Source: Deltaproteobacteria bacterium (lineage in GTDB: Bacteria > Desulfobacterota > Deferrimicrobia > Deferrimicrobiales > Deferrimicrobiaceae). From it: a stretch of 64,000 nt of DNA. Numbering within the stretch: position 1 is the stretch's first letter; each line of letters begins with the position of its first letter. Below, piece after piece: positions 1 through 64,000 of the stretch. The notes beneath the pieces were generated by a model. It did not search any database, was not told the origin of the DNA, and saw only the letters and a list, made by a program, of their open reading frames with translations. The stretch covers positions 124,001 through 188,000 of the forward strand of contig JAKAHC010000005.1 of NCBI GenBank assembly GCA_021815305.1, read 5' to 3'. Made by a program: the position numbers and the translations under genes.

Positions 1-218
1 TGAACCAGTTCGTCTCGATGATCAAGGACACGTCGCTGGCCTTCATCGTGGGCGTGTCGGAACTGACCCAGGTCGCAACGCAGATGAACAACCGGACGAT
101 GCTCTACCCCACGGAGATCTTCCTGTTCATCGCCGTGATCTACTTCATCCTGTGCTTCGCCTTCACGGAGCTGTCCCGCTGGCTCGAACGCCGGCTCGCG
201 TACCAGAAAGCGATCTGA
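1..218 (+). CDS. Polar amino acid ABC transporter permease, C-terminal fragment
   Basis: The window opens inside this gene; only about 71 C-terminal residues are present. The readable end starts in the NQFVSMIKDTSLAF segment, typical of HisM/GlnP-type permeases, where it follows the EAA loop that docks the ATPase. One hydrophobic span (IFLFIAVIYFILCFAF) and a basic tail (RWLERRLAYQKAI) follow, as usual for the last membrane segment. Such permeases move polar amino acids through the inner membrane together with a periplasmic binding protein and an ATPase, which must lie upstream of the window. The substrate cannot be told from the tail. The family call is firm. Confidence 0.85.
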   Translation, partial: NQFVSMIKDTSLAFIVGVSELTQVATQMNNRTMLYPTEIFLFIAVIYFILCFAFTELSRWLERRLAYQKAI

Positions 219-283
219 TCCGCAACCGCTCGAAACGATAGGGGTTCCCGTTCCCCCCGGGGGACGGCGGGCGCGCCTTTCCC

Positions 284-326
284 TTGACACCTCCCCACCA
301 AACATCGAATGATATGGTCACCATAT
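284..326 (+). promoter_or_regulatory. Promoter and palindromic operator of the GntR gene
   Basis: A consensus -35 TTGACA lies at 284-289 and a weaker -10 AATGAT at 308-313, 18 bases apart. Overlapping the -10 and the start of transcription is a perfect 15-base palindrome at 312-326: ATATGGT, one central C, ACCATAT. FadR-type GntR proteins bind TGGT/ACCA palindromes, so this is a likely autoregulatory operator. No footprint evidence is available. Confidence 0.65.
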
Positions 327-343
327 GACTTCCGGGAGTCAGA

Positions 344-1078
344 GTGCCAAGGAAGCTCCGCGACAGCCTCGCCCGCATCATCCTCGACAGGATCTTCCGG
401 GGGGACTTTGCGGCCGGGGACCGCCTTCCGTCCATCGAGGAGCTGGGGCGGGAGTACGGGATGAGCGTCGTCTCCGTGCGGGAGGCGATCCAGAAGCTCT
501 CCATCATGGGGCTGGTGCACATCCGCCAGGGGGGTGGAACCTTCCTGGACAAGAACATCCCCTCCATCCTCGAGATCCTCGATGCCCGGAAATACGTGGA
601 GATGGCCACCTGCCTGCTCGCCGCCAGGAACGCGACCGGGGAAGAACACGCCCTGCTCGGCCGTCTCATCGAGCGGATGGAGGAAGACTTCGCCCGGAAG
701 GATTTCGTCGCCTACACCCAGAAAGACCTCGAGTTCCATCTCGCCATCGGGAGGATGTCGAAGAACGTCCTCCTGTCGGCATTCCTCGAAAACATCCAGG
801 AGCTGCTCTTTTACCTCCAACAGCGCACCCACATGTTGCAGGGGACGATCGAGAAGGCGTACCGCTTCCACCCGGAGATCGCCGAGGCCATCCGGAAACG
901 GGACGGCTGCGCCGCCCAGGTGCTGATCATGGAGCACATCGAGGCGGTCAAGCGCGCCTGGAGCGAATACGATCGCCGGGAAGACGGAGGACCGAAGGGC
1001 GGGAAGCCCCGGCGCAAGTTCCCCGGGCGGGCAACGGCGGGTGCGGGAAGGAACGCGGCGGGAAGGAGGTCCCGGTAG
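344..1078 (+). CDS. FadR-subfamily GntR transcriptional regulator
   Basis: The 244-residue protein has an N-terminal winged helix of the GntR family (about residues 5-70; DRLPSIEELGREYGMSVVSVREAIQKL is the recognition region) followed by an all-helical FCD ligand domain with the expected metal-ligand-type residues (DLEFHLAIG, later MEHIEAV). The start is GTG at 344. It sits just upstream of livKHMGF and the LarA/glycerate kinase genes on the same strand, so it most likely controls that set in response to an organic acid. A palindrome at 312-326 suggests autoregulation. The C-terminal 25 residues are basic, low complexity and outside the domain. The ligand is unknown. Confidence 0.88.
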   Translation: MPRKLRDSLARIILDRIFRGDFAAGDRLPSIEELGREYGMSVVSVREAIQKLSIMGLVHIRQGGGTFLDKNIPSILEILDARKYVEMATCLLAARNATGEEHALLGRLIERMEEDFARKDFVAYTQKDLEFHLAIGRMSKNVLLSAFLENIQELLFYLQQRTHMLQGTIEKAYRFHPEIAEAIRKRDGCAAQVLIMEHIEAVKRAWSEYDRREDGGPKGGKPRRKFPGRATAGAGRNAAGRRSR

Positions 1079-1103
1079 GGCGCACGGCATGCGGGAATCG
1101 CGG

Positions 1104-1127
1104 GCGCCGGGATGCCCGCGCCGGCGC
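1104..1127 (+). other. Small inverted repeat upstream of livK
   Basis: GCGCCGG (1104-1110) and CCGGCGC (1121-1127) can form a seven-pair GC hairpin in the 86-base gap between the regulator and livK. There is no U-run, so it is not a clear terminator. It may slow read-through from the regulator or mark the livK 5' leader. I saw no convincing promoter in this gap. Confidence 0.35.
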
Positions 1128-1164
1128 AACTCGCATCAAAACCCCCAAGCAAGGAGGAGGAACC

Positions 1165-2439
1165 ATGCAAGGGAAAAAAACCCGATGGCTGACGTACGCA
1201 ATGGCACTCGTTTTTTCGCTGTCGATGGTTTCCGCAGGTGTGGCGGCGGACAAGGAGATCCGGATCGGCGCCGTCTACCCGCTGACGGGGAACCTGGCAT
1301 CCACGGGCCTCGACTGCCTGCACGGCGCCGAGCTTGCGGTGGACATCATCAACGGGAAATATCCGGACCTGAGTCTTCCCCTCGCGAAGACGGCGGGGCT
1401 TCCCAACCTGGGCGGGGCGAAGATCAAGCTCATCACCGCCGACACGAAGGGCGAACCCAGGAACGGGCAGGCCGAGGCGGAACGCCTGGTCACCCAGGAA
1501 AAGGTCGTCGGGATGATCGGGGCGTACCAGAGCGCCGTGACGAAGACCGCGAGCCAGGCCACCGAACGGCTCCGGATCCCCTACGTCTGCTCCGACTCCT
1601 CCTCCCCCACCCTCACGGAGCGCGGCCTCAAGTATTTCTTCCGGGTCAGCCCCCACGACGCCGGCTTCGCCCGGGACCAGCTGCAGTTCCTGAAGGACAT
1701 CGAGAAGGCCAGGGGCGTGAAGATCCGGACGATCGCCGTCCTCTACGAGAACACCGAGTTCGGGTCCAACGTCGGGAAACAGGTCCTCGCGCTCGCCCCC
1801 GAGTACGGGTTCAAGGTCGTCGCCGACATCTCCTACACCGCGAACGCGACGGACGTGACGAGCGAGGTGGGCCGGCTCATCCGCGCCAATCCCGACGTGC
1901 TTATGCACGCCTCCTACATCACCGACGCGATCCTGTTCACGAAGACGTTCAAGGAGATGGGCTTTCACCCGAAGGGGCTCCTGACGTTCGCCGGGTACAT
2001 CGAGCCCGGGTACCTTCCCGCCGTCAAGGCGGACGCGAACGGCATCATCGTGCGCTCCACCTTCGCCCTCGACCTCGCCAAGAGCAAGCCGCTGGTCGCC
2101 AAGGTGAACGCGCTGTTCAAGAAGAAGTACGGCATCGACATGAGCGAGAACGCCGCCCGCAGCTTCGGCGCGCCCTTCGTGATCGCCGACGCGATCAACC
2201 GCGCGAAGACCACCGAGGCGGAAGCGGTCGTGAAGGCGCTCCTCGCCACGAACATCCCGGGCAGCGAGCTCATCTACCCGTGGAAGGGAATCCAGTTCGA
2301 CCCGAAGAGCCACCAGAACGTTTATGCCCGCGGGATCCTGGTGCAGATCCAGAACCAGAAATACGTCACGGTGTGGCCGTTCGAGTCCGCCGCGGCGAAG
2401 GTGATCTGGCCGTTCCCGGCCTGGGCCGGGCGGAAGTAG
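1165..2439 (+). CDS. livK: Branched-chain amino acid-type ABC transporter, periplasmic binding protein
   Basis: The 424-residue protein belongs to the type I periplasmic binding proteins (Peripla_BP_6). The ATG at 1165 follows a strong AAGGAGGAGG site at 1151-1160. Residues 1-29 are a signal peptide ending near SAGVAADKE. The mature protein begins EIRIGAVYPLTGNLASTG, the typical first strand and ligand loop of LivK/AmiC-like proteins. It should capture the substrate in the periplasm and hand it to LivHM. The next genes are a LarA homologue and glycerate kinase, so the ligand may be a hydroxy or carboxylic acid rather than leucine; that is inference. Relatives with such neighbours carry many substrates. 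Confidence 0.9.
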   Translation: MQGKKTRWLTYAMALVFSLSMVSAGVAADKEIRIGAVYPLTGNLASTGLDCLHGAELAVDIINGKYPDLSLPLAKTAGLPNLGGAKIKLITADTKGEPRNGQAEAERLVTQEKVVGMIGAYQSAVTKTASQATERLRIPYVCSDSSSPTLTERGLKYFFRVSPHDAGFARDQLQFLKDIEKARGVKIRTIAVLYENTEFGSNVGKQVLALAPEYGFKVVADISYTANATDVTSEVGRLIRANPDVLMHASYITDAILFTKTFKEMGFHPKGLLTFAGYIEPGYLPAVKADANGIIVRSTFALDLAKSKPLVAKVNALFKKKYGIDMSENAARSFGAPFVIADAINRAKTTEAEAVVKALLATNIPGSELIYPWKGIQFDPKSHQNVYARGILVQIQNQKYVTVWPFESAAAKVIWPFPAWAGRK

Positions 2440-2445
2440 CTGCCG

Positions 2446-2490
2446 CCGGGAGAGGGGGGGCCGCGGATCCGCGCCCCCCCCCTCTCCCGG
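2446..2490 (+). other. Strong GC hairpin between livK and livH
   Basis: A near-perfect inverted repeat in the 77-base gap: CCGGGAGAGGGGGGG (2446-2460) pairs with the complementary CCCCCCTCTCCCGG end (to 2490), with a CGCGGATCCGCG core. No U-tract follows and the livH ribosome site lies just beyond. Such hairpins after a binding-protein gene commonly protect the upstream mRNA or attenuate, giving more binding protein than permease. The role is inferred from position. Confidence 0.7.
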
Positions 2491-2516
2491 GACGTCCGAA
2501 CAGGAAGGGAGGAACC

Positions 2517-3377
2517 ATGTACGAGCAACTGGCGCAGCAAATCGTGAACGGCCTGCTCATCGGCTTCCTGTACTCCCTGATCGCCATCGGGCTCACGATG
2601 ATCTGGGGCGTGATGAACATCATCAATTTCGCCCACGGCGACTTCCTGATGCTCGGCATGTTCATCTCCTTCTGGCTCTACACGCTTTACGGGCTGGACC
2701 CCCTCTTCTCCATCCCGATCTGCGCGGGAGCGCTCTTTCTCCTGGGGCTGCTCATCTACAGGTTCCTCGTAAGCAAGGTGATGACGGGACCCGGCCTGGC
2801 GCAGCTGGTCGTCACCTTCGGCGTCTCGATCTTCATCGCGAACGCCGCGGTCTACTTCTGGACGCCGGATTTCCGGATGATCCAGAATCCGCTCCTCTCC
2901 GGAACGTGGACCCTGGGAGCGGTCGACCTGTCCATCCCGAAGGCGATCGCCTCGGCGGGAAGCGTGGTGGTCTCCTTCCTGGTCTTCCTCTTCCTCCGGA
3001 AGACCAAGACAGGGAAAGCGATCCTGGCCACGGAGATGAACCGGGATTCCGCCCTTCTCATGGGGATCAACACGGAACGGGTGAACGCCCTGTCTTTCGG
3101 GATCGGCTCCGCCCTCGTGGGGATCGCGGGAGCGTTTCTTTCGATGTACTACTACATCTATCCACAGGTGGGCGGAACGTTCGGGCTCATCTCCTTCTGC
3201 ATCGTGGCCCTCGGGGGGTTCGGCAGCATCGAGGGGGCCTTCGTCGCGGGAATCCTGATCGGGATCGTGCAGACCCTCGGAGGGTACTTCTTCGACCCGG
3301 CGTACAAATACGCGATCGTCTTCGCGATGTACCTCGTGACCGTCTGGATCCGGCCGCAGGGCCTGTTGGGGTGGTGA
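2517..3377 (+). CDS. livH: Branched-chain amino acid-type ABC transporter permease LivH
   Basis: The 286-residue integral membrane protein starts at ATG 2517 behind GGAAGGGAGG. The N-terminus QQIVNGLLIGFLYSLIAIGL and the following MIWGVMNIINFAHGDFLMLG are the signature of LivH-type permeases. About eight hydrophobic spans follow, with the ATPase-contacting segment around MGINTERVNALSFGIGSALVGIAG. It forms the translocation pore with LivM in the inner membrane. Length and topology are normal. It is followed directly by livM, and the operon order K-H-M-G-F is the classic one. Confidence 0.93.
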   Translation: MYEQLAQQIVNGLLIGFLYSLIAIGLTMIWGVMNIINFAHGDFLMLGMFISFWLYTLYGLDPLFSIPICAGALFLLGLLIYRFLVSKVMTGPGLAQLVVTFGVSIFIANAAVYFWTPDFRMIQNPLLSGTWTLGAVDLSIPKAIASAGSVVVSFLVFLFLRKTKTGKAILATEMNRDSALLMGINTERVNALSFGIGSALVGIAGAFLSMYYYIYPQVGGTFGLISFCIVALGGFGSIEGAFVAGILIGIVQTLGGYFFDPAYKYAIVFAMYLVTVWIRPQGLLGW

Positions 3378-3379
3378 CC

Positions 3380-4345
3380 ATGGAAAAAACCGCCTTCCGC
3401 CGGATCGCTCCCGGCGCCGCCGTGCTCGCTGCGCTTCTTGTCTTCCCGCACTTCGTCAAGGGGTCGTTCCCCATGCACGTGATGATCATGACCTTCATGT
3501 TCGCCATGCTGGGCGTGGCGTGGAACCTCCTGGGCGGATACGCGGCGATGTTCTCCTTCGGGCAGGCGGCCTTCTTCGGGATCGGGGCGTACACCTCCAC
3601 GATCCTGCTCATGTACTACAACGTGAACCCCTGGATCGGGCTTTTCGCGGGAGGAGCGCTGGCCGCCCTGACCGGGGCGGCGATCGGCATTCCGTGCTCC
3701 AACCTCCGGGGCCACTACTTCGCCATCGCGAGCATCGCCTTCGCGGAGATCGTGCGGATCCAGTTCAACAACTGGAAATTCGTCGCCGCGGCGGAAGGGC
3801 TCTCCCTGCCGCTTCTGCCGGCATCGCTGCGGAACTTCATGTTCCACACCACGAAAGCCCCCTACTACTACATCATGCTCGCCTTCCTGGCGCTCTCGCT
3901 CCTCCTGTGCCGGTACGTCTCGACGAACCGGATGGGGTTCTACCTGCGGGCCGTCAAGGAGAGCCACGAGGTGGCGAAGGGGATGGGGATCAGCTTCGTC
4001 CGCTACCGCCTCTACGCGATCATGATCAGCGCGTTCCTCACGGCGATGGCCGGCACCTTCTACGCCCAGTACATCCTCTACATCGATCCGGAGAGCGTTT
4101 TGATCCTCCCGATCTCCGTGCAGATCGTGCTGGTCGCGATGCTGGGAGGCGCCGGGACGATCCTGGGCCCCGTCATCGGGGCGGCGATCCTCGTTCCGCT
4201 CTCCGAGTACACCCGGGTGTGGCTGGGGTACAAGGGAACGGGGCTGGACATGATGATCTACGGGGCGCTCATCATGCTGATCTCGGCCTACCAGCCCAAG
4301 GGCGTATGGGGGATGCTGACGTCGATCGGAAAGAGGGCGAAATGA
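3380..4345 (+). CDS. livM: Branched-chain amino acid-type ABC transporter permease LivM
   Basis: The 321-residue second permease begins at ATG 3380, two bases after the livH stop; an in-frame GTG at 3374 would overlap livH and is an alternative start. The family motif AWNLLGGYAAMFSFGQAAFFGIGAY lies near residues 45-70, and the cytoplasmic coupling region reads RMGFYLRAVKESHEVAKGMGI. About nine membrane spans are visible. It pairs with LivH. It overlaps livG by four bases (ATGA), indicating translational coupling. Confidence 0.92.
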   Translation: MEKTAFRRIAPGAAVLAALLVFPHFVKGSFPMHVMIMTFMFAMLGVAWNLLGGYAAMFSFGQAAFFGIGAYTSTILLMYYNVNPWIGLFAGGALAALTGAAIGIPCSNLRGHYFAIASIAFAEIVRIQFNNWKFVAAAEGLSLPLLPASLRNFMFHTTKAPYYYIMLAFLALSLLLCRYVSTNRMGFYLRAVKESHEVAKGMGISFVRYRLYAIMISAFLTAMAGTFYAQYILYIDPESVLILPISVQIVLVAMLGGAGTILGPVIGAAILVPLSEYTRVWLGYKGTGLDMMIYGALIMLISAYQPKGVWGMLTSIGKRAK

Positions 4346-5070
4346 CGACTCCCTGCCTGGAAATCCATGGGATCACGAAGCGGTTCGGCGGGCTGATCGC
4401 CAACGAGGACGTTTCCTTCTCCGTGGGCGAGGGGGAGATCGTCAGCGTCATCGGCCCCAACGGCGCCGGCAAGAGCACCCTGTTCCACTGCATCACGGGG
4501 TTCTACCGTCCCAACGAGGGGAAGATCCTCTTCCGGGGGCGGGACATCACGAAGTACGGCGCGCACCGGATCTGCAAACTGGGGATCGCGAGAACCCTGC
4601 AGATCGTCCAGGTCATCAGCGACATGACGGTCCTGGAGAACGTCATGACGGGGGCCTTTCTGCGGACCTACAGGCGGGAGGACGTGCGGGCGAGAGCCGA
4701 GGAGATCCTCCGGTTCACCGGACTCCACGAACGGAAGGACACCCTGGGCCCCGACCTCACCATCGCCGACAAGAAACGGCTGGAGGTCTCGATGGCGCTG
4801 GCCACGCAGCCCACCCTGCTCATGCTCGACGAGGCGATGGCAGGGCTGACCCCAGTCGAACTGCGGGAGATGATCGCCCTCATACGGGAAATCCGGGAGA
4901 GGGGCGTTACACTGATCATCGTGGAGCACGTGATGGAGGCGGTCATGGAGCTTTCGGACCGCGTGGTGGTCATCAACTCGGGAAGGAAAATCGTCGAGGG
5001 GACGCCGGCGGAGGTCGTACGGAACCCGGAAGTCATCCAGGCCTACCTGGGGGAACGTTACCATGCTTGA
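4342..5070 (+). CDS. livG: Branched-chain amino acid-type ABC transporter ATPase LivG
   Basis: The 242-residue ATPase starts at ATG 4342, overlapping the livM stop. Walker A is GPNGAGKST, Walker B is LLMLDEAMAGL and the H-loop is VEHVMEAVMEL. The signature loop is LTIADKKRLE instead of LSGGQ. LivG proteins of organic-acid transporters often have this (M/L)T-x-ADRKRLE form, so it is a family trait rather than a lesion. It powers uptake with LivF at the cytoplasmic face. It overlaps livF by eight bases. Confidence 0.92.
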   Translation: MTTPCLEIHGITKRFGGLIANEDVSFSVGEGEIVSVIGPNGAGKSTLFHCITGFYRPNEGKILFRGRDITKYGAHRICKLGIARTLQIVQVISDMTVLENVMTGAFLRTYRREDVRARAEEILRFTGLHERKDTLGPDLTIADKKRLEVSMALATQPTLLMLDEAMAGLTPVELREMIALIREIRERGVTLIIVEHVMEAVMELSDRVVVINSGRKIVEGTPAEVVRNPEVIQAYLGERYHA

Positions 5071-5770
5071 GCTGAAGAACGCCTCCATCGGGTACAAGGG
5101 CGGGGTGCTCGCCGTCCAGGACGTCTCCTTCACCGTGAAGGAGGGTGAGGTGGTCAGCCTCGTCGGGTCCAACGGCGCGGGGAAGAGCACCCTCCTGCGC
5201 GCAATCTCGGGACTGCTCCGTCCCCGCGCGGGCGAGATCCTCTTCAACGGTGAGCCGCTGCACGCGGTTCCCCCGTACGACATCGTGAGGAAAGGGATCG
5301 CCATGGTTCCGGAGGGACGCCAGCTCTTCGGGCGCCTGCCGGTGATCGACAACCTGCGGCTGGGCGCGTACGCGCTCTCCTCGAAAGCGGATGCCGAGCG
5401 ATCGCTCGCGGAGGTCCTCGGCCTCTTCCCCCGGCTGGCCGAGCGCAAGGGGCAGCGGGCGGAGACGCTTTCGGGGGGCGAGCAGCAGCAGCTTGCGATC
5501 GGCAGGGGCCTCATGTCGCGTCCGAAGCTCCTGATGCTGGACGAGCCGTCCCTGGGGATCATGCCGAAGCTGGTTTCGGAGATCTTCCGCACCATCCGCG
5601 AGATCTCGAAGAAGGGATTGACCGTGCTCCTGGTCGAACAGAACGTGTTCGAGGCGCTCGACATCTCGGACCGCGCGTACGTGCTCCAGACGGGGAAGAT
5701 CGTCCTCGACGGGCAAGGAAAGGAACTGCTGCAGTCCGACATGGTGCGGAAGGCGTTTCTCGGGATGTAG
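5063..5770 (+). CDS. livF: Branched-chain amino acid-type ABC transporter ATPase LivF
   Basis: The 235-residue ATPase begins at ATG 5063 inside the end of livG. Walker A is GSNGAGKST, the signature is LSGGEQQQLAIGRGL, Walker B is LLMLDEPSLGI, and the switch region is LVEQNVFEAL. Length is typical for LivF. With LivG it forms the heterodimeric motor of the transporter. The larA homologue starts 10 bases after its stop, so both are probably on one transcript; that ties transport to the enzymes downstream. Confidence 0.93.
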   Translation: MLELKNASIGYKGGVLAVQDVSFTVKEGEVVSLVGSNGAGKSTLLRAISGLLRPRAGEILFNGEPLHAVPPYDIVRKGIAMVPEGRQLFGRLPVIDNLRLGAYALSSKADAERSLAEVLGLFPRLAERKGQRAETLSGGEQQQLAIGRGLMSRPKLLMLDEPSLGIMPKLVSEIFRTIREISKKGLTVLLVEQNVFEALDISDRAYVLQTGKIVLDGQGKELLQSDMVRKAFLGM

Positions 5771-5780
5771 GGGAGGGGAG

Positions 5781-7220
5781 ATGAGACAGGACATCGCCGC
5801 CGCCGTCCGCGGCGTGGACATCAGCGACTGGAGGACCGTGGAGGTCGAGCACGGCGACCGGAACATCGGGATCCTGGTCCCTCCCGACACCAGGGAGCTG
5901 GGAATGCGGGATTTCCCTCCCCTCGCCCATCCGGGAGAAGAGATCCGGAAATCGATCGAGAACCCCATCGGGACGCCTCCCCTTCCCGGAATCCTGAAGG
6001 CCAAGGGGAAACCCGCGGAGAATCTCGCCGTCTGCATCGCCACCTCCGACATCACTCGGCCCGTCCCTTACAAGGGGGACGCGGGCATCCTCGACCCGCT
6101 GCTCGCCATCCTCCACGGCGCCGGCGTGCGACGGGAAAACGTGACCCTGCTCGTCGGCACGGGGACCCACCGGGCCAGCACCCGGGAGGAAAAGGTCTCC
6201 ATGTTCGGCGAACGGGCGGCGGCGGAGTACCGGATCATCGACCACGCCTGCGACGACGAATCGATGCTCGTGGACATCGGCAGAACGCAAAGCGGCACCG
6301 AGATCCAGATCAACAGGCACTTCTTCGGAGCGGACGTGAAGATCGCCACGGGACTGGTGGAGAGCCACTTCATGGCCGGCGTTTCCGCCGGCCGCAAGGC
6401 GATCTGCCCCGCCCTCGTCAGCCGCAGGACGATCGAGCGGTTCCACAGCGCGCGGTTCCTCTCCTCGCCGAAAGCGACGAACCTGGTCCTGGCCGGAAAC
6501 CCATGCCACGAGGAGGCGCTGGAGATCGCGCGGAAGACGGGGGTGGACTTCATCGTCAACACGGTCCTGAACCGCCGCCTCGAGCTGATCGGCGTCTTCT
6601 CCGGAGAACTCGAGCGGTCCCACGAGAAGGCGGTGGAACTGGTCCGGAGGGTCGTGGCGGTACCGGTGGACGAAGAGCACGACATCGTCCTCACCCATGG
6701 CGGGTACGTGGGGATCAACCACTACCAGAACGCCAAGGCGGCGTGCAACGCGCTCCCGGTGGTCCGGGAGGGGGGCTTCATCATCCTTGCGGCTTGCGAG
6801 CGGGACGAAGACCCGGTCGGGCCGGCCACCTACAAGACGCTCCTCCACCTGCTGAAGATGCAGGGACCCGAAGGCTACCTCGCGGCGCTGGGGAACCCCG
6901 CGTGGAAGTTCACCAAGGACCAGTGGGAGCCGCAGATGTGGGGAAAAGTCGTGCAGAAGGTCGGCGAGGAGGGGATCATCTACTGCACCTCCTACATCCC
7001 GGAGCGGGAGCAGCGCCATGTGCCGGGGACCGCCGGCTGGGATTTCCTTCCCGCCAGGGTCTTCCCGCGGGACGGGGAGGCGACGCAGGCGATGGTCCAG
7101 AACGCCCTCGTGTACGCTTACCGTCACCCGAAATGGGGAGGGAGGAAGCCTTCCGTCGCCTTCGTGAAGGAAGGACCGTACGCCATCCCCTGCCGCCGGG
7201 AACTCGCGGACCGGCCTTGA
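5781..7220 (+). CDS. LarA-family nickel-dependent 2-hydroxyacid racemase homologue
   Basis: The 479-residue protein belongs to the LarA superfamily (DUF2088), enzymes that use the nickel-pincer nucleotide cofactor to racemise or epimerise 2-hydroxyacids. LarA catalytic motifs are kept: SDITRP (Asp90, Arg93), GTGTHR (His130), ESHFMAG-x4-GRKAICP (His196 and the cofactor-tethering Lys206), and a later FHS (His222). It is longer than Lactobacillus LarA (about 425). The cofactor genes larB/C/E are not in the window. It lies between a Liv transporter and glycerate kinase, so glycerate is a reasonable substrate guess; lactate is an alternative given the nearby lut operon. Substrate is unproven. Confidence 0.85.
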   Translation: MRQDIAAAVRGVDISDWRTVEVEHGDRNIGILVPPDTRELGMRDFPPLAHPGEEIRKSIENPIGTPPLPGILKAKGKPAENLAVCIATSDITRPVPYKGDAGILDPLLAILHGAGVRRENVTLLVGTGTHRASTREEKVSMFGERAAAEYRIIDHACDDESMLVDIGRTQSGTEIQINRHFFGADVKIATGLVESHFMAGVSAGRKAICPALVSRRTIERFHSARFLSSPKATNLVLAGNPCHEEALEIARKTGVDFIVNTVLNRRLELIGVFSGELERSHEKAVELVRRVVAVPVDEEHDIVLTHGGYVGINHYQNAKAACNALPVVREGGFIILAACERDEDPVGPATYKTLLHLLKMQGPEGYLAALGNPAWKFTKDQWEPQMWGKVVQKVGEEGIIYCTSYIPEREQRHVPGTAGWDFLPARVFPRDGEATQAMVQNALVYAYRHPKWGGRKPSVAFVKEGPYAIPCRRELADRP

Positions 7221-8557
7221 CCTCCCGGCGCAAGGAACGGCTTTCCCGGTACTTCCGTGCGGCCCTTGCGGCGGTGGAGCCGTCGGGCCTCGTGGCCTCC
7301 GCGCTGCGGAAGGAGGACGGTTTCCTCGCGCTGTCCGCCCCCGGAAACGGGCGGCGGATTCCCCTGCGCTCCCTGCGCAACGTATATCTCGCCGGAGGGG
7401 GCAAGGCGGGGAACGCGATGGGCGAAGCGGCTCTTTCGGCGCTCGGGGATCTCGTCGCGGAGGGCGTCCTTGCGGTCCCACGGGGGGGAAAAAGGATCTC
7501 GGGGAAGGTGCGGTTCGTCGAGGCCGGGCACCCGGTGCCCGACCTGTGGAGCCTTGCGGCGGCCCGGGAGATCCTGACGCTCCTCGAATACGCCGGGGAG
7601 GGCGACCTGGTGATCGCCCTCGTTTCGGGGGGGGGCTCCGCCATGATCTCCTCTCCGGCCCCCGGCATCGCTCCGGAAGAGAAGGCTGCCGTGTCCCGGC
7701 TCCTGCTGCGGGCGGGCGCGGATATCGCCTCGCTCAACACGGTGCGCAAGCATTTGTCCGAGATCAAGGGGGGCAACCTGGCCCGGGCGGCGTACCCCGC
7801 CACGGTGTGGGCCCTGCTCCTGTCGGACGTCCCCGGCGACGACCCCTCGGTGATCGCCTCCGGACCCTTTTCCCCCGACCCGACGACCTACGCGGACGCG
7901 ATCGGGGTCCTGGAGCGCCACGGCCTGCTGTACGCCGTCCCCACGGCGGTCCGGCGGCACCTCGTGGAGGGGATGGAGGGGCGGATCCCCGAGACCCCCA
8001 AACCCGGCGACCCCGCGTTCGAAAAGGTCACGTGCGCCCTCGTCGGCTCGAACGGGATGGCGATGGAGGCCGCTGCGCAGGCGGCTGCGGCCGACGGCGC
8101 GGAGACCGTCCTTCTCCCCGGCTTCCTCCGCGGGGAGGCCCGCGAATGCGCCAAGGAGTTCTGCTCCCGGCTCCGGGCCGCGGCGATCGCCCTCCCGCCC
8201 GGCCGTTCGGTGGCCCTGATCGCGGGTGGAGAGACGACGGTCCGGGTGCGCGGCAACGGCAGGGGCGGGCGCAGCCAGGAGTTCGCCCTGGCGGCGGCGA
8301 TCGATCTCTACGGTGAGGAGGGGATCGCGGTGCTCTCCGGAGGGACCGACGGGGTCGACGGGCCGACGGATGCCGCAGGCGCGTACGCCGACGGCACGAC
8401 CATGGCCCGCGCGGAAACGCTCGGCATGTCCGCCCGGGACCACCTGGAAGGCAACGACGCCTACCCCCTCTTCCACGCCCTCGGCGACCTCGTCGTCACG
8501 GGGCCGACGGGCACCAACGTCACCGACCTCGCCATCGGGTTCGTCCGGTCCCCCTGA
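7217..8557 (+). CDS. Glycerate 2-kinase (GckA/TtuD, MOFRL family)
   Basis: The 446-residue protein has the two domains of the bacterial glycerate kinase DUF4147/MOFRL family. Motifs include VYLAGGGKAGNAM, VSGGGSAMISSPAPG, NTVRKHLSEIKGG and LLSDVPGDDPSVIASGP, with the MOFRL part GGRSQEFALAAAI and SGGTDGVDGPTDAAGA at the end. It phosphorylates D-glycerate to 2-phosphoglycerate for entry into lower glycolysis. The likely start is TTG 7217, overlapping the larA stop (TTGA). This coupling and the reductase downstream support a shared route from hydroxy acid to 2-phosphoglycerate. Confidence 0.9.
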   Translation: MTSRRKERLSRYFRAALAAVEPSGLVASALRKEDGFLALSAPGNGRRIPLRSLRNVYLAGGGKAGNAMGEAALSALGDLVAEGVLAVPRGGKRISGKVRFVEAGHPVPDLWSLAAAREILTLLEYAGEGDLVIALVSGGGSAMISSPAPGIAPEEKAAVSRLLLRAGADIASLNTVRKHLSEIKGGNLARAAYPATVWALLLSDVPGDDPSVIASGPFSPDPTTYADAIGVLERHGLLYAVPTAVRRHLVEGMEGRIPETPKPGDPAFEKVTCALVGSNGMAMEAAAQAAAADGAETVLLPGFLRGEARECAKEFCSRLRAAAIALPPGRSVALIAGGETTVRVRGNGRGGRSQEFALAAAIDLYGEEGIAVLSGGTDGVDGPTDAAGAYADGTTMARAETLGMSARDHLEGNDAYPLFHALGDLVVTGPTGTNVTDLAIGFVRSP

Positions 8558-8685
8558 CAAAGCGCGGGGCGCCGTACTCCCGGCGCATCCCACCGGGAAG
8601 AGGTTCCATCCCCCGGAAACCCCGGGGACGCCGTCGAATCACAGTACCGGGGGGCAAACCACTTCTCGGAACGGAGGTGCGGGAC

Positions 8686-9597
8686 ATGATGCAGGTATCC
8701 CCGGATACGACGCGCGTCGGGTGGATCGGCACCGGCGTGATGGGACTGTCGATGTGCGGCAACATCCTGTCGAAGGGATATCCCGTGACCGTGTACTCCC
8801 GCACCCGGGAAAAGGCGCGCCCCCTTCTCGACAAGGGGGCGAAGTGGGCGGATTCCCCGAAGGCCGTCGCGGAAGCGTCGGACGCGGTGTTCACGATGGT
8901 GGGGTTCCCCTCGGACGTGCGGGAGGTCTACCTGGGTCCCCGGGGGGTGCTCGCCGGCGCGCGGCCGGGATCGATCCTCGCCGACATGACCACGACCGAG
9001 CCGTCGCTGGCGAAGGAGATCCACGCCGCCGCGAAGGCACGCGGCGTTTCCTCCGTCGACGCTCCCGTCTCGGGGGGGGACGTAGGCGCGCGCGAAGCGC
9101 GCCTCTCCATCATGGCGGGGGGAGACCCGGAGGTCTTTGCGGCCCTCATGCCGCTGTTCTCGGCGATGGGGAAGACGATCGTCCTCCAGGGGCCGGCGGG
9201 CGCGGGGCAGCATGCCAAGATGTGCAACCAGATCGTGATCGCCGGGACCATGATCGGCGTCTGCGAGTCGCTGATCTACGGACACAAGGCGGGCCTGGAT
9301 CTCGAGACGATGCTCTCCTCCATCGCCGGAGGCGCCGCGGGGTGCTGGGCGCTGTCGAACCTCGCTCCGCGCGTCCTCCAGCGGAACTTCGACCCGGGGT
9401 TCTTCGTGGAGCATTTCGTGAAGGACATGGGAATCGCCCTCGACGAGGCGAAGCGGATGAACCTCCCCCTTCCCGGCCTCGCGCTGGTCCACCAGATGTA
9501 CGTTTCGCTGCTGGCGAACGGCGGAGGGAAACACGGAACGCAGGCGCTCCTGCTCGTCCTGGAGCAGATGGCCGACACGAGGGTCGGGGCGGGTTAG
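8686..9597 (+). CDS. Beta-hydroxyacid dehydrogenase, tartronate semialdehyde reductase-like
   Basis: The 303-residue NAD(P)-dependent enzyme belongs to the 3-hydroxyisobutyrate dehydrogenase/GarR family. It has the Rossmann motif GWIGTGVMGLSM, the substrate loop DAPVSGGDVGAREARLSIMAGG, and the catalytic Lys in GQHAKMCNQI. ATG 8686 is chosen because GGAGG at 8673-8677 is well spaced; an earlier GTG at 8677 overlaps that site. Next to glycerate kinase, reduction of tartronate semialdehyde to D-glycerate is the most sensible role; 3-hydroxyisobutyrate is the alternative. The 128-base gap before it holds no recognisable gene and may contain a separate promoter. Confidence 0.85.
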   Translation: MMQVSPDTTRVGWIGTGVMGLSMCGNILSKGYPVTVYSRTREKARPLLDKGAKWADSPKAVAEASDAVFTMVGFPSDVREVYLGPRGVLAGARPGSILADMTTTEPSLAKEIHAAAKARGVSSVDAPVSGGDVGAREARLSIMAGGDPEVFAALMPLFSAMGKTIVLQGPAGAGQHAKMCNQIVIAGTMIGVCESLIYGHKAGLDLETMLSSIAGGAAGCWALSNLAPRVLQRNFDPGFFVEHFVKDMGIALDEAKRMNLPLPGLALVHQMYVSLLANGGGKHGTQALLLVLEQMADTRVGAG

Positions 9598-9612
9598 GCG
9601 GGGGAAGCGGCG

Positions 9613-10110
9613 CTACACGACGATGATGTCGAGCCGTTCCGGGCCGTGCACCCCGATGGCCAGCGTAAGTTCGATATCGGCGGTGCGGCTGGGCCCGGTG
9701 ACCAGGGTCAGGTTCGTGGGAGGCGCGGAGACCACCTCCGCGAAGAGATCGTCGAGCTCCGCGAAGATCCGGTCCCGGCGCACGATCGCGACGTGGTGCG
9801 CGGGAAGCAGCCCCGCCTGGACGGCGCGCCCGTCCACGCTCGCGCAGGCGAGCGTGCCCGTCTCCGCGACCGCCCCGAACACCTCCTCCACCGTCGCAGC
9901 GGCATCCGCGTAATCCGCGACGCGGTTCGGAAAGAGGTCCGCGACCGCCTCCTCGGCCGCGGTGAGGCCCGGGCAATACACGGGGACCCCCGGCGGAACG
10001 ATTCCCGCCAGGACATCCCGCAGCGCTTCCGGACCGGGGAGCAGGTGCGTCCCCGCCGCCGCTTTGGCCGCGTTCTCCAGGAACAGGCGGACCCTCTCCT
10101 CGCCGTTCAA
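9613..10110 (-). CDS. lutC: Lactate utilization protein C (LUD domain)
   Basis: The 165-residue LUD-domain protein is LutC-like: it has YCPGLTAAEEA, the SVDGRAVQAGLLPAHHVAIVRRD region, and the TLVTGPSRTADIELTLAIGVHGP C-terminus that closes the fold. It is short for LutC (usually 200-240). The likely start is TTG 10110, overlapping the lutB stop. With LutA and LutB it forms an iron-sulfur L-lactate oxidation complex in the cytoplasm. It is the last gene of the operon and converges on the dehydrogenase at 8686. Confidence 0.85.
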   Translation of the reverse strand: MNGEERVRLFLENAAKAAAGTHLLPGPEALRDVLAGIVPPGVPVYCPGLTAAEEAVADLFPNRVADYADAAATVEEVFGAVAETGTLACASVDGRAVQAGLLPAHHVAIVRRDRIFAELDDLFAEVVSAPPTNLTLVTGPSRTADIELTLAIGVHGPERLDIIVV

Positions 10111-11474
10111 TGCGCCTTCCTCCGGAAGGGGATCCTCGCGGGCGGGGGAAGCCGCCCTGCGACGTCTTTCCCTCCGACCGCGCGCACCAGGGGCCAGAAG
10201 ATTCCCGCGAGCCGCTGCCCGAGGGAGAACCACCCGGGCGACGCGGCGGCCCTCCCGAACCACGCCATCACCCGCCTCTCCTTCGGATCCGGGAAACCTT
10301 CCCGAACCTTCCGCCGCCGCAGCTGGAGGATGAGGGGAACCAGCGGCACCCGCACGGGGCACACCTCCGCGCACGCTCCGCAGAGGGTGCTCGCGTCCAC
10401 GACGGGATGCGACTTCGCCATCCCCGTGAGGAGCGTGGTCAGGATCAGGCCCATCGGGCCCGGATAGGTCCATCCGTACGCGTGTCCGCCGACCGTCCGG
10501 TAGACGGGGCACACGTTCATGCAGGCGCCGCACCGGATGCACTTGAGGATGTCGCGCGACTCGCCGGCGAGGATCTCCGTCCGCCCGTTGTCGAGGAGCA
10601 CGATGTGCAGCTCCTTCGCACCGGTGGCGTCTCCGGGTTTGCGCGGCCCCGTGATCACCGAGACGTAGGCGGTGATCGCCTGCCCCGTCGCGGAGCGCGG
10701 CAGGAGGCGGAGGAACGCCGGGAGGTCGGACAGGGACGGAATGATCTTCTCGACGGAGAGGATCGCCACGTGGAGCGGCGGCACGGTGGTCACCATCCGT
10801 CCGTTCCCCTCGTTGGTGAACAGGACGAGGCTGCCCGTGTCCGCGGCGGCGAAGTTCGCCCCCGAGATCCCCGCGTCCGCGGAGAGGAACTTCTCCCGCA
10901 GCGCGCCCCTGGCGATCCGCGTGAGCGCCTGCGGGTCTTCGGTGTACGGAACGCCGAGCCGCTCCGTGAACAGCCTGCCGATCTGGCGGCGGTTCTTGTG
11001 GATCGCCGGGACGATGATGTGGGAGGGAGACTCCCCCGCCATCTGGATGATGTACTCGCCGAGGTCGGTCTCGAACACCTCCATCCCCGCGGCCTCGAGG
11101 TGGGCGTTCAGGTCCACCTCCTCGGAGACCATCGACTTCCCCTTGACGATCCGCTTCGCCCCGCGGTCGGAGAGGACCTTCGCGACGATCTCCCTCGCCG
11201 CGGCCGCGTCCTTCGCCCGGTGCACCGTGGCGCCGGCGCGGGTCGCGGAGGCGACGAAGGTCTCGACGTGCCGCGGGAGGTCCGCAAGCACCTCGTCGCG
11301 TATCCCGGAGGCCCGGTCCCGGAGCGCTTCCAGGTCCGAAACCGGCGCGAACGCCTCCGCGCGCTTGGCGCCGAACGTGTCGGCGGCCTGTTTCATCGCC
11401 GCCCGCAACGCAACGTCCTCCAGCGCGCGGACCGAGTTTTGCCGGAAGCGGAGGGTGGTCTGTCCGAGGTTCAC
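10107..11474 (-). CDS. lutB: Lactate utilization iron-sulfur protein B
   Basis: The 455-residue LutB-type protein joins an N-terminal LUD domain (VKGKSMVSEEVDLNAHLEAAG, FAAADTGSLVLFTNEGNGRM) to a C-terminal ferredoxin region with CIRCGACMNVCPVYR and CGACAEVCPVRVPL, and a DUF3390-like tail. It carries two [4Fe-4S] clusters and passes electrons during lactate oxidation. GTG 11474 overlaps the lutA stop by four bases (GTGA). Length fits the family (about 450-480). Confidence 0.92.
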   Translation of the reverse strand: MNLGQTTLRFRQNSVRALEDVALRAAMKQAADTFGAKRAEAFAPVSDLEALRDRASGIRDEVLADLPRHVETFVASATRAGATVHRAKDAAAAREIVAKVLSDRGAKRIVKGKSMVSEEVDLNAHLEAAGMEVFETDLGEYIIQMAGESPSHIIVPAIHKNRRQIGRLFTERLGVPYTEDPQALTRIARGALREKFLSADAGISGANFAAADTGSLVLFTNEGNGRMVTTVPPLHVAILSVEKIIPSLSDLPAFLRLLPRSATGQAITAYVSVITGPRKPGDATGAKELHIVLLDNGRTEILAGESRDILKCIRCGACMNVCPVYRTVGGHAYGWTYPGPMGLILTTLLTGMAKSHPVVDASTLCGACAEVCPVRVPLVPLILQLRRRKVREGFPDPKERRVMAWFGRAAASPGWFSLGQRLAGIFWPLVRAVGGKDVAGRLPPPARIPFRRKAH

Positions 11475-12193
11475 AGTCCCTCCGCCAGGAGTTGGGCGAG
11501 GTGCGCCACCCGGACTTTCGACCCGCGCCGCCGGAGCGCGTCGGCGAGGTTCATCAGGCATCCCGAGTCGCACCCCGTCACCGTATCCGCCCCCGTCGCC
11601 TCGACGGAGGCCGCCTTCTCTTCGGCCAGGGCGCAGGAGATCTCCGGCAATTTCGCCATGAAGGTCCCGCCGAAACCGCAACAGCGCCCCGCGTCCGCCA
11701 TCGGGACGAACGCGGCCCCTTTCAAGGATGCGAGGAGCGTCAGCGGCTCTTCCCGGACTCCGAGCGACCGGGTCAGGTGGCACGACGCGTGGTAGGTGAT
11801 CGTCCCCCTCCCCCGAAGGCCCGCCTCGTGCGCCCGCGCCACGTGGACGAGGAACCGGGAAAGCTCGTACGTGCGCTCCCCCGCCCGCCGCGCCTTCGCG
11901 AGCATCCGGGGATCGTCGTGGAACAGTTCGGGGTAGTGGTGCCGAACCATCGCCGCGCAGGAGCCGGATGGGGTGACGATCGGCGCATCCCCGTCGAAGA
12001 CCGACAGGAAATGCGCGGCCGCCGTCCGGGCGGTATCCTCGTACCCGGCGTTGAAGGCCGGTTGCCCGCAGCACGTCTGCCCCTGCGGGAATACGGGGTC
12101 CGCACCGAACCTCCGCAGCAAACGCAGGGTGGCTTCCCCCACTTCGGGAAAGAAGGTGTCCACCAGGCACGTCCCGAACAGCAACACTTTCAA
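11471..12193 (-). CDS. lutA: Lactate utilization protein A (CCG-domain Fe-S oxidoreductase)
   Basis: The 240-residue protein holds two cysteine-rich CCG domains: CCGQPAFNAGY near residue 43 and CCGFGGTF in the C-terminal half, plus FGTCLVDTFFPEVGE at the start, as in LutA/YkgE and GlpC-type subunits. It starts with TTG at 12193 behind GGGGGG; an ATG just upstream leads straight to a stop and is rejected. It is the first gene of lutABC. The promoter carries a GntR-type operator at 12222-12232 over the predicted transcription start. Confidence 0.92.
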   Translation of the reverse strand: MKVLLFGTCLVDTFFPEVGEATLRLLRRFGADPVFPQGQTCCGQPAFNAGYEDTARTAAAHFLSVFDGDAPIVTPSGSCAAMVRHHYPELFHDDPRMLAKARRAGERTYELSRFLVHVARAHEAGLRGRGTITYHASCHLTRSLGVREEPLTLLASLKGAAFVPMADAGRCCGFGGTFMAKLPEISCALAEEKAASVEATGADTVTGCDSGCLMNLADALRRRGSKVRVAHLAQLLAEGL

Positions 12194-12394
12194 ACCATCC
12201 CCCCGGCGCGCCAGGAAAAATTGGTTAGACCACTAAACTACCAATCCGCCATCGCTTGCGTCAAGGCATATCTCCCGCACAGTATTCGTCCAAGAACCAT
12301 ATGTTATTCAAGCAGTTTTATCTTAAGGCCCCGCCGGAATCACCGGAATCACGCATTCCTTGACTTGCGGGAATCCCGCGATTATACATTTGGT
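12194..12394. promoter_or_regulatory. Divergent lutA / gntR control region with two matching operators
   Basis: Minus strand: -35 TTGACG (12259-12264), 18-base spacer, -10 TAGTTT (12235-12240), and operator TGGTTAGACCA (12222-12232) over the predicted start of transcription. Plus strand: -35 TTGACT (12360-12365), 17-base spacer, -10 TATACA (12383-12388), and operator TGGTATGACCA (12391-12401) covering the regulator's start codon. The flanks also match (TTGGT-N3-ACCASTAAAC). A GCGGGA-A-TCCCGC palindrome (12367-12379) sits in the plus-strand spacer. The layout fits one GntR repressor controlling lutABC and itself. Confidence 0.75.
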
Positions 12395-13138
12395 ATGACC
12401 AGTAAACAGAACGGGACGCCCCTGGGGCTGTTCACGCCGATCCGCGTCGACAGGGTTTCCGACAAGGTTTCCGGGCAGCTCAAGAAGCTCATTGCCGACG
12501 GGGTGGTGAAGATCGGGGACCGCCTTCCCTCCGAACGGGAGTTGTCGGAACAGATGGGGGTCAGCCGGACTTCCGTCCGGGAGGCGCTCCAGCAACTGGA
12601 GATGCAGGGGGTGCTGGAGATCGTCCACGGCGGGGGCTCCATCGTGCGCAACATCACCGGGCGGGAGATCCGCCGGACCCTCGAGATCTTCCTCGAGAGG
12701 GACCCCAAACGCGTCCTGGAGCTCGCGGAGCTGCGGGCCTTCATGGAGGCGTGGGCCGCCCGCGAGGCGGCAAGGCACCGGACGGAGCAGGAACTGGAGG
12801 TGATGCGCGGATACCTCGAGGAGATGGAGCGGGATTTCTCGAAGGGGCAGATCCGGTACGACGTCGACTTCAAGTACCACACGGAGATCGCCGGCGCCAC
12901 GCACAACACGATCTACCTGCACATGATCGACAATATCTACAACCTGATCGACTTCTCCGTCAAGGTCCACCGGGAGGAAGTGTTCACCGCGCGCGAGGAC
13001 CAGGAGACGATCCTCGACCACCACCGGGACATCTACCACGCGATCCGCGACGGAAACCCGGATGCCGCCGAGAACGCGATGAAGGAACACCTGGCGTTCG
13101 TCGTGCGCGAGTTCCGGCGGAAATTCTTCCCCGACTGA
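12395..13138 (+). CDS. FadR-subfamily GntR regulator of the lut operon (LutR/LldR-like)
   Basis: The 247-residue protein has a GntR winged helix at about residues 15-80 (GDRLPSERELSEQMGVSRTSVREAL) and an FCD domain (ELAELRAFMEAWAAREAARH, DVDFKYHTEIAGATHN with His ligands, later DHHRDIYHAI). It is divergent from lutABC, as LutR/LldR-type regulators often are, and likely senses lactate. The ATG at 12395 has no Shine-Dalgarno and falls seven bases after the predicted -10 (ends 12388), so the mRNA is probably leaderless. The operator TGGTATGACCA spans this ATG, implying autoregulation. Confidence 0.88.
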   Translation: MTSKQNGTPLGLFTPIRVDRVSDKVSGQLKKLIADGVVKIGDRLPSERELSEQMGVSRTSVREALQQLEMQGVLEIVHGGGSIVRNITGREIRRTLEIFLERDPKRVLELAELRAFMEAWAAREAARHRTEQELEVMRGYLEEMERDFSKGQIRYDVDFKYHTEIAGATHNTIYLHMIDNIYNLIDFSVKVHREEVFTAREDQETILDHHRDIYHAIRDGNPDAAENAMKEHLAFVVREFRRKFFPD

Positions 13139-13160
13139 CGGCAGCGGGGGCGGCCCCGCG

Positions 13161-14072
13161 TCATGCCCCTTCCGGCGGGGACAAAAGGTGCCGGAGAGCG
13201 CCCTCGAGTTCGGGGAACCGGAAGACGTGCCCCGACGCGAGCAGGCGCCCGGGGACTACGCGCGCGCTCGAAAGAAGCAGGGCGTCCGCCATCTCCCCGA
13301 CGGCGATGCGCAGGGCGAACCCCGGAACCGGGACCACGGCGGGACGCGACAACACCTTCCCCAGCGTCTTCGTGAACTCACGGTTCGTGACGGGAACCGG
13401 AACGACGGCGTTCATCGGCCCCCGCAACGTTTCATCGGACAGGACGCGCAGGACGACCCCGGGGACGTCGTCGAGTGCGATCCAGCTCATGTACTGGCTC
13501 CCGCTCCCCAGCACCCCCCCCAGCCCGGCGCGGAAGGCCGGGAGCATCCTCGGGAGCGCCCCACCCTTCTCCGAAAGGACCATCCCGAGCCGCAGGGAAA
13601 CGACGCGGATCCCCCGCTCCGCCGCAGGGGAGGATGCCGCTTCCCAATCGCGGCAGAGGCCGGAAAGGAATCCGGAACCCGGCGGGCTGTCTTCGGTGAG
13701 GAGTTCCCCTCCGCGGTCGCCGTAATATCCGACCGCCGAAGCGCAGAGGAACGCCGGCGGCGGCTTCCGCATGCCGGCGAGCGCTTCGCACAGGAGGCGC
13801 GTCCCCTTCACCCGGCTGTCGCGGAGGGCCGCTTTGCGGGAGGCCGTCCATCTTCCCGAGGCGATGTTCTCCCCGGCCAGGTGGACCACGGCGTCCGCCC
13901 CCGAGAGCCCCCCGGTGTCCACCTCGCCCCGGTCCGGGTCCCACCGGATCGCCATCTCTCCCGGCAGGGGAGCGCGGCGGACCAGCCGGAACACCTCGAG
14001 GCCGGCGGCGGCCAGGGAACGCGCAAGTTCCGAACCGATGAGCCCGGTGCTGCCGGAGACGACGACGCGCAC
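13161..14072 (-). CDS. TIGR01777-family NAD(P)-dependent sugar epimerase-like protein (YfcH)
   Basis: The 303-residue protein is an extended short-chain dehydrogenase of the YfcH/TIGR01777 type. It starts with the Rossmann motif VVVSGSTGLIGSELARSLAAAG, has DAVVHLAGENIA, the YGDRGGELLTEDSPPGSGFL stretch typical of the family, and the C-terminal DUF1731-like segment (VPVPGFALRIAVGEMADALL). The reaction is not established for the family. It is followed by a DUF2007 gene four bases upstream in transcription order and may be cotranscribed with it. Confidence 0.88.
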   Translation of the reverse strand: MRVVVSGSTGLIGSELARSLAAAGLEVFRLVRRAPLPGEMAIRWDPDRGEVDTGGLSGADAVVHLAGENIASGRWTASRKAALRDSRVKGTRLLCEALAGMRKPPPAFLCASAVGYYGDRGGELLTEDSPPGSGFLSGLCRDWEAASSPAAERGIRVVSLRLGMVLSEKGGALPRMLPAFRAGLGGVLGSGSQYMSWIALDDVPGVVLRVLSDETLRGPMNAVVPVPVTNREFTKTLGKVLSRPAVVPVPGFALRIAVGEMADALLLSSARVVPGRLLASGHVFRFPELEGALRHLLSPPEGA

Positions 14073-14075
14073 CGC

Positions 14076-14438
14076 CTACCCCTTTCCCCGTCGGGTCGCA
14101 CGCCGCTTCCCGGGCACACCCTCGGGGACGTCGTTTCCTCCGGAACGCGGGAAACGGATCACGCGGCCCCGCTCCTCTCCGGGAGGACCCTCCGGCGCCC
14201 CGCCTCCCGGGGAGACCGCATAGGACAGCGTAAGATCGCGGAGGATCTCCCTCGCCTCGAAGGCGTCCTCCTTGCGGACCATCAGCCGCGCCGGCTGCGC
14301 CCACGGCTGGATGTAGCCGAAGAACTCGTCCCGGAAGAAGTATTCGACCCTCTCCGGGTCGAGCAACGATTTGACCAGGGCGATGTCGATGGGGTTGAAG
14401 GTAGAAAGGATTTCCTCGTATTCGACGTATCGGGGCAT
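14076..14438 (-). CDS. DUF2007-type small protein
   Basis: The 120-residue protein has the DUF2007 (putative signal-transducing) core at residues 5-65: ILSTFNPIDIALVKSLLDPERVEYFF followed by LMVRKEDAFEAREILRDL. The C-terminal half is low complexity and basic, rich in Gly, Pro and Arg. ATG 14438 follows GAGGAAA and is preferred over an ATG nine codons earlier. Function is unknown; the fold resembles a small ferredoxin-like regulatory domain. It lies just ahead of the TIGR01777 gene. Confidence 0.75.
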   Translation of the reverse strand: MPRYVEYEEILSTFNPIDIALVKSLLDPERVEYFFRDEFFGYIQPWAQPARLMVRKEDAFEAREILRDLTLSYAVSPGGGAPEGPPGEERGRVIRFPRSGGNDVPEGVPGKRRATRRGKG

Positions 14439-14526
14439 CACGGTTTCCTCTCCCCACGGAACCACACGACGGTGGGCCGTTCCCTTGCGGCGCCGATGGT
14501 TTGCCGGTTCGAGCGCATGAGGTAGC

Positions 14527-16173
14527 CTACGACGAGGCGAACACCCGGGAGACGAGGTCCCTGGCCTCCGCCTGGATCCGGCGCAGGTGCTCCGCGCCGA
14601 GGAAGCTCTCGGCGTAGATCTTGTAGACGTCTTCCGTTCCGGACGGCCGGGCGGCGAACCAGCCGTTGGCCGTGGACACCTTGAGCCCCCCGATGGGAGC
14701 GCCGTTCCCCGGCGCCGCGGTCAGCATCGCCTCGATCCGCTCCCCCGCGAGCATGGTCGCCGCCACCTGCCGCGGCGACATCATCGAGAGGGACGCCTTC
14801 TGCTCTTTCGTGGCGGGAGCGTCGATCCGCTCGTACACCGGGTCGCCGAACTCCGCCGCCAGGTCGCGATACCTCTCGCCGGGATCGCGCCCGGTCACCG
14901 CCATCATCTCCGCGGCGAGAAGCCCCAGGAGCAGCCCGTCCTTGTCGGTGCTCCATGGCGCGCCGTCCCTCCGCAGGAACGATGCGCCGGCGCTCTCTTC
15001 TCCGCAGAACGCCAGCGTCCCTTCGAGGAGCCCCGGGACGAACCATTTGAAGCCCACGGGGACCTCGACGAGTCTCCGCCCGAAGCGCGCGGCCACGCGG
15101 TCAATCATCCCGCTGCTGACCACCGTCTTCCCGACGCCGGCATCCGGACGCCACCCGGACCGCGTGCGGAAAAGATAATCGACTGCCGCCGCAAGGTAGT
15201 GGTTCGGCTGGAGCAGCCCCGCGCTCCGGGTCACGATCCCGTGGCGGTCGGCGTCGGTGTCGTTGCCGAAAGCGACGTCGAAGCGGTCCTTCATGGCGAT
15301 GAGCCCCGCCATCGCGTACGGGGACGAGCAGTCCATGCGGATCTTCCCGTCCCGATCCCGCGCCATGAAGCGGAAGGTCGGGTCCACCGCTTCGTTGACC
15401 ACGACGAGGTCAAGCCCGTATCGTTGCGCCGCGGGAGCCCAATACGCCGCCGCGGCCCCCCCCAGGGGGTCGACGCCGATCCGGATCCCCGCGCCGCGGA
15501 TCGCCTCCATGTCGAGCACCGCGCCCAGGGCGCCGACGTAGGCGTCCACGTAGTCGTGGCGGCGGGTGGTCCCGGCGCGCAGCGCCCGTTCGTACGACAC
15601 CCGCCTCGCGCCGCCCGTCCCCTCCGCAAGAAGCCGGTTCGCGCGCTCCTCGATCCTGCGCGTGGCGTCGGTGTCCGCGGGTCCCCCGTGGGGGGGGTTG
15701 TACTTCAGGCCCCCGTCCTCCGGGGGGTTGTGGGACGGGGTGATCACGATACCGTCCGCGAGCCCCTCCGAACGGCCGCGGTTGCGGGAGAGGATCGCGT
15801 GGGAAACGGCGGGGGTGGGGGTATATCCGCCGTCCCGGTCGATCATCACGGTGACGCCGTTCCCCGCAAGGACCTCGAGAGCCGTACGGAAGGCCGGCTC
15901 CGAGAGGGCGTGGGTGTCCTTTCCCAGGAAAAGGGGGCCCGTGACCCCCTCGGCCGCCCGCTGTTCGCAGATCGCCTGCGTGACGGCGAGGATGTGCGCC
16001 TCGTTGAAGGAAAGGGAAAGGGACGATCCCCGATGCCCGGAAGTGCCGAAGGCCACGCGCTGCTCCGCGACGGACGGATCGGGGGCGCCTGTGTAATAGG
16101 AAGAAACGAGGCCCGCGATGTCGGCCTGCCCCTTCGGGCCGGCCGGTTTCCCCGCTTCCGGGTGAATCACCAC
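14527..16173 (-). CDS. pgm: Phosphoglucomutase (alpha-D-glucose phosphate-specific)
   Basis: The 548-residue enzyme is a full-length alpha-phosphohexomutase of the Pgm branch. It interconverts glucose 1-phosphate and glucose 6-phosphate. Landmarks are [18 protein letters not shown] at the N-terminus, the phosphoserine loop [20 protein letters not shown], metal loop [12 protein letters not shown], sugar-binding [12 protein letters not shown] and the phosphate-binding [15 protein letters not shown] near the C-terminus. It sits three bases downstream of the 6-phosphogluconate dehydrogenase, linking glycogen/UDP-glucose supply and the pentose phosphate branch. Confidence 0.96.
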
Positions 16174-16176
16174 GCG

Positions 16177-17160
16177 TCAGCCTCCCGCCGGGCGTTCGAG
16201 GTGGCCGCCGAACTTGTAGCGCATCGCCGAAAGCACCTTTTCCGCGAACGTATGCTCCTCGCGGGATCGGAACCGCGCGTAGAGCGCGGCGGTGATGCAA
16301 TCCGCGGGGACCGACTCCTCGACCGCCGCCTGGACGGTCCACCGCCCCTCGCCGGAATCGCGGACGAACCCCGTGTAGCCGGAAAGTCCCGGGTCTTCCT
16401 GCAACGCCATCGCGGCGAGGTCCAGAAGCCAGGATCCCACGACGCTGCCGCGCCGCCACACCTCGGCGATCTCCCGAAGGTCCAGATCGTACCGGTGTTC
16501 CGGGGGAATCTCGCCCGAACCCGCGTTCCGCAGGATGTCGAACCCTTCGGCGTACGCCTGCATCAGCCCGTACTCGATGCCGTTGTGGACCATCTTCACG
16601 AAATGGCCCGCGCCGGGAGGGCCGCAGTGGAGGTACCCCTCCTCGGCGGCGCCCTGGCCGCCCTTCCGGCCCGGCGTCCTCGGGATCTCCCCCCGTCCGG
16701 GCGCCAGCGTCCGGAAGACGGGGTCGAGCCGGGCAACCGCCTCCTTCGGCCCGCCGATCATCAGGCAATAGCCGCGGTCGATCCCCCAGACCCCGCCGCT
16801 GGTTCCCGCGTCGCAGTAGAAAATCTCCTTTCCCGCAAGCGCCGCCGCCCGGCGCACATCGTCCTTGTAGTGGGAGTTCCCGCCGTCCACGAGGATATCC
16901 CCGGGCGACAGCAGCTTCGCCAGGGCCGTCACGGTCTGCTCCGTGGCCTCTCCCGCGGGAACCATCACCCAGACGGCGCGGGGGAGGGCGAGTTTCGCCG
17001 CAAGGTCCGGGAGCGAGGTCGACCCGGTCGCCCCTTCGTCCGAAAGACGCCGGACCGCTTCGGGGTCGGCGTCGTACACCACGCACCCATGGCCCGCCTT
17101 CATCAATCGGCGAACCATGTTCGCGCCCATCCGTCCCAGCCCCACCATTCCCAGCTGCAT
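16177..17160 (-). CDS. gnd: 6-phosphogluconate dehydrogenase, decarboxylating (short, YqeC/GntZ type)
   Basis: The 327-residue enzyme has [17 protein letters not shown] at the start, the substrate loop [32 protein letters not shown], and catalytic [23 protein letters not shown]. It lacks the long C-terminal repeat of the E. coli enzyme, as the short NAD-preferring type does. It oxidatively decarboxylates 6-phosphogluconate to ribulose 5-phosphate. ATG 17160 follows AAAGGAG; an upstream ATG nine codons earlier is less well placed. It is in a row with pgm. Confidence 0.93.
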
Positions 17161-17229
17161 GCCCCGTGCTCCTTTCCGCGGCGGCACACGCCGCGAACCT
17201 CGTATCGCCCCCGCGCCCCCGGGAAGGCG

Positions 17230-17844
17230 CTATCTCCGGGCCAGCTTCGCGGCGATGGTCGCCACGTGCCTCCCCTGGAACCGCGCCGCCGCCAGCTCGT
17301 TCTCCGTGGGGGCGCGCTCCCCCTTGGTGCCGGCGACGGTGGTCGCCCCGTACGGGGATCCGCCGGTGATCTCGTCGTTGCGCATCTGCCCCTGGAAGGC
17401 ATACGGCAACCCCACGACCACCATCCCCTGGTGCAGGAGGGTGACGTGGGTGGTGAGGAGCGTCGCCTCCTGTCCGCCGTGCTGGGTGGCCGTGGAGGCA
17501 AAGACGCTTCCCACCTTTCCCACGAGCGCCCCGGAAGCCCACAGCTGCCCGGTGGCGTCGAGGAACTGGCGCATCTGCCCGCACATGTTCCCGAACCGGG
17601 TGGGAGTCCCGATGAAGATCGCGTCGTAGGAGGGAAGTTCGTCCACGGTGCACACCGGAACGTGGGCGAAGGCCTTCTGCGGCCCGACCGCCCCCATCAT
17701 CTCCAGCACTTTCCCGGGCAGCGTTTCCGGCACCCTGCGCAGCGCCGCCTCGGCCCCCGGCACTTCCCGGACCCCTTCCGCGACCGCCTCCGCCATGCGA
17801 TGGACGTGGCCGTACATCGAATAGTAAAGGATGAGCGCCTTCAT
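17230..17844 (-). CDS. wrbA: NAD(P)H:quinone oxidoreductase WrbA
   Basis: The 204-residue flavodoxin-like protein starts [19 protein letters not shown] (FMN phosphate loop), then has [18 protein letters not shown] and [16 protein letters not shown], the WrbA signatures, and [12 protein letters not shown] near the end. It reduces quinones by two electrons in the cytoplasm, avoiding semiquinone radicals. ATG 17844 follows GGGAGGAGGG. Length is usual (about 200). It is upstream of gnd and pgm on the same strand. Confidence 0.95.
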
Positions 17845-17940
17845 CTTTCCCTCCTCCCGCAAAGGGTCCGCCCCAGCCCGGGACAGACGGTTCGGACCGA
17901 TCCCGCCACCTTTAAGGGATGCCCCGCGCCCGGGGAGGAT

Positions 17941-18576
17941 TCAGTGCCTCGTCCGCCGTCGGTCCCCTCCCGCGACCTCCCGGCGGCGGAAGCAGCCGAC
18001 GAGGTGGTCGTTTACCATCCCGGTGGCCTGCATGAAGGCGTAGCAGATGGTGGGCCCGACGAACCGGAACCCCCGGCGTACGAGCGCCCGGCTCATCTCC
18101 AGGGATTCCCGGGTGGCGGAGGGAACGTCCCCCGGGGTTCGCCACCGGTTCCGGATCGGCTTTCCCCCGGTGAAACCCCACAGGAAAACCGAAAAGGAAC
18201 CGAATTCCTTCCGGACCGCGAGGAACGCTTTCGCGTTCCCGACCGCGGAAGCCACCTTGGCGCGGTTCCGCACGATTCTCCCGTCGGACAGGAGGCGCGC
18301 CACGTCGCGTTCCCCGTACCGCGCGATCCGCTCCGGATCGAAACCGTCGAAAGCCGCCCTGTAGCCTTCCCTCCTGCGGAGGATCGTGCGCCAGGACAAC
18401 CCCGCCTGGGCGCCTTCCAGGAGGAGGAACTCGAAGAGGAGCCGGTCGTCCTTAACGGGGACGCCCCATTCCTCGTCGTGGTATCTTGTCATCAGCGGGT
18501 CGTTCCCCTCCCCCCAGGGACAACGGGAAACTCCGTTTCGATTTTCCGCCGGAAATCCTCCTTTCCCGTTCCCCAT
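17941..18576 (-). CDS. tag: DNA-3-methyladenine glycosylase I
   Basis: The 211-residue enzyme excises 3-methyladenine from alkylated DNA. The Tag zinc ligands are visible: Cys in SRCPWG, His in RYHDEEWGVPV, and the C-terminal His and Cys in VNDHLVGC. Other landmarks are LEGAQAGLSWRTIL, the VGPTICYAFMQATG motif and a helix-hairpin-helix-like middle. The ATG at 18576 is chosen because it is the first start that keeps the N-terminal zinc Cys; it adds about 17 residues not seen in E. coli Tag. It is divergent from gltB across about 69 bases. Confidence 0.93.
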   Translation of the reverse strand: MGNGKGGFPAENRNGVSRCPWGEGNDPLMTRYHDEEWGVPVKDDRLLFEFLLLEGAQAGLSWRTILRRREGYRAAFDGFDPERIARYGERDVARLLSDGRIVRNRAKVASAVGNAKAFLAVRKEFGSFSVFLWGFTGGKPIRNRWRTPGDVPSATRESLEMSRALVRRGFRFVGPTICYAFMQATGMVNDHLVGCFRRREVAGGDRRRTRH

Positions 18577-18645
18577 AAGCTCTTTCCGGTGCCATAATAT
18601 AGGTTTCGGCCCGAATACAACAGCGTCCGCGAAGGAAGGAACGGC

Positions 18646-23230
<4,585 letters not shown>

Positions 23231-23238
<8 letters not shown>

Positions 23239-24661
23239 ACCCACCGGTTTCATGGAATACGACAGGGAAGATCCGCCGCACCGGGGGGTGCGGGAGCGGA
23301 TCCACGATTTCCACGAGATCGAGGACCTGCTTCCCGCGGACGGCATCAACCGCCAGGCCGCCCGCTGCATGGACTGCGGGATCCCGTTCTGCCATGCCTA
23401 CGGCTGCCCCGTGAAGAACCGGATCCCCGATTGGAACGACATGGTCCACAGGAGGAACTGGCGGAAAGCGCTCGATCTCCTCCACTCCACCTGCAACCTC
23501 CCGGAGATCACGGGGCGCGTCTGCCCCGCACCGTGCGAGTCCGCCTGCACGCTCGCGATCAACCTGCCGCCGGTCACCATCCGCCACATCGAGCTGCAGA
23601 TCGTCGAGCACGGATGGCGCGAGGGGTGGATCCAGCCCGAACCGGCGGAGCACAAGAGCGGCAAGAGGGTCGCCGTCGTGGGTTCGGGGCCCTCGGGCCT
23701 GCCCGCCGCGCAGCAGCTGGCGCGCCGGGGCCACGAGGTCGTGGTCTTCGAGAAGGCGGACCGGGTCGGGGGGCTTCTGCGCTACGGCATCCCCGACTTC
23801 AAGCTCGAGAAGTGGGTCATCGACCGCCGTCTCGAGCAGTTGAAGGCGGAAGGGGTGATGTTCGAGACGGGGGTGAACGCGGGGGTGGACGTGTCGGCGG
23901 GGTACCTGCAGCGGACCTTCGACGCCATCGTTCTCGCGGCCGGCGCGACCGTGCCCCGCGACCTCCCCGCGCCGGGGAGGGAGCTTTCGGGAATCCACTT
24001 CGCGATGGAGTTCCTCACCCAGCAGAACAAGCTCAACGCCGGCGACCCGCCCCCCCCCGGAGACCGCATCTCCGCGGAAGGCAAGCACGTCGTCGTCATC
24101 GGCGGGGGGGACACCGGGTCGGACTGCATCGGCACCAGCCGCCGCCAGGGGGCGTCCTCGATCACGCAGATCGAGCTCCTGCCCAAGCCGCCGGAGGATC
24201 GCGTCCCGACGAACCCGTGGCCCACGTGGCCGGTCATCCTGCGGACCTCGAGCTCGCAGGAGGAGGGGTGCGACAGGATGTGGAGCATCCAGACAAAGCG
24301 GTTCGTCGGAGAGGAGGGGCAGGTCCGCAGGCTCTTGTGCGTCAAGCTCGATTGGACGGAGCCCGACGCGGCGGGGCGCCGAACCTTCCGCGAGATCCCC
24401 GGATCCGAGTTCGAGATCAAGGCGGACCTGGTGCTCCTGGCGATGGGGTTCGTCCACGTGGAACACGGTCCCCTGACCCGGGACCTCGGCGTCTTCACGG
24501 ACCCTCGGGGGAATCTCGTGACCGACAGGAACCTCATGACGAACATCTCCGGGGTGTTCGGCGCCGGGGATACCGTGATGGGCGCATCCCTCGTCGTGCG
24601 CGCGATCGACCTGGGGCGGCGGGCCGCGGAAGGAGTGGACCGCTACCTCACGGCACGGTAA
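23231..24661 (+). CDS. gltD: Glutamate synthase small subunit
   Basis: The 476-residue NADPH-dependent electron-donating subunit starts with GTG 23231 within the end of gltB. The N-terminal iron-sulfur domain has CMDCGIPFCHAYGCPVKNR and GRVCPAPCESACTLAIN. Two nucleotide-binding motifs follow: VAVVGSGPSGLPAA (FAD) and VVVIGGGDTGSDC (NADPH). The C-terminal GVFGAGDTVMGASLVVRAI motif is typical of the family. It carries electrons from NADPH to GltB. The gene converges on a histidine kinase 24 bases beyond its stop. Confidence 0.97.
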
Positions 24662-24685
24662 CCCGCAAAAAAAGGGCCGGGGGGC

Positions 24686-26314
24686 TCACGACGCTCGGGG
24701 CGCATCCAGCACCTCCCGGACCTTGCGCGTCACCGTTTCGGAGGTGAACGGCTTCTGGAGGAAACCGGCGTGCAGGCCGACGACGCCGTGTCGTATGACG
24801 GTGTGCTCGGCGTACCCGGACATGAACAGCACCCGCATCTCCGGCCGCAGCACCGCGGCGCGTTCGGCCAGGTCGGCTCCCCCCATCACCGGCATCACTA
24901 CGTCGCTCACCATGAGGTGGATGGGCCAGGGGTGGGACGAAAGGATCGCAAGCCCTTCCTCCCCGTTCGCCGCGGAGAGCACAGTATAGCCCCTGCCCGT
25001 CAGCACCTCCCGGACAAGGTCGAGGACGACCGGTTCGTCCTCGACGACGAGGACGGTTTCGGTTCCGTCGAGCCGCTCCACGGCGGCAGGCGCGGGGCCG
25101 GCGGCTTTCGCCTCCACGCGCGGGAGGTAGACGCGGAACGTCGTACCCTTCCCCTGCTCGCCGGACGCCCAGATGTACCCCTCGCTCTGCTTGACGATCC
25201 CGTAGACCGAGGAGAGGCCCAGGCCGTTCCCCGTCAGCATGTCGCCGGAGAACGGCTCGAAAAGGTGCGCCTGCTCCTCGGCGCTGATGCCCGGGCCGGT
25301 ATCGGAGACCGCAAACATCACGTACGGTCCCGGGAGGACGAAGGGGTGGCTTCGGGAATACGTCTCGTCCAGGTCGACGTTCGCCGTTTCGATGGAGACC
25401 TTCCCTCCCCCGCGCATCGCGCCGGCGGCGCGCAGCACGAGGGTGACGACCACCTGCTCGAGCTGCGCCGGATCGGCCTTCACCCTTCCCAGCCCCTCGG
25501 TGCGCGCGATCGACAGCTCGATCCGGTCCCCGAGGGCCTTCCGCAGGGCGGGCTCCATCCCTTCCAGGGCGTCGTTCATCTCAATCTCCTTCGGATGGAG
25601 CACCTGTTGCCGGCTGAACGCCAGGAGCTGGCGCGTGAGCGTCGCGGCGCGCACCCCCGCCCGCTTGATTTCCTCGGCGTGGCGCAGCGAAGGGCTCCCG
25701 GGGGAGAGATGCAGGGAGAGCAGGTCCGCATATCCGATGACCGCGGTGAGGAGGTTGTTGAAGTCGTGGGCCACGCCGCCGGCGAGCCTTGCCACCGCCT
25801 CCATCCGGTAGGCGCGCCGCTCCCGTTCCTCTCTTCCGCGCTGCTCGGTCACGTCCCGCATCACGGCGATGTGCCGGACCACGCGGCCTTCCCCGTCGCG
25901 GACGGGGGAGATCGTCGCATCTTCCTCGAAGAGGGTGCCGTCTTTCCGACGGTTGAGGAACACCCCCCGCCACGCCTCCCCGCGGGCGAGCGTTTCCCGC
26001 AGGACCCGGTAGAACGCTTCCTCCTGCCGGCCGCTGTTGAGGACCCTCGGGTTCCTCCCGAGGATTTCCCCGCGCCGGTATCCCGTGGCCCGCTCGAACG
26101 CGGCGTTCACGAACCGTATCGACCCTTCCGCGTCGGTGATGACGACGGTGTCCTCGGCCTGCTCCAAAGCCGACGCCAGGCCCGCCTCGTGCTCCCGGCG
26201 GCCTTCCGGCGCGGCGTGACGGGACCTCGCCGCGGGACCGAACGGCCAGAGGAGGCCGATGGCGACGCCGGCGCCCAGGCCGGCGAGGAGGCACAGGATC
26301 ACCGTGAGGATCAT
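24686..26314 (-). CDS. Hybrid PAS histidine kinase with degenerate N-box
   Basis: The 542-residue protein has an N-terminal membrane helix (MILTVILCLLAGLGAGVAIG), a PAS domain (about residues 55-165), HisKA with the H-box [11 protein letters not shown], HATPase_c and a C-terminal receiver with VEDE, SDVVMP and QKPF. In the ATP domain the usual NARDAM reads RAAGAM, so the Mg-chelating Asn is Arg; the earlier Asn is Thr. The D-box DTGPGIS and the GNGLGLSS box remain. Autophosphorylation is therefore doubtful while the receiver is intact. ATG 26314 overlaps the DinB-like gene's stop, so both are coupled. Confidence 0.85.
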   Translation of the reverse strand: MILTVILCLLAGLGAGVAIGLLWPFGPAARSRHAAPEGRREHEAGLASALEQAEDTVVITDAEGSIRFVNAAFERATGYRRGEILGRNPRVLNSGRQEEAFYRVLRETLARGEAWRGVFLNRRKDGTLFEEDATISPVRDGEGRVVRHIAVMRDVTEQRGREERERRAYRMEAVARLAGGVAHDFNNLLTAVIGYADLLSLHLSPGSPSLRHAEEIKRAGVRAATLTRQLLAFSRQQVLHPKEIEMNDALEGMEPALRKALGDRIELSIARTEGLGRVKADPAQLEQVVVTLVLRAAGAMRGGGKVSIETANVDLDETYSRSHPFVLPGPYVMFAVSDTGPGISAEEQAHLFEPFSGDMLTGNGLGLSSVYGIVKQSEGYIWASGEQGKGTTFRVYLPRVEAKAAGPAPAAVERLDGTETVLVVEDEPVVLDLVREVLTGRGYTVLSAANGEEGLAILSSHPWPIHLMVSDVVMPVMGGADLAERAAVLRPEMRVLFMSGYAEHTVIRHGVVGLHAGFLQKPFTSETVTRKVREVLDAPRAS

Positions 26315-26856
26315 CCGGCGGACCGCCCCCGGCGGCGGGAAAGCAGAGAGCGGAGTTGCGCCAGGTGCTCCCTTTCGTGGGCCAGGACGATCACCGCCGG
26401 CCACTCGTAAAGGTTCAGGGGGCCCAACGCGGGAGAGGGGAACGTCGCCGCCCGGGGATCCACGCCGGCCAGCATCGCAAACGTCTCCGTCGTCCTCTCA
26501 CGGACCTCCCGTGCCTGCCGCAGCAGTTCCTCCCTCCCGGGGGGCGTCGTACCCGGGAGCACCGATTCCGGCGCCTTCCGGGGGCCGTCCGGTTCCGGGA
26601 ACTCCCTTGCCGCCAGTTCCGAGTCGTCCGCCGGGTAGGGCGGCATGCCCTCACCGGCCGTCCTGATCGCCTTCCGGATCACCTTGCTCGTTCCCGTCTC
26701 CGCCAACAGGAGGTGCGAAAGGATCTGCGCCGGGGACCACTCCTCGCCCTCCCCGCGGGAATACTCCTCTTCGGAGAGCCCGGACACGGTCGCGAGGGTC
26801 TCCCCGCGAACCCGCTCCATTTCCGAAAACAGCAACGCAAGCTTCGGCGGCAACAT
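26311..26856 (-). CDS. DinB-family protein
   Basis: The 181-residue protein is a DinB/DUF664-type four-helix bundle. His residues expected to bind metal are visible: SPAQILSHLLLAE in the second helix and AHEREHLAQLRSLL at the C-terminus. ATG 26856 follows GAGGAGGAAA. Many family members are thiol-dependent transferases or stress proteins; the activity here is unknown. The stop codon overlaps the start of the hybrid kinase (ATGA), so the two are translated together. About 165 bases upstream separate it from the next kinase and hold nothing I recognise. Confidence 0.82.
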   Translation of the reverse strand: MLPPKLALLFSEMERVRGETLATVSGLSEEEYSRGEGEEWSPAQILSHLLLAETGTSKVIRKAIRTAGEGMPPYPADDSELAAREFPEPDGPRKAPESVLPGTTPPGREELLRQAREVRERTTETFAMLAGVDPRAATFPSPALGPLNLYEWPAVIVLAHEREHLAQLRSLLSRRRGRSAG

Positions 26857-27021
26857 GTTTCCTCCTCGACGGGCCGCAGTGGATATGGATGCTCCCGCGC
26901 AGGCGTCGTTTCCGGCAAGGCATGCGCGCCGGCGATCTCCCTCCCTCCCGGCGCAACGCGGGGAAACCGTGCGAACGGCCCGTTTCCCCCTCCCCCTTTT
27001 CGGACAAGGCACCCGGATTCC

Positions 27022-29670
27022 TCAGGAATCCTGGACCAGGGGCAGGCAGATCATGAATTTCGCGCCCTTGCCGGGGGCGCTGTCGACAAAGACATATCCC
27101 CCGCTCTGCCGGATGAACCCGTACGAGGAGGAAAGGGAAAGCCCCTCCCCCTCGGCGAGCCCTTTCCGGGTGAAGAACGGCTCGAAGATGTGCTCCTGCG
27201 TTTCCAGGTCCATCCCGACGCCGGTGTCCGCGATCGACAACATCGCGTAGTCCCCCCGCGGAATCGGAGGGCCTTCCTCCGTCGAGGGGTCGGAACGATC
27301 CGCACGAACGACGAGGGTTCCCCCGTCGGGCATGGCTTCGCGGCCATTCTCGACCATCTGGAGCACCGTGGTCCGAAGCAGGGACGGGTCGATGAGCACG
27401 ATACCCGCGTCGGCGGCGGGGAGGACCGACACTCCCACCCAGGGACCCGCCGTGAGGCGGATCTCGGCTTCGATTTCCTTGAGGAAGGCGCCAAGGTCGA
27501 CGGACTCGGGCCGCAGCATCTGACGGCGGCCGTACGAGAGAAGTTTTCCGGTAAGCGCGGCGGCCCGTTCCCCCGCCTTACGGATCTCCTCCACCTCCCG
27601 GCGCCACGGGTTCCTCTGCTCCATCCGGTCGATGAGGAGGGTGGCATATCCCGCCACGACCGTCATCAGGTTGTTGAGGTGATGGGCGACTCCCCCCGCC
27701 AACCGTCCCACCGCCTCGAATTTCTGGGCCTGCCGCAGCTCCTCCTCCGAGCGCCTGCGCCCGGAGATGTCCATGGTGGCTCCGCGGACGCCCGTGATGC
27801 TGCCGTTTCGCCGGATCGGCGACGCGTGGACCTCGACGAGATACGTCGAACCGTCCTTCCTGTGCGCCGTCAATTCCATTCCCGCGATCGTCTCGCCCGC
27901 GAGCACCTTGCCGAGGGCCTCCCGGGTTTTCCCGTGATCTTCCGGACGCACCAGCTGAAACGCATCCGTCCCCCGCTCGAAATCGTGCGGATCATATCCG
28001 GACACTTCCATGAACTTGCGGTTCACGTACGTGAACACGCCGTGCGCATCGGTCTCGAACACGTTCAGCGGCAGCAGGTCCGCGAGCGAACGGAACCGGT
28101 CCTCGCTCTCGCGGAGGGCTTTCTCGGCGGCCTTGTGTCCGGAGATGTCCATCGCGATCCCGCGCACCCCCGTGATTCTCCCGTTCTTCTCGATGGGGGA
28201 AGCGGACGCAAGGACCGGGAAATGCGTCCCGTCCTTCCGGATCGCGACGTACTCCCTGCCCGACAGGGTCTCTCCGCCGAGGACCCGCCGGAATTCCTCC
28301 GACGCCTGTTCCCGGCACGCCGGCTCCACCACCTGGAGCAGCGTCAATCCCTCCGCGAAATCCTCCCGGCCGTACTGGAAGGTTTCCCATGCGACCCGGT
28401 TCGCATAGATGATTTTTCCCCTGTCGTCCACCTCGAAGACGATCTGCGGCAACCGGTCCGCGAGGGACCGGAACCGCAGTTCGCTCTCCCGGAGGGAATC
28501 TTCCGCCGCCTTCCGCTCGGTGATGTCGGTGAGCACCGTCAGCAGGCACGCTTTTCCGCCGATCCGGATCTGCTCCGCAGAGAAAAGCACCGGGACGGGA
28601 CGCAGGTCGCGGCGGAACAGTTGCAGTTCGAGGTTTCCGATCCTCCCGTCCCTGCGGACGGTTTGCGCCATCCACTCCCGCGTCCCGCCGGAACCCCAGA
28701 AGGGGAACTCCGTGGAGGCATGCCCGAGGAGCTCTTCGCGGCGATAACCGGTTAATGCCTCGAATGCCGCGTTCACCTCGATGAAGCGTCCTTCCGACAA
28801 CGTCGTCAGCACCATGCTGTTCGGCGATATCCGGAACGCCCGGTTGAATTTCTCCTCGCTCTCGCGGATCTCCGCGGCTTTTTCCTTCACCATCTCTTCG
28901 AAGCGGTCGCGAGCTGCGGCAATCGCCTCTTCCGAGCGTTTCCGCCCGGCAACGTCGACGCCGATTCCGATGCGGGAGCCGTCCGGCAGGTGCGCATTGG
29001 CCCAGGTGCTCTCGATGAACCTGCCGTCCCGGGAGCGGACCTTGAAATCCTTCCACCCGGGGGACTCGCCCGCCATGTGCATCCACGCTTCCTTCCGGTA
29101 TGCGGGATCCGGGTAGCATTCGGCCATCAGGTCGATTTTCCGCGCCTCCTCGAGGGTCCATCCGAGAATTCGCGTGAACTCCCCGTTGACCAGGATCACC
29201 CGCCCGGTACCGTCGTGGAAGGAAAGCATGACGGGGAGGTTGTCGATGACCGACTGCAGGATTTCCGGCCGGCGCAACGGCTCCCGTTCCCGGGGCTCCG
29301 TTTCCCGGACGACGGACACGATGCAGTCCCTTCCGCCGATCCGGCTGCGCGTGAGGGTCATTTCGACGGGGATGATGCGGCCGTCCGAGGCACGGCTCCG
29401 CCAATCGATTACGAGGGGGGATTTCTCCGCGACCCCGCGGACGATCTTCCGCGCGATCTCCCCGGGATCCTCCCCCTCGGCGCACAGGTCCCCGGCCTTC
29501 TTCCGGAGGAACTCTTCCCTTTCGTACCCGTACAACTCTCCGGCACGCCGGTTTGCGTCGAGGATCGCGCCGGTTTCCGGCTCCAGCAGGAGGAGGGGGT
29601 CGCCGACCGCTTCGAAGATCCCGCGGAAATCGCCGGACAGGAGGCCCAGGGAGGGTTGCGATTCCCGCAC
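27022..29670 (-). CDS. Multi-PAS histidine kinase, soluble, with altered H and G2 boxes
   Basis: The 882-residue protein has five PAS/PAC units (roughly residues 10-125, 140-250, 280-395, 400-520, 525-640), a short coiled coil between PAS2 and PAS3, then HisKA and HATPase_c. There is no membrane segment and no receiver. The H-box is GGVAHHLNNLM: the catalytic acidic residue beside the phospho-His is His. The N-box keeps one Asn (VENGREAM), while the G2 loop GTGLGL reads GEGLSL. Activity may be weak. The GTG start follows ACGGGAG. It lies 14 bases after the Fur-family gene, likely cotranscribed, and redox or oxygen sensing is plausible but unproven. Confidence 0.85.
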   Translation of the reverse strand: MRESQPSLGLLSGDFRGIFEAVGDPLLLLEPETGAILDANRRAGELYGYEREEFLRKKAGDLCAEGEDPGEIARKIVRGVAEKSPLVIDWRSRASDGRIIPVEMTLTRSRIGGRDCIVSVVRETEPREREPLRRPEILQSVIDNLPVMLSFHDGTGRVILVNGEFTRILGWTLEEARKIDLMAECYPDPAYRKEAWMHMAGESPGWKDFKVRSRDGRFIESTWANAHLPDGSRIGIGVDVAGRKRSEEAIAAARDRFEEMVKEKAAEIRESEEKFNRAFRISPNSMVLTTLSEGRFIEVNAAFEALTGYRREELLGHASTEFPFWGSGGTREWMAQTVRRDGRIGNLELQLFRRDLRPVPVLFSAEQIRIGGKACLLTVLTDITERKAAEDSLRESELRFRSLADRLPQIVFEVDDRGKIIYANRVAWETFQYGREDFAEGLTLLQVVEPACREQASEEFRRVLGGETLSGREYVAIRKDGTHFPVLASASPIEKNGRITGVRGIAMDISGHKAAEKALRESEDRFRSLADLLPLNVFETDAHGVFTYVNRKFMEVSGYDPHDFERGTDAFQLVRPEDHGKTREALGKVLAGETIAGMELTAHRKDGSTYLVEVHASPIRRNGSITGVRGATMDISGRRRSEEELRQAQKFEAVGRLAGGVAHHLNNLMTVVAGYATLLIDRMEQRNPWRREVEEIRKAGERAAALTGKLLSYGRRQMLRPESVDLGAFLKEIEAEIRLTAGPWVGVSVLPAADAGIVLIDPSLLRTTVLQMVENGREAMPDGGTLVVRADRSDPSTEEGPPIPRGDYAMLSIADTGVGMDLETQEHIFEPFFTRKGLAEGEGLSLSSSYGFIRQSGGYVFVDSAPGKGAKFMICLPLVQDS

Positions 29671-29684
29671 CGTGCGGTCTCCCG

Positions 29685-30074
29685 TTACGTATCGGCGCAG
29701 CCGGGGCAGTCACCCATGACGTGCAGGTCGAGGGACGAAACGGAGGCGATCGGCCCCGCTTCCGGCCATCGAATCCCGGCCACCGCTTCCGGCAGCGGGA
29801 TGTCCCGGACGATGTGGCAACGCCGGCAGTGGAAGTGCGCATGGGGGTCGCGCGTCGCCTCGAACCGGGTGCACCCCGCGTCGCTGCTGCGGATTTCCCG
29901 GGCCAGTCCCTGTTCCCGCAGGAAATTGAGGTTCCGGTAGACGGTGCCGAGGCTGATGCTGGGGAGGATCTTCCGCGCCTCCAGGCAAACCTCCTCCGCG
30001 GTGAGATGGACGGCCCCCGCCGTAAGGATCCCCAGGATGACGCCTCGCTGGCGGGTGTTGCGGGATTTCTTCAC
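29685..30074 (-). CDS. Fur-family transcriptional regulator (PerR-like)
   Basis: The 129-residue protein has the Fur winged helix (RQRGVILGILTAGAVHLTAEEV, SISLGTVYRNLNFLREQGL) and a C-terminal dimer domain with HAHFHCRRCHIVRDI and CPGC, giving the two CxxC pairs that bind structural zinc. GTG 30074 is chosen because AAAGGAG is seven bases before it; a start 20 codons earlier is possible. Short length and the CxxC pairs favour PerR over Fur. It precedes the multi-PAS kinase and is divergent from the dtd remnant. I saw no clear Fur/PerR box upstream. Confidence 0.88.
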   Translation of the reverse strand: MKKSRNTRQRGVILGILTAGAVHLTAEEVCLEARKILPSISLGTVYRNLNFLREQGLAREIRSSDAGCTRFEATRDPHAHFHCRRCHIVRDIPLPEAVAGIRWPEAGPIASVSSLDLHVMGDCPGCADT

Positions 30075-30210
30075 GGATCGCTCCTTTCCATGCGACGCAG
30101 GGAGAACCAGGGTGACGGGCGAGTTTTCCCCCATGAACCTGCGATGGCCTTCCGTTCCTTTCTATCGGAATTTCGTGCGCCGTTCTTTAGAGGGAACGTA
30201 GAATGGGGAG

Positions 30211-30525
30211 ATGAGAGCGGTGGTCCAGCGTGTCGCGCGGGCGTCGGTATCCGCAGGCGGCGAAATCGTCGGAAGCGTCGGTCCGGGGCTGCTCGTGCTG
30301 CTGGGGGTCGGCCGCGGGGACGACGAGGAGGCGGGGCGATGGCTGTGCGACAAGATCCTGCGACTCAGGGTGTTCGAGGATGAGACCGGCCGGAGGCTCC
30401 ATGGTTCCTCCCGGCGCGGGGGAAAGGAACGGTTGACGGCCCGGGGGGGTGCAGGTATGTATGGAGGGTCCGGCGCCGCGGCCGGACAGCACTCCACCCA
30501 TGGAGGGAGACGATGCGCAAGGTAG
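30211..30525 (+). pseudogene. dtd: Truncated D-aminoacyl-tRNA deacylase (dtd)
   Basis: The first 62 or so residues match Dtd well: RAVVQRVARASVSAGGEIVG, GPGLLVLLGVGRGDDEE, LCDKILRLRVFEDETGR. After about position 30400 the similarity stops and the frame runs on through low-complexity Gly/Arg codons to 30525. The catalytic region with the SQFTL Thr and the C-terminal GPVT motif are absent in all three frames. Normal length is about 145. The start and its GGGGAG site are intact. The break lies just before the promoter of the next gene, so a deletion or insertion event replaced the 3' part. The fragment cannot be an active deacylase. Confidence 0.8.
30433..30461 (+). promoter_or_regulatory. Promoter of the outer-membrane MetA-type gene
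   Basis: TTGACG (30433-30438), 17-base spacer, TATGTA (30456-30461), 51 bases before the start codon at 30513; GGAGGGAGACG is the ribosome site. It lies inside the lost part of dtd, which suggests the promoter arrived with or after the truncation. Confidence 0.6.
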
Positions 30526-31451
30526 TCGTGTCACTGCTTCTGGCCGCGCTGGCGACCGGTGTTGCCGGTTCGTCCGCGCTCGCGTTCAACCAGCCGCCCT
30601 TGAACCTCGGGCTTACCGACATCCTCGACGGAGCGCTGCCGGGACCGGGGACCTACTTCACCGAATACGTCCAGGCGTACCAGTCGAACGACTTCAGGGA
30701 CAAGGACGGAAACGGCATCCCCGGCGACCCCAACGTCGCGAACGTCCTGGCGATGAACCAGTTCGTCCACGTCTACAAGCACCGGCTGCTGGGGGCCAGC
30801 ATCGGCGCCGATGTGCTCCTTCCCGTGGTCGCGATCAGCGGTTCGGGCACCTTCGGCTCCCCCGGACCCGGCGTGTCCACCAATCCCGCGGTGTTCGGCG
30901 ACCTGGTCGTGGGCCCCTTCCTCCAGTGGTTCGACACGAAGCTGCTCGGCCGCCCGTTCCTGCAGCGGATCGAGCTGGACCTCACCATGCCCATCGGCCA
31001 ATACGACAACAAGTACCTGATCAATCCGGGGTCCAACCTCTGGACGATCGAGCCGTATTACGCCTTCACCTGGTTCCTCTCTCCGCAGTTCTCCACTTCG
31101 TGGAGGATCCACTACGCCTACAACACCAAGAACGACGACCCCTTCGTCGCCCTGGGGGCGAACGACCTCCAGCCCGGCCAGGCGTTCCATTTCAACTACT
31201 CGTTCGAATACGAGCTCTTCAAGAACTTCCGCGGCGCTGTGGCGGGATACTATCTGAAGCAGCTCACGAACGACAAGGTGAACGGCAATTCCGTGGCGGA
31301 TTCGAAGGAGCAGGTCCTCGGCATCGGACCCGCCGTGCACTGGATCTTCTCGCCGAACTTCTCGATGGGGCTCAAAACCGCATGGGAAACGTCGGTGGAG
31401 AACCGCCCCAAGGGGAACCGCACGACGCTGCGGATGACGTACAAGTTCTGA
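30513..31451 (+). CDS. Outer-membrane protein, phenol-degradation MetA-like family
   Basis: The 312-residue protein has a signal peptide (VVVSLLLAALATGVAGSSALA) and a beta-barrel body with the features of the Phenol_MetA_deg family: NVLAMNQFVHVYKHRLLGASIGADVLLPVV, the DLTMPIGQYD segment, WTIEPYYAFTWFLSP, and a C-terminal RMTYKF with terminal Phe, the usual outer-membrane insertion signal. Relatives sit in operons for aromatic compound use, but no such genes are nearby, so the solute is unknown. It has its own promoter at 30433 and is followed two bases later by the Smr gene. Confidence 0.82.
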   Translation: MRKVVVSLLLAALATGVAGSSALAFNQPPLNLGLTDILDGALPGPGTYFTEYVQAYQSNDFRDKDGNGIPGDPNVANVLAMNQFVHVYKHRLLGASIGADVLLPVVAISGSGTFGSPGPGVSTNPAVFGDLVVGPFLQWFDTKLLGRPFLQRIELDLTMPIGQYDNKYLINPGSNLWTIEPYYAFTWFLSPQFSTSWRIHYAYNTKNDDPFVALGANDLQPGQAFHFNYSFEYELFKNFRGAVAGYYLKQLTNDKVNGNSVADSKEQVLGIGPAVHWIFSPNFSMGLKTAWETSVENRPKGNRTTLRMTYKF

Positions 31452-31453
31452 CG

Positions 31454-31771
31454 ATGCCGACGGGCGAGGGAGAGATCGACCTGCACGGGCTGACCGTCGC
31501 AGAGGGCCTCGTCCGGCTGGTCGCGCACTGCAACGCGCGGGTTCGTGCCGGCGATGCCGGTCCGATCCGCGTCGTCCACGGGTACGGATCCTCGGGCCGC
31601 GGCGGGGACCTGCGCGCCGCGGTCCGGGAGTTCCTCGGCCGCCACGCCGGGCGGGTCGAGTTCGTCCCCGGGGAGAAATATTTCAACAATCCCGGAGTGA
31701 CGATCGTCTATCCGAAGCAGCCGCTGCCCGCCCCCGGGAACCCGTGGCACCGGGCGCGGAACCGTCAGTGA
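31454..31771 (+). CDS. Smr-domain protein
   Basis: The 105-residue protein is a stand-alone Smr domain: IDLHGLTVAEGLVRLVAHC at the start, then IRVVHGYGSSGRGGDLRAAVREFL, whose HGYG is the nuclease-type motif (HGxG), and a final NPGVTIVYPK strand. Such domains cleave branched or structured nucleic acids or bind RNA. ATG 31454 lies two bases after the upstream stop, without a strong ribosome site of its own, so it may be coupled. Its 3' end overlaps the convergent yeiH-like gene by seven bases. Confidence 0.83.
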   Translation: MPTGEGEIDLHGLTVAEGLVRLVAHCNARVRAGDAGPIRVVHGYGSSGRGGDLRAAVREFLGRHAGRVEFVPGEKYFNNPGVTIVYPKQPLPAPGNPWHRARNRQ

Positions 31772-32688
31772 ATGACGCCTTGCACGACGGCGGTCAGCGA
31801 CAGGACGCCGACCAGGATCCATAGCAGGACGCCCTGGATCATGGGGCGGAAACCCACTTTCCTCAGCACATCGGGCCCCAGGCCCGCCCCGATCAGGAAC
31901 AGGGTGACGACGAGGCTCTGCCGGGCAACGGCCGCCACTCCGTTCCACTCCGCCTGGAACCGGGGGACCAGGGAACGGATCGCGGCGGCGGCGATGAACC
32001 CGAGGATGAACAGCGGGAAAACCGCTTTCCCCTCCGATTTCCGGATCCAGCCGTAGGCCAGCACGCACGGGGCGATCCAGACGGCCCGTGAAAGCTTGAC
32101 CGTGGTCCCGGTGGCGAGGGCCCCCAGGCCGTATGCGGACGAGGCGCCGACCACGCTGCTGGTGTCGTGGATCGCGATCCCGGCCCATATGCCGAACGCA
32201 TTCTGGCTCAGTTGCAAAAGATGGCCGATGACGGGAAAGAGGAACAGCGCCACCGAGTTGAGCGTGAAGATCGTGGCCATCGAAACGGCGACGTCCTCGT
32301 TCTCCGCCTGGACGACGGGCGCCATGGCGGCGATGGCGCTGCCGCCGCAGATCGCCGTACCGAAGGAAACCAGGGTGGCCGTCGATCCGCGCATTTTAAG
32401 CGCGCGGCCGAGGAGCGCGCCGGCGACCAGGGTGCCCAGGATTCCCACGAAGGTATAGACGATGGAATGTTTCCCGACGCGCCAGACCTCCGCGAGCTGC
32501 ATCCCGAAACCGAGCCCGACGACCGAAATCTTCAGCAGTTGTTTGCTTGCGCCCGATGTCTTTTCCGGCCAGGGGTTCCCGACCAGGAAACTCAGGCCGA
32601 TGCCCATCGCCAGTCCCAGACCGGTGCTGACGTACGGAACGGCGCAAACCGCAAGCAGCAGGATAAAAAGCGTTTTTTGAAGTTTCAT
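31765..32688 (-). CDS. YeiH-family putative sulfate exporter
   Basis: The 307-residue membrane protein belongs to the Cons_hypoth698/YeiH family. About ten hydrophobic spans are visible, with conserved SFGTAICGGSAIAAMAPVV, DVAVSMATIFTLNSVALFLFP, and GIWAGIAIHDTSSVVGA. ATG 32688 follows AAGGAAG; an earlier ATG 13 codons upstream is less likely. Family members are predicted to export sulfate or related anions, for example downstream of taurine or sulfonate catabolism; no such genes are adjacent. Its last codons overlap the Smr gene on the other strand. Confidence 0.88.
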   Translation of the reverse strand: MKLQKTLFILLLAVCAVPYVSTGLGLAMGIGLSFLVGNPWPEKTSGASKQLLKISVVGLGFGMQLAEVWRVGKHSIVYTFVGILGTLVAGALLGRALKMRGSTATLVSFGTAICGGSAIAAMAPVVQAENEDVAVSMATIFTLNSVALFLFPVIGHLLQLSQNAFGIWAGIAIHDTSSVVGASSAYGLGALATGTTVKLSRAVWIAPCVLAYGWIRKSEGKAVFPLFILGFIAAAAIRSLVPRFQAEWNGVAAVARQSLVVTLFLIGAGLGPDVLRKVGFRPMIQGVLLWILVGVLSLTAVVQGVIH

Positions 32689-32801
32689 CTTCCTTGCCCA
32701 AGGCGTCTTCCCGCTCGGCAGCGCCACGCGGGAGAGTCACGCCGAATGCGTGGGATATGTACGGCAGGGAAACAGTATATCCCGGAAAGGGCGGGAGATG
32801 C

Positions 32802-33470
32802 CTATTTCCCGCGCCGGGGATTTCGGGAACTCCCCGGCGTCCTCCGGGACGTCTCCTGTTCCGCGACGGATTCCTGCGTCTGCCGCGTCTCCCCCGCCGA
32901 CCGGATCGCCTTCAGCAGCCAGGCGATGTTTCGGCCGAGGGTCCGCATGGTGCCCACCCCTTCCTCGTCCTTCTCCACGTCGCCGATCTCCCTGCCCGCC
33001 CCGATGTTCCAGTAGTTCGCTCCCGGGACGATCATCTGCTCGATCAGGAAGAAGTGGTTCATCGTGTCGAAAGCGTGGATCGCGCCCCCACGCCGCGCCG
33101 CCACCACGGCCGCCCCCACCTTGCGCCGGTACATGTCGCCGTTGGCACGGCCGACCATCCCGGCCCGGTCGATCAGGGCCTTCATCTCCGAGGTCACATC
33201 GGCAAAGTACGTGGGCGAGCCCAGAAGGATCGCGTCGGCCGCAACCATCTTTTCGATGCAGTCGTTGACCTCGTCCCCCGAAACCGCGCAGCGGCGATTC
33301 CGGTTCGCGAAACATTTGTAGCAGGCGGTGCACCCCCGGATCCTCTTCCCCGCCAGTTGCACCATGTCCGTCCGTATCCCTTCCTTATCCAGCTCCGCGG
33401 ATACGTGCCGCAGAAGCAGCGCCGTGTTCCCGTCCTTCCGTGCGCTCCCGTTGAAGGCAACCGCGTGCAT
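32802..33470 (-). CDS. Iron-sulfur flavoprotein / NADPH-dependent FMN reductase family
   Basis: The 222-residue protein has a flavodoxin-like FMN fold: AFNGSARKDGNTALLL at the start, LLGSPTYFADVTSEMKALIDR, and later a cofactor loop. A compact cysteine cluster, GCTACYKCF followed by RRC, matches the [4Fe-4S] motif of archaeal-type iron-sulfur flavoproteins. It may reduce metals, quinones or oxygen species in the cytoplasm. ATG 33470 follows GGAGGAAACG. The last 35 residues are charged and divergent. It is divergent from the outer-membrane gene at 33622. Confidence 0.85.
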   Translation of the reverse strand: MHAVAFNGSARKDGNTALLLRHVSAELDKEGIRTDMVQLAGKRIRGCTACYKCFANRNRRCAVSGDEVNDCIEKMVAADAILLGSPTYFADVTSEMKALIDRAGMVGRANGDMYRRKVGAAVVAARRGGAIHAFDTMNHFFLIEQMIVPGANYWNIGAGREIGDVEKDEEGVGTMRTLGRNIAWLLKAIRSAGETRQTQESVAEQETSRRTPGSSRNPRRGK

Positions 33471-33621
33471 GCGACGTTTCCTCCCGTGTCGGACGTTCCG
33501 GACCCCTGTCTCGGCGACCCTCCGTGAGGGTGCCGCACTTGCATCGTTGCGGCAGACACGCGTCCGGCAAGATGATAGATTGCCCCAAATCCCCGGAAAG
33601 GGGAACCGGTTCGCCACGCCC

Positions 33622-34683
33622 ATGAGGAAATCGTGGTTTCTCCTCATCTCCTTGCCGGCGGCATTCCTCGCTTCGTTGCCAGGATCCCTCCCCGCCGCCG
33701 AGGTTCCTGCCTCCCACCGCGAGGAGCGTTCCCTCCCGGCGGGAAACGCGTGGGCACCCGACAACAACTGGGTGGACCGGTACCATGGGAACCTCGAGCG
33801 GGAACTGCTCGCCACCGTGACCTGGTTCGACCACTTCTTCGGCGACGAGCGCCGGGAGGACGTCGGAAGGGCGGAATCGACCGTGCGGTGGACCAACGAT
33901 TTCCGGTGGGACCGGGACCGGCACTTCCAGTACCGGACGCACGCGCGCGCCAGCATCCGCCTCCCGCATCTGGCCCGAAAATGGCGGCTGGTGATCTCCG
34001 GGGAAAGCAGGGGGGACCCGACCGCCCTGACCCCCCGGGATCCGGGCAACCCGGGATTGGACGTCACCAGCAGGACCCGCAGGGCTTCCACGGAACTGAT
34101 CTACGACCTTCTGCGGACAGAGCACACCGGGGTGGACTTCGGCGGGGGCTTCCGGATCCGGATCCCCCCCGATGCCTTCGTCAGGCTTCGCCTGCAGCAC
34201 GTCCGGCAGCTCGCCTTCGCAACGCTGGGAAGATACACGGGGACGCTTTTCTGGGACGCCCGGGAGAGGCTGGGGCAATCGAACGAAATCGACTTCGAGC
34301 GCAGGCTCGGCCCGCGGACGGTGCTTCGGTGGGCCGACTCCGCCATCTACACCCAGAGCAGCAACGACTGGACGTGGGGGACGGAGCTTTCGCTGCTCCG
34401 CATGCTCTCCGGAAAAAGCGCCGTCACCGTGGGGGCAGGCGCCACCGGTCCGACCCGCCCCTCCATGGTCGTGCAGAACTACAGGGTTTTCGCCCGGTAT
34501 CGGCGCAATTTCCTTCGTCCCTGGCTCTACTATGAGTTCGAACCCGACGTGAGCCGGCCCCTTCAGGAGGACGGAAGCCGGGAAACCGTCTGGGGCGCCA
34601 CGGTCCGCCTCGAATTGAACTTCATCGGGAAGGATGTTGCGCGACAGATTCCGGGCCAGCACTTGACACCTCCGCAACATTAG
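33622..34683 (+). CDS. Predicted outer-membrane beta-barrel protein, family not recognised
   Basis: The 353-residue protein has a signal peptide (SWFLLISLPAAFLASLPGSLPAA) and a body of alternating amphipathic strands rich in Arg, Trp and Tyr, such as TVRWTNDFRWDRDRHFQYRT, TELIYDLLRTEHTGVDFGGG and VWGATVRLELNF, which suggests a beta-barrel. I do not recognise the family. ATG 33622 lies close behind GGAAAGGGGAACC. Its 3' end carries the promoter of the MarR gene, and about 150 bases upstream separate it from the flavoprotein. Function is unknown. Confidence 0.6.
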   Translation: MRKSWFLLISLPAAFLASLPGSLPAAEVPASHREERSLPAGNAWAPDNNWVDRYHGNLERELLATVTWFDHFFGDERREDVGRAESTVRWTNDFRWDRDRHFQYRTHARASIRLPHLARKWRLVISGESRGDPTALTPRDPGNPGLDVTSRTRRASTELIYDLLRTEHTGVDFGGGFRIRIPPDAFVRLRLQHVRQLAFATLGRYTGTLFWDARERLGQSNEIDFERRLGPRTVLRWADSAIYTQSSNDWTWGTELSLLRMLSGKSAVTVGAGATGPTRPSMVVQNYRVFARYRRNFLRPWLYYEFEPDVSRPLQEDGSRETVWGATVRLELNFIGKDVARQIPGQHLTPPQH

Positions 34684-34698
34684 TTTATATTTAAACTA
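34663..34698 (+). promoter_or_regulatory. MarR promoter and palindromic operator
   Basis: TTGACA (34663-34668), 17-base spacer and TATATT (34686-34691). A perfect inverted repeat TAGTTTA / TAAACTA with a TATT centre spans 34681-34698, covering the -10. This is the usual design for MarR autorepression. The promoter starts inside the 3' end of the upstream outer-membrane gene. Confidence 0.75.
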
Positions 34699-34710
34699 AA
34701 TGGAGGGGGC

Positions 34711-35133
34711 ATGGAATTAGGGGTTGACACTCATATATGGATGAATATATTGATACTTTTTCGGGAAATCGACCCTCCGGAGCTCTTCCGTGAATATGGC
34801 CTGAAACAAACCGAATTCGACGCTCTTGCCCAGTTGTACCTTTCCGACCGGCCCCTCACCCAGACCGAGTTGAAGAAACGGCTTCTCACCACCAAGGGAA
34901 GCGTTTCGCAGATGCTCTCGAAAATGGAAGCGAAGGGGTACGTGCGGAGGGAGAACGACCCCGGGGACAAGCGTTGCCAGATGGTCCGGATCACCGAGGC
35001 CGGGGCTGCGCTCATCCGGCCGAGGCTGGAGCGGCATTTCCGGCGCATCTCGAAATATTTCGCCTCCCTGACGGAGGTGGAGAAGGAGATCCTTCTCAAG
35101 ATCCTCAACAAGCTTCGGAAGACATTGCCGTAA
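34711..35133 (+). CDS. MarR-family transcriptional regulator
   Basis: The 140-residue regulator has a winged helix at about residues 45-105 (TQTELKKRLLTTKGSVSQMLSKMEAKGYVRRENDPGDKRCQMVRITEAG) between dimerisation helices. ATG 34711 follows GGAGGGGGC. It is transcribed with the aldehyde dehydrogenase 11 bases downstream and probably represses both through the palindrome at 34681-34698. A single Cys next to the wing (KRCQM) could be redox sensitive; that is a guess. The inducer is unknown, though an aldehyde or its precursor would fit. Confidence 0.88.
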   Translation: MELGVDTHIWMNILILFREIDPPELFREYGLKQTEFDALAQLYLSDRPLTQTELKKRLLTTKGSVSQMLSKMEAKGYVRRENDPGDKRCQMVRITEAGAALIRPRLERHFRRISKYFASLTEVEKEILLKILNKLRKTLP

Positions 35134-35144
35134 AGGAGCCCGCG

Positions 35145-36464
35145 ATGGAAACCGCATGCGTATTCAAGGAGAGCGGAAAGGTCCGAAGCTACGAGGAGCG
35201 GTACCGGAAGCTGCTGGACCTTGCGGAGAGCCTCCGCGCCCATCGGGTGCAGATCGTGCGGGAGGCGGCCCGCGATATCAAGTTCACCGTCAAGGACAGC
35301 GAAGTGGAGGTGGATACCTCGATCGATCGTCTCAGGATGTTCGCCGAGGCGAGGCCGATCCTTGAAGGGAGGCGCCCCTTGGGCGGGGAGGGCTCCTCCG
35401 TTTCGCTGATGCTCTCCTATAACGGCAGCTCGTGGCTCAACACCGCCATCACCTCGATCTTCATGGTGGGAAACCGCGTGAACGTGAAGTTCTCCTCGAA
35501 GGGATCCGGCCTGTCCTCTCTCACCGAGTCCATCTACAAGCCGATCTTCGGCGACGACGTCCGGTTCACGCGGGAAAGCGGAAAGGCGTTCATGGAGCGC
35601 TCGCTGAAGGACCCGGACGTTTCCGCCGTGGTGGTCTTCGGCTCGGACGAGAACATCCTCCCCTACGAGCATGCGTTTCGCCGCAGCGGGAAGAAGATGG
35701 TCTTCGAGGGGCCGGGGCAGGACCCCTTCATCGTGTTCCCGGACGCGGATCTCGAGCTCGCCATGAGGGACCTCGTGACATCGAAGTTTTCCTACTCCGG
35801 CCAGACGTGCGTCGCCCCCAAGAGGATCTTCGTCCACCGGTCGATCTACGGCGAGTTCCTGGAGCGGTTCGCGGAGCGGGTCCGGAAGCTTGCGGTCGGA
35901 CCCCCCGGGGACGTGTGGACCGATGTCTCCCCCGTCGCAAGCCCGCTGGCCGTGGGCCGGATCCGGGAGCAACTCCGGGACGCGGTGGAGAAGGGGGCCA
36001 GGATCTCCGAGGGCGGGGAGATCACCGGGGACCTGGTCCACCCCACGATCGTCCGGGACGCGACGGACGACATGCTCGGAATGCGGGAGGAGGTCTTCGG
36101 CCCGGTGGCGTTCACCTCCCCTTTCGACACGGAGGAAGAGGTCGTTGCGCGGGCGAAGGCCCACAAGTACGGGCTGCGCGCCGCGCTCTTCGGGGGAAAG
36201 GAGGCGAAAGAGGCGGCCGTAGAGCTTGCCGGCGAGCCGTACTGCCACCCCGTCCCCCGCTACACCTTCGGGAAGTTCGGGACGATCGCCTTGAACCAGA
36301 CGCGCGGCGAGTCGTGGCGGGGCGCTTTCGTGACGAGGCCCGTCGGCGGGTACGGCTACTCCGGATGGATCTGGGAGACCGTGGACGGGGCGTTCCGGAT
36401 CAAGCAGGGGCCGAAGCTCCTGAGCGTCGAGACCTCGGTTCCCGAAAAGGGCGCTTCCGCCTGA
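35145..36464 (+). CDS. Aldehyde dehydrogenase family protein, short form
   Basis: The 439-residue enzyme belongs to the NAD(P)-dependent aldehyde dehydrogenase superfamily. Catalytic Cys222 lies in YSGQTCVAPKRIFVH and Glu188 in VFEGPGQDPFIV. The C-terminal EEVFGPVAFTSPFDTEEEVV motif is standard. The N-terminus is shorter than usual and the common PWNFP segment reads SYNGSSWLNT, so it belongs to a divergent branch. It oxidises an unknown aldehyde. It follows marR in one operon and its stop codon abuts the stop of the convergent MFS gene with no gap. Confidence 0.87.
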   Translation: METACVFKESGKVRSYEERYRKLLDLAESLRAHRVQIVREAARDIKFTVKDSEVEVDTSIDRLRMFAEARPILEGRRPLGGEGSSVSLMLSYNGSSWLNTAITSIFMVGNRVNVKFSSKGSGLSSLTESIYKPIFGDDVRFTRESGKAFMERSLKDPDVSAVVVFGSDENILPYEHAFRRSGKKMVFEGPGQDPFIVFPDADLELAMRDLVTSKFSYSGQTCVAPKRIFVHRSIYGEFLERFAERVRKLAVGPPGDVWTDVSPVASPLAVGRIREQLRDAVEKGARISEGGEITGDLVHPTIVRDATDDMLGMREEVFGPVAFTSPFDTEEEVVARAKAHKYGLRAALFGGKEAKEAAVELAGEPYCHPVPRYTFGKFGTIALNQTRGESWRGAFVTRPVGGYGYSGWIWETVDGAFRIKQGPKLLSVETSVPEKGASA

Positions 36465-37913
36465 CTATACGTTCTCTTCCGCGGAAGCCGGTTTCTCCGG
36501 CAACCGGCTTCCGCGAGCGCTCCCCTCTCCCCGTGCCGCCGTGAGGAAGGTCCCGGCCGACGCCATCACGCCCGCCGCGAAGAGCCCGAGATGGACCGCC
36601 CTGAACAGGCGATCCGGAGAAATCCCGTGGGTCGCCCCGTCTCCGACCACGGCGACGAGGATCGCGCCGGCGATGCTGACGCCCGTGGCCATCCCCAGGA
36701 GCCGCGAGGTGGCGAGGATCCCGGAGGCGATCCCTTTCCGCCCCGTCGGCGCCGCCCCGAGCATGGCGCTGTTGTTGGGCGTGACGAAAATCGCCATCCC
36801 CAATCCCGTGACCGTCAGGCTGATCGCTACGAGGTAGAGAGGGGACCCTCCGCCCATGGCGGAGAGGAGGAATAGCCCCCCCGCCAGGAGCGCCATGCCC
36901 ACCGTCGCGGGCGCGCGGGAGCCGACGCGGTCCGCGATCATTCCGCTGACGGGGGCGGTCGCGCTCATCGCCAGAAACTGGGCGGTCATGACGATTCCCG
37001 CCTTCGCCGCCGACAAACCGCGTCCCTGGATGAGGTAGAAGGGAACCAGGAAAAGGACGCTGGCCATGCAGACGTAATTCACGAGCGCGCTGACCACCGC
37101 GAACGAAAAAAGACGGCTTTTAAAGAGCGAAAGATCCAGCATCGGCGACCCGGCGGCCGCTTCCCGGCGAACGAAAAGATATCCGAGGGCGCCGCTGCCG
37201 GCAAAAGCGCCCACGGTCGCCGCCGAGCCCCATCCCCAGACATCCCCGCGGCTCAAGCCGACCTGCAGGGCGAAAAAGGCGCCCAGGAAGAGGGAGGCGC
37301 CGATCCCGTCGAACGACTCCTCCCGGGACGGCGTGCGCCGGTCTTCCCCGATATGCCGGAGCCCGAGAAGGAAGGCGACCGCCCCCACGGGGAGATTCAG
37401 GAAGAAGATCACCCGCCACCCCCACAGGTCCGTGAGCCAGCCGCCCAGGGAGGGACCCAGGGCCAGTCCGAGGGAGGTCATCGCGGCCTGAAGACCCAGC
37501 GCCTGCCCGAGCCGCGACGGATGCACGCTTCCCATGAGAATCGCCGGAGCGTTGGAGACGAGGATGGCGGCCCCGGCGCCCTGGAGGACGCGGGCGGCGA
37601 TCAGCCCCCCGACCGATGGGGAGACTCCGCACAGCACCGATGCGGGGAGGAACACGAGGAACCCGGACAGATACAGGCGCTTGTGCCCGCGAAGATCTCC
37701 CATGCGTCCGAAGGTGAGCAGCAGCCCCCCCATGACCAGGAGGTAGGTCGTCACCACCCACTGGATCGTCCCGACCGGGGCATGGTACGCCTCCCGGATC
37801 ACGGGAAGCACGGTGTTGACCACGCTTGCGTCCAGGGCGGACATGAAGGTCCCGAGTCCCACCGACAGCAGCACCCGGATGCCGAACCTGCCCTTGTCGT
37901 TTTTCGGACGCAT
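36465..37913 (-). CDS. MFS drug:H+ antiporter, DHA2 (14-helix) family
   Basis: The 482-residue inner-membrane transporter shows the DHA2 motifs: DASVVNTVLPVI in helix 1, the A-like loop GRMGDLRGHKRLYLSG, LQGAGAAILVSNAPA, and motif C LGLALGPSLGGWL. About 14 spans are visible. Likely exports drugs or toxic organics by proton antiport. The start is uncertain: ATG 37913 is used, with TTG 37931 as an alternative. It is the third gene of an emrA-emrB-MFS row, 31 bases after emrB, and converges with the aldehyde dehydrogenase. Confidence 0.87.
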   Translation of the reverse strand: MRPKNDKGRFGIRVLLSVGLGTFMSALDASVVNTVLPVIREAYHAPVGTIQWVVTTYLLVMGGLLLTFGRMGDLRGHKRLYLSGFLVFLPASVLCGVSPSVGGLIAARVLQGAGAAILVSNAPAILMGSVHPSRLGQALGLQAAMTSLGLALGPSLGGWLTDLWGWRVIFFLNLPVGAVAFLLGLRHIGEDRRTPSREESFDGIGASLFLGAFFALQVGLSRGDVWGWGSAATVGAFAGSGALGYLFVRREAAAGSPMLDLSLFKSRLFSFAVVSALVNYVCMASVLFLVPFYLIQGRGLSAAKAGIVMTAQFLAMSATAPVSGMIADRVGSRAPATVGMALLAGGLFLLSAMGGGSPLYLVAISLTVTGLGMAIFVTPNNSAMLGAAPTGRKGIASGILATSRLLGMATGVSIAGAILVAVVGDGATHGISPDRLFRAVHLGLFAAGVMASAGTFLTAARGEGSARGSRLPEKPASAEENV

Positions 37914-37944
37914 CCCGATCCCCCGGGTCAACCTTCGCCGATCT

Positions 37945-39513
37945 TCATCGCGAATCGGCCTTTTCCAGAAGGAAGATCGCGGTGAAACAGGCGAGGCAGA
38001 CCCACGCCACGAAGCGGAAGTTGTCCACGAACGCCCAGAGGTTCGCCTGTTTCATGAGCTCCTGGTAGATCGTCGCCATCGCCCTGCGGGACGCCTCGAT
38101 CGGGTCGAAGCGGGCCAGGAAGGCGCCCTGAAGCGCCAGGAAGCGGGTGTGGAACACCGGGTTGTTCGGCGTCAGGTGCGCGACCATGTTCGCCTGGTGC
38201 GTCTGGGCGTCACGGACCAGCATGGTCGCCACGATGGAGATCCCGACGCTGCCGCCGATGTTCCGCATCAGGTTGAAGATCCCGGTGGCGTTCCCCATCT
38301 GTTCCCTGCGCAAGGTCCCCATCGCCACGGTGGCCAGGGGGACCCAGATCATGGCGGAGGCGATCCCGCTCAGGGCGATCGGCAAGACGACGCTGATCAT
38401 GGAGGCCTGCAGGTTGACGTTCCCCAGCATGAGGGAGGTGGAACCGAAGAGGAGGAAACCGAACCCGATCAGCGCGCGCTTGTCGATCACATTCGTGAAG
38501 TAACCGATCAGCGGCATCATCACAAGGGCGCCGAGGCCTCGGGGACTGACCGTCAGTCCGCTCTGGAGCGCCGTGTACCCCATCAGCGTCTGGAGGAAGA
38601 GGGGCTGGAGCGTGAGCATGCCGTACAGGGCGATCCCCATCAGCGTGATCAGGAGGGTTCCCACCGCGAAGTTCCGGTTGCGCAGCACCCGAAGGTTCAC
38701 GATGGGCTCTTTCGCGCGGAGTTCCCACGCGAGGAACGCCGCCATCGTCACCGCACTGATGACGGCGAACCAGCGGATCCAGGTCGCATCGAACCACCCC
38801 GCCTGCTGCCCCTTGTCCAGGACGATCTGGAGCGTGGCGATCGACACCGCCATCAGTCCGAACCCGATGGAGTCGATCCTCCCGGGTTTCGCGGCGCGGA
38901 GGTACGGGGGATCCTCGACGAACGCCTGCGTCATGAGGATGGCCGCCACCCCGACGGGGATGTTGATGTAGAAGGCCCACCGCCACGAATAGTTGTCCGT
39001 GAGCCACCCTCCGAGAGTGGGACCGACGATCGGGGCCACGACGACGCCGAGCCCGAAGGCGGCCATCGCCATCCCGCGCTTCTCCGGGGGGAAACTCTCC
39101 AGCAGGATCGCCTGCGAGATCGGCTGCAGCGCTCCTCCCCCCGCCCCCTGGAAGATCCTGGCGACGACCAGCAGTCCGAGGTTCGCCGCCGTGCCGCAGG
39201 CCAGGGACGACACCATGAAAATGGCGATGCATGCGATAAGGAACCGCTTGCGGCCGAAATACGCGGCGAGCCACCCGCTGGCCGGCAGGATGACGGCGTT
39301 GGCGACGAGGTAGCTGGTCAGCACCCAGGTGGCCTCGTCGGTGGATGCCGAAAGGTTTCCGGCGATGTGCGGCAGGGCCACCACGGCGATCGAGGTGTCC
39401 AGCACCTCCATGAAGGTGGCCAGCATCACGGCCGCCGTGATGACCCAGGGGTTCGCCGCCGGACGCCACTCCCGGCCGCCCGCCCCCGCGGCGGGACCCG
39501 GCGGGACCGTCAT
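37945..39513 (-). CDS. emrB: EmrB-type multidrug efflux MFS transporter
   Basis: The 522-residue DHA2 transporter has MEVLDTSIAVVALPHIAG in the first helix, the ATWVLTSYLVANAVILPASGWL and GRKRFLIACIAIF segments, LQPISQAILLESFPP, and APIVGPTLGGWLTDNYSWRWAFYINIPVG (motif C region), all typical of EmrB/FarB. It works with the adaptor EmrA to move hydrophobic compounds across both membranes. ATG 39513 overlaps the emrA stop (ATGA). Length is normal (about 510-530). Confidence 0.93.
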   Translation of the reverse strand: MTVPPGPAAGAGGREWRPAANPWVITAAVMLATFMEVLDTSIAVVALPHIAGNLSASTDEATWVLTSYLVANAVILPASGWLAAYFGRKRFLIACIAIFMVSSLACGTAANLGLLVVARIFQGAGGGALQPISQAILLESFPPEKRGMAMAAFGLGVVVAPIVGPTLGGWLTDNYSWRWAFYINIPVGVAAILMTQAFVEDPPYLRAAKPGRIDSIGFGLMAVSIATLQIVLDKGQQAGWFDATWIRWFAVISAVTMAAFLAWELRAKEPIVNLRVLRNRNFAVGTLLITLMGIALYGMLTLQPLFLQTLMGYTALQSGLTVSPRGLGALVMMPLIGYFTNVIDKRALIGFGFLLFGSTSLMLGNVNLQASMISVVLPIALSGIASAMIWVPLATVAMGTLRREQMGNATGIFNLMRNIGGSVGISIVATMLVRDAQTHQANMVAHLTPNNPVFHTRFLALQGAFLARFDPIEASRRAMATIYQELMKQANLWAFVDNFRFVAWVCLACFTAIFLLEKADSR

Positions 39514-40760
39514 CTCACCTTCACTTCGGGCTGCACCGACATGCCCGGCCGCAGCGCGCTCTCTACGTCCTGCCCCTTCTCGAAAACAAGCTTCACGGGG
39601 ATTCTCTGCACCACTTTCACGTAGTTGCCCGTCGCGTTCTCCGGGGGGAACAGGCTGAACCGCGCCCCGCTGGCCCCCCCGATGCTGTCCACGTGACCGT
39701 TGTAGGTGCGTCCGTTCGCGTCCACGTAGATCCTGGCCGGTTGCCCCGGCTTCATGTCCCGGATCTCGGTTTCCTTGAAATTGGCGGTCACCCATAGGTC
39801 GCCGACCTGCACGATGGAGAGCAGGGTCTGCCCGGCCGAAACGTTCTGCCCCACTTCCACCGTCCGGTTCCCCACGATGCCGGATACGGGAGCGAGGACG
39901 TCCGTGTATCGGAGGTTGAGGCGGGCCTGCTCCAGGGCCGTCCGGAACTTCTTCGTCGCGGATTCCGCGCTGTCGGCGCGTGCCCGGACGATGGAAATCT
40001 GGTGAGGCCCCGTCTGCGCCGTTCGCACCTCCGCCTGCGTCTGGGCCAGGAGGCCCCGCGCCTGCACCACCTGCTCCCCCGCGGCGTGCGCGGAGGCGCG
40101 CGCCGCGTCCCGAGCGGCGGCGGAGGCCCTCGCGGCAGCCGCTCCCCGATCGTACGTCTGCCTCGCCACGGCTTCCCGGGAGAGCAGCACCCGGTACCGT
40201 TTCAGATCCGCCTGCGCCTTGACGTCGCGGGCTTCCGCTTCCCGCTCCAGGGCCTGCGCGGCTTCAAGCCGCCTTTCGGCGGCGACGACCCCTGCCCTCG
40301 CATTTTCCGCCCCCGCCTCGGCCGCGGCCAGCCGGCTGGCCGTGGTCACGGAAGTAATGGGCACCCCGGCCCGAACCGCTTCCGCGGAGGCCAGGGAGTC
40401 CGCGTAGTCCGCCTCCGCTTTTTCCAGGGCGATCCTGTAATCGGCGGGATCGATCGTCGCCAGGACGGTCCCCGCCTCCACCCTGCGGTTGTTTTCCACG
40501 TTGACCCGGGTCACATATCCGCCCACCCGGGCGCTGACGGTGCTGATGTGGCCGTCCACCTGGGCGTCATCGGTGGGCACCCAGGGCCTGTACCGGAACC
40601 AGTACACGGCGAACACCGCGATCAGAACCGCGGCGAGCAGCGCCAGGGCGGCCCGCAGGCGGACGGCCCCACGCGGACCGCCGCGCCGGCGGCCGCCGTC
40701 TCCGGGATTTCCCTTTCCCGCCGACCCGGAGCCCGGGCCGCCATCCTCCGGCCGCGTCAT
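39510..40760 (-). CDS. emrA: EmrA-type membrane fusion protein (HlyD family)
   Basis: The 416-residue periplasmic adaptor has one N-terminal membrane helix (ALALLAAVLIAVFAVYWF), then VPTDDAQVDGHISTVSARVGGYV (biotinyl-lipoyl half motif), a long Ala-rich coiled-coil hairpin, and YTDVLAPVSGIVGNRTVEVGQNV with the beta-barrel end. ATG 40760 follows AGAGGAAAAGGGG; several in-frame ATGs up to 40922 exist, but the extra sequence is low complexity. It links EmrB to an outer-membrane channel. It is divergent from a MarR gene that likely controls it. Confidence 0.9.
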   Translation of the reverse strand: MTRPEDGGPGSGSAGKGNPGDGGRRRGGPRGAVRLRAALALLAAVLIAVFAVYWFRYRPWVPTDDAQVDGHISTVSARVGGYVTRVNVENNRRVEAGTVLATIDPADYRIALEKAEADYADSLASAEAVRAGVPITSVTTASRLAAAEAGAENARAGVVAAERRLEAAQALEREAEARDVKAQADLKRYRVLLSREAVARQTYDRGAAAARASAAARDAARASAHAAGEQVVQARGLLAQTQAEVRTAQTGPHQISIVRARADSAESATKKFRTALEQARLNLRYTDVLAPVSGIVGNRTVEVGQNVSAGQTLLSIVQVGDLWVTANFKETEIRDMKPGQPARIYVDANGRTYNGHVDSIGGASGARFSLFPPENATGNYVKVVQRIPVKLVFEKGQDVESALRPGMSVQPEVKVR

Positions 40761-40929
40761 CCCCTTTTCCTCTTTCGGTTCCATGCCCGATTCCATGCCT
40801 TCCATCCCGCGGGGCATCGCCCGGGTCCGGATCCCCCGGATTCCGCGCTCTTCGAGACCGGGTTGCGGGGCCCGGGATCCCCCCCTTGACAGGCCAAGGG
40901 TTCTTGCGGTTAATGTATCCATTATATAT
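40761..40929. promoter_or_regulatory. Divergent emrA / marR control region
   Basis: Plus strand: TTGACA (40886-40891), 17-base spacer, GTTAAT (40909-40914), only about 15 bases before the MarR ATG at 40930. Minus strand: an AT-rich block (40919-40932, ATATATA type) may hold the emrA -10, with a TTGTGA -35 about 17 bases away. A short palindrome TTGT-C-ACAA lies just inside marR (40945-40953). Operator assignment is uncertain. Confidence 0.5.
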
Positions 40930-41427
40930 ATGCCTAAACAACTATTGTCACAACATGAACCTATCGGGATCCTCATCGGGGCGGTCCGCCGGCGCATCAA
41001 GCAGGTCGTGGCCGCGCAGGTGCGCCATCACGGCTTGACCCCCCAGCAGTTCCTCGTCATGGTCGCCGTCCACGAGCGCGGGGGAGGTTCTCTCGGGGAG
41101 ATCGCCTCCCACATCCGGATGGATCAGCCGACGGCCTCGCGCATCGTCACCGCCCTGATGAAGCGGAGCCTGGTGCGCATCGACGAGGATCCGGGGGACA
41201 GGAGGCGCGCGCGCATCTTCCTCACGCCGGGCGGAAAGACGCTGGCGAAGGAACTCCACACCGTGGCGAAGGAAATCCGGGCGGCGAGCGAGGCCGGTTT
41301 CGATGCGGAGGAACGGGATGCGTTGAGGAGCCTTCTGCACGCGGTCATCGCGAACATCGACCGCTACGAACGGGAGAGACGCGGGGGCGGGGGGCCGCTT
41401 CCGGGTTCCCGGAGGAATACGGGCTAA
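40930..41427 (+). CDS. MarR-family regulator of the emrAB efflux genes
   Basis: The 165-residue MarR protein has a winged helix at about residues 45-110 (GSLGEIASHIRMDQPTASRIVTALMKRSLVRIDEDPGDRRRARIFLTPGG). ATG 40930 has no Shine-Dalgarno and lies close to the predicted promoter, so the leader is very short. It is divergent from emrA, the classic arrangement for a repressor of an efflux pump. Its last four bases overlap the 3' end of the convergent sensor kinase gene. The inducer is not known. Confidence 0.87.
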   Translation: MPKQLLSQHEPIGILIGAVRRRIKQVVAAQVRHHGLTPQQFLVMVAVHERGGGSLGEIASHIRMDQPTASRIVTALMKRSLVRIDEDPGDRRRARIFLTPGGKTLAKELHTVAKEIRAASEAGFDAEERDALRSLLHAVIANIDRYERERRGGGGPLPGSRRNTG

Positions 41428-44369
41428 ATATCGAGCACCTCGCGGACTTTTTCGGCCAGTGCCCTGACCGAGAAGGGCTTCTGCAGGAACTGGACCCCTT
41501 CCCCGAGCACACCGTGATGGGCGATCACGTTGGCGGTGTAGCCGGACATGTACAGGGCCTTCAAACCGGGCCGCAGCGCCGAGATCCTCTCCTTCAGGTC
41601 CCGGCCGTTCATTTCCGGCATCACCACGTCGGTGACCAGCAGGTGGATCGGGCCTTCGTGCCCTTCCGCCAGGGACAGGGCGTCCCCTGGAGTCCGGGCC
41701 GCGAGAACGTTGTAGCCGCACCCTTCCAGGATCCTCCTGCTGAGCTTCAGGATCGCTTCCTCGTCCTCCACCAGCAGGACGGCCTCGGTGCCCTTCGCCG
41801 GTTTCTTTTCGGCGGGCGCCGGTTCCTCCGCGGACCTGGCCCGCGCCCGGGGCAGGTAGATCTTGATGGCCGTGCCCATCCCCGGTTCGCTGTACACGTT
41901 GACGAAACCGTCGTTCTGCTTGACGACGCCGTAGACCGAGGCAAGACCCAGGCCCGTCCCTTTTCCCGGTTCCTTGGTGGTGAAAAACGGTTCGAAGATG
42001 TGCCCGAGGGTTTGCTTGTCCATCCCCTTGCCCGTGTCGCTGACCGCCAGCAGGACGAATTCGCCGGGAACGAAACCGGCATGGAGCCGGCAGTAGTCTT
42101 CATCGAACACCACGTTCCCCGTCTCGATGGTCACCGATCCCACACCGGCGATGGCGTCCCGTGCGTTGGCCGAAAGATTCACCAGGACCTGGTCCACCTG
42201 GACCGGGTCCACCTTGACCGGCCAAAGGTCCGGGCCGGGTTTCCACCCCAGGCGGATGTCCTCGCCGATGAGCCGGTGCAGCATCTTGAGCATGCCCTCG
42301 ACGGTTTCGTTCAGGTCCAGGACCCTGGGGCTGACCGTCTGTTTGCGGGCGAAACCCAGCAACTGCCGGGTCAGGTCCGCGGAACGCCGCGCCGCCTTGC
42401 GGATTTCCCTGAGATCCTCGGAAAGAGGATGATCCTTCGCGAGTCTGCCCAACGCCAGATCGCTGTGGCCCAGGATCGCCTGCAGCATGTTGTTGAAATC
42501 GTGCGCCACCCCGCCCGCAAGCCTGCCCACCGACTCCATCTTCTGGGCCTGCCGGAGCTGTTCCTCGAGCTTTTCCCGCTCCTCCTCCGCCCGCTTTCGC
42601 TCGGTGATGTCCTGTATGGTCCCGAACATCTTTACGGGTCGGCCCTCGCTGTCGATCTCGAGATTGCCGCGTCCGTGCAACCAGCGTTCGGCGTGGTCGC
42701 TCACTCTCAGGATGCGGTATTCCTTGTCGAAGGGGTTCCGGCCGCCCAGCACGTGATTCCCGAAGTAGGCGGACATCTCCTCGCGCTGTTCGGGGTGCAC
42801 GATGCCCAGCCATCCTTCGACGTCCCGGACGTGGCTTCTCCCGATGCCGAAGATCTCGTCGAGCATCTCCGAGCTGCTCCACCTTCCCGAGGCGACGTCG
42901 AGGACGTAGTGCCCCACGGCGGCGACCCGCTGGGATTCCTTGAGCATCCGCTCGCTTTCCTCCAGCGCCCTCTGCGCCGCCCGTTCCTCGGTCTGGTCGC
43001 GGAAGACCAGCACCACGCCGATGATGACGCCTTCCTCGTCCCGTACGGGGGCCCCGCTGTCGGCGATGGGGCGCTCCGCGCCGTCCCGGGCGATGAGCAC
43101 GGTGTGGTTGGCCATCCCTACGACCCGCCCCTCGCGCAGCACGCGCCCCACGGGACTCTCGACCCCGTCCCTTGTGTGCTCGTTCACGATGCGGAAAACG
43201 TCCGCGAGCGGCTTCCCGACGGCTTCGGATTCGCGCCAGCCCGTGAGAGACTCCGCCATGGGGTTCATCTGCCGCACGCACCCGCCGCCGTCGGTGGAGA
43301 TCACGCCGTCGCCGATGCCGCGCAGCGTGGCCCGGAACTCCTCGAGGGCCTCCCGCCGCTCCCATTCGGCCCGGAACAGCGCCTGGTAGGCCCTCTTGCC
43401 GCTGTGCTTGTAGAACAGACTCGTGGCCGCGCCGGCCAGCAGGACGAGGGCCAGGGTGAAGAGGCCGATGATCTGGCCGTGGTACCTCGCTTCGGCCAGG
43501 ATCTCGCCCGAGTCCACCTTTGCGACCAGGAACCAGGGCGAGCCCGGTATGGACCGGACGTCCGCGAGCACCTTCACGCCGCGGTAATCCCGCCCCTCGA
43601 ACTCCCCGGTCTGCCCGAGCGCCGCACGGACGGCGGGAACGTCGGCCTGCGACAACGGGATACGTAAGGTCAGGGCGGTGGCGGGACGGTGCCTAAGAAC
43701 GTTCAGGAACAGGACGGAATCGCCGTCCCTGCGCACCAGCAGCGTCTCCGCGCTCCTGCTCGGCGTGGGCCATGACTGAATGAGGGGATACAGGGACTCC
43801 CCCGGATCGCTCCTCAGGAGAAGCACCGCCGCGGGACGGGAACCCTCGTCGAATATCGGGGCCGCCACGTCCAGGAAAACCCGGCCGGAGGCGGAGCTGC
43901 GGTGGAAATCCCCGAAGGCGATATCGCGCGAGGAGACCGCCTGGGCGACCAGCCGCTTCGCATCGGCCCCGAGACCGGCCAGGCGGGGATCGAGCGAGAG
44001 CAGGATGCGGCCGTCGGGACCGGCCACGATCATGTCTTCGTACCCTTCGTACCCCCGGAACCGTTGCAGGCGGGCCAAAACGGCGGCTCTCGACACGGCG
44101 CCGGGGGCTTTGAGCCACCGGAGAACGTCCGTCCGGATGATTCCGGACGAATTCATGCGGGCGTCGGTCAGCCGCTCCCGGCGCCATTGGAGGATCTGGC
44201 CGGCCTTCAGCCCGGCGATGGCTTTCAGATCGCCGTATTTTTCCTTCCGGATGGCCCGCGTTTCCTGGCGGTAGAACCCGTATCCCCCGAAGGCGATCGA
44301 CAGCGCGAGCAGCCCGAACAGGCCGGTCAGAGCCCATCGCGAAGGACCGATGCGTTTCCCTCCGGTCAC
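41424..44369 (-). CDS. Membrane hybrid histidine kinase with periplasmic sensor
   Basis: The 981-residue kinase has a first helix ([21 protein letters not shown]), a periplasmic domain of about 270 residues that looks like a double-Cache sensor ([29 protein letters not shown]), a second helix ([20 protein letters not shown]), two PAS domains, HisKA ([11 protein letters not shown]), HATPase_c and a receiver ([22 protein letters not shown]). Here the N-box NARDAI and GTGLGL box are intact, unlike the other two kinases in the window. GTG 44369 overlaps the DUF1614 stop (GTGA), suggesting a shared mRNA. The ligand is unknown. Confidence 0.9.
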
Positions 44370-45088
44370 GGGGAAACTGCCGGTCCCGGGTCCGGAGGGA
44401 CGCCTTTCCTCCGCACCAGCGTCGCCAGCAGGACGGCGATCAGCCCGGTAAGGAAGATCCCGTCGAATTTCCCCGCTCCCCCGATCGAGGCCACGGGCGC
44501 TCCGAGCCCCCGGATCTTTCCGAGGTTCAGCAGGTCGGCTCCGATCAGGGTCCCCAGGCTCCCGGCGACGTAGGCGAGAGGAGCGGTGTGCCGGCGGGAA
44601 ATGACCAGCGCGACGATCACCGTCACCAGGGGAGGGATGAACATCGGCTCCGCGATCCCGACCCCCGGGACGAGGTGCGCCATCCGGTGGACGACGAAGG
44701 CGACGAGGCCGACCGCAACGAGGCTTTGGAGGTAGAGCTTGTTCTTCAGGATGAGGTAAACGGAAAGGATCAACGGGATCACCGCGCCGCCGACGTTCAC
44801 CGCGATGATCGTTCCCGGGAAGTTCGTCACCGCGGGGACCACGTACTCCATGCCGAAGAAGTCGATCACCTTGTGGGTCACCATATGCTCGGGCGGCAGC
44901 TGCGCCACGGGGATGTTGATGTAGCTCCCCAGCAACGACAAGAGCAGGAGGAGGAAGATATGCCGGCGGTTCACGCCCACGGCCTCGTAGGCGTACCGGA
45001 GGATCTCCAGCTCGACCAGGACGACGAGGAAGACGAAGACCAGGAACAGGGCGAAAAAGAACGGCAGCGCGAGCGGGATGTAATGCAT
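44366..45088 (-). CDS. DUF1614 membrane protein
   Basis: The 240-residue protein is mostly hydrophobic with about seven spans: LALPFFFALFLVFVFLVVLVE, RHIFLLLLLSLLGSYINIPV, FPGTIIAVNVGGAVIPLILSVYLI and others, and the family motif GGAGKFDGIFLTGLIAVLLA near the end. DUF1614 proteins have no known activity. It is translationally coupled to the downstream sensor kinase, so it may be an accessory to that signalling system. ATG 45088 is the first start in the frame. Confidence 0.85.
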   Translation of the reverse strand: MHYIPLALPFFFALFLVFVFLVVLVELEILRYAYEAVGVNRRHIFLLLLLSLLGSYINIPVAQLPPEHMVTHKVIDFFGMEYVVPAVTNFPGTIIAVNVGGAVIPLILSVYLILKNKLYLQSLVAVGLVAFVVHRMAHLVPGVGIAEPMFIPPLVTVIVALVISRRHTAPLAYVAGSLGTLIGADLLNLGKIRGLGAPVASIGGAGKFDGIFLTGLIAVLLATLVRRKGVPPDPGPAVSP

Positions 45089-45137
45089 GGATCCGATCCT
45101 CCTTCCTACGAAGGAATCGATGCCTCTTCCGCAGGAT

Positions 45138-45428
45138 TCAAGGGTTCAAGATCGCCGTGAGGCGCGGATCGCATTTCACCGGAGTGAACTCCAGCACCTC
45201 GTAGCGGGCGACTCCTGCCAGCAGGAACGGGTCCCGGGCCAGGTACGCGCTCAGCTCCTCCGCGCTCGGCGCCCGCGCCAGGATGACGCCGCCCGTGCGG
45301 GGAGTTCGCGGTCCGGATGCCAGCAGATATCCCCTGGAGTATCCCTCTTCGAGGAACTGCCGGTGGGCCGCGAGGTGGGCGTCGATCTCCTCCAACGGTT
45401 TGACGTAATGCACCAGGACGACGAACAT
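45138..45428 (-). CDS. YciI-like protein
   Basis: The 96-residue protein has the YCII fold: FVVLVHYVKPLEEIDAHLAAHRQFLEEGYSRG (the His residues of the family), LLASGPRTPRTGGVILARA, and ARDPFLLAGVARYEVLEFTPVK. ATG 45428 follows GGGAGGGGAG. Family members are small ferredoxin-like enzymes or dehydrochlorinase relatives; activity is unknown. It lies between the DUF1614 gene and the hydrogenase-related operon on the same strand, with gaps of 49 and 172 bases. Confidence 0.85.
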   Translation of the reverse strand: MFVVLVHYVKPLEEIDAHLAAHRQFLEEGYSRGYLLASGPRTPRTGGVILARAPSAEELSAYLARDPFLLAGVARYEVLEFTPVKCDPRLTAILNP

Positions 45429-45600
45429 GCTCCCCTCCCGCGGGGTACCCTGTACCCGCTCCGCCGACCGGGGTCCCCGGTCCTGAGGCATTCTACGAAA
45501 ACGACGGCTTGCCGTCACGCGCAAGAAGCATCCGCCCTCCCCGTCGGCGGGCAAACCGGCGCGCGGCCCGCCCGCCATGGTCCCCCTCCTTCCCGGACCG

Positions 45601-46407
45601 TCATGCGCTCTCCTCCTCTCCCCCGGCGCCATGCAGGGATCCGCCCCGCGACGGTTTCCTCCCGGGGTATCGACCGAAAAAATCGAGGATGCCGTACAGG
45701 ATCGTGGAGGGATGCGGGGGGCACCCGGGGATGTACAGGTCGACCGGGATCACCTCCCCCACCCCGTCTTCCACCGCGTAGGACCCCCGGAAGATGCCGC
45801 CGCTGATGGCGCACGCACCGATCGCGATGACGAGCCGGGGTTCCGCGACGGCTTCGTAGGTCTTGATCAGGGCTTCCCTCATGTTCCGGGTCACCGGGCC
45901 GGTCACCAGAAGCCCGTCCGCGTGCCGGGGAGAGGCCACAAAGTCGATCCCGAACCGCTGGAGATCGAAAACGGGATTCCCCGTCGCCTGGACCTCCAGG
46001 TCGCACCCGTTGCACCCGCCCGCGGAAACCTCCCGAAGATGCAGCGATCCGCCGAGGAGGGACGCCAGGGTGCGATCCGCTTTCGGAAGCGGGGGAGGCG
46101 TCGCCCCGAGGATGAGGTGCTCCTTCGTTCCGCAGGGCAGGTGAGGATCCGAAGAAAACCGGATGCCCTTCCCCCGGCATGCCTCCTCGCACAGGCCGCA
46201 GAAGATGCATCGCCCGAGGTCGACCGTCCGCGAGACCGGGTCGATCGCCCGGGTTTCACATACCCTGGCGCAGATCTCCGCCGCCGCGCCGCCGGAAAAC
46301 TCCGGCCCGATCGCCGGCGCACCGCGGAACGGCGCCGGCAGATCGCCGAAGGGAAGGGGCGCGGTGACGCATCCTGTGCGTTTCCTGCCGATGACGGATT
46401 CGAACAC
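45601..46407 (-). CDS. Ehr complex: ferredoxin-fused NuoB/HyfI-like small subunit
   Basis: The 268-residue protein fuses a ferredoxin-like N-terminus (about residues 35-85) to a NuoB/HyfI-type domain. In the latter Cys132, Cys135, Cys199 and Cys229 (GGCNGCDLEV, GACAISGG, PGCPPHP) are the ligands of the N2-type [4Fe-4S] cluster. In the ferredoxin part the second motif C67-xx-C70-xx-C73-xxx-C77 is complete but the first keeps only Cys46 and Cys50, so probably one cluster remains. GTG 46407 follows GGAAGGAG. It is the last gene of the operon and replaces separate HyfH and HyfI subunits. Confidence 0.82.
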   Translation of the reverse strand: MFESVIGRKRTGCVTAPLPFGDLPAPFRGAPAIGPEFSGGAAAEICARVCETRAIDPVSRTVDLGRCIFCGLCEEACRGKGIRFSSDPHLPCGTKEHLILGATPPPLPKADRTLASLLGGSLHLREVSAGGCNGCDLEVQATGNPVFDLQRFGIDFVASPRHADGLLVTGPVTRNMREALIKTYEAVAEPRLVIAIGACAISGGIFRGSYAVEDGVGEVIPVDLYIPGCPPHPSTILYGILDFFGRYPGRKPSRGGSLHGAGGEEESA

Positions 46408-46420
46408 GGGGGTCTCCTTC

Positions 46421-47938
46421 CTACAGGTCCGCGCCGGAGTAAGAGAGGTTGAAACTCTTGTTGCACAGGGGAAAATCGGAGATGACGTTCCTCCGCACCG
46501 CGAAGGCCAGCCCCGGCCAATTCCGGAACGAGGGGTCCACGACCTTGTAGCGCGCGATGTCCCCGCCCGCTTCGACGATCGCGGCGTGGACGATTTCGCC
46601 GCGCCATCCCTCCTCGATCGAAACGAAAAGGGCTCTCCCGCCGGGCGCGGAGGGCGGGCCCGGGCGAGAGGGCGACGTCTCATCGGGCGCGCCCGGTGAG
46701 GCGAGCGCCGCGGAAAGCCAGGCGCAGGACGACCGCATCTCCTCGTAACGAACCCGCGCGCGGGCCAGCACGTCCCCCTCCGCGGCCACGACTACCTTCG
46801 GCGGGCGTTCCGCAAAACGGGGGGGAGCGAAATCCCTCCTCGCGTCGATGTCCCGTCCGGATGCGCGCCCCGCGACGCCCACGACCTGCAGCGTTTCCGC
46901 CGTGTGGGGGAGGAGCCGCCCCGTTCCCTCCATCCGCGATACGACCGACGGGGCATCCAGGAGGATCTCCCCGGCCTTCTCGATTTCCGCGAGGAGAGCC
47001 CGCAGCTCCGCAGACAGCGCGCCCGGGTCGATCCCGGGGACGCGGGGGCCGATCCCCCCCACCCGGTTCAAGCCGCGGCCGAACCGGCTGCCGGAGAGTC
47101 GCATCAGCAGGTTGAGCGCCGTCCCGCGCAGGCGGGCGAAGTGGGCGGCTCCGAAAAGGTATCCGATGTCGGTGGAGAGCCCGCCGAGATCCCCGCAATG
47201 GTTCGCGATCCGTTCGATCTCCAGCGCCGCGGAACGGCACGTCTCCGCCCAAAACCCCGCGGGCGTTCCCGCGATCCGTTCGAGGAGGCGGGCGCAGGCG
47301 TTGGAGTGGCCCACCGCGGTGTCGCCCGAGATCGATTCGGACAGGAGGACCTGCCGCATTCCGGGTTTCCCGCGCAGGAGCGATTCCGTCCCTTTATGCT
47401 GATACCCGAGCCGGATTTCCAGGTTCTGTATCGTCTCTCCCGCGCAGGAGAAGCGGAAATGGCCCGGCTCGATGATTCCCGCGTGGACCGGTCCCACCGC
47501 AACTTCGTGGATCCCTTCCCCCCGGATCCGGAGAAACCGGTACCCGCGCCGCTGTTCCGAAGCGGGACCTGCGCCGCGGAGGGGGAAAAAACCCTTCGGC
47601 CACCCCTCGTGGAAGCGCAAGGGATTCGATTCGGGGTGGCCTTCGGGGACGATGCCGAACATGTCGTAGATTTCCCTCTCGAACCAGTGGGTCCCCGGGC
47701 ATACGTCCGTGAAGGTCCTGAAGGAGCGCGGGGACGCCTCGGCGCAGGCATGGACGCACCGTCCCGGACCCGATCCCCCGGAAACCGCGTGGAGAAGGAT
47801 CCGGCCGGGGGAAGGCTCCTCCGCGAAGAAGACCAGAAGGCGGTCTCCACCCGCGGTTTGCTCCCGCAGGAAGGACCGCAGGTCCTCCTCCGGGCGCGGG
47901 GGATGGGCGGACAGGTCGAACGCGTGGACACACGACAT
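46421..47938 (-). CDS. Ehr complex: NuoCD/HyfG-like large subunit without Ni-Fe cysteines
   Basis: The 505-residue protein joins a NuoC-like domain (THWFEREIYDMFGI) to a NuoD/hydrogenase large-subunit domain (GYQHKGTE, LEIERIANHCGDLGGL). In [NiFe] hydrogenases the first ligand motif is RxCGxC; here the aligned segment is SESISGDTAVGHS, with Ser204 and Thr207 in place of the two Cys. The C-terminal pair DPCxxC is replaced by DFPLCNKSFNL. This matches the energy-converting hydrogenase-related (Ehr) class, so H2 chemistry is not expected. ATG 47938 follows AAAGGA; ATG 47956 is less likely. It sits between the HyfF- and HyfI-like genes. Confidence 0.87.
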   Translation of the reverse strand: MSCVHAFDLSAHPPRPEEDLRSFLREQTAGGDRLLVFFAEEPSPGRILLHAVSGGSGPGRCVHACAEASPRSFRTFTDVCPGTHWFEREIYDMFGIVPEGHPESNPLRFHEGWPKGFFPLRGAGPASEQRRGYRFLRIRGEGIHEVAVGPVHAGIIEPGHFRFSCAGETIQNLEIRLGYQHKGTESLLRGKPGMRQVLLSESISGDTAVGHSNACARLLERIAGTPAGFWAETCRSAALEIERIANHCGDLGGLSTDIGYLFGAAHFARLRGTALNLLMRLSGSRFGRGLNRVGGIGPRVPGIDPGALSAELRALLAEIEKAGEILLDAPSVVSRMEGTGRLLPHTAETLQVVGVAGRASGRDIDARRDFAPPRFAERPPKVVVAAEGDVLARARVRYEEMRSSCAWLSAALASPGAPDETSPSRPGPPSAPGGRALFVSIEEGWRGEIVHAAIVEAGGDIARYKVVDPSFRNWPGLAFAVRRNVISDFPLCNKSFNLSYSGADL

Positions 47939-47959
47939 CGGCGAAATCCTTTCCATGGG

Positions 47960-49372
47960 TCAGGAGAACGCGACCGTTGCGGACAGCCGTTCCAGCAGCC
48001 GGTAGAGCCCGGCGGGGACATGCAGCCCCAGCCATAGACAGGAGACGAGGAGGACGCAGGCGGGAAGAAGGCACCAAAGCTCCGGAGCGCTCAGCTTTCG
48101 CGGGTTCCCGTCTCCGAAAACCATCCCGCTTCCGTACATGAGGAAGGAACCGAAGATCACCGCGAGCAGCGCCAGATAGGCGAGCGATGCGGCCAGGCGC
48201 CCTCCCGAGATTCCTCCCGCGAGGATCCCGAATTCGCTCCAGAAGGAGCCGAACGGCGGGGATCCCGCGATGGCGAGGACCCCACCGAACAGGAGTACCC
48301 CGGAAAGAGGGGCCTGGCGGAAGATCCCGTGGATCCGCTGGATCCGCTGGGTGCCGTACCGGAGCACGAGATCCCCGGCGACGAGAAACAGCAGCACCTT
48401 GGCGAGGGAGTGGTTGAGCACGTGCAGGAGGGCCGCCGGGCGGGCTCCCCCTCCGAATCCGATCCCGAGCACGATGATCCCCATGTTTTCGATGGAGGAG
48501 AAGGCGAGCAGCCGCTTGATGTCCCGCTGCACGGCGATCAGGAGCGCCGGGACGGCGATCGACGCGATCCCGAACAGGATCAGGAGGGGCGAAGCGTACG
48601 ATCCCGGAACCGCCGGAAGAATCCGGAGCAACGCGAGGAGCGCGCAGTTGAGGAGCACGCCGGAGAGCATCGCGGAGGCGGGCGCGGGGGCCTGGCTGTG
48701 CGCGTCCGGAAGCCATGTGTGCATCGGGGCCAACCCCATCTTCGTTCCGTAACCGACCAGGAAGAACAGGAAGGACAGTCTCAGGAACCGCGGGTCGAGT
48801 TTCCCGGCGGCGGCGGAAAGCGCGGTGTAGGTGAGGGGAAAGTCCCCTGCGGCGCGCGACAGGAAGATGATCCCGAGAAAAGCGAAGGCGATCCCCACCG
48901 AGCAGATGAGGAGGTACTTCCATGCGGCCTCCATCCCCTTGCGATCCCCGTGGAGGTAGATCAGGGGCGCGGAAAAAAGGGTCGTGGCTTCGACCGCAAC
49001 CCATTGGAGGGCGAGGTGGTGGGCGCACACCACGGAGACCATGGAAAGGACGAAAAGGTTGATCCAGACGTGGTACTTCCGCACCTTGGACATGCCCAGG
49101 TGCCCCCGTTCCGTTTCGCGCCGGAAATACCCGTAGGAATAGACGGCGCAGACGAGGTGGACTCCGGCGACGAGAAACAGGAAGTACATGCCGAGTTCGT
49201 CGAGCCGGAACAGGTCCCCCCCTCCGGACAACGGGAGCGAGGACGCCATGAGGACCGCGTCGGCGACGATCCCGGAGGCCCCGATGACGGTTCCCAGGGC
49301 GGCCTGTCCGGGGGAGCGTGCGAGAAGCGCAACCGCTGCGGCCGCGAGGGGCATCAGGAACAGGAAAGGCAT
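47960..49372 (-). CDS. Ehr complex: HyfF/NuoN-like antiporter subunit
   Basis: The 470-residue inner-membrane protein has about 14 spans and the Mrp/NuoN family marks: Glu in WVAVEATTLFSAP, Lys in VGYGTKMGLAPMHTWLPDAHSQAPAPASAMLSG, and the HSLAKVLLF helix that carries the discontinuous-helix Lys. It resembles HyfF of hydrogenase-4. Such subunits move protons or sodium ions across the membrane, driven by electron transfer in the peripheral arm. ATG 49372; it is seven bases after the HyfE-like gene. Confidence 0.9.
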   Translation of the reverse strand: MPFLFLMPLAAAAVALLARSPGQAALGTVIGASGIVADAVLMASSLPLSGGGDLFRLDELGMYFLFLVAGVHLVCAVYSYGYFRRETERGHLGMSKVRKYHVWINLFVLSMVSVVCAHHLALQWVAVEATTLFSAPLIYLHGDRKGMEAAWKYLLICSVGIAFAFLGIIFLSRAAGDFPLTYTALSAAAGKLDPRFLRLSFLFFLVGYGTKMGLAPMHTWLPDAHSQAPAPASAMLSGVLLNCALLALLRILPAVPGSYASPLLILFGIASIAVPALLIAVQRDIKRLLAFSSIENMGIIVLGIGFGGGARPAALLHVLNHSLAKVLLFLVAGDLVLRYGTQRIQRIHGIFRQAPLSGVLLFGGVLAIAGSPPFGSFWSEFGILAGGISGGRLAASLAYLALLAVIFGSFLMYGSGMVFGDGNPRKLSAPELWCLLPACVLLVSCLWLGLHVPAGLYRLLERLSATVAFS

Positions 49373-49379
49373 CGTTCTT

Positions 49380-50003
49380 TCAATCCTTCAGGGTATGGAT
49401 TTTTCGAACGTCCATATGGGTGAACGTGCGATGGATCTTGAACATCAGGATCCCCATCAGGAAAACCGCAACGAACAGGTCGAGGAAGATCCCCAGTTCG
49501 ATCGGCAGTGTGAATTCGCTCCCCGAGGCGGCGCCGAAGAGGAAGATGCCGTTTTCCAGGACGACGAACCCGATGACCTGGCTGACCGCCTTCACGCGCG
49601 TCGTCATCATGAGCAACCCCGAAAAGATCAATGTCAGGCCCGCCGCGGCTCCGAGCTCGTCGCTGCCGGACAACCCGAAACGGGAACAGGCAAGGAAGGC
49701 CGCGAGGGCCAGGGCCCCCGTGGTGAGGATGTTGGCTTTCGTGGAGATGAGCGACTCGAACTCCTGCCCGATCCCCAGTCGGGACGTGGCACGGGTCAGG
49801 ATGGCCGGGATGGCGATGCCCTTGACGCCCACGGTCGCGAGGCAAAGCGTCGCCGCCCGCCACGAGGAGCCGGCGGAGTCCGCGAGCGGCAGAAACCCGA
49901 GCAGGATCCCCTGGAGAGCCAGGGAGCGGATCGCAGGCCGGATCCGGTCCGTCACGGCGACGTGGATGCCCAGGAGCAGAAGCAGGACGGTCAGGGTGTT
50001 CAC
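49380..50003 (-). CDS. Ehr complex: HyfE-like membrane subunit
   Basis: The 207-residue protein has about six spans. Its start (LTVLLLLLGIHVAVTDRIRPAI) and the later SQVIGFVVLENGIFLFGAASGS match HyfE, which corresponds to NuoK; the Glu in VLENGIF is the conserved membrane Glu. GTG 50003 follows GGAGGGCAT. It is part of the ion-translocating membrane arm and lies between HyfC- and HyfF-like genes with gaps of about 10 bases. Confidence 0.88.
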   Translation of the reverse strand: MNTLTVLLLLLGIHVAVTDRIRPAIRSLALQGILLGFLPLADSAGSSWRAATLCLATVGVKGIAIPAILTRATSRLGIGQEFESLISTKANILTTGALALAAFLACSRFGLSGSDELGAAAGLTLIFSGLLMMTTRVKAVSQVIGFVVLENGIFLFGAASGSEFTLPIELGIFLDLFVAVFLMGILMFKIHRTFTHMDVRKIHTLKD

Positions 50004-50013
50004 GGATGCCCTC

Positions 50014-50916
50014 CTAACGGGCGAAGCGGACCGCGAGGGCGATCACGGCGAGCACGGTTGCGGTCATGAGGAAGGACGCGATGCGGGAAAGCCGCATGCG
50101 GGCCATCCCGGACTCGACCACGCCCACCACCAGCCCGGACAGGGCGATTTTCAAGGCTGCCGCGGGAAGCGCAAGGACCGGCGGCAGGGACAAGGAGCCG
50201 GGAAACAGCAACCCCGTGATCAGGGCGGAGAATACCGTCAGGCGGAGGGCGGCCGCGAGCTGGATCATTCCCAGGTCGATGCCGGAATGGTCGAGCACCA
50301 TCGCCTCGTGGATCATCGTCAACTCCAGGTGGGTTGCCGGGTCGTCCACGGGGATCCTGGAGTTCTCGGCCAGCAGGACCAGGAACAGCGTGCCCGCGAT
50401 GAGGATCAGCTCGGGCCGAAGGAAGATCCTGCCCGGGGGGATCCCTCCCAGCATGCCGTCCAGCAGTTGCGACTTCCCGAGGAACCCGACACCGCAAAGC
50501 GAAAGCAGCAGGGCCGGCTCCGCCATCGCCGCCACCGTGGCCTCCCGGCTCGACCCGAGACCGCCGAAGGCGCTCCCGGTGTCCAGTCCCGCCAGGGTCT
50601 GAAAGAAACGGGGAAGGGACATCAAGTAGATGTAGAGGATGAAATGCATCGGCAGCGGGACGGCCCGGGAAAACAGGGGCGTCGCGCCGGCCAGCACGAC
50701 GGATGTCCCCAGGATGACCGGGGCGGACAGGTCGAAGACCCACGACGCCGTCCTGCTCCGGACGATCCCCCGGCGAAACAGCTTGAAGAGGTCGATGTAC
50801 GTCTGCCGCAGGGGGGGGCCTTGACGGCAGGACAGGAACGCCTTGGCCTTCCGGATGATCCCCACGAGGAAGGGGGCAAGGACGAGGTACGCGGGGATCT
50901 GCAGGGCAAGCTCCAT
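50014..50916 (-). CDS. Ehr complex: HyfC/NuoH-like membrane anchor subunit
   Basis: The 300-residue protein matches HyfC/EchB/NuoH. Around eight spans are visible, with RKAKAFLSCRQGPPLRQTYIDLFKLFRRG (the quinone-chamber-side loop, usually GPPLLQPY-DL-KL), GTLFLVLLAENSRIPVDDPATHLELTMIHEAM (the highly conserved NuoH loop). It connects the peripheral arm to the antiporter-like subunits. ATG 50916 follows GGGAGA. The conserved acidic loop residues are kept, which argues that ion coupling works. Confidence 0.9.
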   Translation of the reverse strand: MELALQIPAYLVLAPFLVGIIRKAKAFLSCRQGPPLRQTYIDLFKLFRRGIVRSRTASWVFDLSAPVILGTSVVLAGATPLFSRAVPLPMHFILYIYLMSLPRFFQTLAGLDTGSAFGGLGSSREATVAAMAEPALLLSLCGVGFLGKSQLLDGMLGGIPPGRIFLRPELILIAGTLFLVLLAENSRIPVDDPATHLELTMIHEAMVLDHSGIDLGMIQLAAALRLTVFSALITGLLFPGSLSLPPVLALPAAALKIALSGLVVGVVESGMARMRLSRIASFLMTATVLAVIALAVRFAR

Positions 50917-50929
50917 GGAAAAATCTCCC

Positions 50930-52864
50930 TTATCGGAACAGGATCAACAGGAGCACGATGGTCCCGAGAATGTAGCCCAGGTACAGGTGGATGTAGCCCG
51001 TATGGAGGCGGCGGGCGAAAAACGCGAAGCGGAGGAACAGGCGGTAGAGCGGAAGATACAGCCCGTTCTCGAAGAGGTCCCCGATGTGGGTTTCGTATTC
51101 CAGGTCGAGGAGGAACCTCCCCGACAGCCGCTCCTCCTTCTTCGTCCGAGGACGGAGGACGCCCCGGAAGACGTGGAGGATCGGGTCCGCGAACGACGAT
51201 GCGGTGTATTGCATGCGCGGCGTGGCGTAGGAGAATCCGCACCCCCAGGTTTCGTAAACGCGTTTCCCGTTCCTGCGCAGCGATACCGCCCTGACGGATG
51301 CAAGGATCCCGATCGTCACGAACAGCGCCGCGAAGACGGTCACGTTCCCCGAGTCCCGGAACCGGTAGAGGAACGGAACGACGCCCAGGGCCGCGCAAAG
51401 GAACGCCGCCCCGGCCATGGGGAGAATCATGGCATGACCGGGATCGCGCGCCCCGGAAGAGGCGGCGCTCCGGGGAGTGCCGAGGAACACGGTCCCCACG
51501 ACCTTGACGAAGCAGATGAACGCCAGCCCCCCGATAAGCGCCAGCCCTGCCATCGCCGTGATCAGGATCGCGGCAAGGGTGCCTCCGCCCGCCGCGCCTT
51601 CCCACAGGCCGCGGTACATGGCGAACTCGCTTGCGAACCCGTTGAACGGGGGGACGGCCGAGATGGCGAGGCTGCCCGCAAGGAACGCGATGCCCGTCAG
51701 CGGCATTCCCCGCATCAGGCCCCCCATCCTCTCGATGTTGCGCGTATGGGTCGCCTGCAGGACCGCCCCCGCTCCCATGAACAGGAGGCACTTGAACAGG
51801 GCGTGATTCAGCACGTGGAAGAGCCCCCCGGCGAGCAGAAGGCGGGACGGACCCGGGAATCCCGCGGCCTCGCAGGCTGAGGCGCTGCCGATCCCGATGA
51901 GGATGATGCCGATGTTTTCCACGCTGTGGAACGCCAGGAGCCGTTTCAGGTCGTGCTGCGCGATCGCATACAGGACCCCGAAAATTCCGGACAGCAATCC
52001 GAGGCCGGCAAGGACCGCGCCGAACGCGAGCGGCGGCGCGGGGAGCAGGTAGAAGAGGAACCGGACGATTCCGTAGATCCCCATCTTGATCATCACTCCG
52101 GACATGAGGGCGGAAACGGGGGAAGGGGCCGCGGGATGGGCGTGGGGGAGCCAGATGTGGAACGGAAACATCCCCGCCTTGGTGCCGAACCCGAGCAAAG
52201 CGAACCCGAAGGCGAGGGCCTGGGTCCCCACGTCCGGCAGGGGAACGTGCGCGAAAGCGTGGAAGGAGAACGAACCGGTGGACTGCACGAGCAACAGGAA
52301 CGCCAACAGGATTCCCCCCGTCCCGATGTGCGTCGCGATGAGGTAGATGAGCCCGGCACGCCTCGATTCGGCCCTTTCGTGCTCGAAGACGACGAGAAAA
52401 TAGGATGTCAGGCTCATCCCTTCCCAACCGAGAAGGAAGGAGAGCATGTCCCCCGCGGAAACGACGGCCGCCATGCAGAGCAGGAGAAGGTTGAACAGCA
52501 AAGGAGCCGTTTTCTCCCGGTGGCGTCCTTCGTCATCGTATTTCCGCATGTACCCGATCGCATACACGGAGGAGAGAAATCCGACGAGAAAGATCACCGC
52601 GAGGAAAAACAGGGAGAGCCCGTCGACATACAGTTCCGACGCCACCCACGGGACGGGGGCGGGCAGCGCGATGCGCAGCGGTTCTCCCTGGAGAAGGCGC
52701 ACGAGAGCCGCGACGAGTCCCATGCCGGAGGCGACAGCGCCCCCTCCGAATCCGATGATGCGGGAGAGGCGCGGACTGCGGATCCAAAGCGCCGCCGCGC
52801 CCGAAATCAGGTAGGTCAGCGCGATGACGAACGCGAAAACGGGAGGCCCCATGGCTTTTTCCAA
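50930..52864 (-). CDS. Ehr complex: HyfB/NuoL-like antiporter subunit
   Basis: The 644-residue protein is a large Mrp-type subunit with about 16 spans: LLGWEGMSLTSYFLVVFEHER, GFGTKAGMFPFHIWLPHAHPAAPSPVSALMSGVMIKMGIYG, and HALFKCLLFMGAGAVLQATHTRN, with the usual Glu, Lys and His. A long C-terminal segment (residues about 560-620) runs beside the membrane, ending in one last helix. The start is taken as TTG 52864 because AAAGGA lies 10 bases before it; ATG 52852 is the alternative. It is the first structural gene of the operon. Confidence 0.9.
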   Translation of the reverse strand: MEKAMGPPVFAFVIALTYLISGAAALWIRSPRLSRIIGFGGGAVASGMGLVAALVRLLQGEPLRIALPAPVPWVASELYVDGLSLFFLAVIFLVGFLSSVYAIGYMRKYDDEGRHREKTAPLLFNLLLLCMAAVVSAGDMLSFLLGWEGMSLTSYFLVVFEHERAESRRAGLIYLIATHIGTGGILLAFLLLVQSTGSFSFHAFAHVPLPDVGTQALAFGFALLGFGTKAGMFPFHIWLPHAHPAAPSPVSALMSGVMIKMGIYGIVRFLFYLLPAPPLAFGAVLAGLGLLSGIFGVLYAIAQHDLKRLLAFHSVENIGIILIGIGSASACEAAGFPGPSRLLLAGGLFHVLNHALFKCLLFMGAGAVLQATHTRNIERMGGLMRGMPLTGIAFLAGSLAISAVPPFNGFASEFAMYRGLWEGAAGGGTLAAILITAMAGLALIGGLAFICFVKVVGTVFLGTPRSAASSGARDPGHAMILPMAGAAFLCAALGVVPFLYRFRDSGNVTVFAALFVTIGILASVRAVSLRRNGKRVYETWGCGFSYATPRMQYTASSFADPILHVFRGVLRPRTKKEERLSGRFLLDLEYETHIGDLFENGLYLPLYRLFLRFAFFARRLHTGYIHLYLGYILGTIVLLLILFR

Positions 52865-52915
52865 GTCGTAACGGTCCTTTTCGAAGGAATGGAACGGGAA
52901 AACGAAAGGGGGCGA

Positions 52916-53596
52916 TCAGGGGCCTTCGGGGATCACGGTTTCTTCCAGACGGGACAATTCCGAATGGATCGCCTCGCGGAGGGGAGCCTTGCGGAGCAAG
53001 GCCAGGACGCTGTCTTCGCGGAGCAGCCGGATCAGCCGGGACAGCGCCTGGAGATGCTCCTGCGGGGTCTTCATGAGGAGCAGGAACAGCACCGAGACCT
53101 TCTCCTTGTCCACGGAACCGAAGTCCACCGGTTCCTCCAGAAAGTGGAGCGATACCAGGGACGGCGCATCCATCTGGGGCATCGGAAACGGGACTCTCGG
53201 ATGGGGCACGGCCACGCCGTTCCCGATTCCGGTCGAACAGGTGGATTCCCGCTCCCAGATCGCCCGGAACAGGGTGGAACGGAAACGCGCCGGAATGCAG
53301 GTGGTGGCGTCCACGGCCTCCCGCAACACCTTGCGGGGGGTATCCCCGGCGATCCGGTAATGGATTCCTCCGGCTTCGATCAGGTCCCGGATCGTGACAG
53401 GACGAGGCGGAGCGGGTGGCGGGTTTCCCTCAAGGGGAGCGGACACGCCCGATGGGAGCAGGCCGGCCAGATTTTCGATCGGAAACCGCCACTGGCCCCC
53501 GACGCGGATCCCTTTCAGGTTCCCGCGCCAAAGCATCCGGCGAATCGTCTTTTCCGAAACCCGCAATTCCCGGGCAACTTCTTGTATGGACAACAT
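52916..53596 (-). CDS. Helix-turn-helix / PTS EIIA fusion regulator
   Basis: The 226-residue protein has an excisionase/MerR-like DNA-binding domain at residues 1-45 (SIQEVARELRVSEKTIRRML, GGQWRFP) and a fructose/Ntr-type PTS EIIA domain at about 65-220. The phospho-acceptor His132 is present in GNGVAVPHPRV, so the protein could be phosphorylated by HPr or NPr. No permease EIIB/EIIC genes are present. It lies 51 bases ahead of the Ehr operon on the same strand, which suggests it controls or tunes that complex in response to carbon or energy status; this is inference. The ATG has no ribosome site and appears leaderless. Confidence 0.85.
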   Translation of the reverse strand: MLSIQEVARELRVSEKTIRRMLWRGNLKGIRVGGQWRFPIENLAGLLPSGVSAPLEGNPPPAPPRPVTIRDLIEAGGIHYRIAGDTPRKVLREAVDATTCIPARFRSTLFRAIWERESTCSTGIGNGVAVPHPRVPFPMPQMDAPSLVSLHFLEEPVDFGSVDKEKVSVLFLLLMKTPQEHLQALSRLIRLLREDSVLALLRKAPLREAIHSELSRLEETVIPEGP

Positions 53597-53604
53597 GGGA
53601 CATA

Positions 53605-53633
53605 ACTATACATCTACGGACATTCCAGGTCAA
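53605..53633 (-). promoter_or_regulatory. Promoter of the HTH-EIIA gene (and perhaps the Ehr operon)
   Basis: On the minus strand TTGACC (53633-53628), a 17-base spacer and TATAGT (53610-53605). Transcription would start about 53598, two bases before the ATG at 53596, giving a leaderless message. No other clear promoter was seen before the HyfB-like gene, so read-through into the operon is likely. Confidence 0.65.
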
Positions 53634-53776
53634 CAAAGGACTTCAATTTGCCTGCAACCATTCCAGTCGGCACGTAAGCGGGGCGGCGTCGAATGTCCGG
53701 GGAGTCGCAGGCATCAAGGGAGGAGAGGCGGGTGACGCCGTGGATGGCCGTTCACCCGCCTCCGTGACGAACCGGG

Positions 53777-54769
53777 TTACGCTACCCTGTCTCCGCCCTT
53801 TCCTTCGTTTGCGTCTTGCCCAACGAGACGGGCTTCGTCGCTCAACACGGCCGCGGGTTCCTGCGCGGCGGGGAAGAGGAGGGACATCGCCACCGATCCC
53901 AGCAGGACCGTCGCCACCACGCCCAGCGAAATCCCGATGGGGATATGGACGAACTCGGAGATCAGCATCTTGACCCCGATGAACATCAGGACGGCGCACA
54001 AACCCACCTGCAGGTACCGGAACAGCCCCATGATCCCCGCCAGCAGGAAAAACAGGGCCCGCAACCCCAGGATGGCGAAAATGTTGGAGGTGTACACGAT
54101 GAAGGGGTCCCGAGTGATCGCGAGGATCGCGGGGATCGAGTCCACGGCGAACATGATGTCGGTCGTCATGATCACGATCATGACCGGCACCAGCGCCGTC
54201 GCCATCAGTTTCCCCTCCCGGCGCACCACGAAGTACTGGGAGTGATAGGAGTCGTCGATCGGACAGACGCGCCGGAAGAACCGGAGCACAGGGTTCTTCT
54301 GCGGCTCGACGTGCACCTCGCCCGCGCGCACCAGCTTGATCGCCACGTAGATCAGGAAGGCCCCGAAGACGTAGATCAGCCAGGCGAAGTACGACAGCAA
54401 GGTCACCGCGGTGGCGATGAAGACGCCCCGCAGGACGATCGCCCCCAGGATCCCCAGGAAGAGCACCCGCTGCTGGTACGCCGCAGGAACGGCGAAGTAC
54501 TGGAAGATCATGAGGAACACGAAGAGGTTGTCCACGCTCAGGGACCACTCGACGATGTACCCGGTGACGAACTCCATGCCCTTGGCCGACCCGTCGATGG
54601 CGAAGACGGCCGCGCCGAACAGCGCGGCCAGGGAAACCCAGATGAGCGTCCAGATGGAGGCCTCGCGAAGGGACAGCGCGTGCGGCTTCTTCATGAACCG
54701 AAGAATGTCCACGGCGAGCGCCCCGACGATCAGTCCCCCGAAAAACCCCCACAACGCCAAGACTTTCAT
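53777..54769 (-). CDS. TerC-family integral membrane protein, copy 1
   Basis: The 330-residue protein has about nine spans and the TerC motifs: WSLSVDNLFVFLMIF with Asp80 and TTDIMFAVDSIPAILAITRD with Asp204 and Asp210. TerC/Alx proteins are linked to manganese or other metal homeostasis and to tellurite resistance. ATG 54769 follows AAAGGAG. It lies 56 bases after copy 2 and probably shares its transcript. From the ribosome site to near the C-terminus the DNA is almost identical to copy 3; only the last 25 residues differ (VLSDEARLVGQD...). Confidence 0.9.
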   Translation of the reverse strand: MKVLALWGFFGGLIVGALAVDILRFMKKPHALSLREASIWTLIWVSLAALFGAAVFAIDGSAKGMEFVTGYIVEWSLSVDNLFVFLMIFQYFAVPAAYQQRVLFLGILGAIVLRGVFIATAVTLLSYFAWLIYVFGAFLIYVAIKLVRAGEVHVEPQKNPVLRFFRRVCPIDDSYHSQYFVVRREGKLMATALVPVMIVIMTTDIMFAVDSIPAILAITRDPFIVYTSNIFAILGLRALFFLLAGIMGLFRYLQVGLCAVLMFIGVKMLISEFVHIPIGISLGVVATVLLGSVAMSLLFPAAQEPAAVLSDEARLVGQDANEGKGGDRVA

Positions 54770-54781
54770 GACCACTCCTTT
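53849..54781 (-). repeat. Near-identical 933-base block, copy A
   Basis: This stretch matches 56277-57209 in the same orientation (offset 2428). Along the lines compared by eye I found one difference, A at 54760 against G at 57188, but I did not check every base. It covers most of terC copy 1 with its ribosome site. Flanks beyond both ends diverge, so this is a real duplication or gene conversion tract, not a simple assembly repeat. Confidence 0.85.
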
Positions 54782-54825
54782 CGGTGAAGATTTATGGGTT
54801 CACGTCTCATGCGCAACGATTTCGC

Positions 54826-55803
54826 TCAAGCCACCCGATCTCCGCGCCTCCCTTCCTTCCCGTCGGACTCCCCGCGCCGCGCGGACAGGGCCGCCGGATC
54901 CCGGGCCGGCGGAAAGAGAAGGGAGAGCACGACCGAAAACACCAGGATGGTGGACACCACCACCAGCGGAACCATGATGGGGATATCCACGAACCCGGAG
55001 ACCAGCATCTTGACTCCGACGAACACGAGGACGACGCAGAGCCCTGCCTGCAGGAACCGGAACATCCCCATGATCCCTTCGAGCAGGAAGAACAGGGCGC
55101 GCAATCCGAGGATGGCGAAGATCACGGAGGTGTAAACGATGAAGGGATCCCTGCTGATGACGAAGATCGCGGGGATCGAGTCCACCGCGAAGATGACGTT
55201 GGCGGTCGTTATCGCGAGGATGACCGGCAGGAGAGCGGTCCCCGCCAGGCGCCCCTCCCGGCGCACAAAGAAGTTGTCCCCGTCGTAGGAATTTTCGATC
55301 GGAACGATCCGGGTGAAGAAACGGAGATCCCTTTTTTTCCCGACATCCATTTTCTCCTGACGGAAAAGCATGATCCCGACCCAGACCAGGAATGCTTCGA
55401 AGGCATAGACCAGCCACTGGAAAACCGACATCCACATCACGGCGTCGGTGATGAAAAGGCACCGCAGGACCACCGCGCCCAGGATCCCCAGGAAGAACAC
55501 CCGCTGCCGGCTTTCGGGAGGGACGGCAAAATACTGGAAGATCATGAGGAACACGAAGAGGTTCCCCATGCTCAAGGACCACTCGATGACGTACCCGGCG
55601 GCAAACTCCAGCCCCTTCGAGGTACCGTATACGACAAAGACCGCAAAGCCGAACAACGCGGCCAGAAGTCCCCAGATGAGGGTCCAGACGGAGGCTTCGC
55701 GCAGGGAAAGCGCCTGCGGATTCACCATGAACCTCAGGATGTCCACGAGGAGTGTCCCGACGATCAGACCACCGAAGAACCCCCATACCAGCATGGCATT
55801 CAT
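54826..55803 (-). CDS. TerC-family membrane protein, copy 2 (acidic residues lost)
   Basis: The 325-residue protein has the same layout as its neighbours (about 60 percent identical by eye) but two key positions differ: WSLSMGNLFVFLMIF has Gly80 where copies 1 and 3 have Asp, and TANVIFAVDSIPAIF has Asn202 in place of Asp204. The later Asp of AVDSIPA remains. ATG 55803 follows AAAGGGGAG; a start seven codons upstream is less likely. The gene has its own promoter and a leader of about 290 bases. Metal transport may be altered or lost; a regulatory or partner role is possible. Confidence 0.88.
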   Translation of the reverse strand: MNAMLVWGFFGGLIVGTLLVDILRFMVNPQALSLREASVWTLIWGLLAALFGFAVFVVYGTSKGLEFAAGYVIEWSLSMGNLFVFLMIFQYFAVPPESRQRVFFLGILGAVVLRCLFITDAVMWMSVFQWLVYAFEAFLVWVGIMLFRQEKMDVGKKRDLRFFTRIVPIENSYDGDNFFVRREGRLAGTALLPVILAITTANVIFAVDSIPAIFVISRDPFIVYTSVIFAILGLRALFFLLEGIMGMFRFLQAGLCVVLVFVGVKMLVSGFVDIPIMVPLVVVSTILVFSVVLSLLFPPARDPAALSARRGESDGKEGRRGDRVA

Positions 55804-55884
55804 GATCTCCCCTTTCCGGCGCAACCTTCTGGAAGGGTGAACCGTTTTACGTCCCGCAACCGATGCGTACGGATGGGCCGCTTT

Positions 55885-56052
55885 CTAGGGGGGAGGCGCC
55901 CCCGTTCGGGCGATTGCGGCCGCCGTTCTCCCCTCCCGCGCCTTCCCGGGCGGGCCGGCATGCGAGCGGGCGGAAAGAAGGACGTGATTCCCCGGACACC
56001 GCCGCAACGAAGGGAGGGGATGGGAAGCCGTTCCTTGGGAGAGAACATCCAT
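55885..56052 (-). CDS. Possible upstream leader ORF of terC copy 2
   Basis: A 55-codon frame starts at ATG 56052 behind a good AAGGAGAG site and ends at TAG 55887-55885, 81 bases before the terC start. It begins MDVLSQGTASHPLPSLRR; the matching frame before terC copy 3 begins MEILSLRNDLSPLPSLRR. The remainder is low complexity. It may be a regulatory leader peptide, or the ATG may only be part of a structured RNA. No known protein is recognised. Confidence 0.4.
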   Translation of the reverse strand: MDVLSQGTASHPLPSLRRCPGNHVLLSARSHAGPPGKAREGRTAAAIARTGAPPP

Positions 56053-56067
56053 GCCACTCTCCTTGCC
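56000..56067 (-). promoter_or_regulatory. Conserved leader element of terC copy 2
   Basis: This 68-base block aligns with 57271-57338 in the terC copy 3 leader. Shared pieces on the minus strand include GGAGAGTGG-N-ATGGA, TTCTCTC, AAGGAACG and TCGTTGCGGCGG. GAGAG and CTCTC can pair around the leader ATG. Between AAGGAACG and the next shared piece there are offsetting one-base shifts, so conservation is not only at codon level. I could not match it to the yybP-ykoY manganese riboswitch. Confidence 0.55.
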
Positions 56068-56096
56068 TGAATGGCATATAGAAATATTCTTATTCG

Positions 56097-56125
56097 ACTA
56101 TATTAGCGACCCGCACCGCAGTCAA
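56097..56125 (-). promoter_or_regulatory. Promoter of terC copy 2
   Basis: Minus strand TTGACT (56125-56120), 17-base spacer, TATAGT (56102-56097). Transcription should begin near 56090, about 290 bases before the terC start, leaving a long leader. The interval 55804-56213 therefore holds this promoter, the conserved element and the short upstream frame; nothing else is seen. Confidence 0.75.
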
Positions 56126-56213
56126 GCGACAAATCGGCGCGCCCGCTCCGGCTCCATCCGCCGCGACAGATCCCGCGGTATGCCCGTTCGTTTCCCTTCC
56201 GTGACGAACCGGG

Positions 56214-57197
56214 TCACGACACCCGGTTTCCGCTTTTCTCCTCCTTTGGGGGTACTTCCCCGGGCTGACGGGACGGGGCCGCGGGTTCCTGCGCGGCGGG
56301 GAAGAGGAGGGACATCGCCACCGATCCCAGCAGGACCGTCGCCACCACGCCCAGCGAAATCCCGATGGGGATATGGACGAACTCGGAGATCAGCATCTTG
56401 ACCCCGATGAACATCAGGACGGCGCACAAACCCACCTGCAGGTACCGGAACAGCCCCATGATCCCCGCCAGCAGGAAAAACAGGGCCCGCAACCCCAGGA
56501 TGGCGAAAATGTTGGAGGTGTACACGATGAAGGGGTCCCGAGTGATCGCGAGGATCGCGGGGATCGAGTCCACGGCGAACATGATGTCGGTCGTCATGAT
56601 CACGATCATGACCGGCACCAGCGCCGTCGCCATCAGTTTCCCCTCCCGGCGCACCACGAAGTACTGGGAGTGATAGGAGTCGTCGATCGGACAGACGCGC
56701 CGGAAGAACCGGAGCACAGGGTTCTTCTGCGGCTCGACGTGCACCTCGCCCGCGCGCACCAGCTTGATCGCCACGTAGATCAGGAAGGCCCCGAAGACGT
56801 AGATCAGCCAGGCGAAGTACGACAGCAAGGTCACCGCGGTGGCGATGAAGACGCCCCGCAGGACGATCGCCCCCAGGATCCCCAGGAAGAGCACCCGCTG
56901 CTGGTACGCCGCAGGAACGGCGAAGTACTGGAAGATCATGAGGAACACGAAGAGGTTGTCCACGCTCAGGGACCACTCGACGATGTACCCGGTGACGAAC
57001 TCCATGCCCTTGGCCGACCCGTCGATGGCGAAGACGGCCGCGCCGAACAGCGCGGCCAGGGAAACCCAGATGAGCGTCCAGATGGAGGCCTCGCGAAGGG
57101 ACAGCGCGTGCGGCTTCTTCATGAACCGAAGAATGTCCACGGCGAGCGCCCCGACGATCAGTCCCCCGAAAAACCCCCACAACGCCAGGACTTTCAT
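56214..57197 (-). CDS. TerC-family integral membrane protein, copy 3
   Basis: The 327-residue protein is the same as copy 1 over its whole membrane region (motifs SVDNLFVF and TTDIMFAVDSIPA intact) and differs only in the last 22 residues (PSRQPGEVPPKEEK...). ATG 57197 follows AAAGGAG. An in-frame ATG at 57323 with a strong AGGAGAG site would add 42 residues; I prefer 57197 because that start and ribosome site are shared with copy 1, but a longer form cannot be excluded. It has its own promoter at 57374-57402. Confidence 0.9.
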   Translation of the reverse strand: MKVLALWGFFGGLIVGALAVDILRFMKKPHALSLREASIWTLIWVSLAALFGAAVFAIDGSAKGMEFVTGYIVEWSLSVDNLFVFLMIFQYFAVPAAYQQRVLFLGILGAIVLRGVFIATAVTLLSYFAWLIYVFGAFLIYVAIKLVRAGEVHVEPQKNPVLRFFRRVCPIDDSYHSQYFVVRREGKLMATALVPVMIVIMTTDIMFAVDSIPAILAITRDPFIVYTSNIFAILGLRALFFLLAGIMGLFRYLQVGLCAVLMFIGVKMLISEFVHIPIGISLGVVATVLLGSVAMSLLFPAAQEPAAPSRQPGEVPPKEEKSGNRVS

Positions 57198-57209
57198 GAC
57201 CACTCCTTT
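56277..57209 (-). repeat. Near-identical 933-base block, copy B
   Basis: Partner of the block at 53849-54781. It begins in the C-terminal coding region of terC copy 3 and ends a few bases before its ribosome site. The two copies flank the divergent terC copy 2, an arrangement that allows homologous recombination and loss of the middle gene. Confidence 0.85.
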
Positions 57210-57270
57210 TCCCTGATAAGGAGAGAACCGTACGATCCGGAGGGAAGATAGACCATGTTTCTCCGAATGC

Positions 57271-57338
57271 CGCCGCAACGATGGGAGGGGGGAAAGATCG
57301 TTCCTTAGAGAGAGAATTTCCATTCCACTCTCCTGGCC
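57271..57338 (-). promoter_or_regulatory. Conserved leader element of terC copy 3
   Basis: Counterpart of 56000-56067. It includes a strong ribosome site and ATG 57323 whose frame runs into terC without a stop. In the copy 2 leader the same start leads to a separate short frame. The element lies about 75-140 bases upstream of the preferred terC start. Confidence 0.55.
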
Positions 57339-57373
57339 GATACGGTCGGTGGAACAGCGAATCCTCTATTCGG

Positions 57374-57402
57374 AATATACTCCCGCACGGCGGATAACGC
57401 AA
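57374..57402 (-). promoter_or_regulatory. Promoter of terC copy 3
   Basis: Minus strand TTGCGT (57402-57397), 17-base spacer, TATATT (57379-57374). The start of transcription would be near 57367, giving a leader of about 170 bases. The stretch 57403-57621 between this promoter and the methyltransferase stop holds no gene I can support. Confidence 0.65.
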
Positions 57403-57621
57403 GAACCGGGGCCCCCAGAACCGGCCTCCCCCTGAATGGTACGCGGGATCCGCTGCTCCATCCGCGAGTCAACCCCCCGCCGATATCCGTCACGGGAGAG
57501 ACCCTCTTCATGAAGGCGCCCCGTCCGTGGATACAGCCGTTCCCGGCCGCCCAACCGATGATCCTTATGACCGGTACCGCCCTGGGGTTTCCGGGCGGGC
57601 GGTTCCGGACGTTCGCCGCCT

Positions 57622-58245
57622 TCAACGTCTCCGGAACCAGTACCACGCAGAGGGGTTGCCGTTCTCTTCCCCGACCGCGGTCCGGACTTCGGAGAATTCC
57701 GGCCCCAAAAGGGAGTCGATCTCTTCGGCGGAGATGCCGGCAGCCCCGCCTTTCCATGGCCTCGGCAGCCAGGCGTAGAGCATGTACCAGGCCTGCGGCC
57801 CCAGAAGCCGGGCCAGGTTCCCGGCATACCGCCTTCGATCCTCCTCCTTCAGGGAATGCAGGCATCCGATGTCCAGGGCGTAATCGAAAGGACCGGAGAG
57901 CGTCGAAAGGCCGGTGACGCTGTCGACGAGGAAATCGATCGCCATCCCGCTTTCGGCCGCCCTGGCGCGCGCGGCGGAAATGGCCTGGGGGATGAAATCC
58001 ACGCCCGTTACCCGCCATCCGTGCCGGGCCAGCGTGATGGCGTTGGTGCCCGTGCCGCACCCCAGGTCCAGCGCTTCCCCCGGCGGGGTGCACGCGATGA
58101 ATTCCATCACCTCGGGCGGGGTGACCCGGGTGTCCCAGGGGGTCCGCCTGCGCCAATAGCGCCACCGGAATTTCCAGCGGCCGGGGATGAAGGACCGAAT
58201 CCCGTCATGCCGCATGTCCGGGAAACCTTTCTTCTTCATGGTCAT
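57622..58245 (-). CDS. Class I SAM-dependent methyltransferase
   Basis: The 207-residue protein has the methyltransferase core: motif I ALDLGCGTGTNAITLARHG, motif post-I VTGVDFIPQAISAARARAAESG, and GPFDYALDIGCLHSL for motif IV. An aromatic-basic N-terminus (KFRWRYWRRRTPWDT) and a thiopurine-methyltransferase-like size are seen. The substrate is unknown; relatives act on tellurite, selenium compounds or small thiols, and the terC neighbours make a metalloid role conceivable but unproven. The start is ATG 58245, with ATG 58239 as an alternative. Confidence 0.85.
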   Translation of the reverse strand: MTMKKKGFPDMRHDGIRSFIPGRWKFRWRYWRRRTPWDTRVTPPEVMEFIACTPPGEALDLGCGTGTNAITLARHGWRVTGVDFIPQAISAARARAAESGMAIDFLVDSVTGLSTLSGPFDYALDIGCLHSLKEEDRRRYAGNLARLLGPQAWYMLYAWLPRPWKGGAAGISAEEIDSLLGPEFSEVRTAVGEENGNPSAWYWFRRR

Positions 58246-58382
58246 GCGACATTCCCCGCGAAACGCGCCTTCCCACGCAGGGTACCCGATTCCCGGCGGG
58301 AAGGGAAAAGGAACAGCTCATGACGGCGATCCCTCCGGCATGGGCAGGCTGGAGAGGCGCGGCAAATTTCCTGTCGACGCGA

Positions 58383-58412
58383 TGTCCGCCACCCCCCTGT
58401 CCGCCACCCCCC
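58383..58412. repeat. Two perfect 15-base tandem repeats
   Basis: TGTCCGCCACCCCCC occurs twice in a row (58383-58397, 58398-58412), immediately before the -35 element of the nitrilase promoter. It could be a binding site pair or a slippage product. Confidence 0.8.
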
Positions 58413-58443
58413 TTGACAGGGGCGGAACGATGATGGGTATACA
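58413..58443 (+). promoter_or_regulatory. Possible nitrilase promoter
   Basis: TTGACA (58413-58418) and TATACA (58438-58443), with a long 19-base spacer. GGAGGAGGAGGCGG follows before ATG 58484. The long spacer suggests a weak or activator-dependent promoter; the tandem repeat abutting the -35 could be the activator site. Confidence 0.5.
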
Positions 58444-58483
58444 TATACGATGGATAGGAACGGGTGCGGAGGAGGAGGCGGAC

Positions 58484-59596
58484 ATGACCCGGAACGATTA
58501 TCCGAGATTTCGAGTCGCCGCAGTGCAGGCGGGGCCGGTCTATATGGACCGGGAGGCCACGGTGGAGAAGGCGTGCCGTCTGATCCAGGAGGCGGGAAGC
58601 AACGGGGCGCGTCTCGTGGCCTTTCCCGAGGTCTTCCTCCCGGGGTATCCCTACTGGGCCAGGTACCTGCCTCCCGTGGAGTCCCTGCGCTATACCAAGG
58701 AACTGCTCCGGCAGGCCGTCCCGGTTCCGAGCGAGGCTACGGAACGCCTGGCCCGGGCGGCCCGGGATGCGGGATTGTACCTGATCATCGGCATCAACGA
58801 GAAGGTTCCCCACGCCCAGGGCACCCTGTTCAATACCAATCTGATCCTCGGTCCGAAGGGGCAGCTCCTGGGGCGCCACAGGAAGCTCGTTCCCACGTTG
58901 TCGGAGAAACTGGTCTGGGCCTACGGCGATGGAAGCGGCCTGCGGGTCCACGAGACGGCGCTGGGCCGCCTGGGAACCCTCATCTGCGGGGAGAACGCAA
59001 ACCCCCTGGCCCGCTTCGCCCTCATCGCCGAGGGGGAGCAGGTGCACGTGGCCAACTACCTCGCCCTGCCAACGGGGGACACGGGCGGTTACAACCTGGC
59101 CAAGGATATCGAGATCCGCAGCGCGGCGCACTCCTTCGAGGGGAAGCTCTTCACGGTGGTTTCCTCCGCGGTCATCAACGATTCGGTGATCGGCTATTTC
59201 GCCGGCCGGGATGCGCTGCGGTCCCTGCTGTCCGGCGGGAGCGTCGGGCATACCGCGGTCTACGGCCCCTGGGGCCTTCCGGTGGCGGGACCGTTGGAAC
59301 CCGGCATCGAGGACATCCTTTACGCCGACATCGACCTGGAGGACATCCTCCTCCCGAAGCTGCGCCACGATGTCGCCGGGAGCTACAACCGCTTCGACGT
59401 CCTGAGCGTGCTGCTGAACCGCACCCCGCACCGGGCAGTGCAGGAAGTGTCCGGTTCCGCCCTCCAGGAAGCGCAACGGGATCCCGAGATGCGCCGGCTT
59501 CTCCAGAAGCTGGGAGACCTCCTGGACCGGGACGACCGCGACGGCGCGCGGGAGGTTCTGGAAACGTTGCGGGAAATGGTGAAGGACGGCACGTGA
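58484..59596 (+). CDS. Nitrilase (carbon-nitrogen hydrolase family, branch 1)
   Basis: The 370-residue enzyme has the catalytic triad Glu49 (FPEVFLPGYP), Lys134 (GRHRKLVPT) and Cys168 (LGTLICGENANPLARFAL). The Cys segment has the PLARFAL form of true nitrilases rather than amidases, and length fits nitrilase (about 330-370). It hydrolyses an organic nitrile to acid and ammonia in the cytoplasm; the Trp usually after the Cys is Gly, so substrate preference may differ. ATG 58484 is preceded by a strong ribosome site. It stands alone between the methyltransferase and superoxide dismutase genes. Confidence 0.9.
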   Translation: MTRNDYPRFRVAAVQAGPVYMDREATVEKACRLIQEAGSNGARLVAFPEVFLPGYPYWARYLPPVESLRYTKELLRQAVPVPSEATERLARAARDAGLYLIIGINEKVPHAQGTLFNTNLILGPKGQLLGRHRKLVPTLSEKLVWAYGDGSGLRVHETALGRLGTLICGENANPLARFALIAEGEQVHVANYLALPTGDTGGYNLAKDIEIRSAAHSFEGKLFTVVSSAVINDSVIGYFAGRDALRSLLSGGSVGHTAVYGPWGLPVAGPLEPGIEDILYADIDLEDILLPKLRHDVAGSYNRFDVLSVLLNRTPHRAVQEVSGSALQEAQRDPEMRRLLQKLGDLLDRDDRDGAREVLETLREMVKDGT

Positions 59597-59689
59597 TCCT
59601 CCCCTCCCGGGGACGTCAACCGAAGAACGAATCCGGCAAGGGAATCACCTCCTTTGCGCCAAGATGTTCGACGACCGTACAGGCAGGGC

Positions 59690-60301
59690 CTACGCCTTGG
59701 CCTGCGCGAAGTTGACCGCGACCTGCGCCCAATCGACGGTGTTCCACCACGCCTCGATGTAGTCGGCGCGCCGGTTCTGGTATCTCAGGTAGTAGGCGTG
59801 CTCCCAGACGTCGAGGCCGAAGAACGCCTTGCCGCCGTCCATGACGGGATTGTCCTGGTTCGCGGTCGATTCGACGGCCAGTTTTCCGCCACGGATCAGC
59901 AACCACGCCCAGCCGGATCCGAATCGCGACGTCGCGGCCTGGGTGAACGTTTTCTTGAACTCCCCGAAGTTGCCGAACGCACCGTCGATGGCACGGGCGA
60001 GATCCCCCGACGGCTCACCGCCGCCGCCTTTTTTCATGATCTTCCAGAACATGGAATGATTCAGATGGCCGCCGCCGTTGTTGCGCACGGCGGCGCGAAC
60101 CGCTTCCGGCACCTGGCCGATCCGCGCGAGCAGTTCCTCGACCTGAAGCTTTTGAAGCTCAGGATGGCCTTCGAGTGCCTTGTTGAGGTTGGTGACATAG
60201 GCCCCGTGGTGCTTGTCGTGGTGAATCTCCATCGTCTTCGCGTCGATGTAGGGCTCGAGCGCGTCGAAAGGGTACGGGAGCGGCGGCAAATTATGCGTCA
60301 T
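59690..60301 (-). CDS. sod: Superoxide dismutase (Fe/Mn family)
   Basis: The 203-residue enzyme has the four metal ligands: His in [12 protein letters not shown], His in [10 protein letters not shown], Asp and His in [20 protein letters not shown] and FGSGWAWL are typical. It converts superoxide to oxygen and hydrogen peroxide in the cytoplasm. ATG 60301 follows AAAGGAGATCCG; the frame extends upstream but that part belongs to a gene remnant. Gly/Gln residues that separate Fe from Mn types are not enough to decide the metal here. Confidence 0.96.
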
Positions 60302-60399
60302 CGGACGGATCTCCTTTCCGGCCGGCTCTTGACCGGCGTCATCTTCCTGTTTCGATGCAGCGGGAACACGGCATCGTTTCCCTTTGACGGAGAAACGGC

Positions 60400-60721
60400 G
60401 GAATAGGGGATGCACCGCGATGATCTCGTACCCAATGGCGAGGGTAAGGAACCGTCGGGAAAGGGCAGCGGTTGTTTCACATCGAAAATCCGGGTGGCGA
60501 TCCGCTTGGGAGGGCTCTCCCCGGCCGCTTTGGACGAGAGAACCTCCGGCGCCGTCACGGAAAATCCGTTCCCGGCGAACGTCAGGGTGTCCCGTCCGTG
60601 TCCGCACCCCAGTTCGAGGATGGTCCCGGCGCCTTCACGCCGGAAGAGGTCGGCAACGTACCGTCCGAACCCGCTCGGCTCCTCCCCGAAGAAGGCCGGG
60701 TTCCGGTGGAACCGCGTCCGA
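60400..60721 (-). pseudogene. Remnant of a class I methyltransferase gene
   Basis: Reading the minus strand right after the stop of the tartrate dehydrogenase gene gives [39 protein letters not shown] and [15 protein letters not shown], clear methyltransferase motifs I and II. No start codon precedes it, the acidic residue after motif I is lost ([11 protein letters not shown]), and after about 60430 the frame degenerates. The C-terminal half is missing. It is a decayed fragment filling the gap between superoxide dismutase and the dehydrogenase. Confidence 0.7.
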
Positions 60722-60723
60722 TC

Positions 60724-61800
60724 CTACAATGTCGCCACCAGTTCGGCGATGGTTTCCCCCATCTGCCGCGTGGACGCCTCGCCCCCGAGATCCCGGGTCC
60801 TGACGTTCCGGTCCGCCACCGCGACCTCCACGGCCCGTTCGATCGTTCTCGCCGCTTCCGGATATCCCAGGTGATCGAGCATCATCGCCCCGGTGAGGAT
60901 CTGCCCGATGGGGTTGGCGATCCCCTTGCCGAATATATCGGGGGCCGAACCGTGCACCGGTTCGAACGTGGAAGGATATTCGCGTTCGGGGTTCAGGCTG
61001 GCCGACGGCGCGACGCCGAGACTGCCCGTCAGGGCGGGACCCAGGTCGGAGATGATGTCCCCGAACAGGTTGCTCGCCACCACCACGTCGAAACGTTCCG
61101 GATGGGCCACGAGCGTGGCGCAGAGGGAATCGACGTGGTACTGGTCGGTCTTCACGTCCGGATACCCCTTGGCGACCTCCCGGAAGATCTCGTCCCAGTA
61201 GGGCATGGTGAAGGAGATCCCGTTCGACTTCGTGACGGAGGTGACCCGCTTCTTTTCCCTCTTCCGGGCCATGTCGAACGCGTACCGCATCACGTTCAAG
61301 ACGCCCCTGCGGGTGAAAACCGAATTCTGGACCACGAATTCCTGTTCGGTCCCGTCGAACATCCTTCCGCCGATGTTCGAATACTCCCCCTCGGTGTTCT
61401 CCCGCACCACGATGAAATCGATCTTTCCCCCTTCGATGTCCCGCAGGGGGCTCGCGATCCCCTTCATGGTCCTGACGGGCCGTATGTTCGCGTACTGCTG
61501 GAAACCCCTTCGGATGGGAACGAGCAACCCCCACAGGGAAACGTGGTCCGGGACGCCGGGATAGCCGACCGCCCCGAGATAGATCGCATCGTATTTCCTC
61601 AGGGTGTCCAGGCCGTTCTTCGGCATCATCTCCCCGGTCCTGTGGTAATGCTCGCAACTCCAGGGATACGGAGTCCACGCAAGCCGGAAGCCGAACCTCT
61701 CTCCGGCGACCTCCAGCACCTTCATGCCCTCGGGCACGACCTCCTTACCGATTCCGTCCCCCATGATCACCGCGATCTCGTGTTTTTTCCCCGTTGCCAT
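60724..61800 (-). CDS. Tartrate dehydrogenase / D-malate dehydrogenase (decarboxylating)
   Basis: The 358-residue enzyme belongs to the isocitrate/isopropylmalate dehydrogenase family, branch TtuC/DmlA. Marks are AVIMGDGIGKEVVPEG, IRRGFQQYANIRPVR, VVRENTEGEYSNIGG, VTKSNGISFTMPYWDEIF, ASNLFGDIISDLGPAL and EPVHGSAPDIFGKGIANPIG. It oxidises D-malate or tartrate with NAD. ATG 61800 follows AAGGAG. It lies 14 bases after the enolase-superfamily gene and belongs to the organic-acid operon that starts with the Bug-type binding protein. Which of the two acids is used cannot be told by eye. Confidence 0.9.
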   Translation of the reverse strand: MATGKKHEIAVIMGDGIGKEVVPEGMKVLEVAGERFGFRLAWTPYPWSCEHYHRTGEMMPKNGLDTLRKYDAIYLGAVGYPGVPDHVSLWGLLVPIRRGFQQYANIRPVRTMKGIASPLRDIEGGKIDFIVVRENTEGEYSNIGGRMFDGTEQEFVVQNSVFTRRGVLNVMRYAFDMARKREKKRVTSVTKSNGISFTMPYWDEIFREVAKGYPDVKTDQYHVDSLCATLVAHPERFDVVVASNLFGDIISDLGPALTGSLGVAPSASLNPEREYPSTFEPVHGSAPDIFGKGIANPIGQILTGAMMLDHLGYPEAARTIERAVEVAVADRNVRTRDLGGEASTRQMGETIAELVATL

Positions 61801-61814
61801 TTCCCGTCTCCTTG

Positions 61815-62924
61815 TCATTCGGTCCGGTACTTCCGGATGATTTCCTCGGGGATCTCCAGCCCGAGTCCCGGCCCTTTCGGCGGGAACATGTTGCCGTTTT
61901 CGATCCTTGCCGGTTCCGAGAAGGCGCCGGCAACCCAGGGCATGTACTCGATGGGGCCGGACGCCATGGCGCCGCAGGCGACCTGGATCGTGCTCTCCAT
62001 CATGTGATGCGGGGCGACCGGCAGCTGGGCGACATCGGCCAGGGTCACCACCTTGACCGTTTCGGTGATCCCGCCGACCCGTACGATGTCGGGCTGCAGG
62101 ATGTCGACCGCGCCGGCCCGCAGATACGCCTCGAACTCGAAGCGCGATCCCAGCGTTTCCCCCATGGCGACGGGAATGTCCAGGGCGGCGGCGAGCCGGG
62201 CGTGGCCGGGGATGTCCTCGCACAGCAACGGCTCCTCGAACCACGCGACGCCCAGCTGTTCCAGCTCGCGGCCGACACGCATCGCCGTCGGGAAATCCCA
62301 TTTCTGGTTGGCGTCGACGGCGATCCAGACATCGTCCCCCAGGGACTTGCGGACCTCCCGGACCCGCCGGATGTCGGCCCGGGGATCCTCGTGGCCGATC
62401 TTCATCTTGACGCCCATCATCCCCTGGGCGAGGTACCCCTCGAACGCCGCGAGCATCTCGGGCACGGTCATGTACAGCCACCCGCCGTCCGAGCCGTAGA
62501 CCGGCGCGCTTTCCCGACAGCCGCCCAGGAGCTTGTGGACCGGGAGGCCCGCCACCTTTCCCTTGATGTCCCACAGCGCCAGGTCGACCGCCGCCTGGGC
62601 CTGGATCACCAGCCCGTGCCGGCCCACCGACTGCAGGCGCTTGTAGAGCTTGCGCCACAGGCGTTCGTGGTCGAGGGCGTCCTCGCCGATCAGCAGCTGC
62701 GCGAAGTCGTCCCGCAGCACGCAGCGGGTGGCCGTGGCGCCTCCGAGCAGGCTCCAGGCGTACCCGAGCCCCCGGATCCCGTCCTCCGTGGTGACGAAGA
62801 CGACCGGCATGTTGATGTGACTCACCGGGCCGCCTTTCCTGCCGCTCGACGATCCCGACTGCATCGGGCGGGGCAGCGGCATGCGCAGCAACTCGGTCCT
62901 TACCTCGGAAATCCGCGTGGTCAT
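61815..62924 (-). CDS. Mandelate racemase/muconate lactonizing enzyme family protein
   Basis: The 369-residue enzyme is an enolase-superfamily member. Metal ligands Asp204, Glu230 and Glu256 are present (VDANQKWD, WFEEPL, MGETLGS), and the catalytic bases look like Lys175 of KMK and the His of APHHMMES with Asp279, the mandelate racemase-type arrangement. It likely dehydrates or racemises an acid sugar or hydroxy acid. Neighbours suggest a tartrate- or malate-like substrate. ATG 62924. It precedes the dehydrogenase on the same strand. Confidence 0.9.
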   Translation of the reverse strand: MTTRISEVRTELLRMPLPRPMQSGSSSGRKGGPVSHINMPVVFVTTEDGIRGLGYAWSLLGGATATRCVLRDDFAQLLIGEDALDHERLWRKLYKRLQSVGRHGLVIQAQAAVDLALWDIKGKVAGLPVHKLLGGCRESAPVYGSDGGWLYMTVPEMLAAFEGYLAQGMMGVKMKIGHEDPRADIRRVREVRKSLGDDVWIAVDANQKWDFPTAMRVGRELEQLGVAWFEEPLLCEDIPGHARLAAALDIPVAMGETLGSRFEFEAYLRAGAVDILQPDIVRVGGITETVKVVTLADVAQLPVAPHHMMESTIQVACGAMASGPIEYMPWVAGAFSEPARIENGNMFPPKGPGLGLEIPEEIIRKYRTE

Positions 62925-62947
62925 CTTTTCGCCCTTTTTCGGAAGAT

Positions 62948-62985
62948 CCGGGGCCCCTCCCCTTTCGGCGGGAGAGGGGCCCCGG
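62948..62985 (-). other. Strong GC hairpin between the binding protein and enolase-superfamily genes
   Basis: CCGGGGCCCCTC (62948-62959) pairs perfectly with GAGGGGCCCCGG (62974-62985), 12 pairs with extra inner pairing. No U-run follows. It lies in the 89-base gap downstream of the Bug-type binding protein, the same position as the livK-livH hairpin, and may stabilise the upstream message or reduce read-through. Confidence 0.7.
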
Positions 62986-63013
62986 TCAGGAACTTCGTTC
63001 CCGCATCCCTCGC

Positions 63014-63982
63014 CTACTTCTTCACGCGTCCCAGCTCCTTCATGATCGTTTCGTACTCGACCATCTTCTTCTTCACGAAGGCCTGGGAGGCCTCGGGCCC
63101 CATGAACTCGGTCTTGAAGCCGTTATGGTCCATCTTCTTCCTGACTTCCGGGTCCTTCATGGTCTTTTCGAAAGCGTCGGCGAGGACCTTGACGACGGCA
63201 TCCGGCGTTCCCGGGGGGGCGGCGACGCCGCGGTAGGCGCCTTCCACGATGTCGTACCCCTGCTCCTTGAAGGTCGGCACGTCGGGGATGACGTCCATCC
63301 GCTTCTCCGAGGCGATGGCCAGGAACCGGAACTTGTCCTTGTACTGGATCGCCATGGGGGAATAGGACATGAGCGCCGTCACGTGGCCGCCCAGGAGCGC
63401 CGGCACGGCGGAGCCGGTCCCGCCGAAGGGTACGTAGGACAGCTTGATGCCCGCCGCCTTGTTGAGCTCGGCGGTTCCCAGGTCATTCGCGGACGAGGTG
63501 CCGCTGCCGCCCACCGTGACGACGCCGGGGGGGTTCTTCTTGGCGTACGCGATGAAATCCTTCAGGGTCTTGAAGGGGCTGTCCTTCCGGACCATCAGGA
63601 CGTTCGGTGTGCTCTCGAACATGTAGATATTCTTGAGTTCCAAAGTCTTGTACCCGGCATCCCCCATTTCCAGAGGCTGGAGGATGATGTGGGGAAGGTT
63701 GTGGCCGGCGATCGTGTAGCCGTCCGGCGCGCTCTGGGCCAGGTCCGCCCAGCAGAGGGCCCCGCCTCCGCCGATCTTGTACTGGATGGACACGTCCACG
63801 CCAAGGTTCTTCTTCAGGACCTGCTCCTGGATGCGGGCGGTGATGTCGGACTCGCCGCCGGGGTTGAAACAGATGTTGTAGGTGATGCGCTTTTTGGGGA
63901 AATTCGCCGCGTTGGAAACCCCGGCCCCCGCGATCGCAAGGGCGGCAAGCAGAACGACGACGCCGACGGCTGTTCTCTTCAT
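63014..63982 (-). CDS. Bug/TctC-family tripartite tricarboxylate transporter binding protein
   Basis: The 322-residue protein has a signal peptide (AVGVVVLLAALAIAGAGVSNAA) and a periplasmic Bug/TctC fold: ITYNICFNPGGESDITARI, GGGGALCWADLAQSAPDGYTI, VGGSGTSSANDLGTAELNKAAG and AAPPGTPDAVVKVLADAFEK. It captures a carboxylic acid for a TctAB permease. No tctA or tctB is in the window; they may lie beyond the right edge. ATG 63982 follows GGAGGGAATCG. It heads the enzymes for a hydroxy acid such as tartrate or malate. Confidence 0.92.
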   Translation of the reverse strand: MKRTAVGVVVLLAALAIAGAGVSNAANFPKKRITYNICFNPGGESDITARIQEQVLKKNLGVDVSIQYKIGGGGALCWADLAQSAPDGYTIAGHNLPHIILQPLEMGDAGYKTLELKNIYMFESTPNVLMVRKDSPFKTLKDFIAYAKKNPPGVVTVGGSGTSSANDLGTAELNKAAGIKLSYVPFGGTGSAVPALLGGHVTALMSYSPMAIQYKDKFRFLAIASEKRMDVIPDVPTFKEQGYDIVEGAYRGVAAPPGTPDAVVKVLADAFEKTMKDPEVRKKMDHNGFKTEFMGPEASQAFVKKKMVEYETIMKELGRVKK

Positions 63983-64000
63983 CGATTCCCTCCTGTCTTT

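Follow-up and report, generated by a model that had tools for sequence, protein, structure and literature searches.

Manganese is handled by TerC/Alx proteins, the textbook targets of one class of riboswitch, and the locus described here raises the question of whether a conserved leader located before two of its three terC genes is a control element and, if so, whether it is that riboswitch or something else. A different leader doing the job of the manganese riboswitch would, if true, mean that the same control problem has been solved independently, and would provide a direct experimental handle on what the TerC proteins of this uncultured lineage respond to. The window (the whole 64,000-nucleotide stretch of DNA that was analysed) contains the three genes in the minus-strand order copy 3, copy 2, copy 1 (Table 1). 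All three products match the PF03741 family, and copies 2 and 3 exceed the curated cut-off of TIGR03718, the Alx-type model. Directly 3′ of the terC genes and on the same strand is a gene for an HTH_17 domain fused to PTS EIIA-2 (52916–53596), followed by one for an NADH dehydrogenase subunit 5-like protein; an Fe/Mn superoxide dismutase gene (59690–60331) is situated a few genes away from the cluster.

Table 1. Features of the terC locus and its leaders (coordinates of the window).
Feature	Coordinates	Strand	Evidence and remarks
terC copy 1	53777..54769	-	without leader element
terC copy 2	54826..55803	-	TIGR03718, Alx type
Short ORF, leader 2	55885..56052	-	55 codons; ribosome site AGGAGAG; anti-SD duplex -8.9 kcal/mol
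Conserved leader element, copy 2	55977..56087	-	profile match E 2e-27 and alignment
Pyrimidine-rich tract, leader 2 (codons 3-16, invariant CCTCCC)	56005..56046	-	can pair with terC ribosome site
Predicted promoter, copy 2 (TTGACT-17-TATAGT)	56097..56125	-	consensus scan 10/12; predicted RNA start near 56090
terC copy 3	56214..57197	-	TIGR03718, Alx type
Short ORF, leader 3	57198..57323	-	42 codons, stop-less, in phase into terC; anti-SD duplex -7.8 kcal/mol
Conserved leader element, copy 3	57249..57362	-	profile match E 4e-27 and alignment
Pyrimidine-rich tract, leader 3	57276..57317	-	counterpart of leader 2 tract
Promoter-like site, copy 3 (TTGCGT-17-TATATT)	57374..57402	-	by eye, at the homologous position; RNA start predicted near 57367

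Copies 2 and 3 have leaders that share a conserved block of ~111–114 nt as delimited by profile matches. The two leaders align with a score of 124, compared with a maximum of 55 among 1000 shuffled pairs, so that the sharing proposed in an earlier sequence-only reading stands, while the 68 bases given there as the length of the block fall short of the span of the profile. A core pattern, GAGTGRMATGRNNNTTCTCTC, is present at 56039–56059 and 57310–57330 and nowhere else in the window even with three mismatches allowed (0.28 sites expected). A scan of viral contigs for the element gave no match.

Similar TerC proteins are encoded by 24 of the 99 genomes drawn as relatives. The closest are those of G013 (72% identical) and G020 (67–68%), representing two other genera, and lack of conservation among relatives, which the sequence-only reading had named as an argument against the element, does not apply since both of their leaders carry the block. 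It is missing from the leaders of the remaining TerC relatives in this 99-genome sample and from all of 80 further terC loci from the genome collection. Of 395 genomes of the phylum searched with a sequence-only model, just G000 (with two) and G013 show strong matches; G020 is outside the genomes listed in that search and was matched by pattern and profile instead. Weak profile matches elsewhere, among them those in G068 and G218, were rejected as chance by alignment and, for G068, also by its open reading frames. Two-mismatch pattern matches within the family were set aside too, as gene starts (MTVLS..., MDVFS...) and chance. Altogether three genera hold four copies, each immediately 5′ of a gene of one terC clade. 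A tree of 39 TerC proteins places the four bearers in a single fully supported clade, to which the TerC of G023 also belongs although it is without the element, a pattern that a single gain and a single loss could account for.

Chance-corrected identity is 0.52–0.67 for the block and 0.70–0.75 for the core, which was delimited after the alignment was viewed, compared with 0.30–0.53 at terC four-fold sites; the whole-block comparison is less dependent on that choice. Selection on the block beyond common descent is likely because its identity is above that of the four-fold sites in all six pairs. An ordinary promoter-proximal leader with no regulatory role, alike through common descent and recent transfer, would fit the unsaturated state of the terC genes of this clade (four-fold identity 0.57–0.71) and the resemblance of leader 2 to the G020 leader, which reaches beyond the limits of the block; the same six comparisons stand against it, however, and we regard it as quite unlikely. 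Judged from these sequence comparisons the element is real, conserved and clade-specific.

The first candidate for such an element is the yybP-ykoY manganese riboswitch (RF00080), which like the element occupies the 5′ UTR of terC/alx genes. Scans of the four leaders against Rfam (release 15) returned no match to yybP-ykoY or any other family. Rfam alone was rejected as proof of riboswitch absence, for it is silent, even at E values up to 10, on a textbook example of yybP-ykoY in locus L052 (2846–2932), which has a terminator-like hairpin after it; a dedicated model (R2) was therefore built, trained on 11 terC leaders carrying the manganese riboswitch signature. Model R2 recovers the held-out L076, L078, L086 and L104 at E ≤2e-5, and finds no match in the four leaders and none in the genome from which the window derives. 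The loops that characterize the riboswitch, GGGGAGUAG on the 5′ side and CAAGACC on the 3′ side, are likewise absent from the leaders, the best matches having two mismatches; the nearest GGGGAGUAG-like match is the ribosome site of a short ORF described below. The riboswitch signature is present in 13 of the terC loci fetched. Within the same family, model R2 identifies the manganese riboswitch in G021 and G007 (L144 and L145), where it precedes a different TerC-like gene (a YjbE-like TerC-family member, named by eye) and is missed by RF00080. The RF00080 scan that the sequence-only reading had proposed as a check thus gave no hit, and its failure to recognise the manganese riboswitch is upheld by Rfam and model R2 alike. 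By these sequence criteria the leader element is distinct from the yybP-ykoY riboswitch.

Predicted promoters upstream place the block within the 5′ UTR. Promoter-like sites with 10 or 11 of 12 consensus matches are found 5′ of copy 2 and of the G013 and G020 genes; the site at the homologous place of copy 3 is below the threshold of the consensus scan. The distance from the predicted RNA start to the short ORF is 38–45 nt in three copies and ~103 nt in G020. The short frame has the form M-x-[VIF]-L-S-x7-L-P-[SP]-[LI]-R-R and is open in all four copies with a constant LS–LP spacing of seven codons, and its ribosome site is strong in three, that of G020 being weak (-4.8 kcal/mol). At the 3′ end the frame of leader 2 closes 82 nt before terC and that of leader 3 continues in phase into the gene, as described in the sequence-only reading; in G013 it stops at the terC ribosome site and in G020 it overlaps the terC start. 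The open frame is only suggestive because such frames are not rare in GC-rich DNA.

These features would suit a leader-peptide attenuator in which the MxxLS...LPSLRR peptide stalls the ribosome upon a signal, as the constant spacing, the open frames and the three strong ribosome sites recommend. The substitutions are not codon-like, however (40, 35 and 38 at codon positions 1, 2 and 3), the C-terminus is not conserved, and a column-permutation test in frame on the four sequences detects no coding signature (p 0.2–0.5). The coding test thus does not bear out the earlier suggestion of a leader peptide, and such an attenuator is distinctly improbable. Codons 3–16 contain 14–18 C residues compared with 4–9 G, along with 11–16 YC dimers, and this C-rich, G-poor tract could be a Rho-loading site that is exposed when the short ORF is untranslated, a possibility with which the lack of detectable intrinsic terminators in the window leaders agrees. 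Comparable tracts are nonetheless common in GC-rich leaders, and Rho-dependent attenuation is very unlikely.

A covariance comparison among related terC leaders, also put forward in the sequence-only reading, lends almost no support to a consensus fold, as the covariation term is near zero (-0.06) and at most 3 of 25 pairs have two-sided changes. Apart from G020, neither the block nor the whole leaders have unusual fold z-scores. Leaders 2, 3 and G013 are each able to form a similar long 5′ hairpin in which the start of the short ORF is buried, and together with conservation at the nucleotide rather than the codon level this could indicate a new riboswitch for metal or pH, with the signal bound by the RNA and the frame incidental. 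The target would be the usual one for manganese-sensing RNAs, as in the 13 fetched loci, in E. coli, where manganese and alkaline pH act jointly on the alx and mntP leaders (PMC9603457), and in V. parahaemolyticus, where terC is a manganese exporter behind the known riboswitch (PMC13274385). Against such a riboswitch are the absence of a conserved junction-type structure, the near-zero covariation term and the ordinary z-scores, and it is unlikely.

When the leaders are folded from the predicted RNA start, occlusion of the start of the short ORF by the 5′ end is stronger than in dinucleotide shuffles (combined p for the four copies 0.006 with a short segment and 0.03 with a longer one). The GAGAG/CTCTC arms noted in the sequence-only reading are present in the sequence, but other pairings are thermodynamically preferred in two of the four copies; the hairpin that they form competes with the long 5′ hairpin and is the dominant form for G020 and for leader 3 taken in full. 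Also from the predicted RNA start, CCTCCC pairs with the terC ribosome site better than do 88–98% of the other windows within each leader, a ranking that partly reflects base composition. In whole-leader folds this pairing prevails in leader 2 and in G020, the latter folded from an arbitrary 5′ end, whereas in the minimum-energy folds of leader 3 and G013 other partners mask that site. In silico, opening the terC site of G020 costs 20.7 kcal/mol with the element and 8.4 kcal/mol after its deletion (with the same arbitrary 5′ end); the deletion leaves the site closed in leader 3 and G013. These folding models suggest, through statistics that are weak, both that the short ORF start is occluded and that anti-Shine-Dalgarno pairing takes place.

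The leader probably acts as a local on/off control of its terC gene. The reading we favour, at about an even chance, is a cis-regulatory RNA that gates terC translation by means of a short ORF with an occluded start together with an anti-Shine-Dalgarno tract. Transcription from the promoter just upstream would yield an RNA with its 5′ end ~40–100 nt ahead of the short ORF, and in this RNA the ribosome site and start of the ORF would be folded away. Just within the short ORF, the tract CTCTC ... CCTCCC is complementary to Shine-Dalgarno sequences, and by default it and the adjoining leader sequence would hide the terC ribosome site. Were the short ORF opened and translated, the ribosome would clear the tract and pass expression on to terC; in three of the four copies the ORF ends at, overlaps or enters terC. 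We infer translation of the short ORF, its coupling to terC and the action of any signal, whether manganese, pH or other stress; these readings of mechanism and signal are drawn from four sequences.

In translational attenuators of the erm and cat types a short upstream ORF carries a separate ribosome site, and the leader can mask the ribosome site of the gene that follows. The element shares the first of these features and may share the second, which its predicted folds show most clearly in leaders 2 and G020; it has no significant peptide coding signature, and its masking partner varies between copies. A 2017 comparative survey reportedly describes a candidate terC RNA motif, likewise located before terC genes, in other Pseudomonadota, and the element would be set apart from that motif by host group. 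Searches of the open-licence literature on terC/alx, directed at leader peptides, upstream ORFs and attenuation of translation, found no description of such a leader. The fullest reading, that this leader RNA is unreported and unrelated to yybP-ykoY, responds to metal or pH stress by way of a short ORF that is occluded, and regulates a TerC transporter of the Alx type, in a family that also uses the manganese riboswitch before a different TerC-like gene, is a tentative one that we hold to be somewhat short of probable.

The G023 locus differs from those of the other members of the bearer clade. In place of the element it has a promoter region (L131 3172–3407) with three TACATGTA palindromes (0.01 expected), which adjoin a divergent gene encoding a ChrB-like protein (by eye) and perhaps represent a transcription-factor operator that replaced the leader. 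A universal stress protein-like gene (by eye) is located 3′ of terC in G023 (L131 1304–2215) and G013 (L129 4845–5774), but does not follow terC in the window.

Separate from the leader, terC copies 1 and 3 are identical at 932 of 933 bases over the gene core (53849–54781 and 56277–57209). The identity has sharp edges, one just 5′ of the start codon and the other ahead of the C-terminal tail, and the flanks diverge; the near-identity is probably the result of recent gene conversion or copying.
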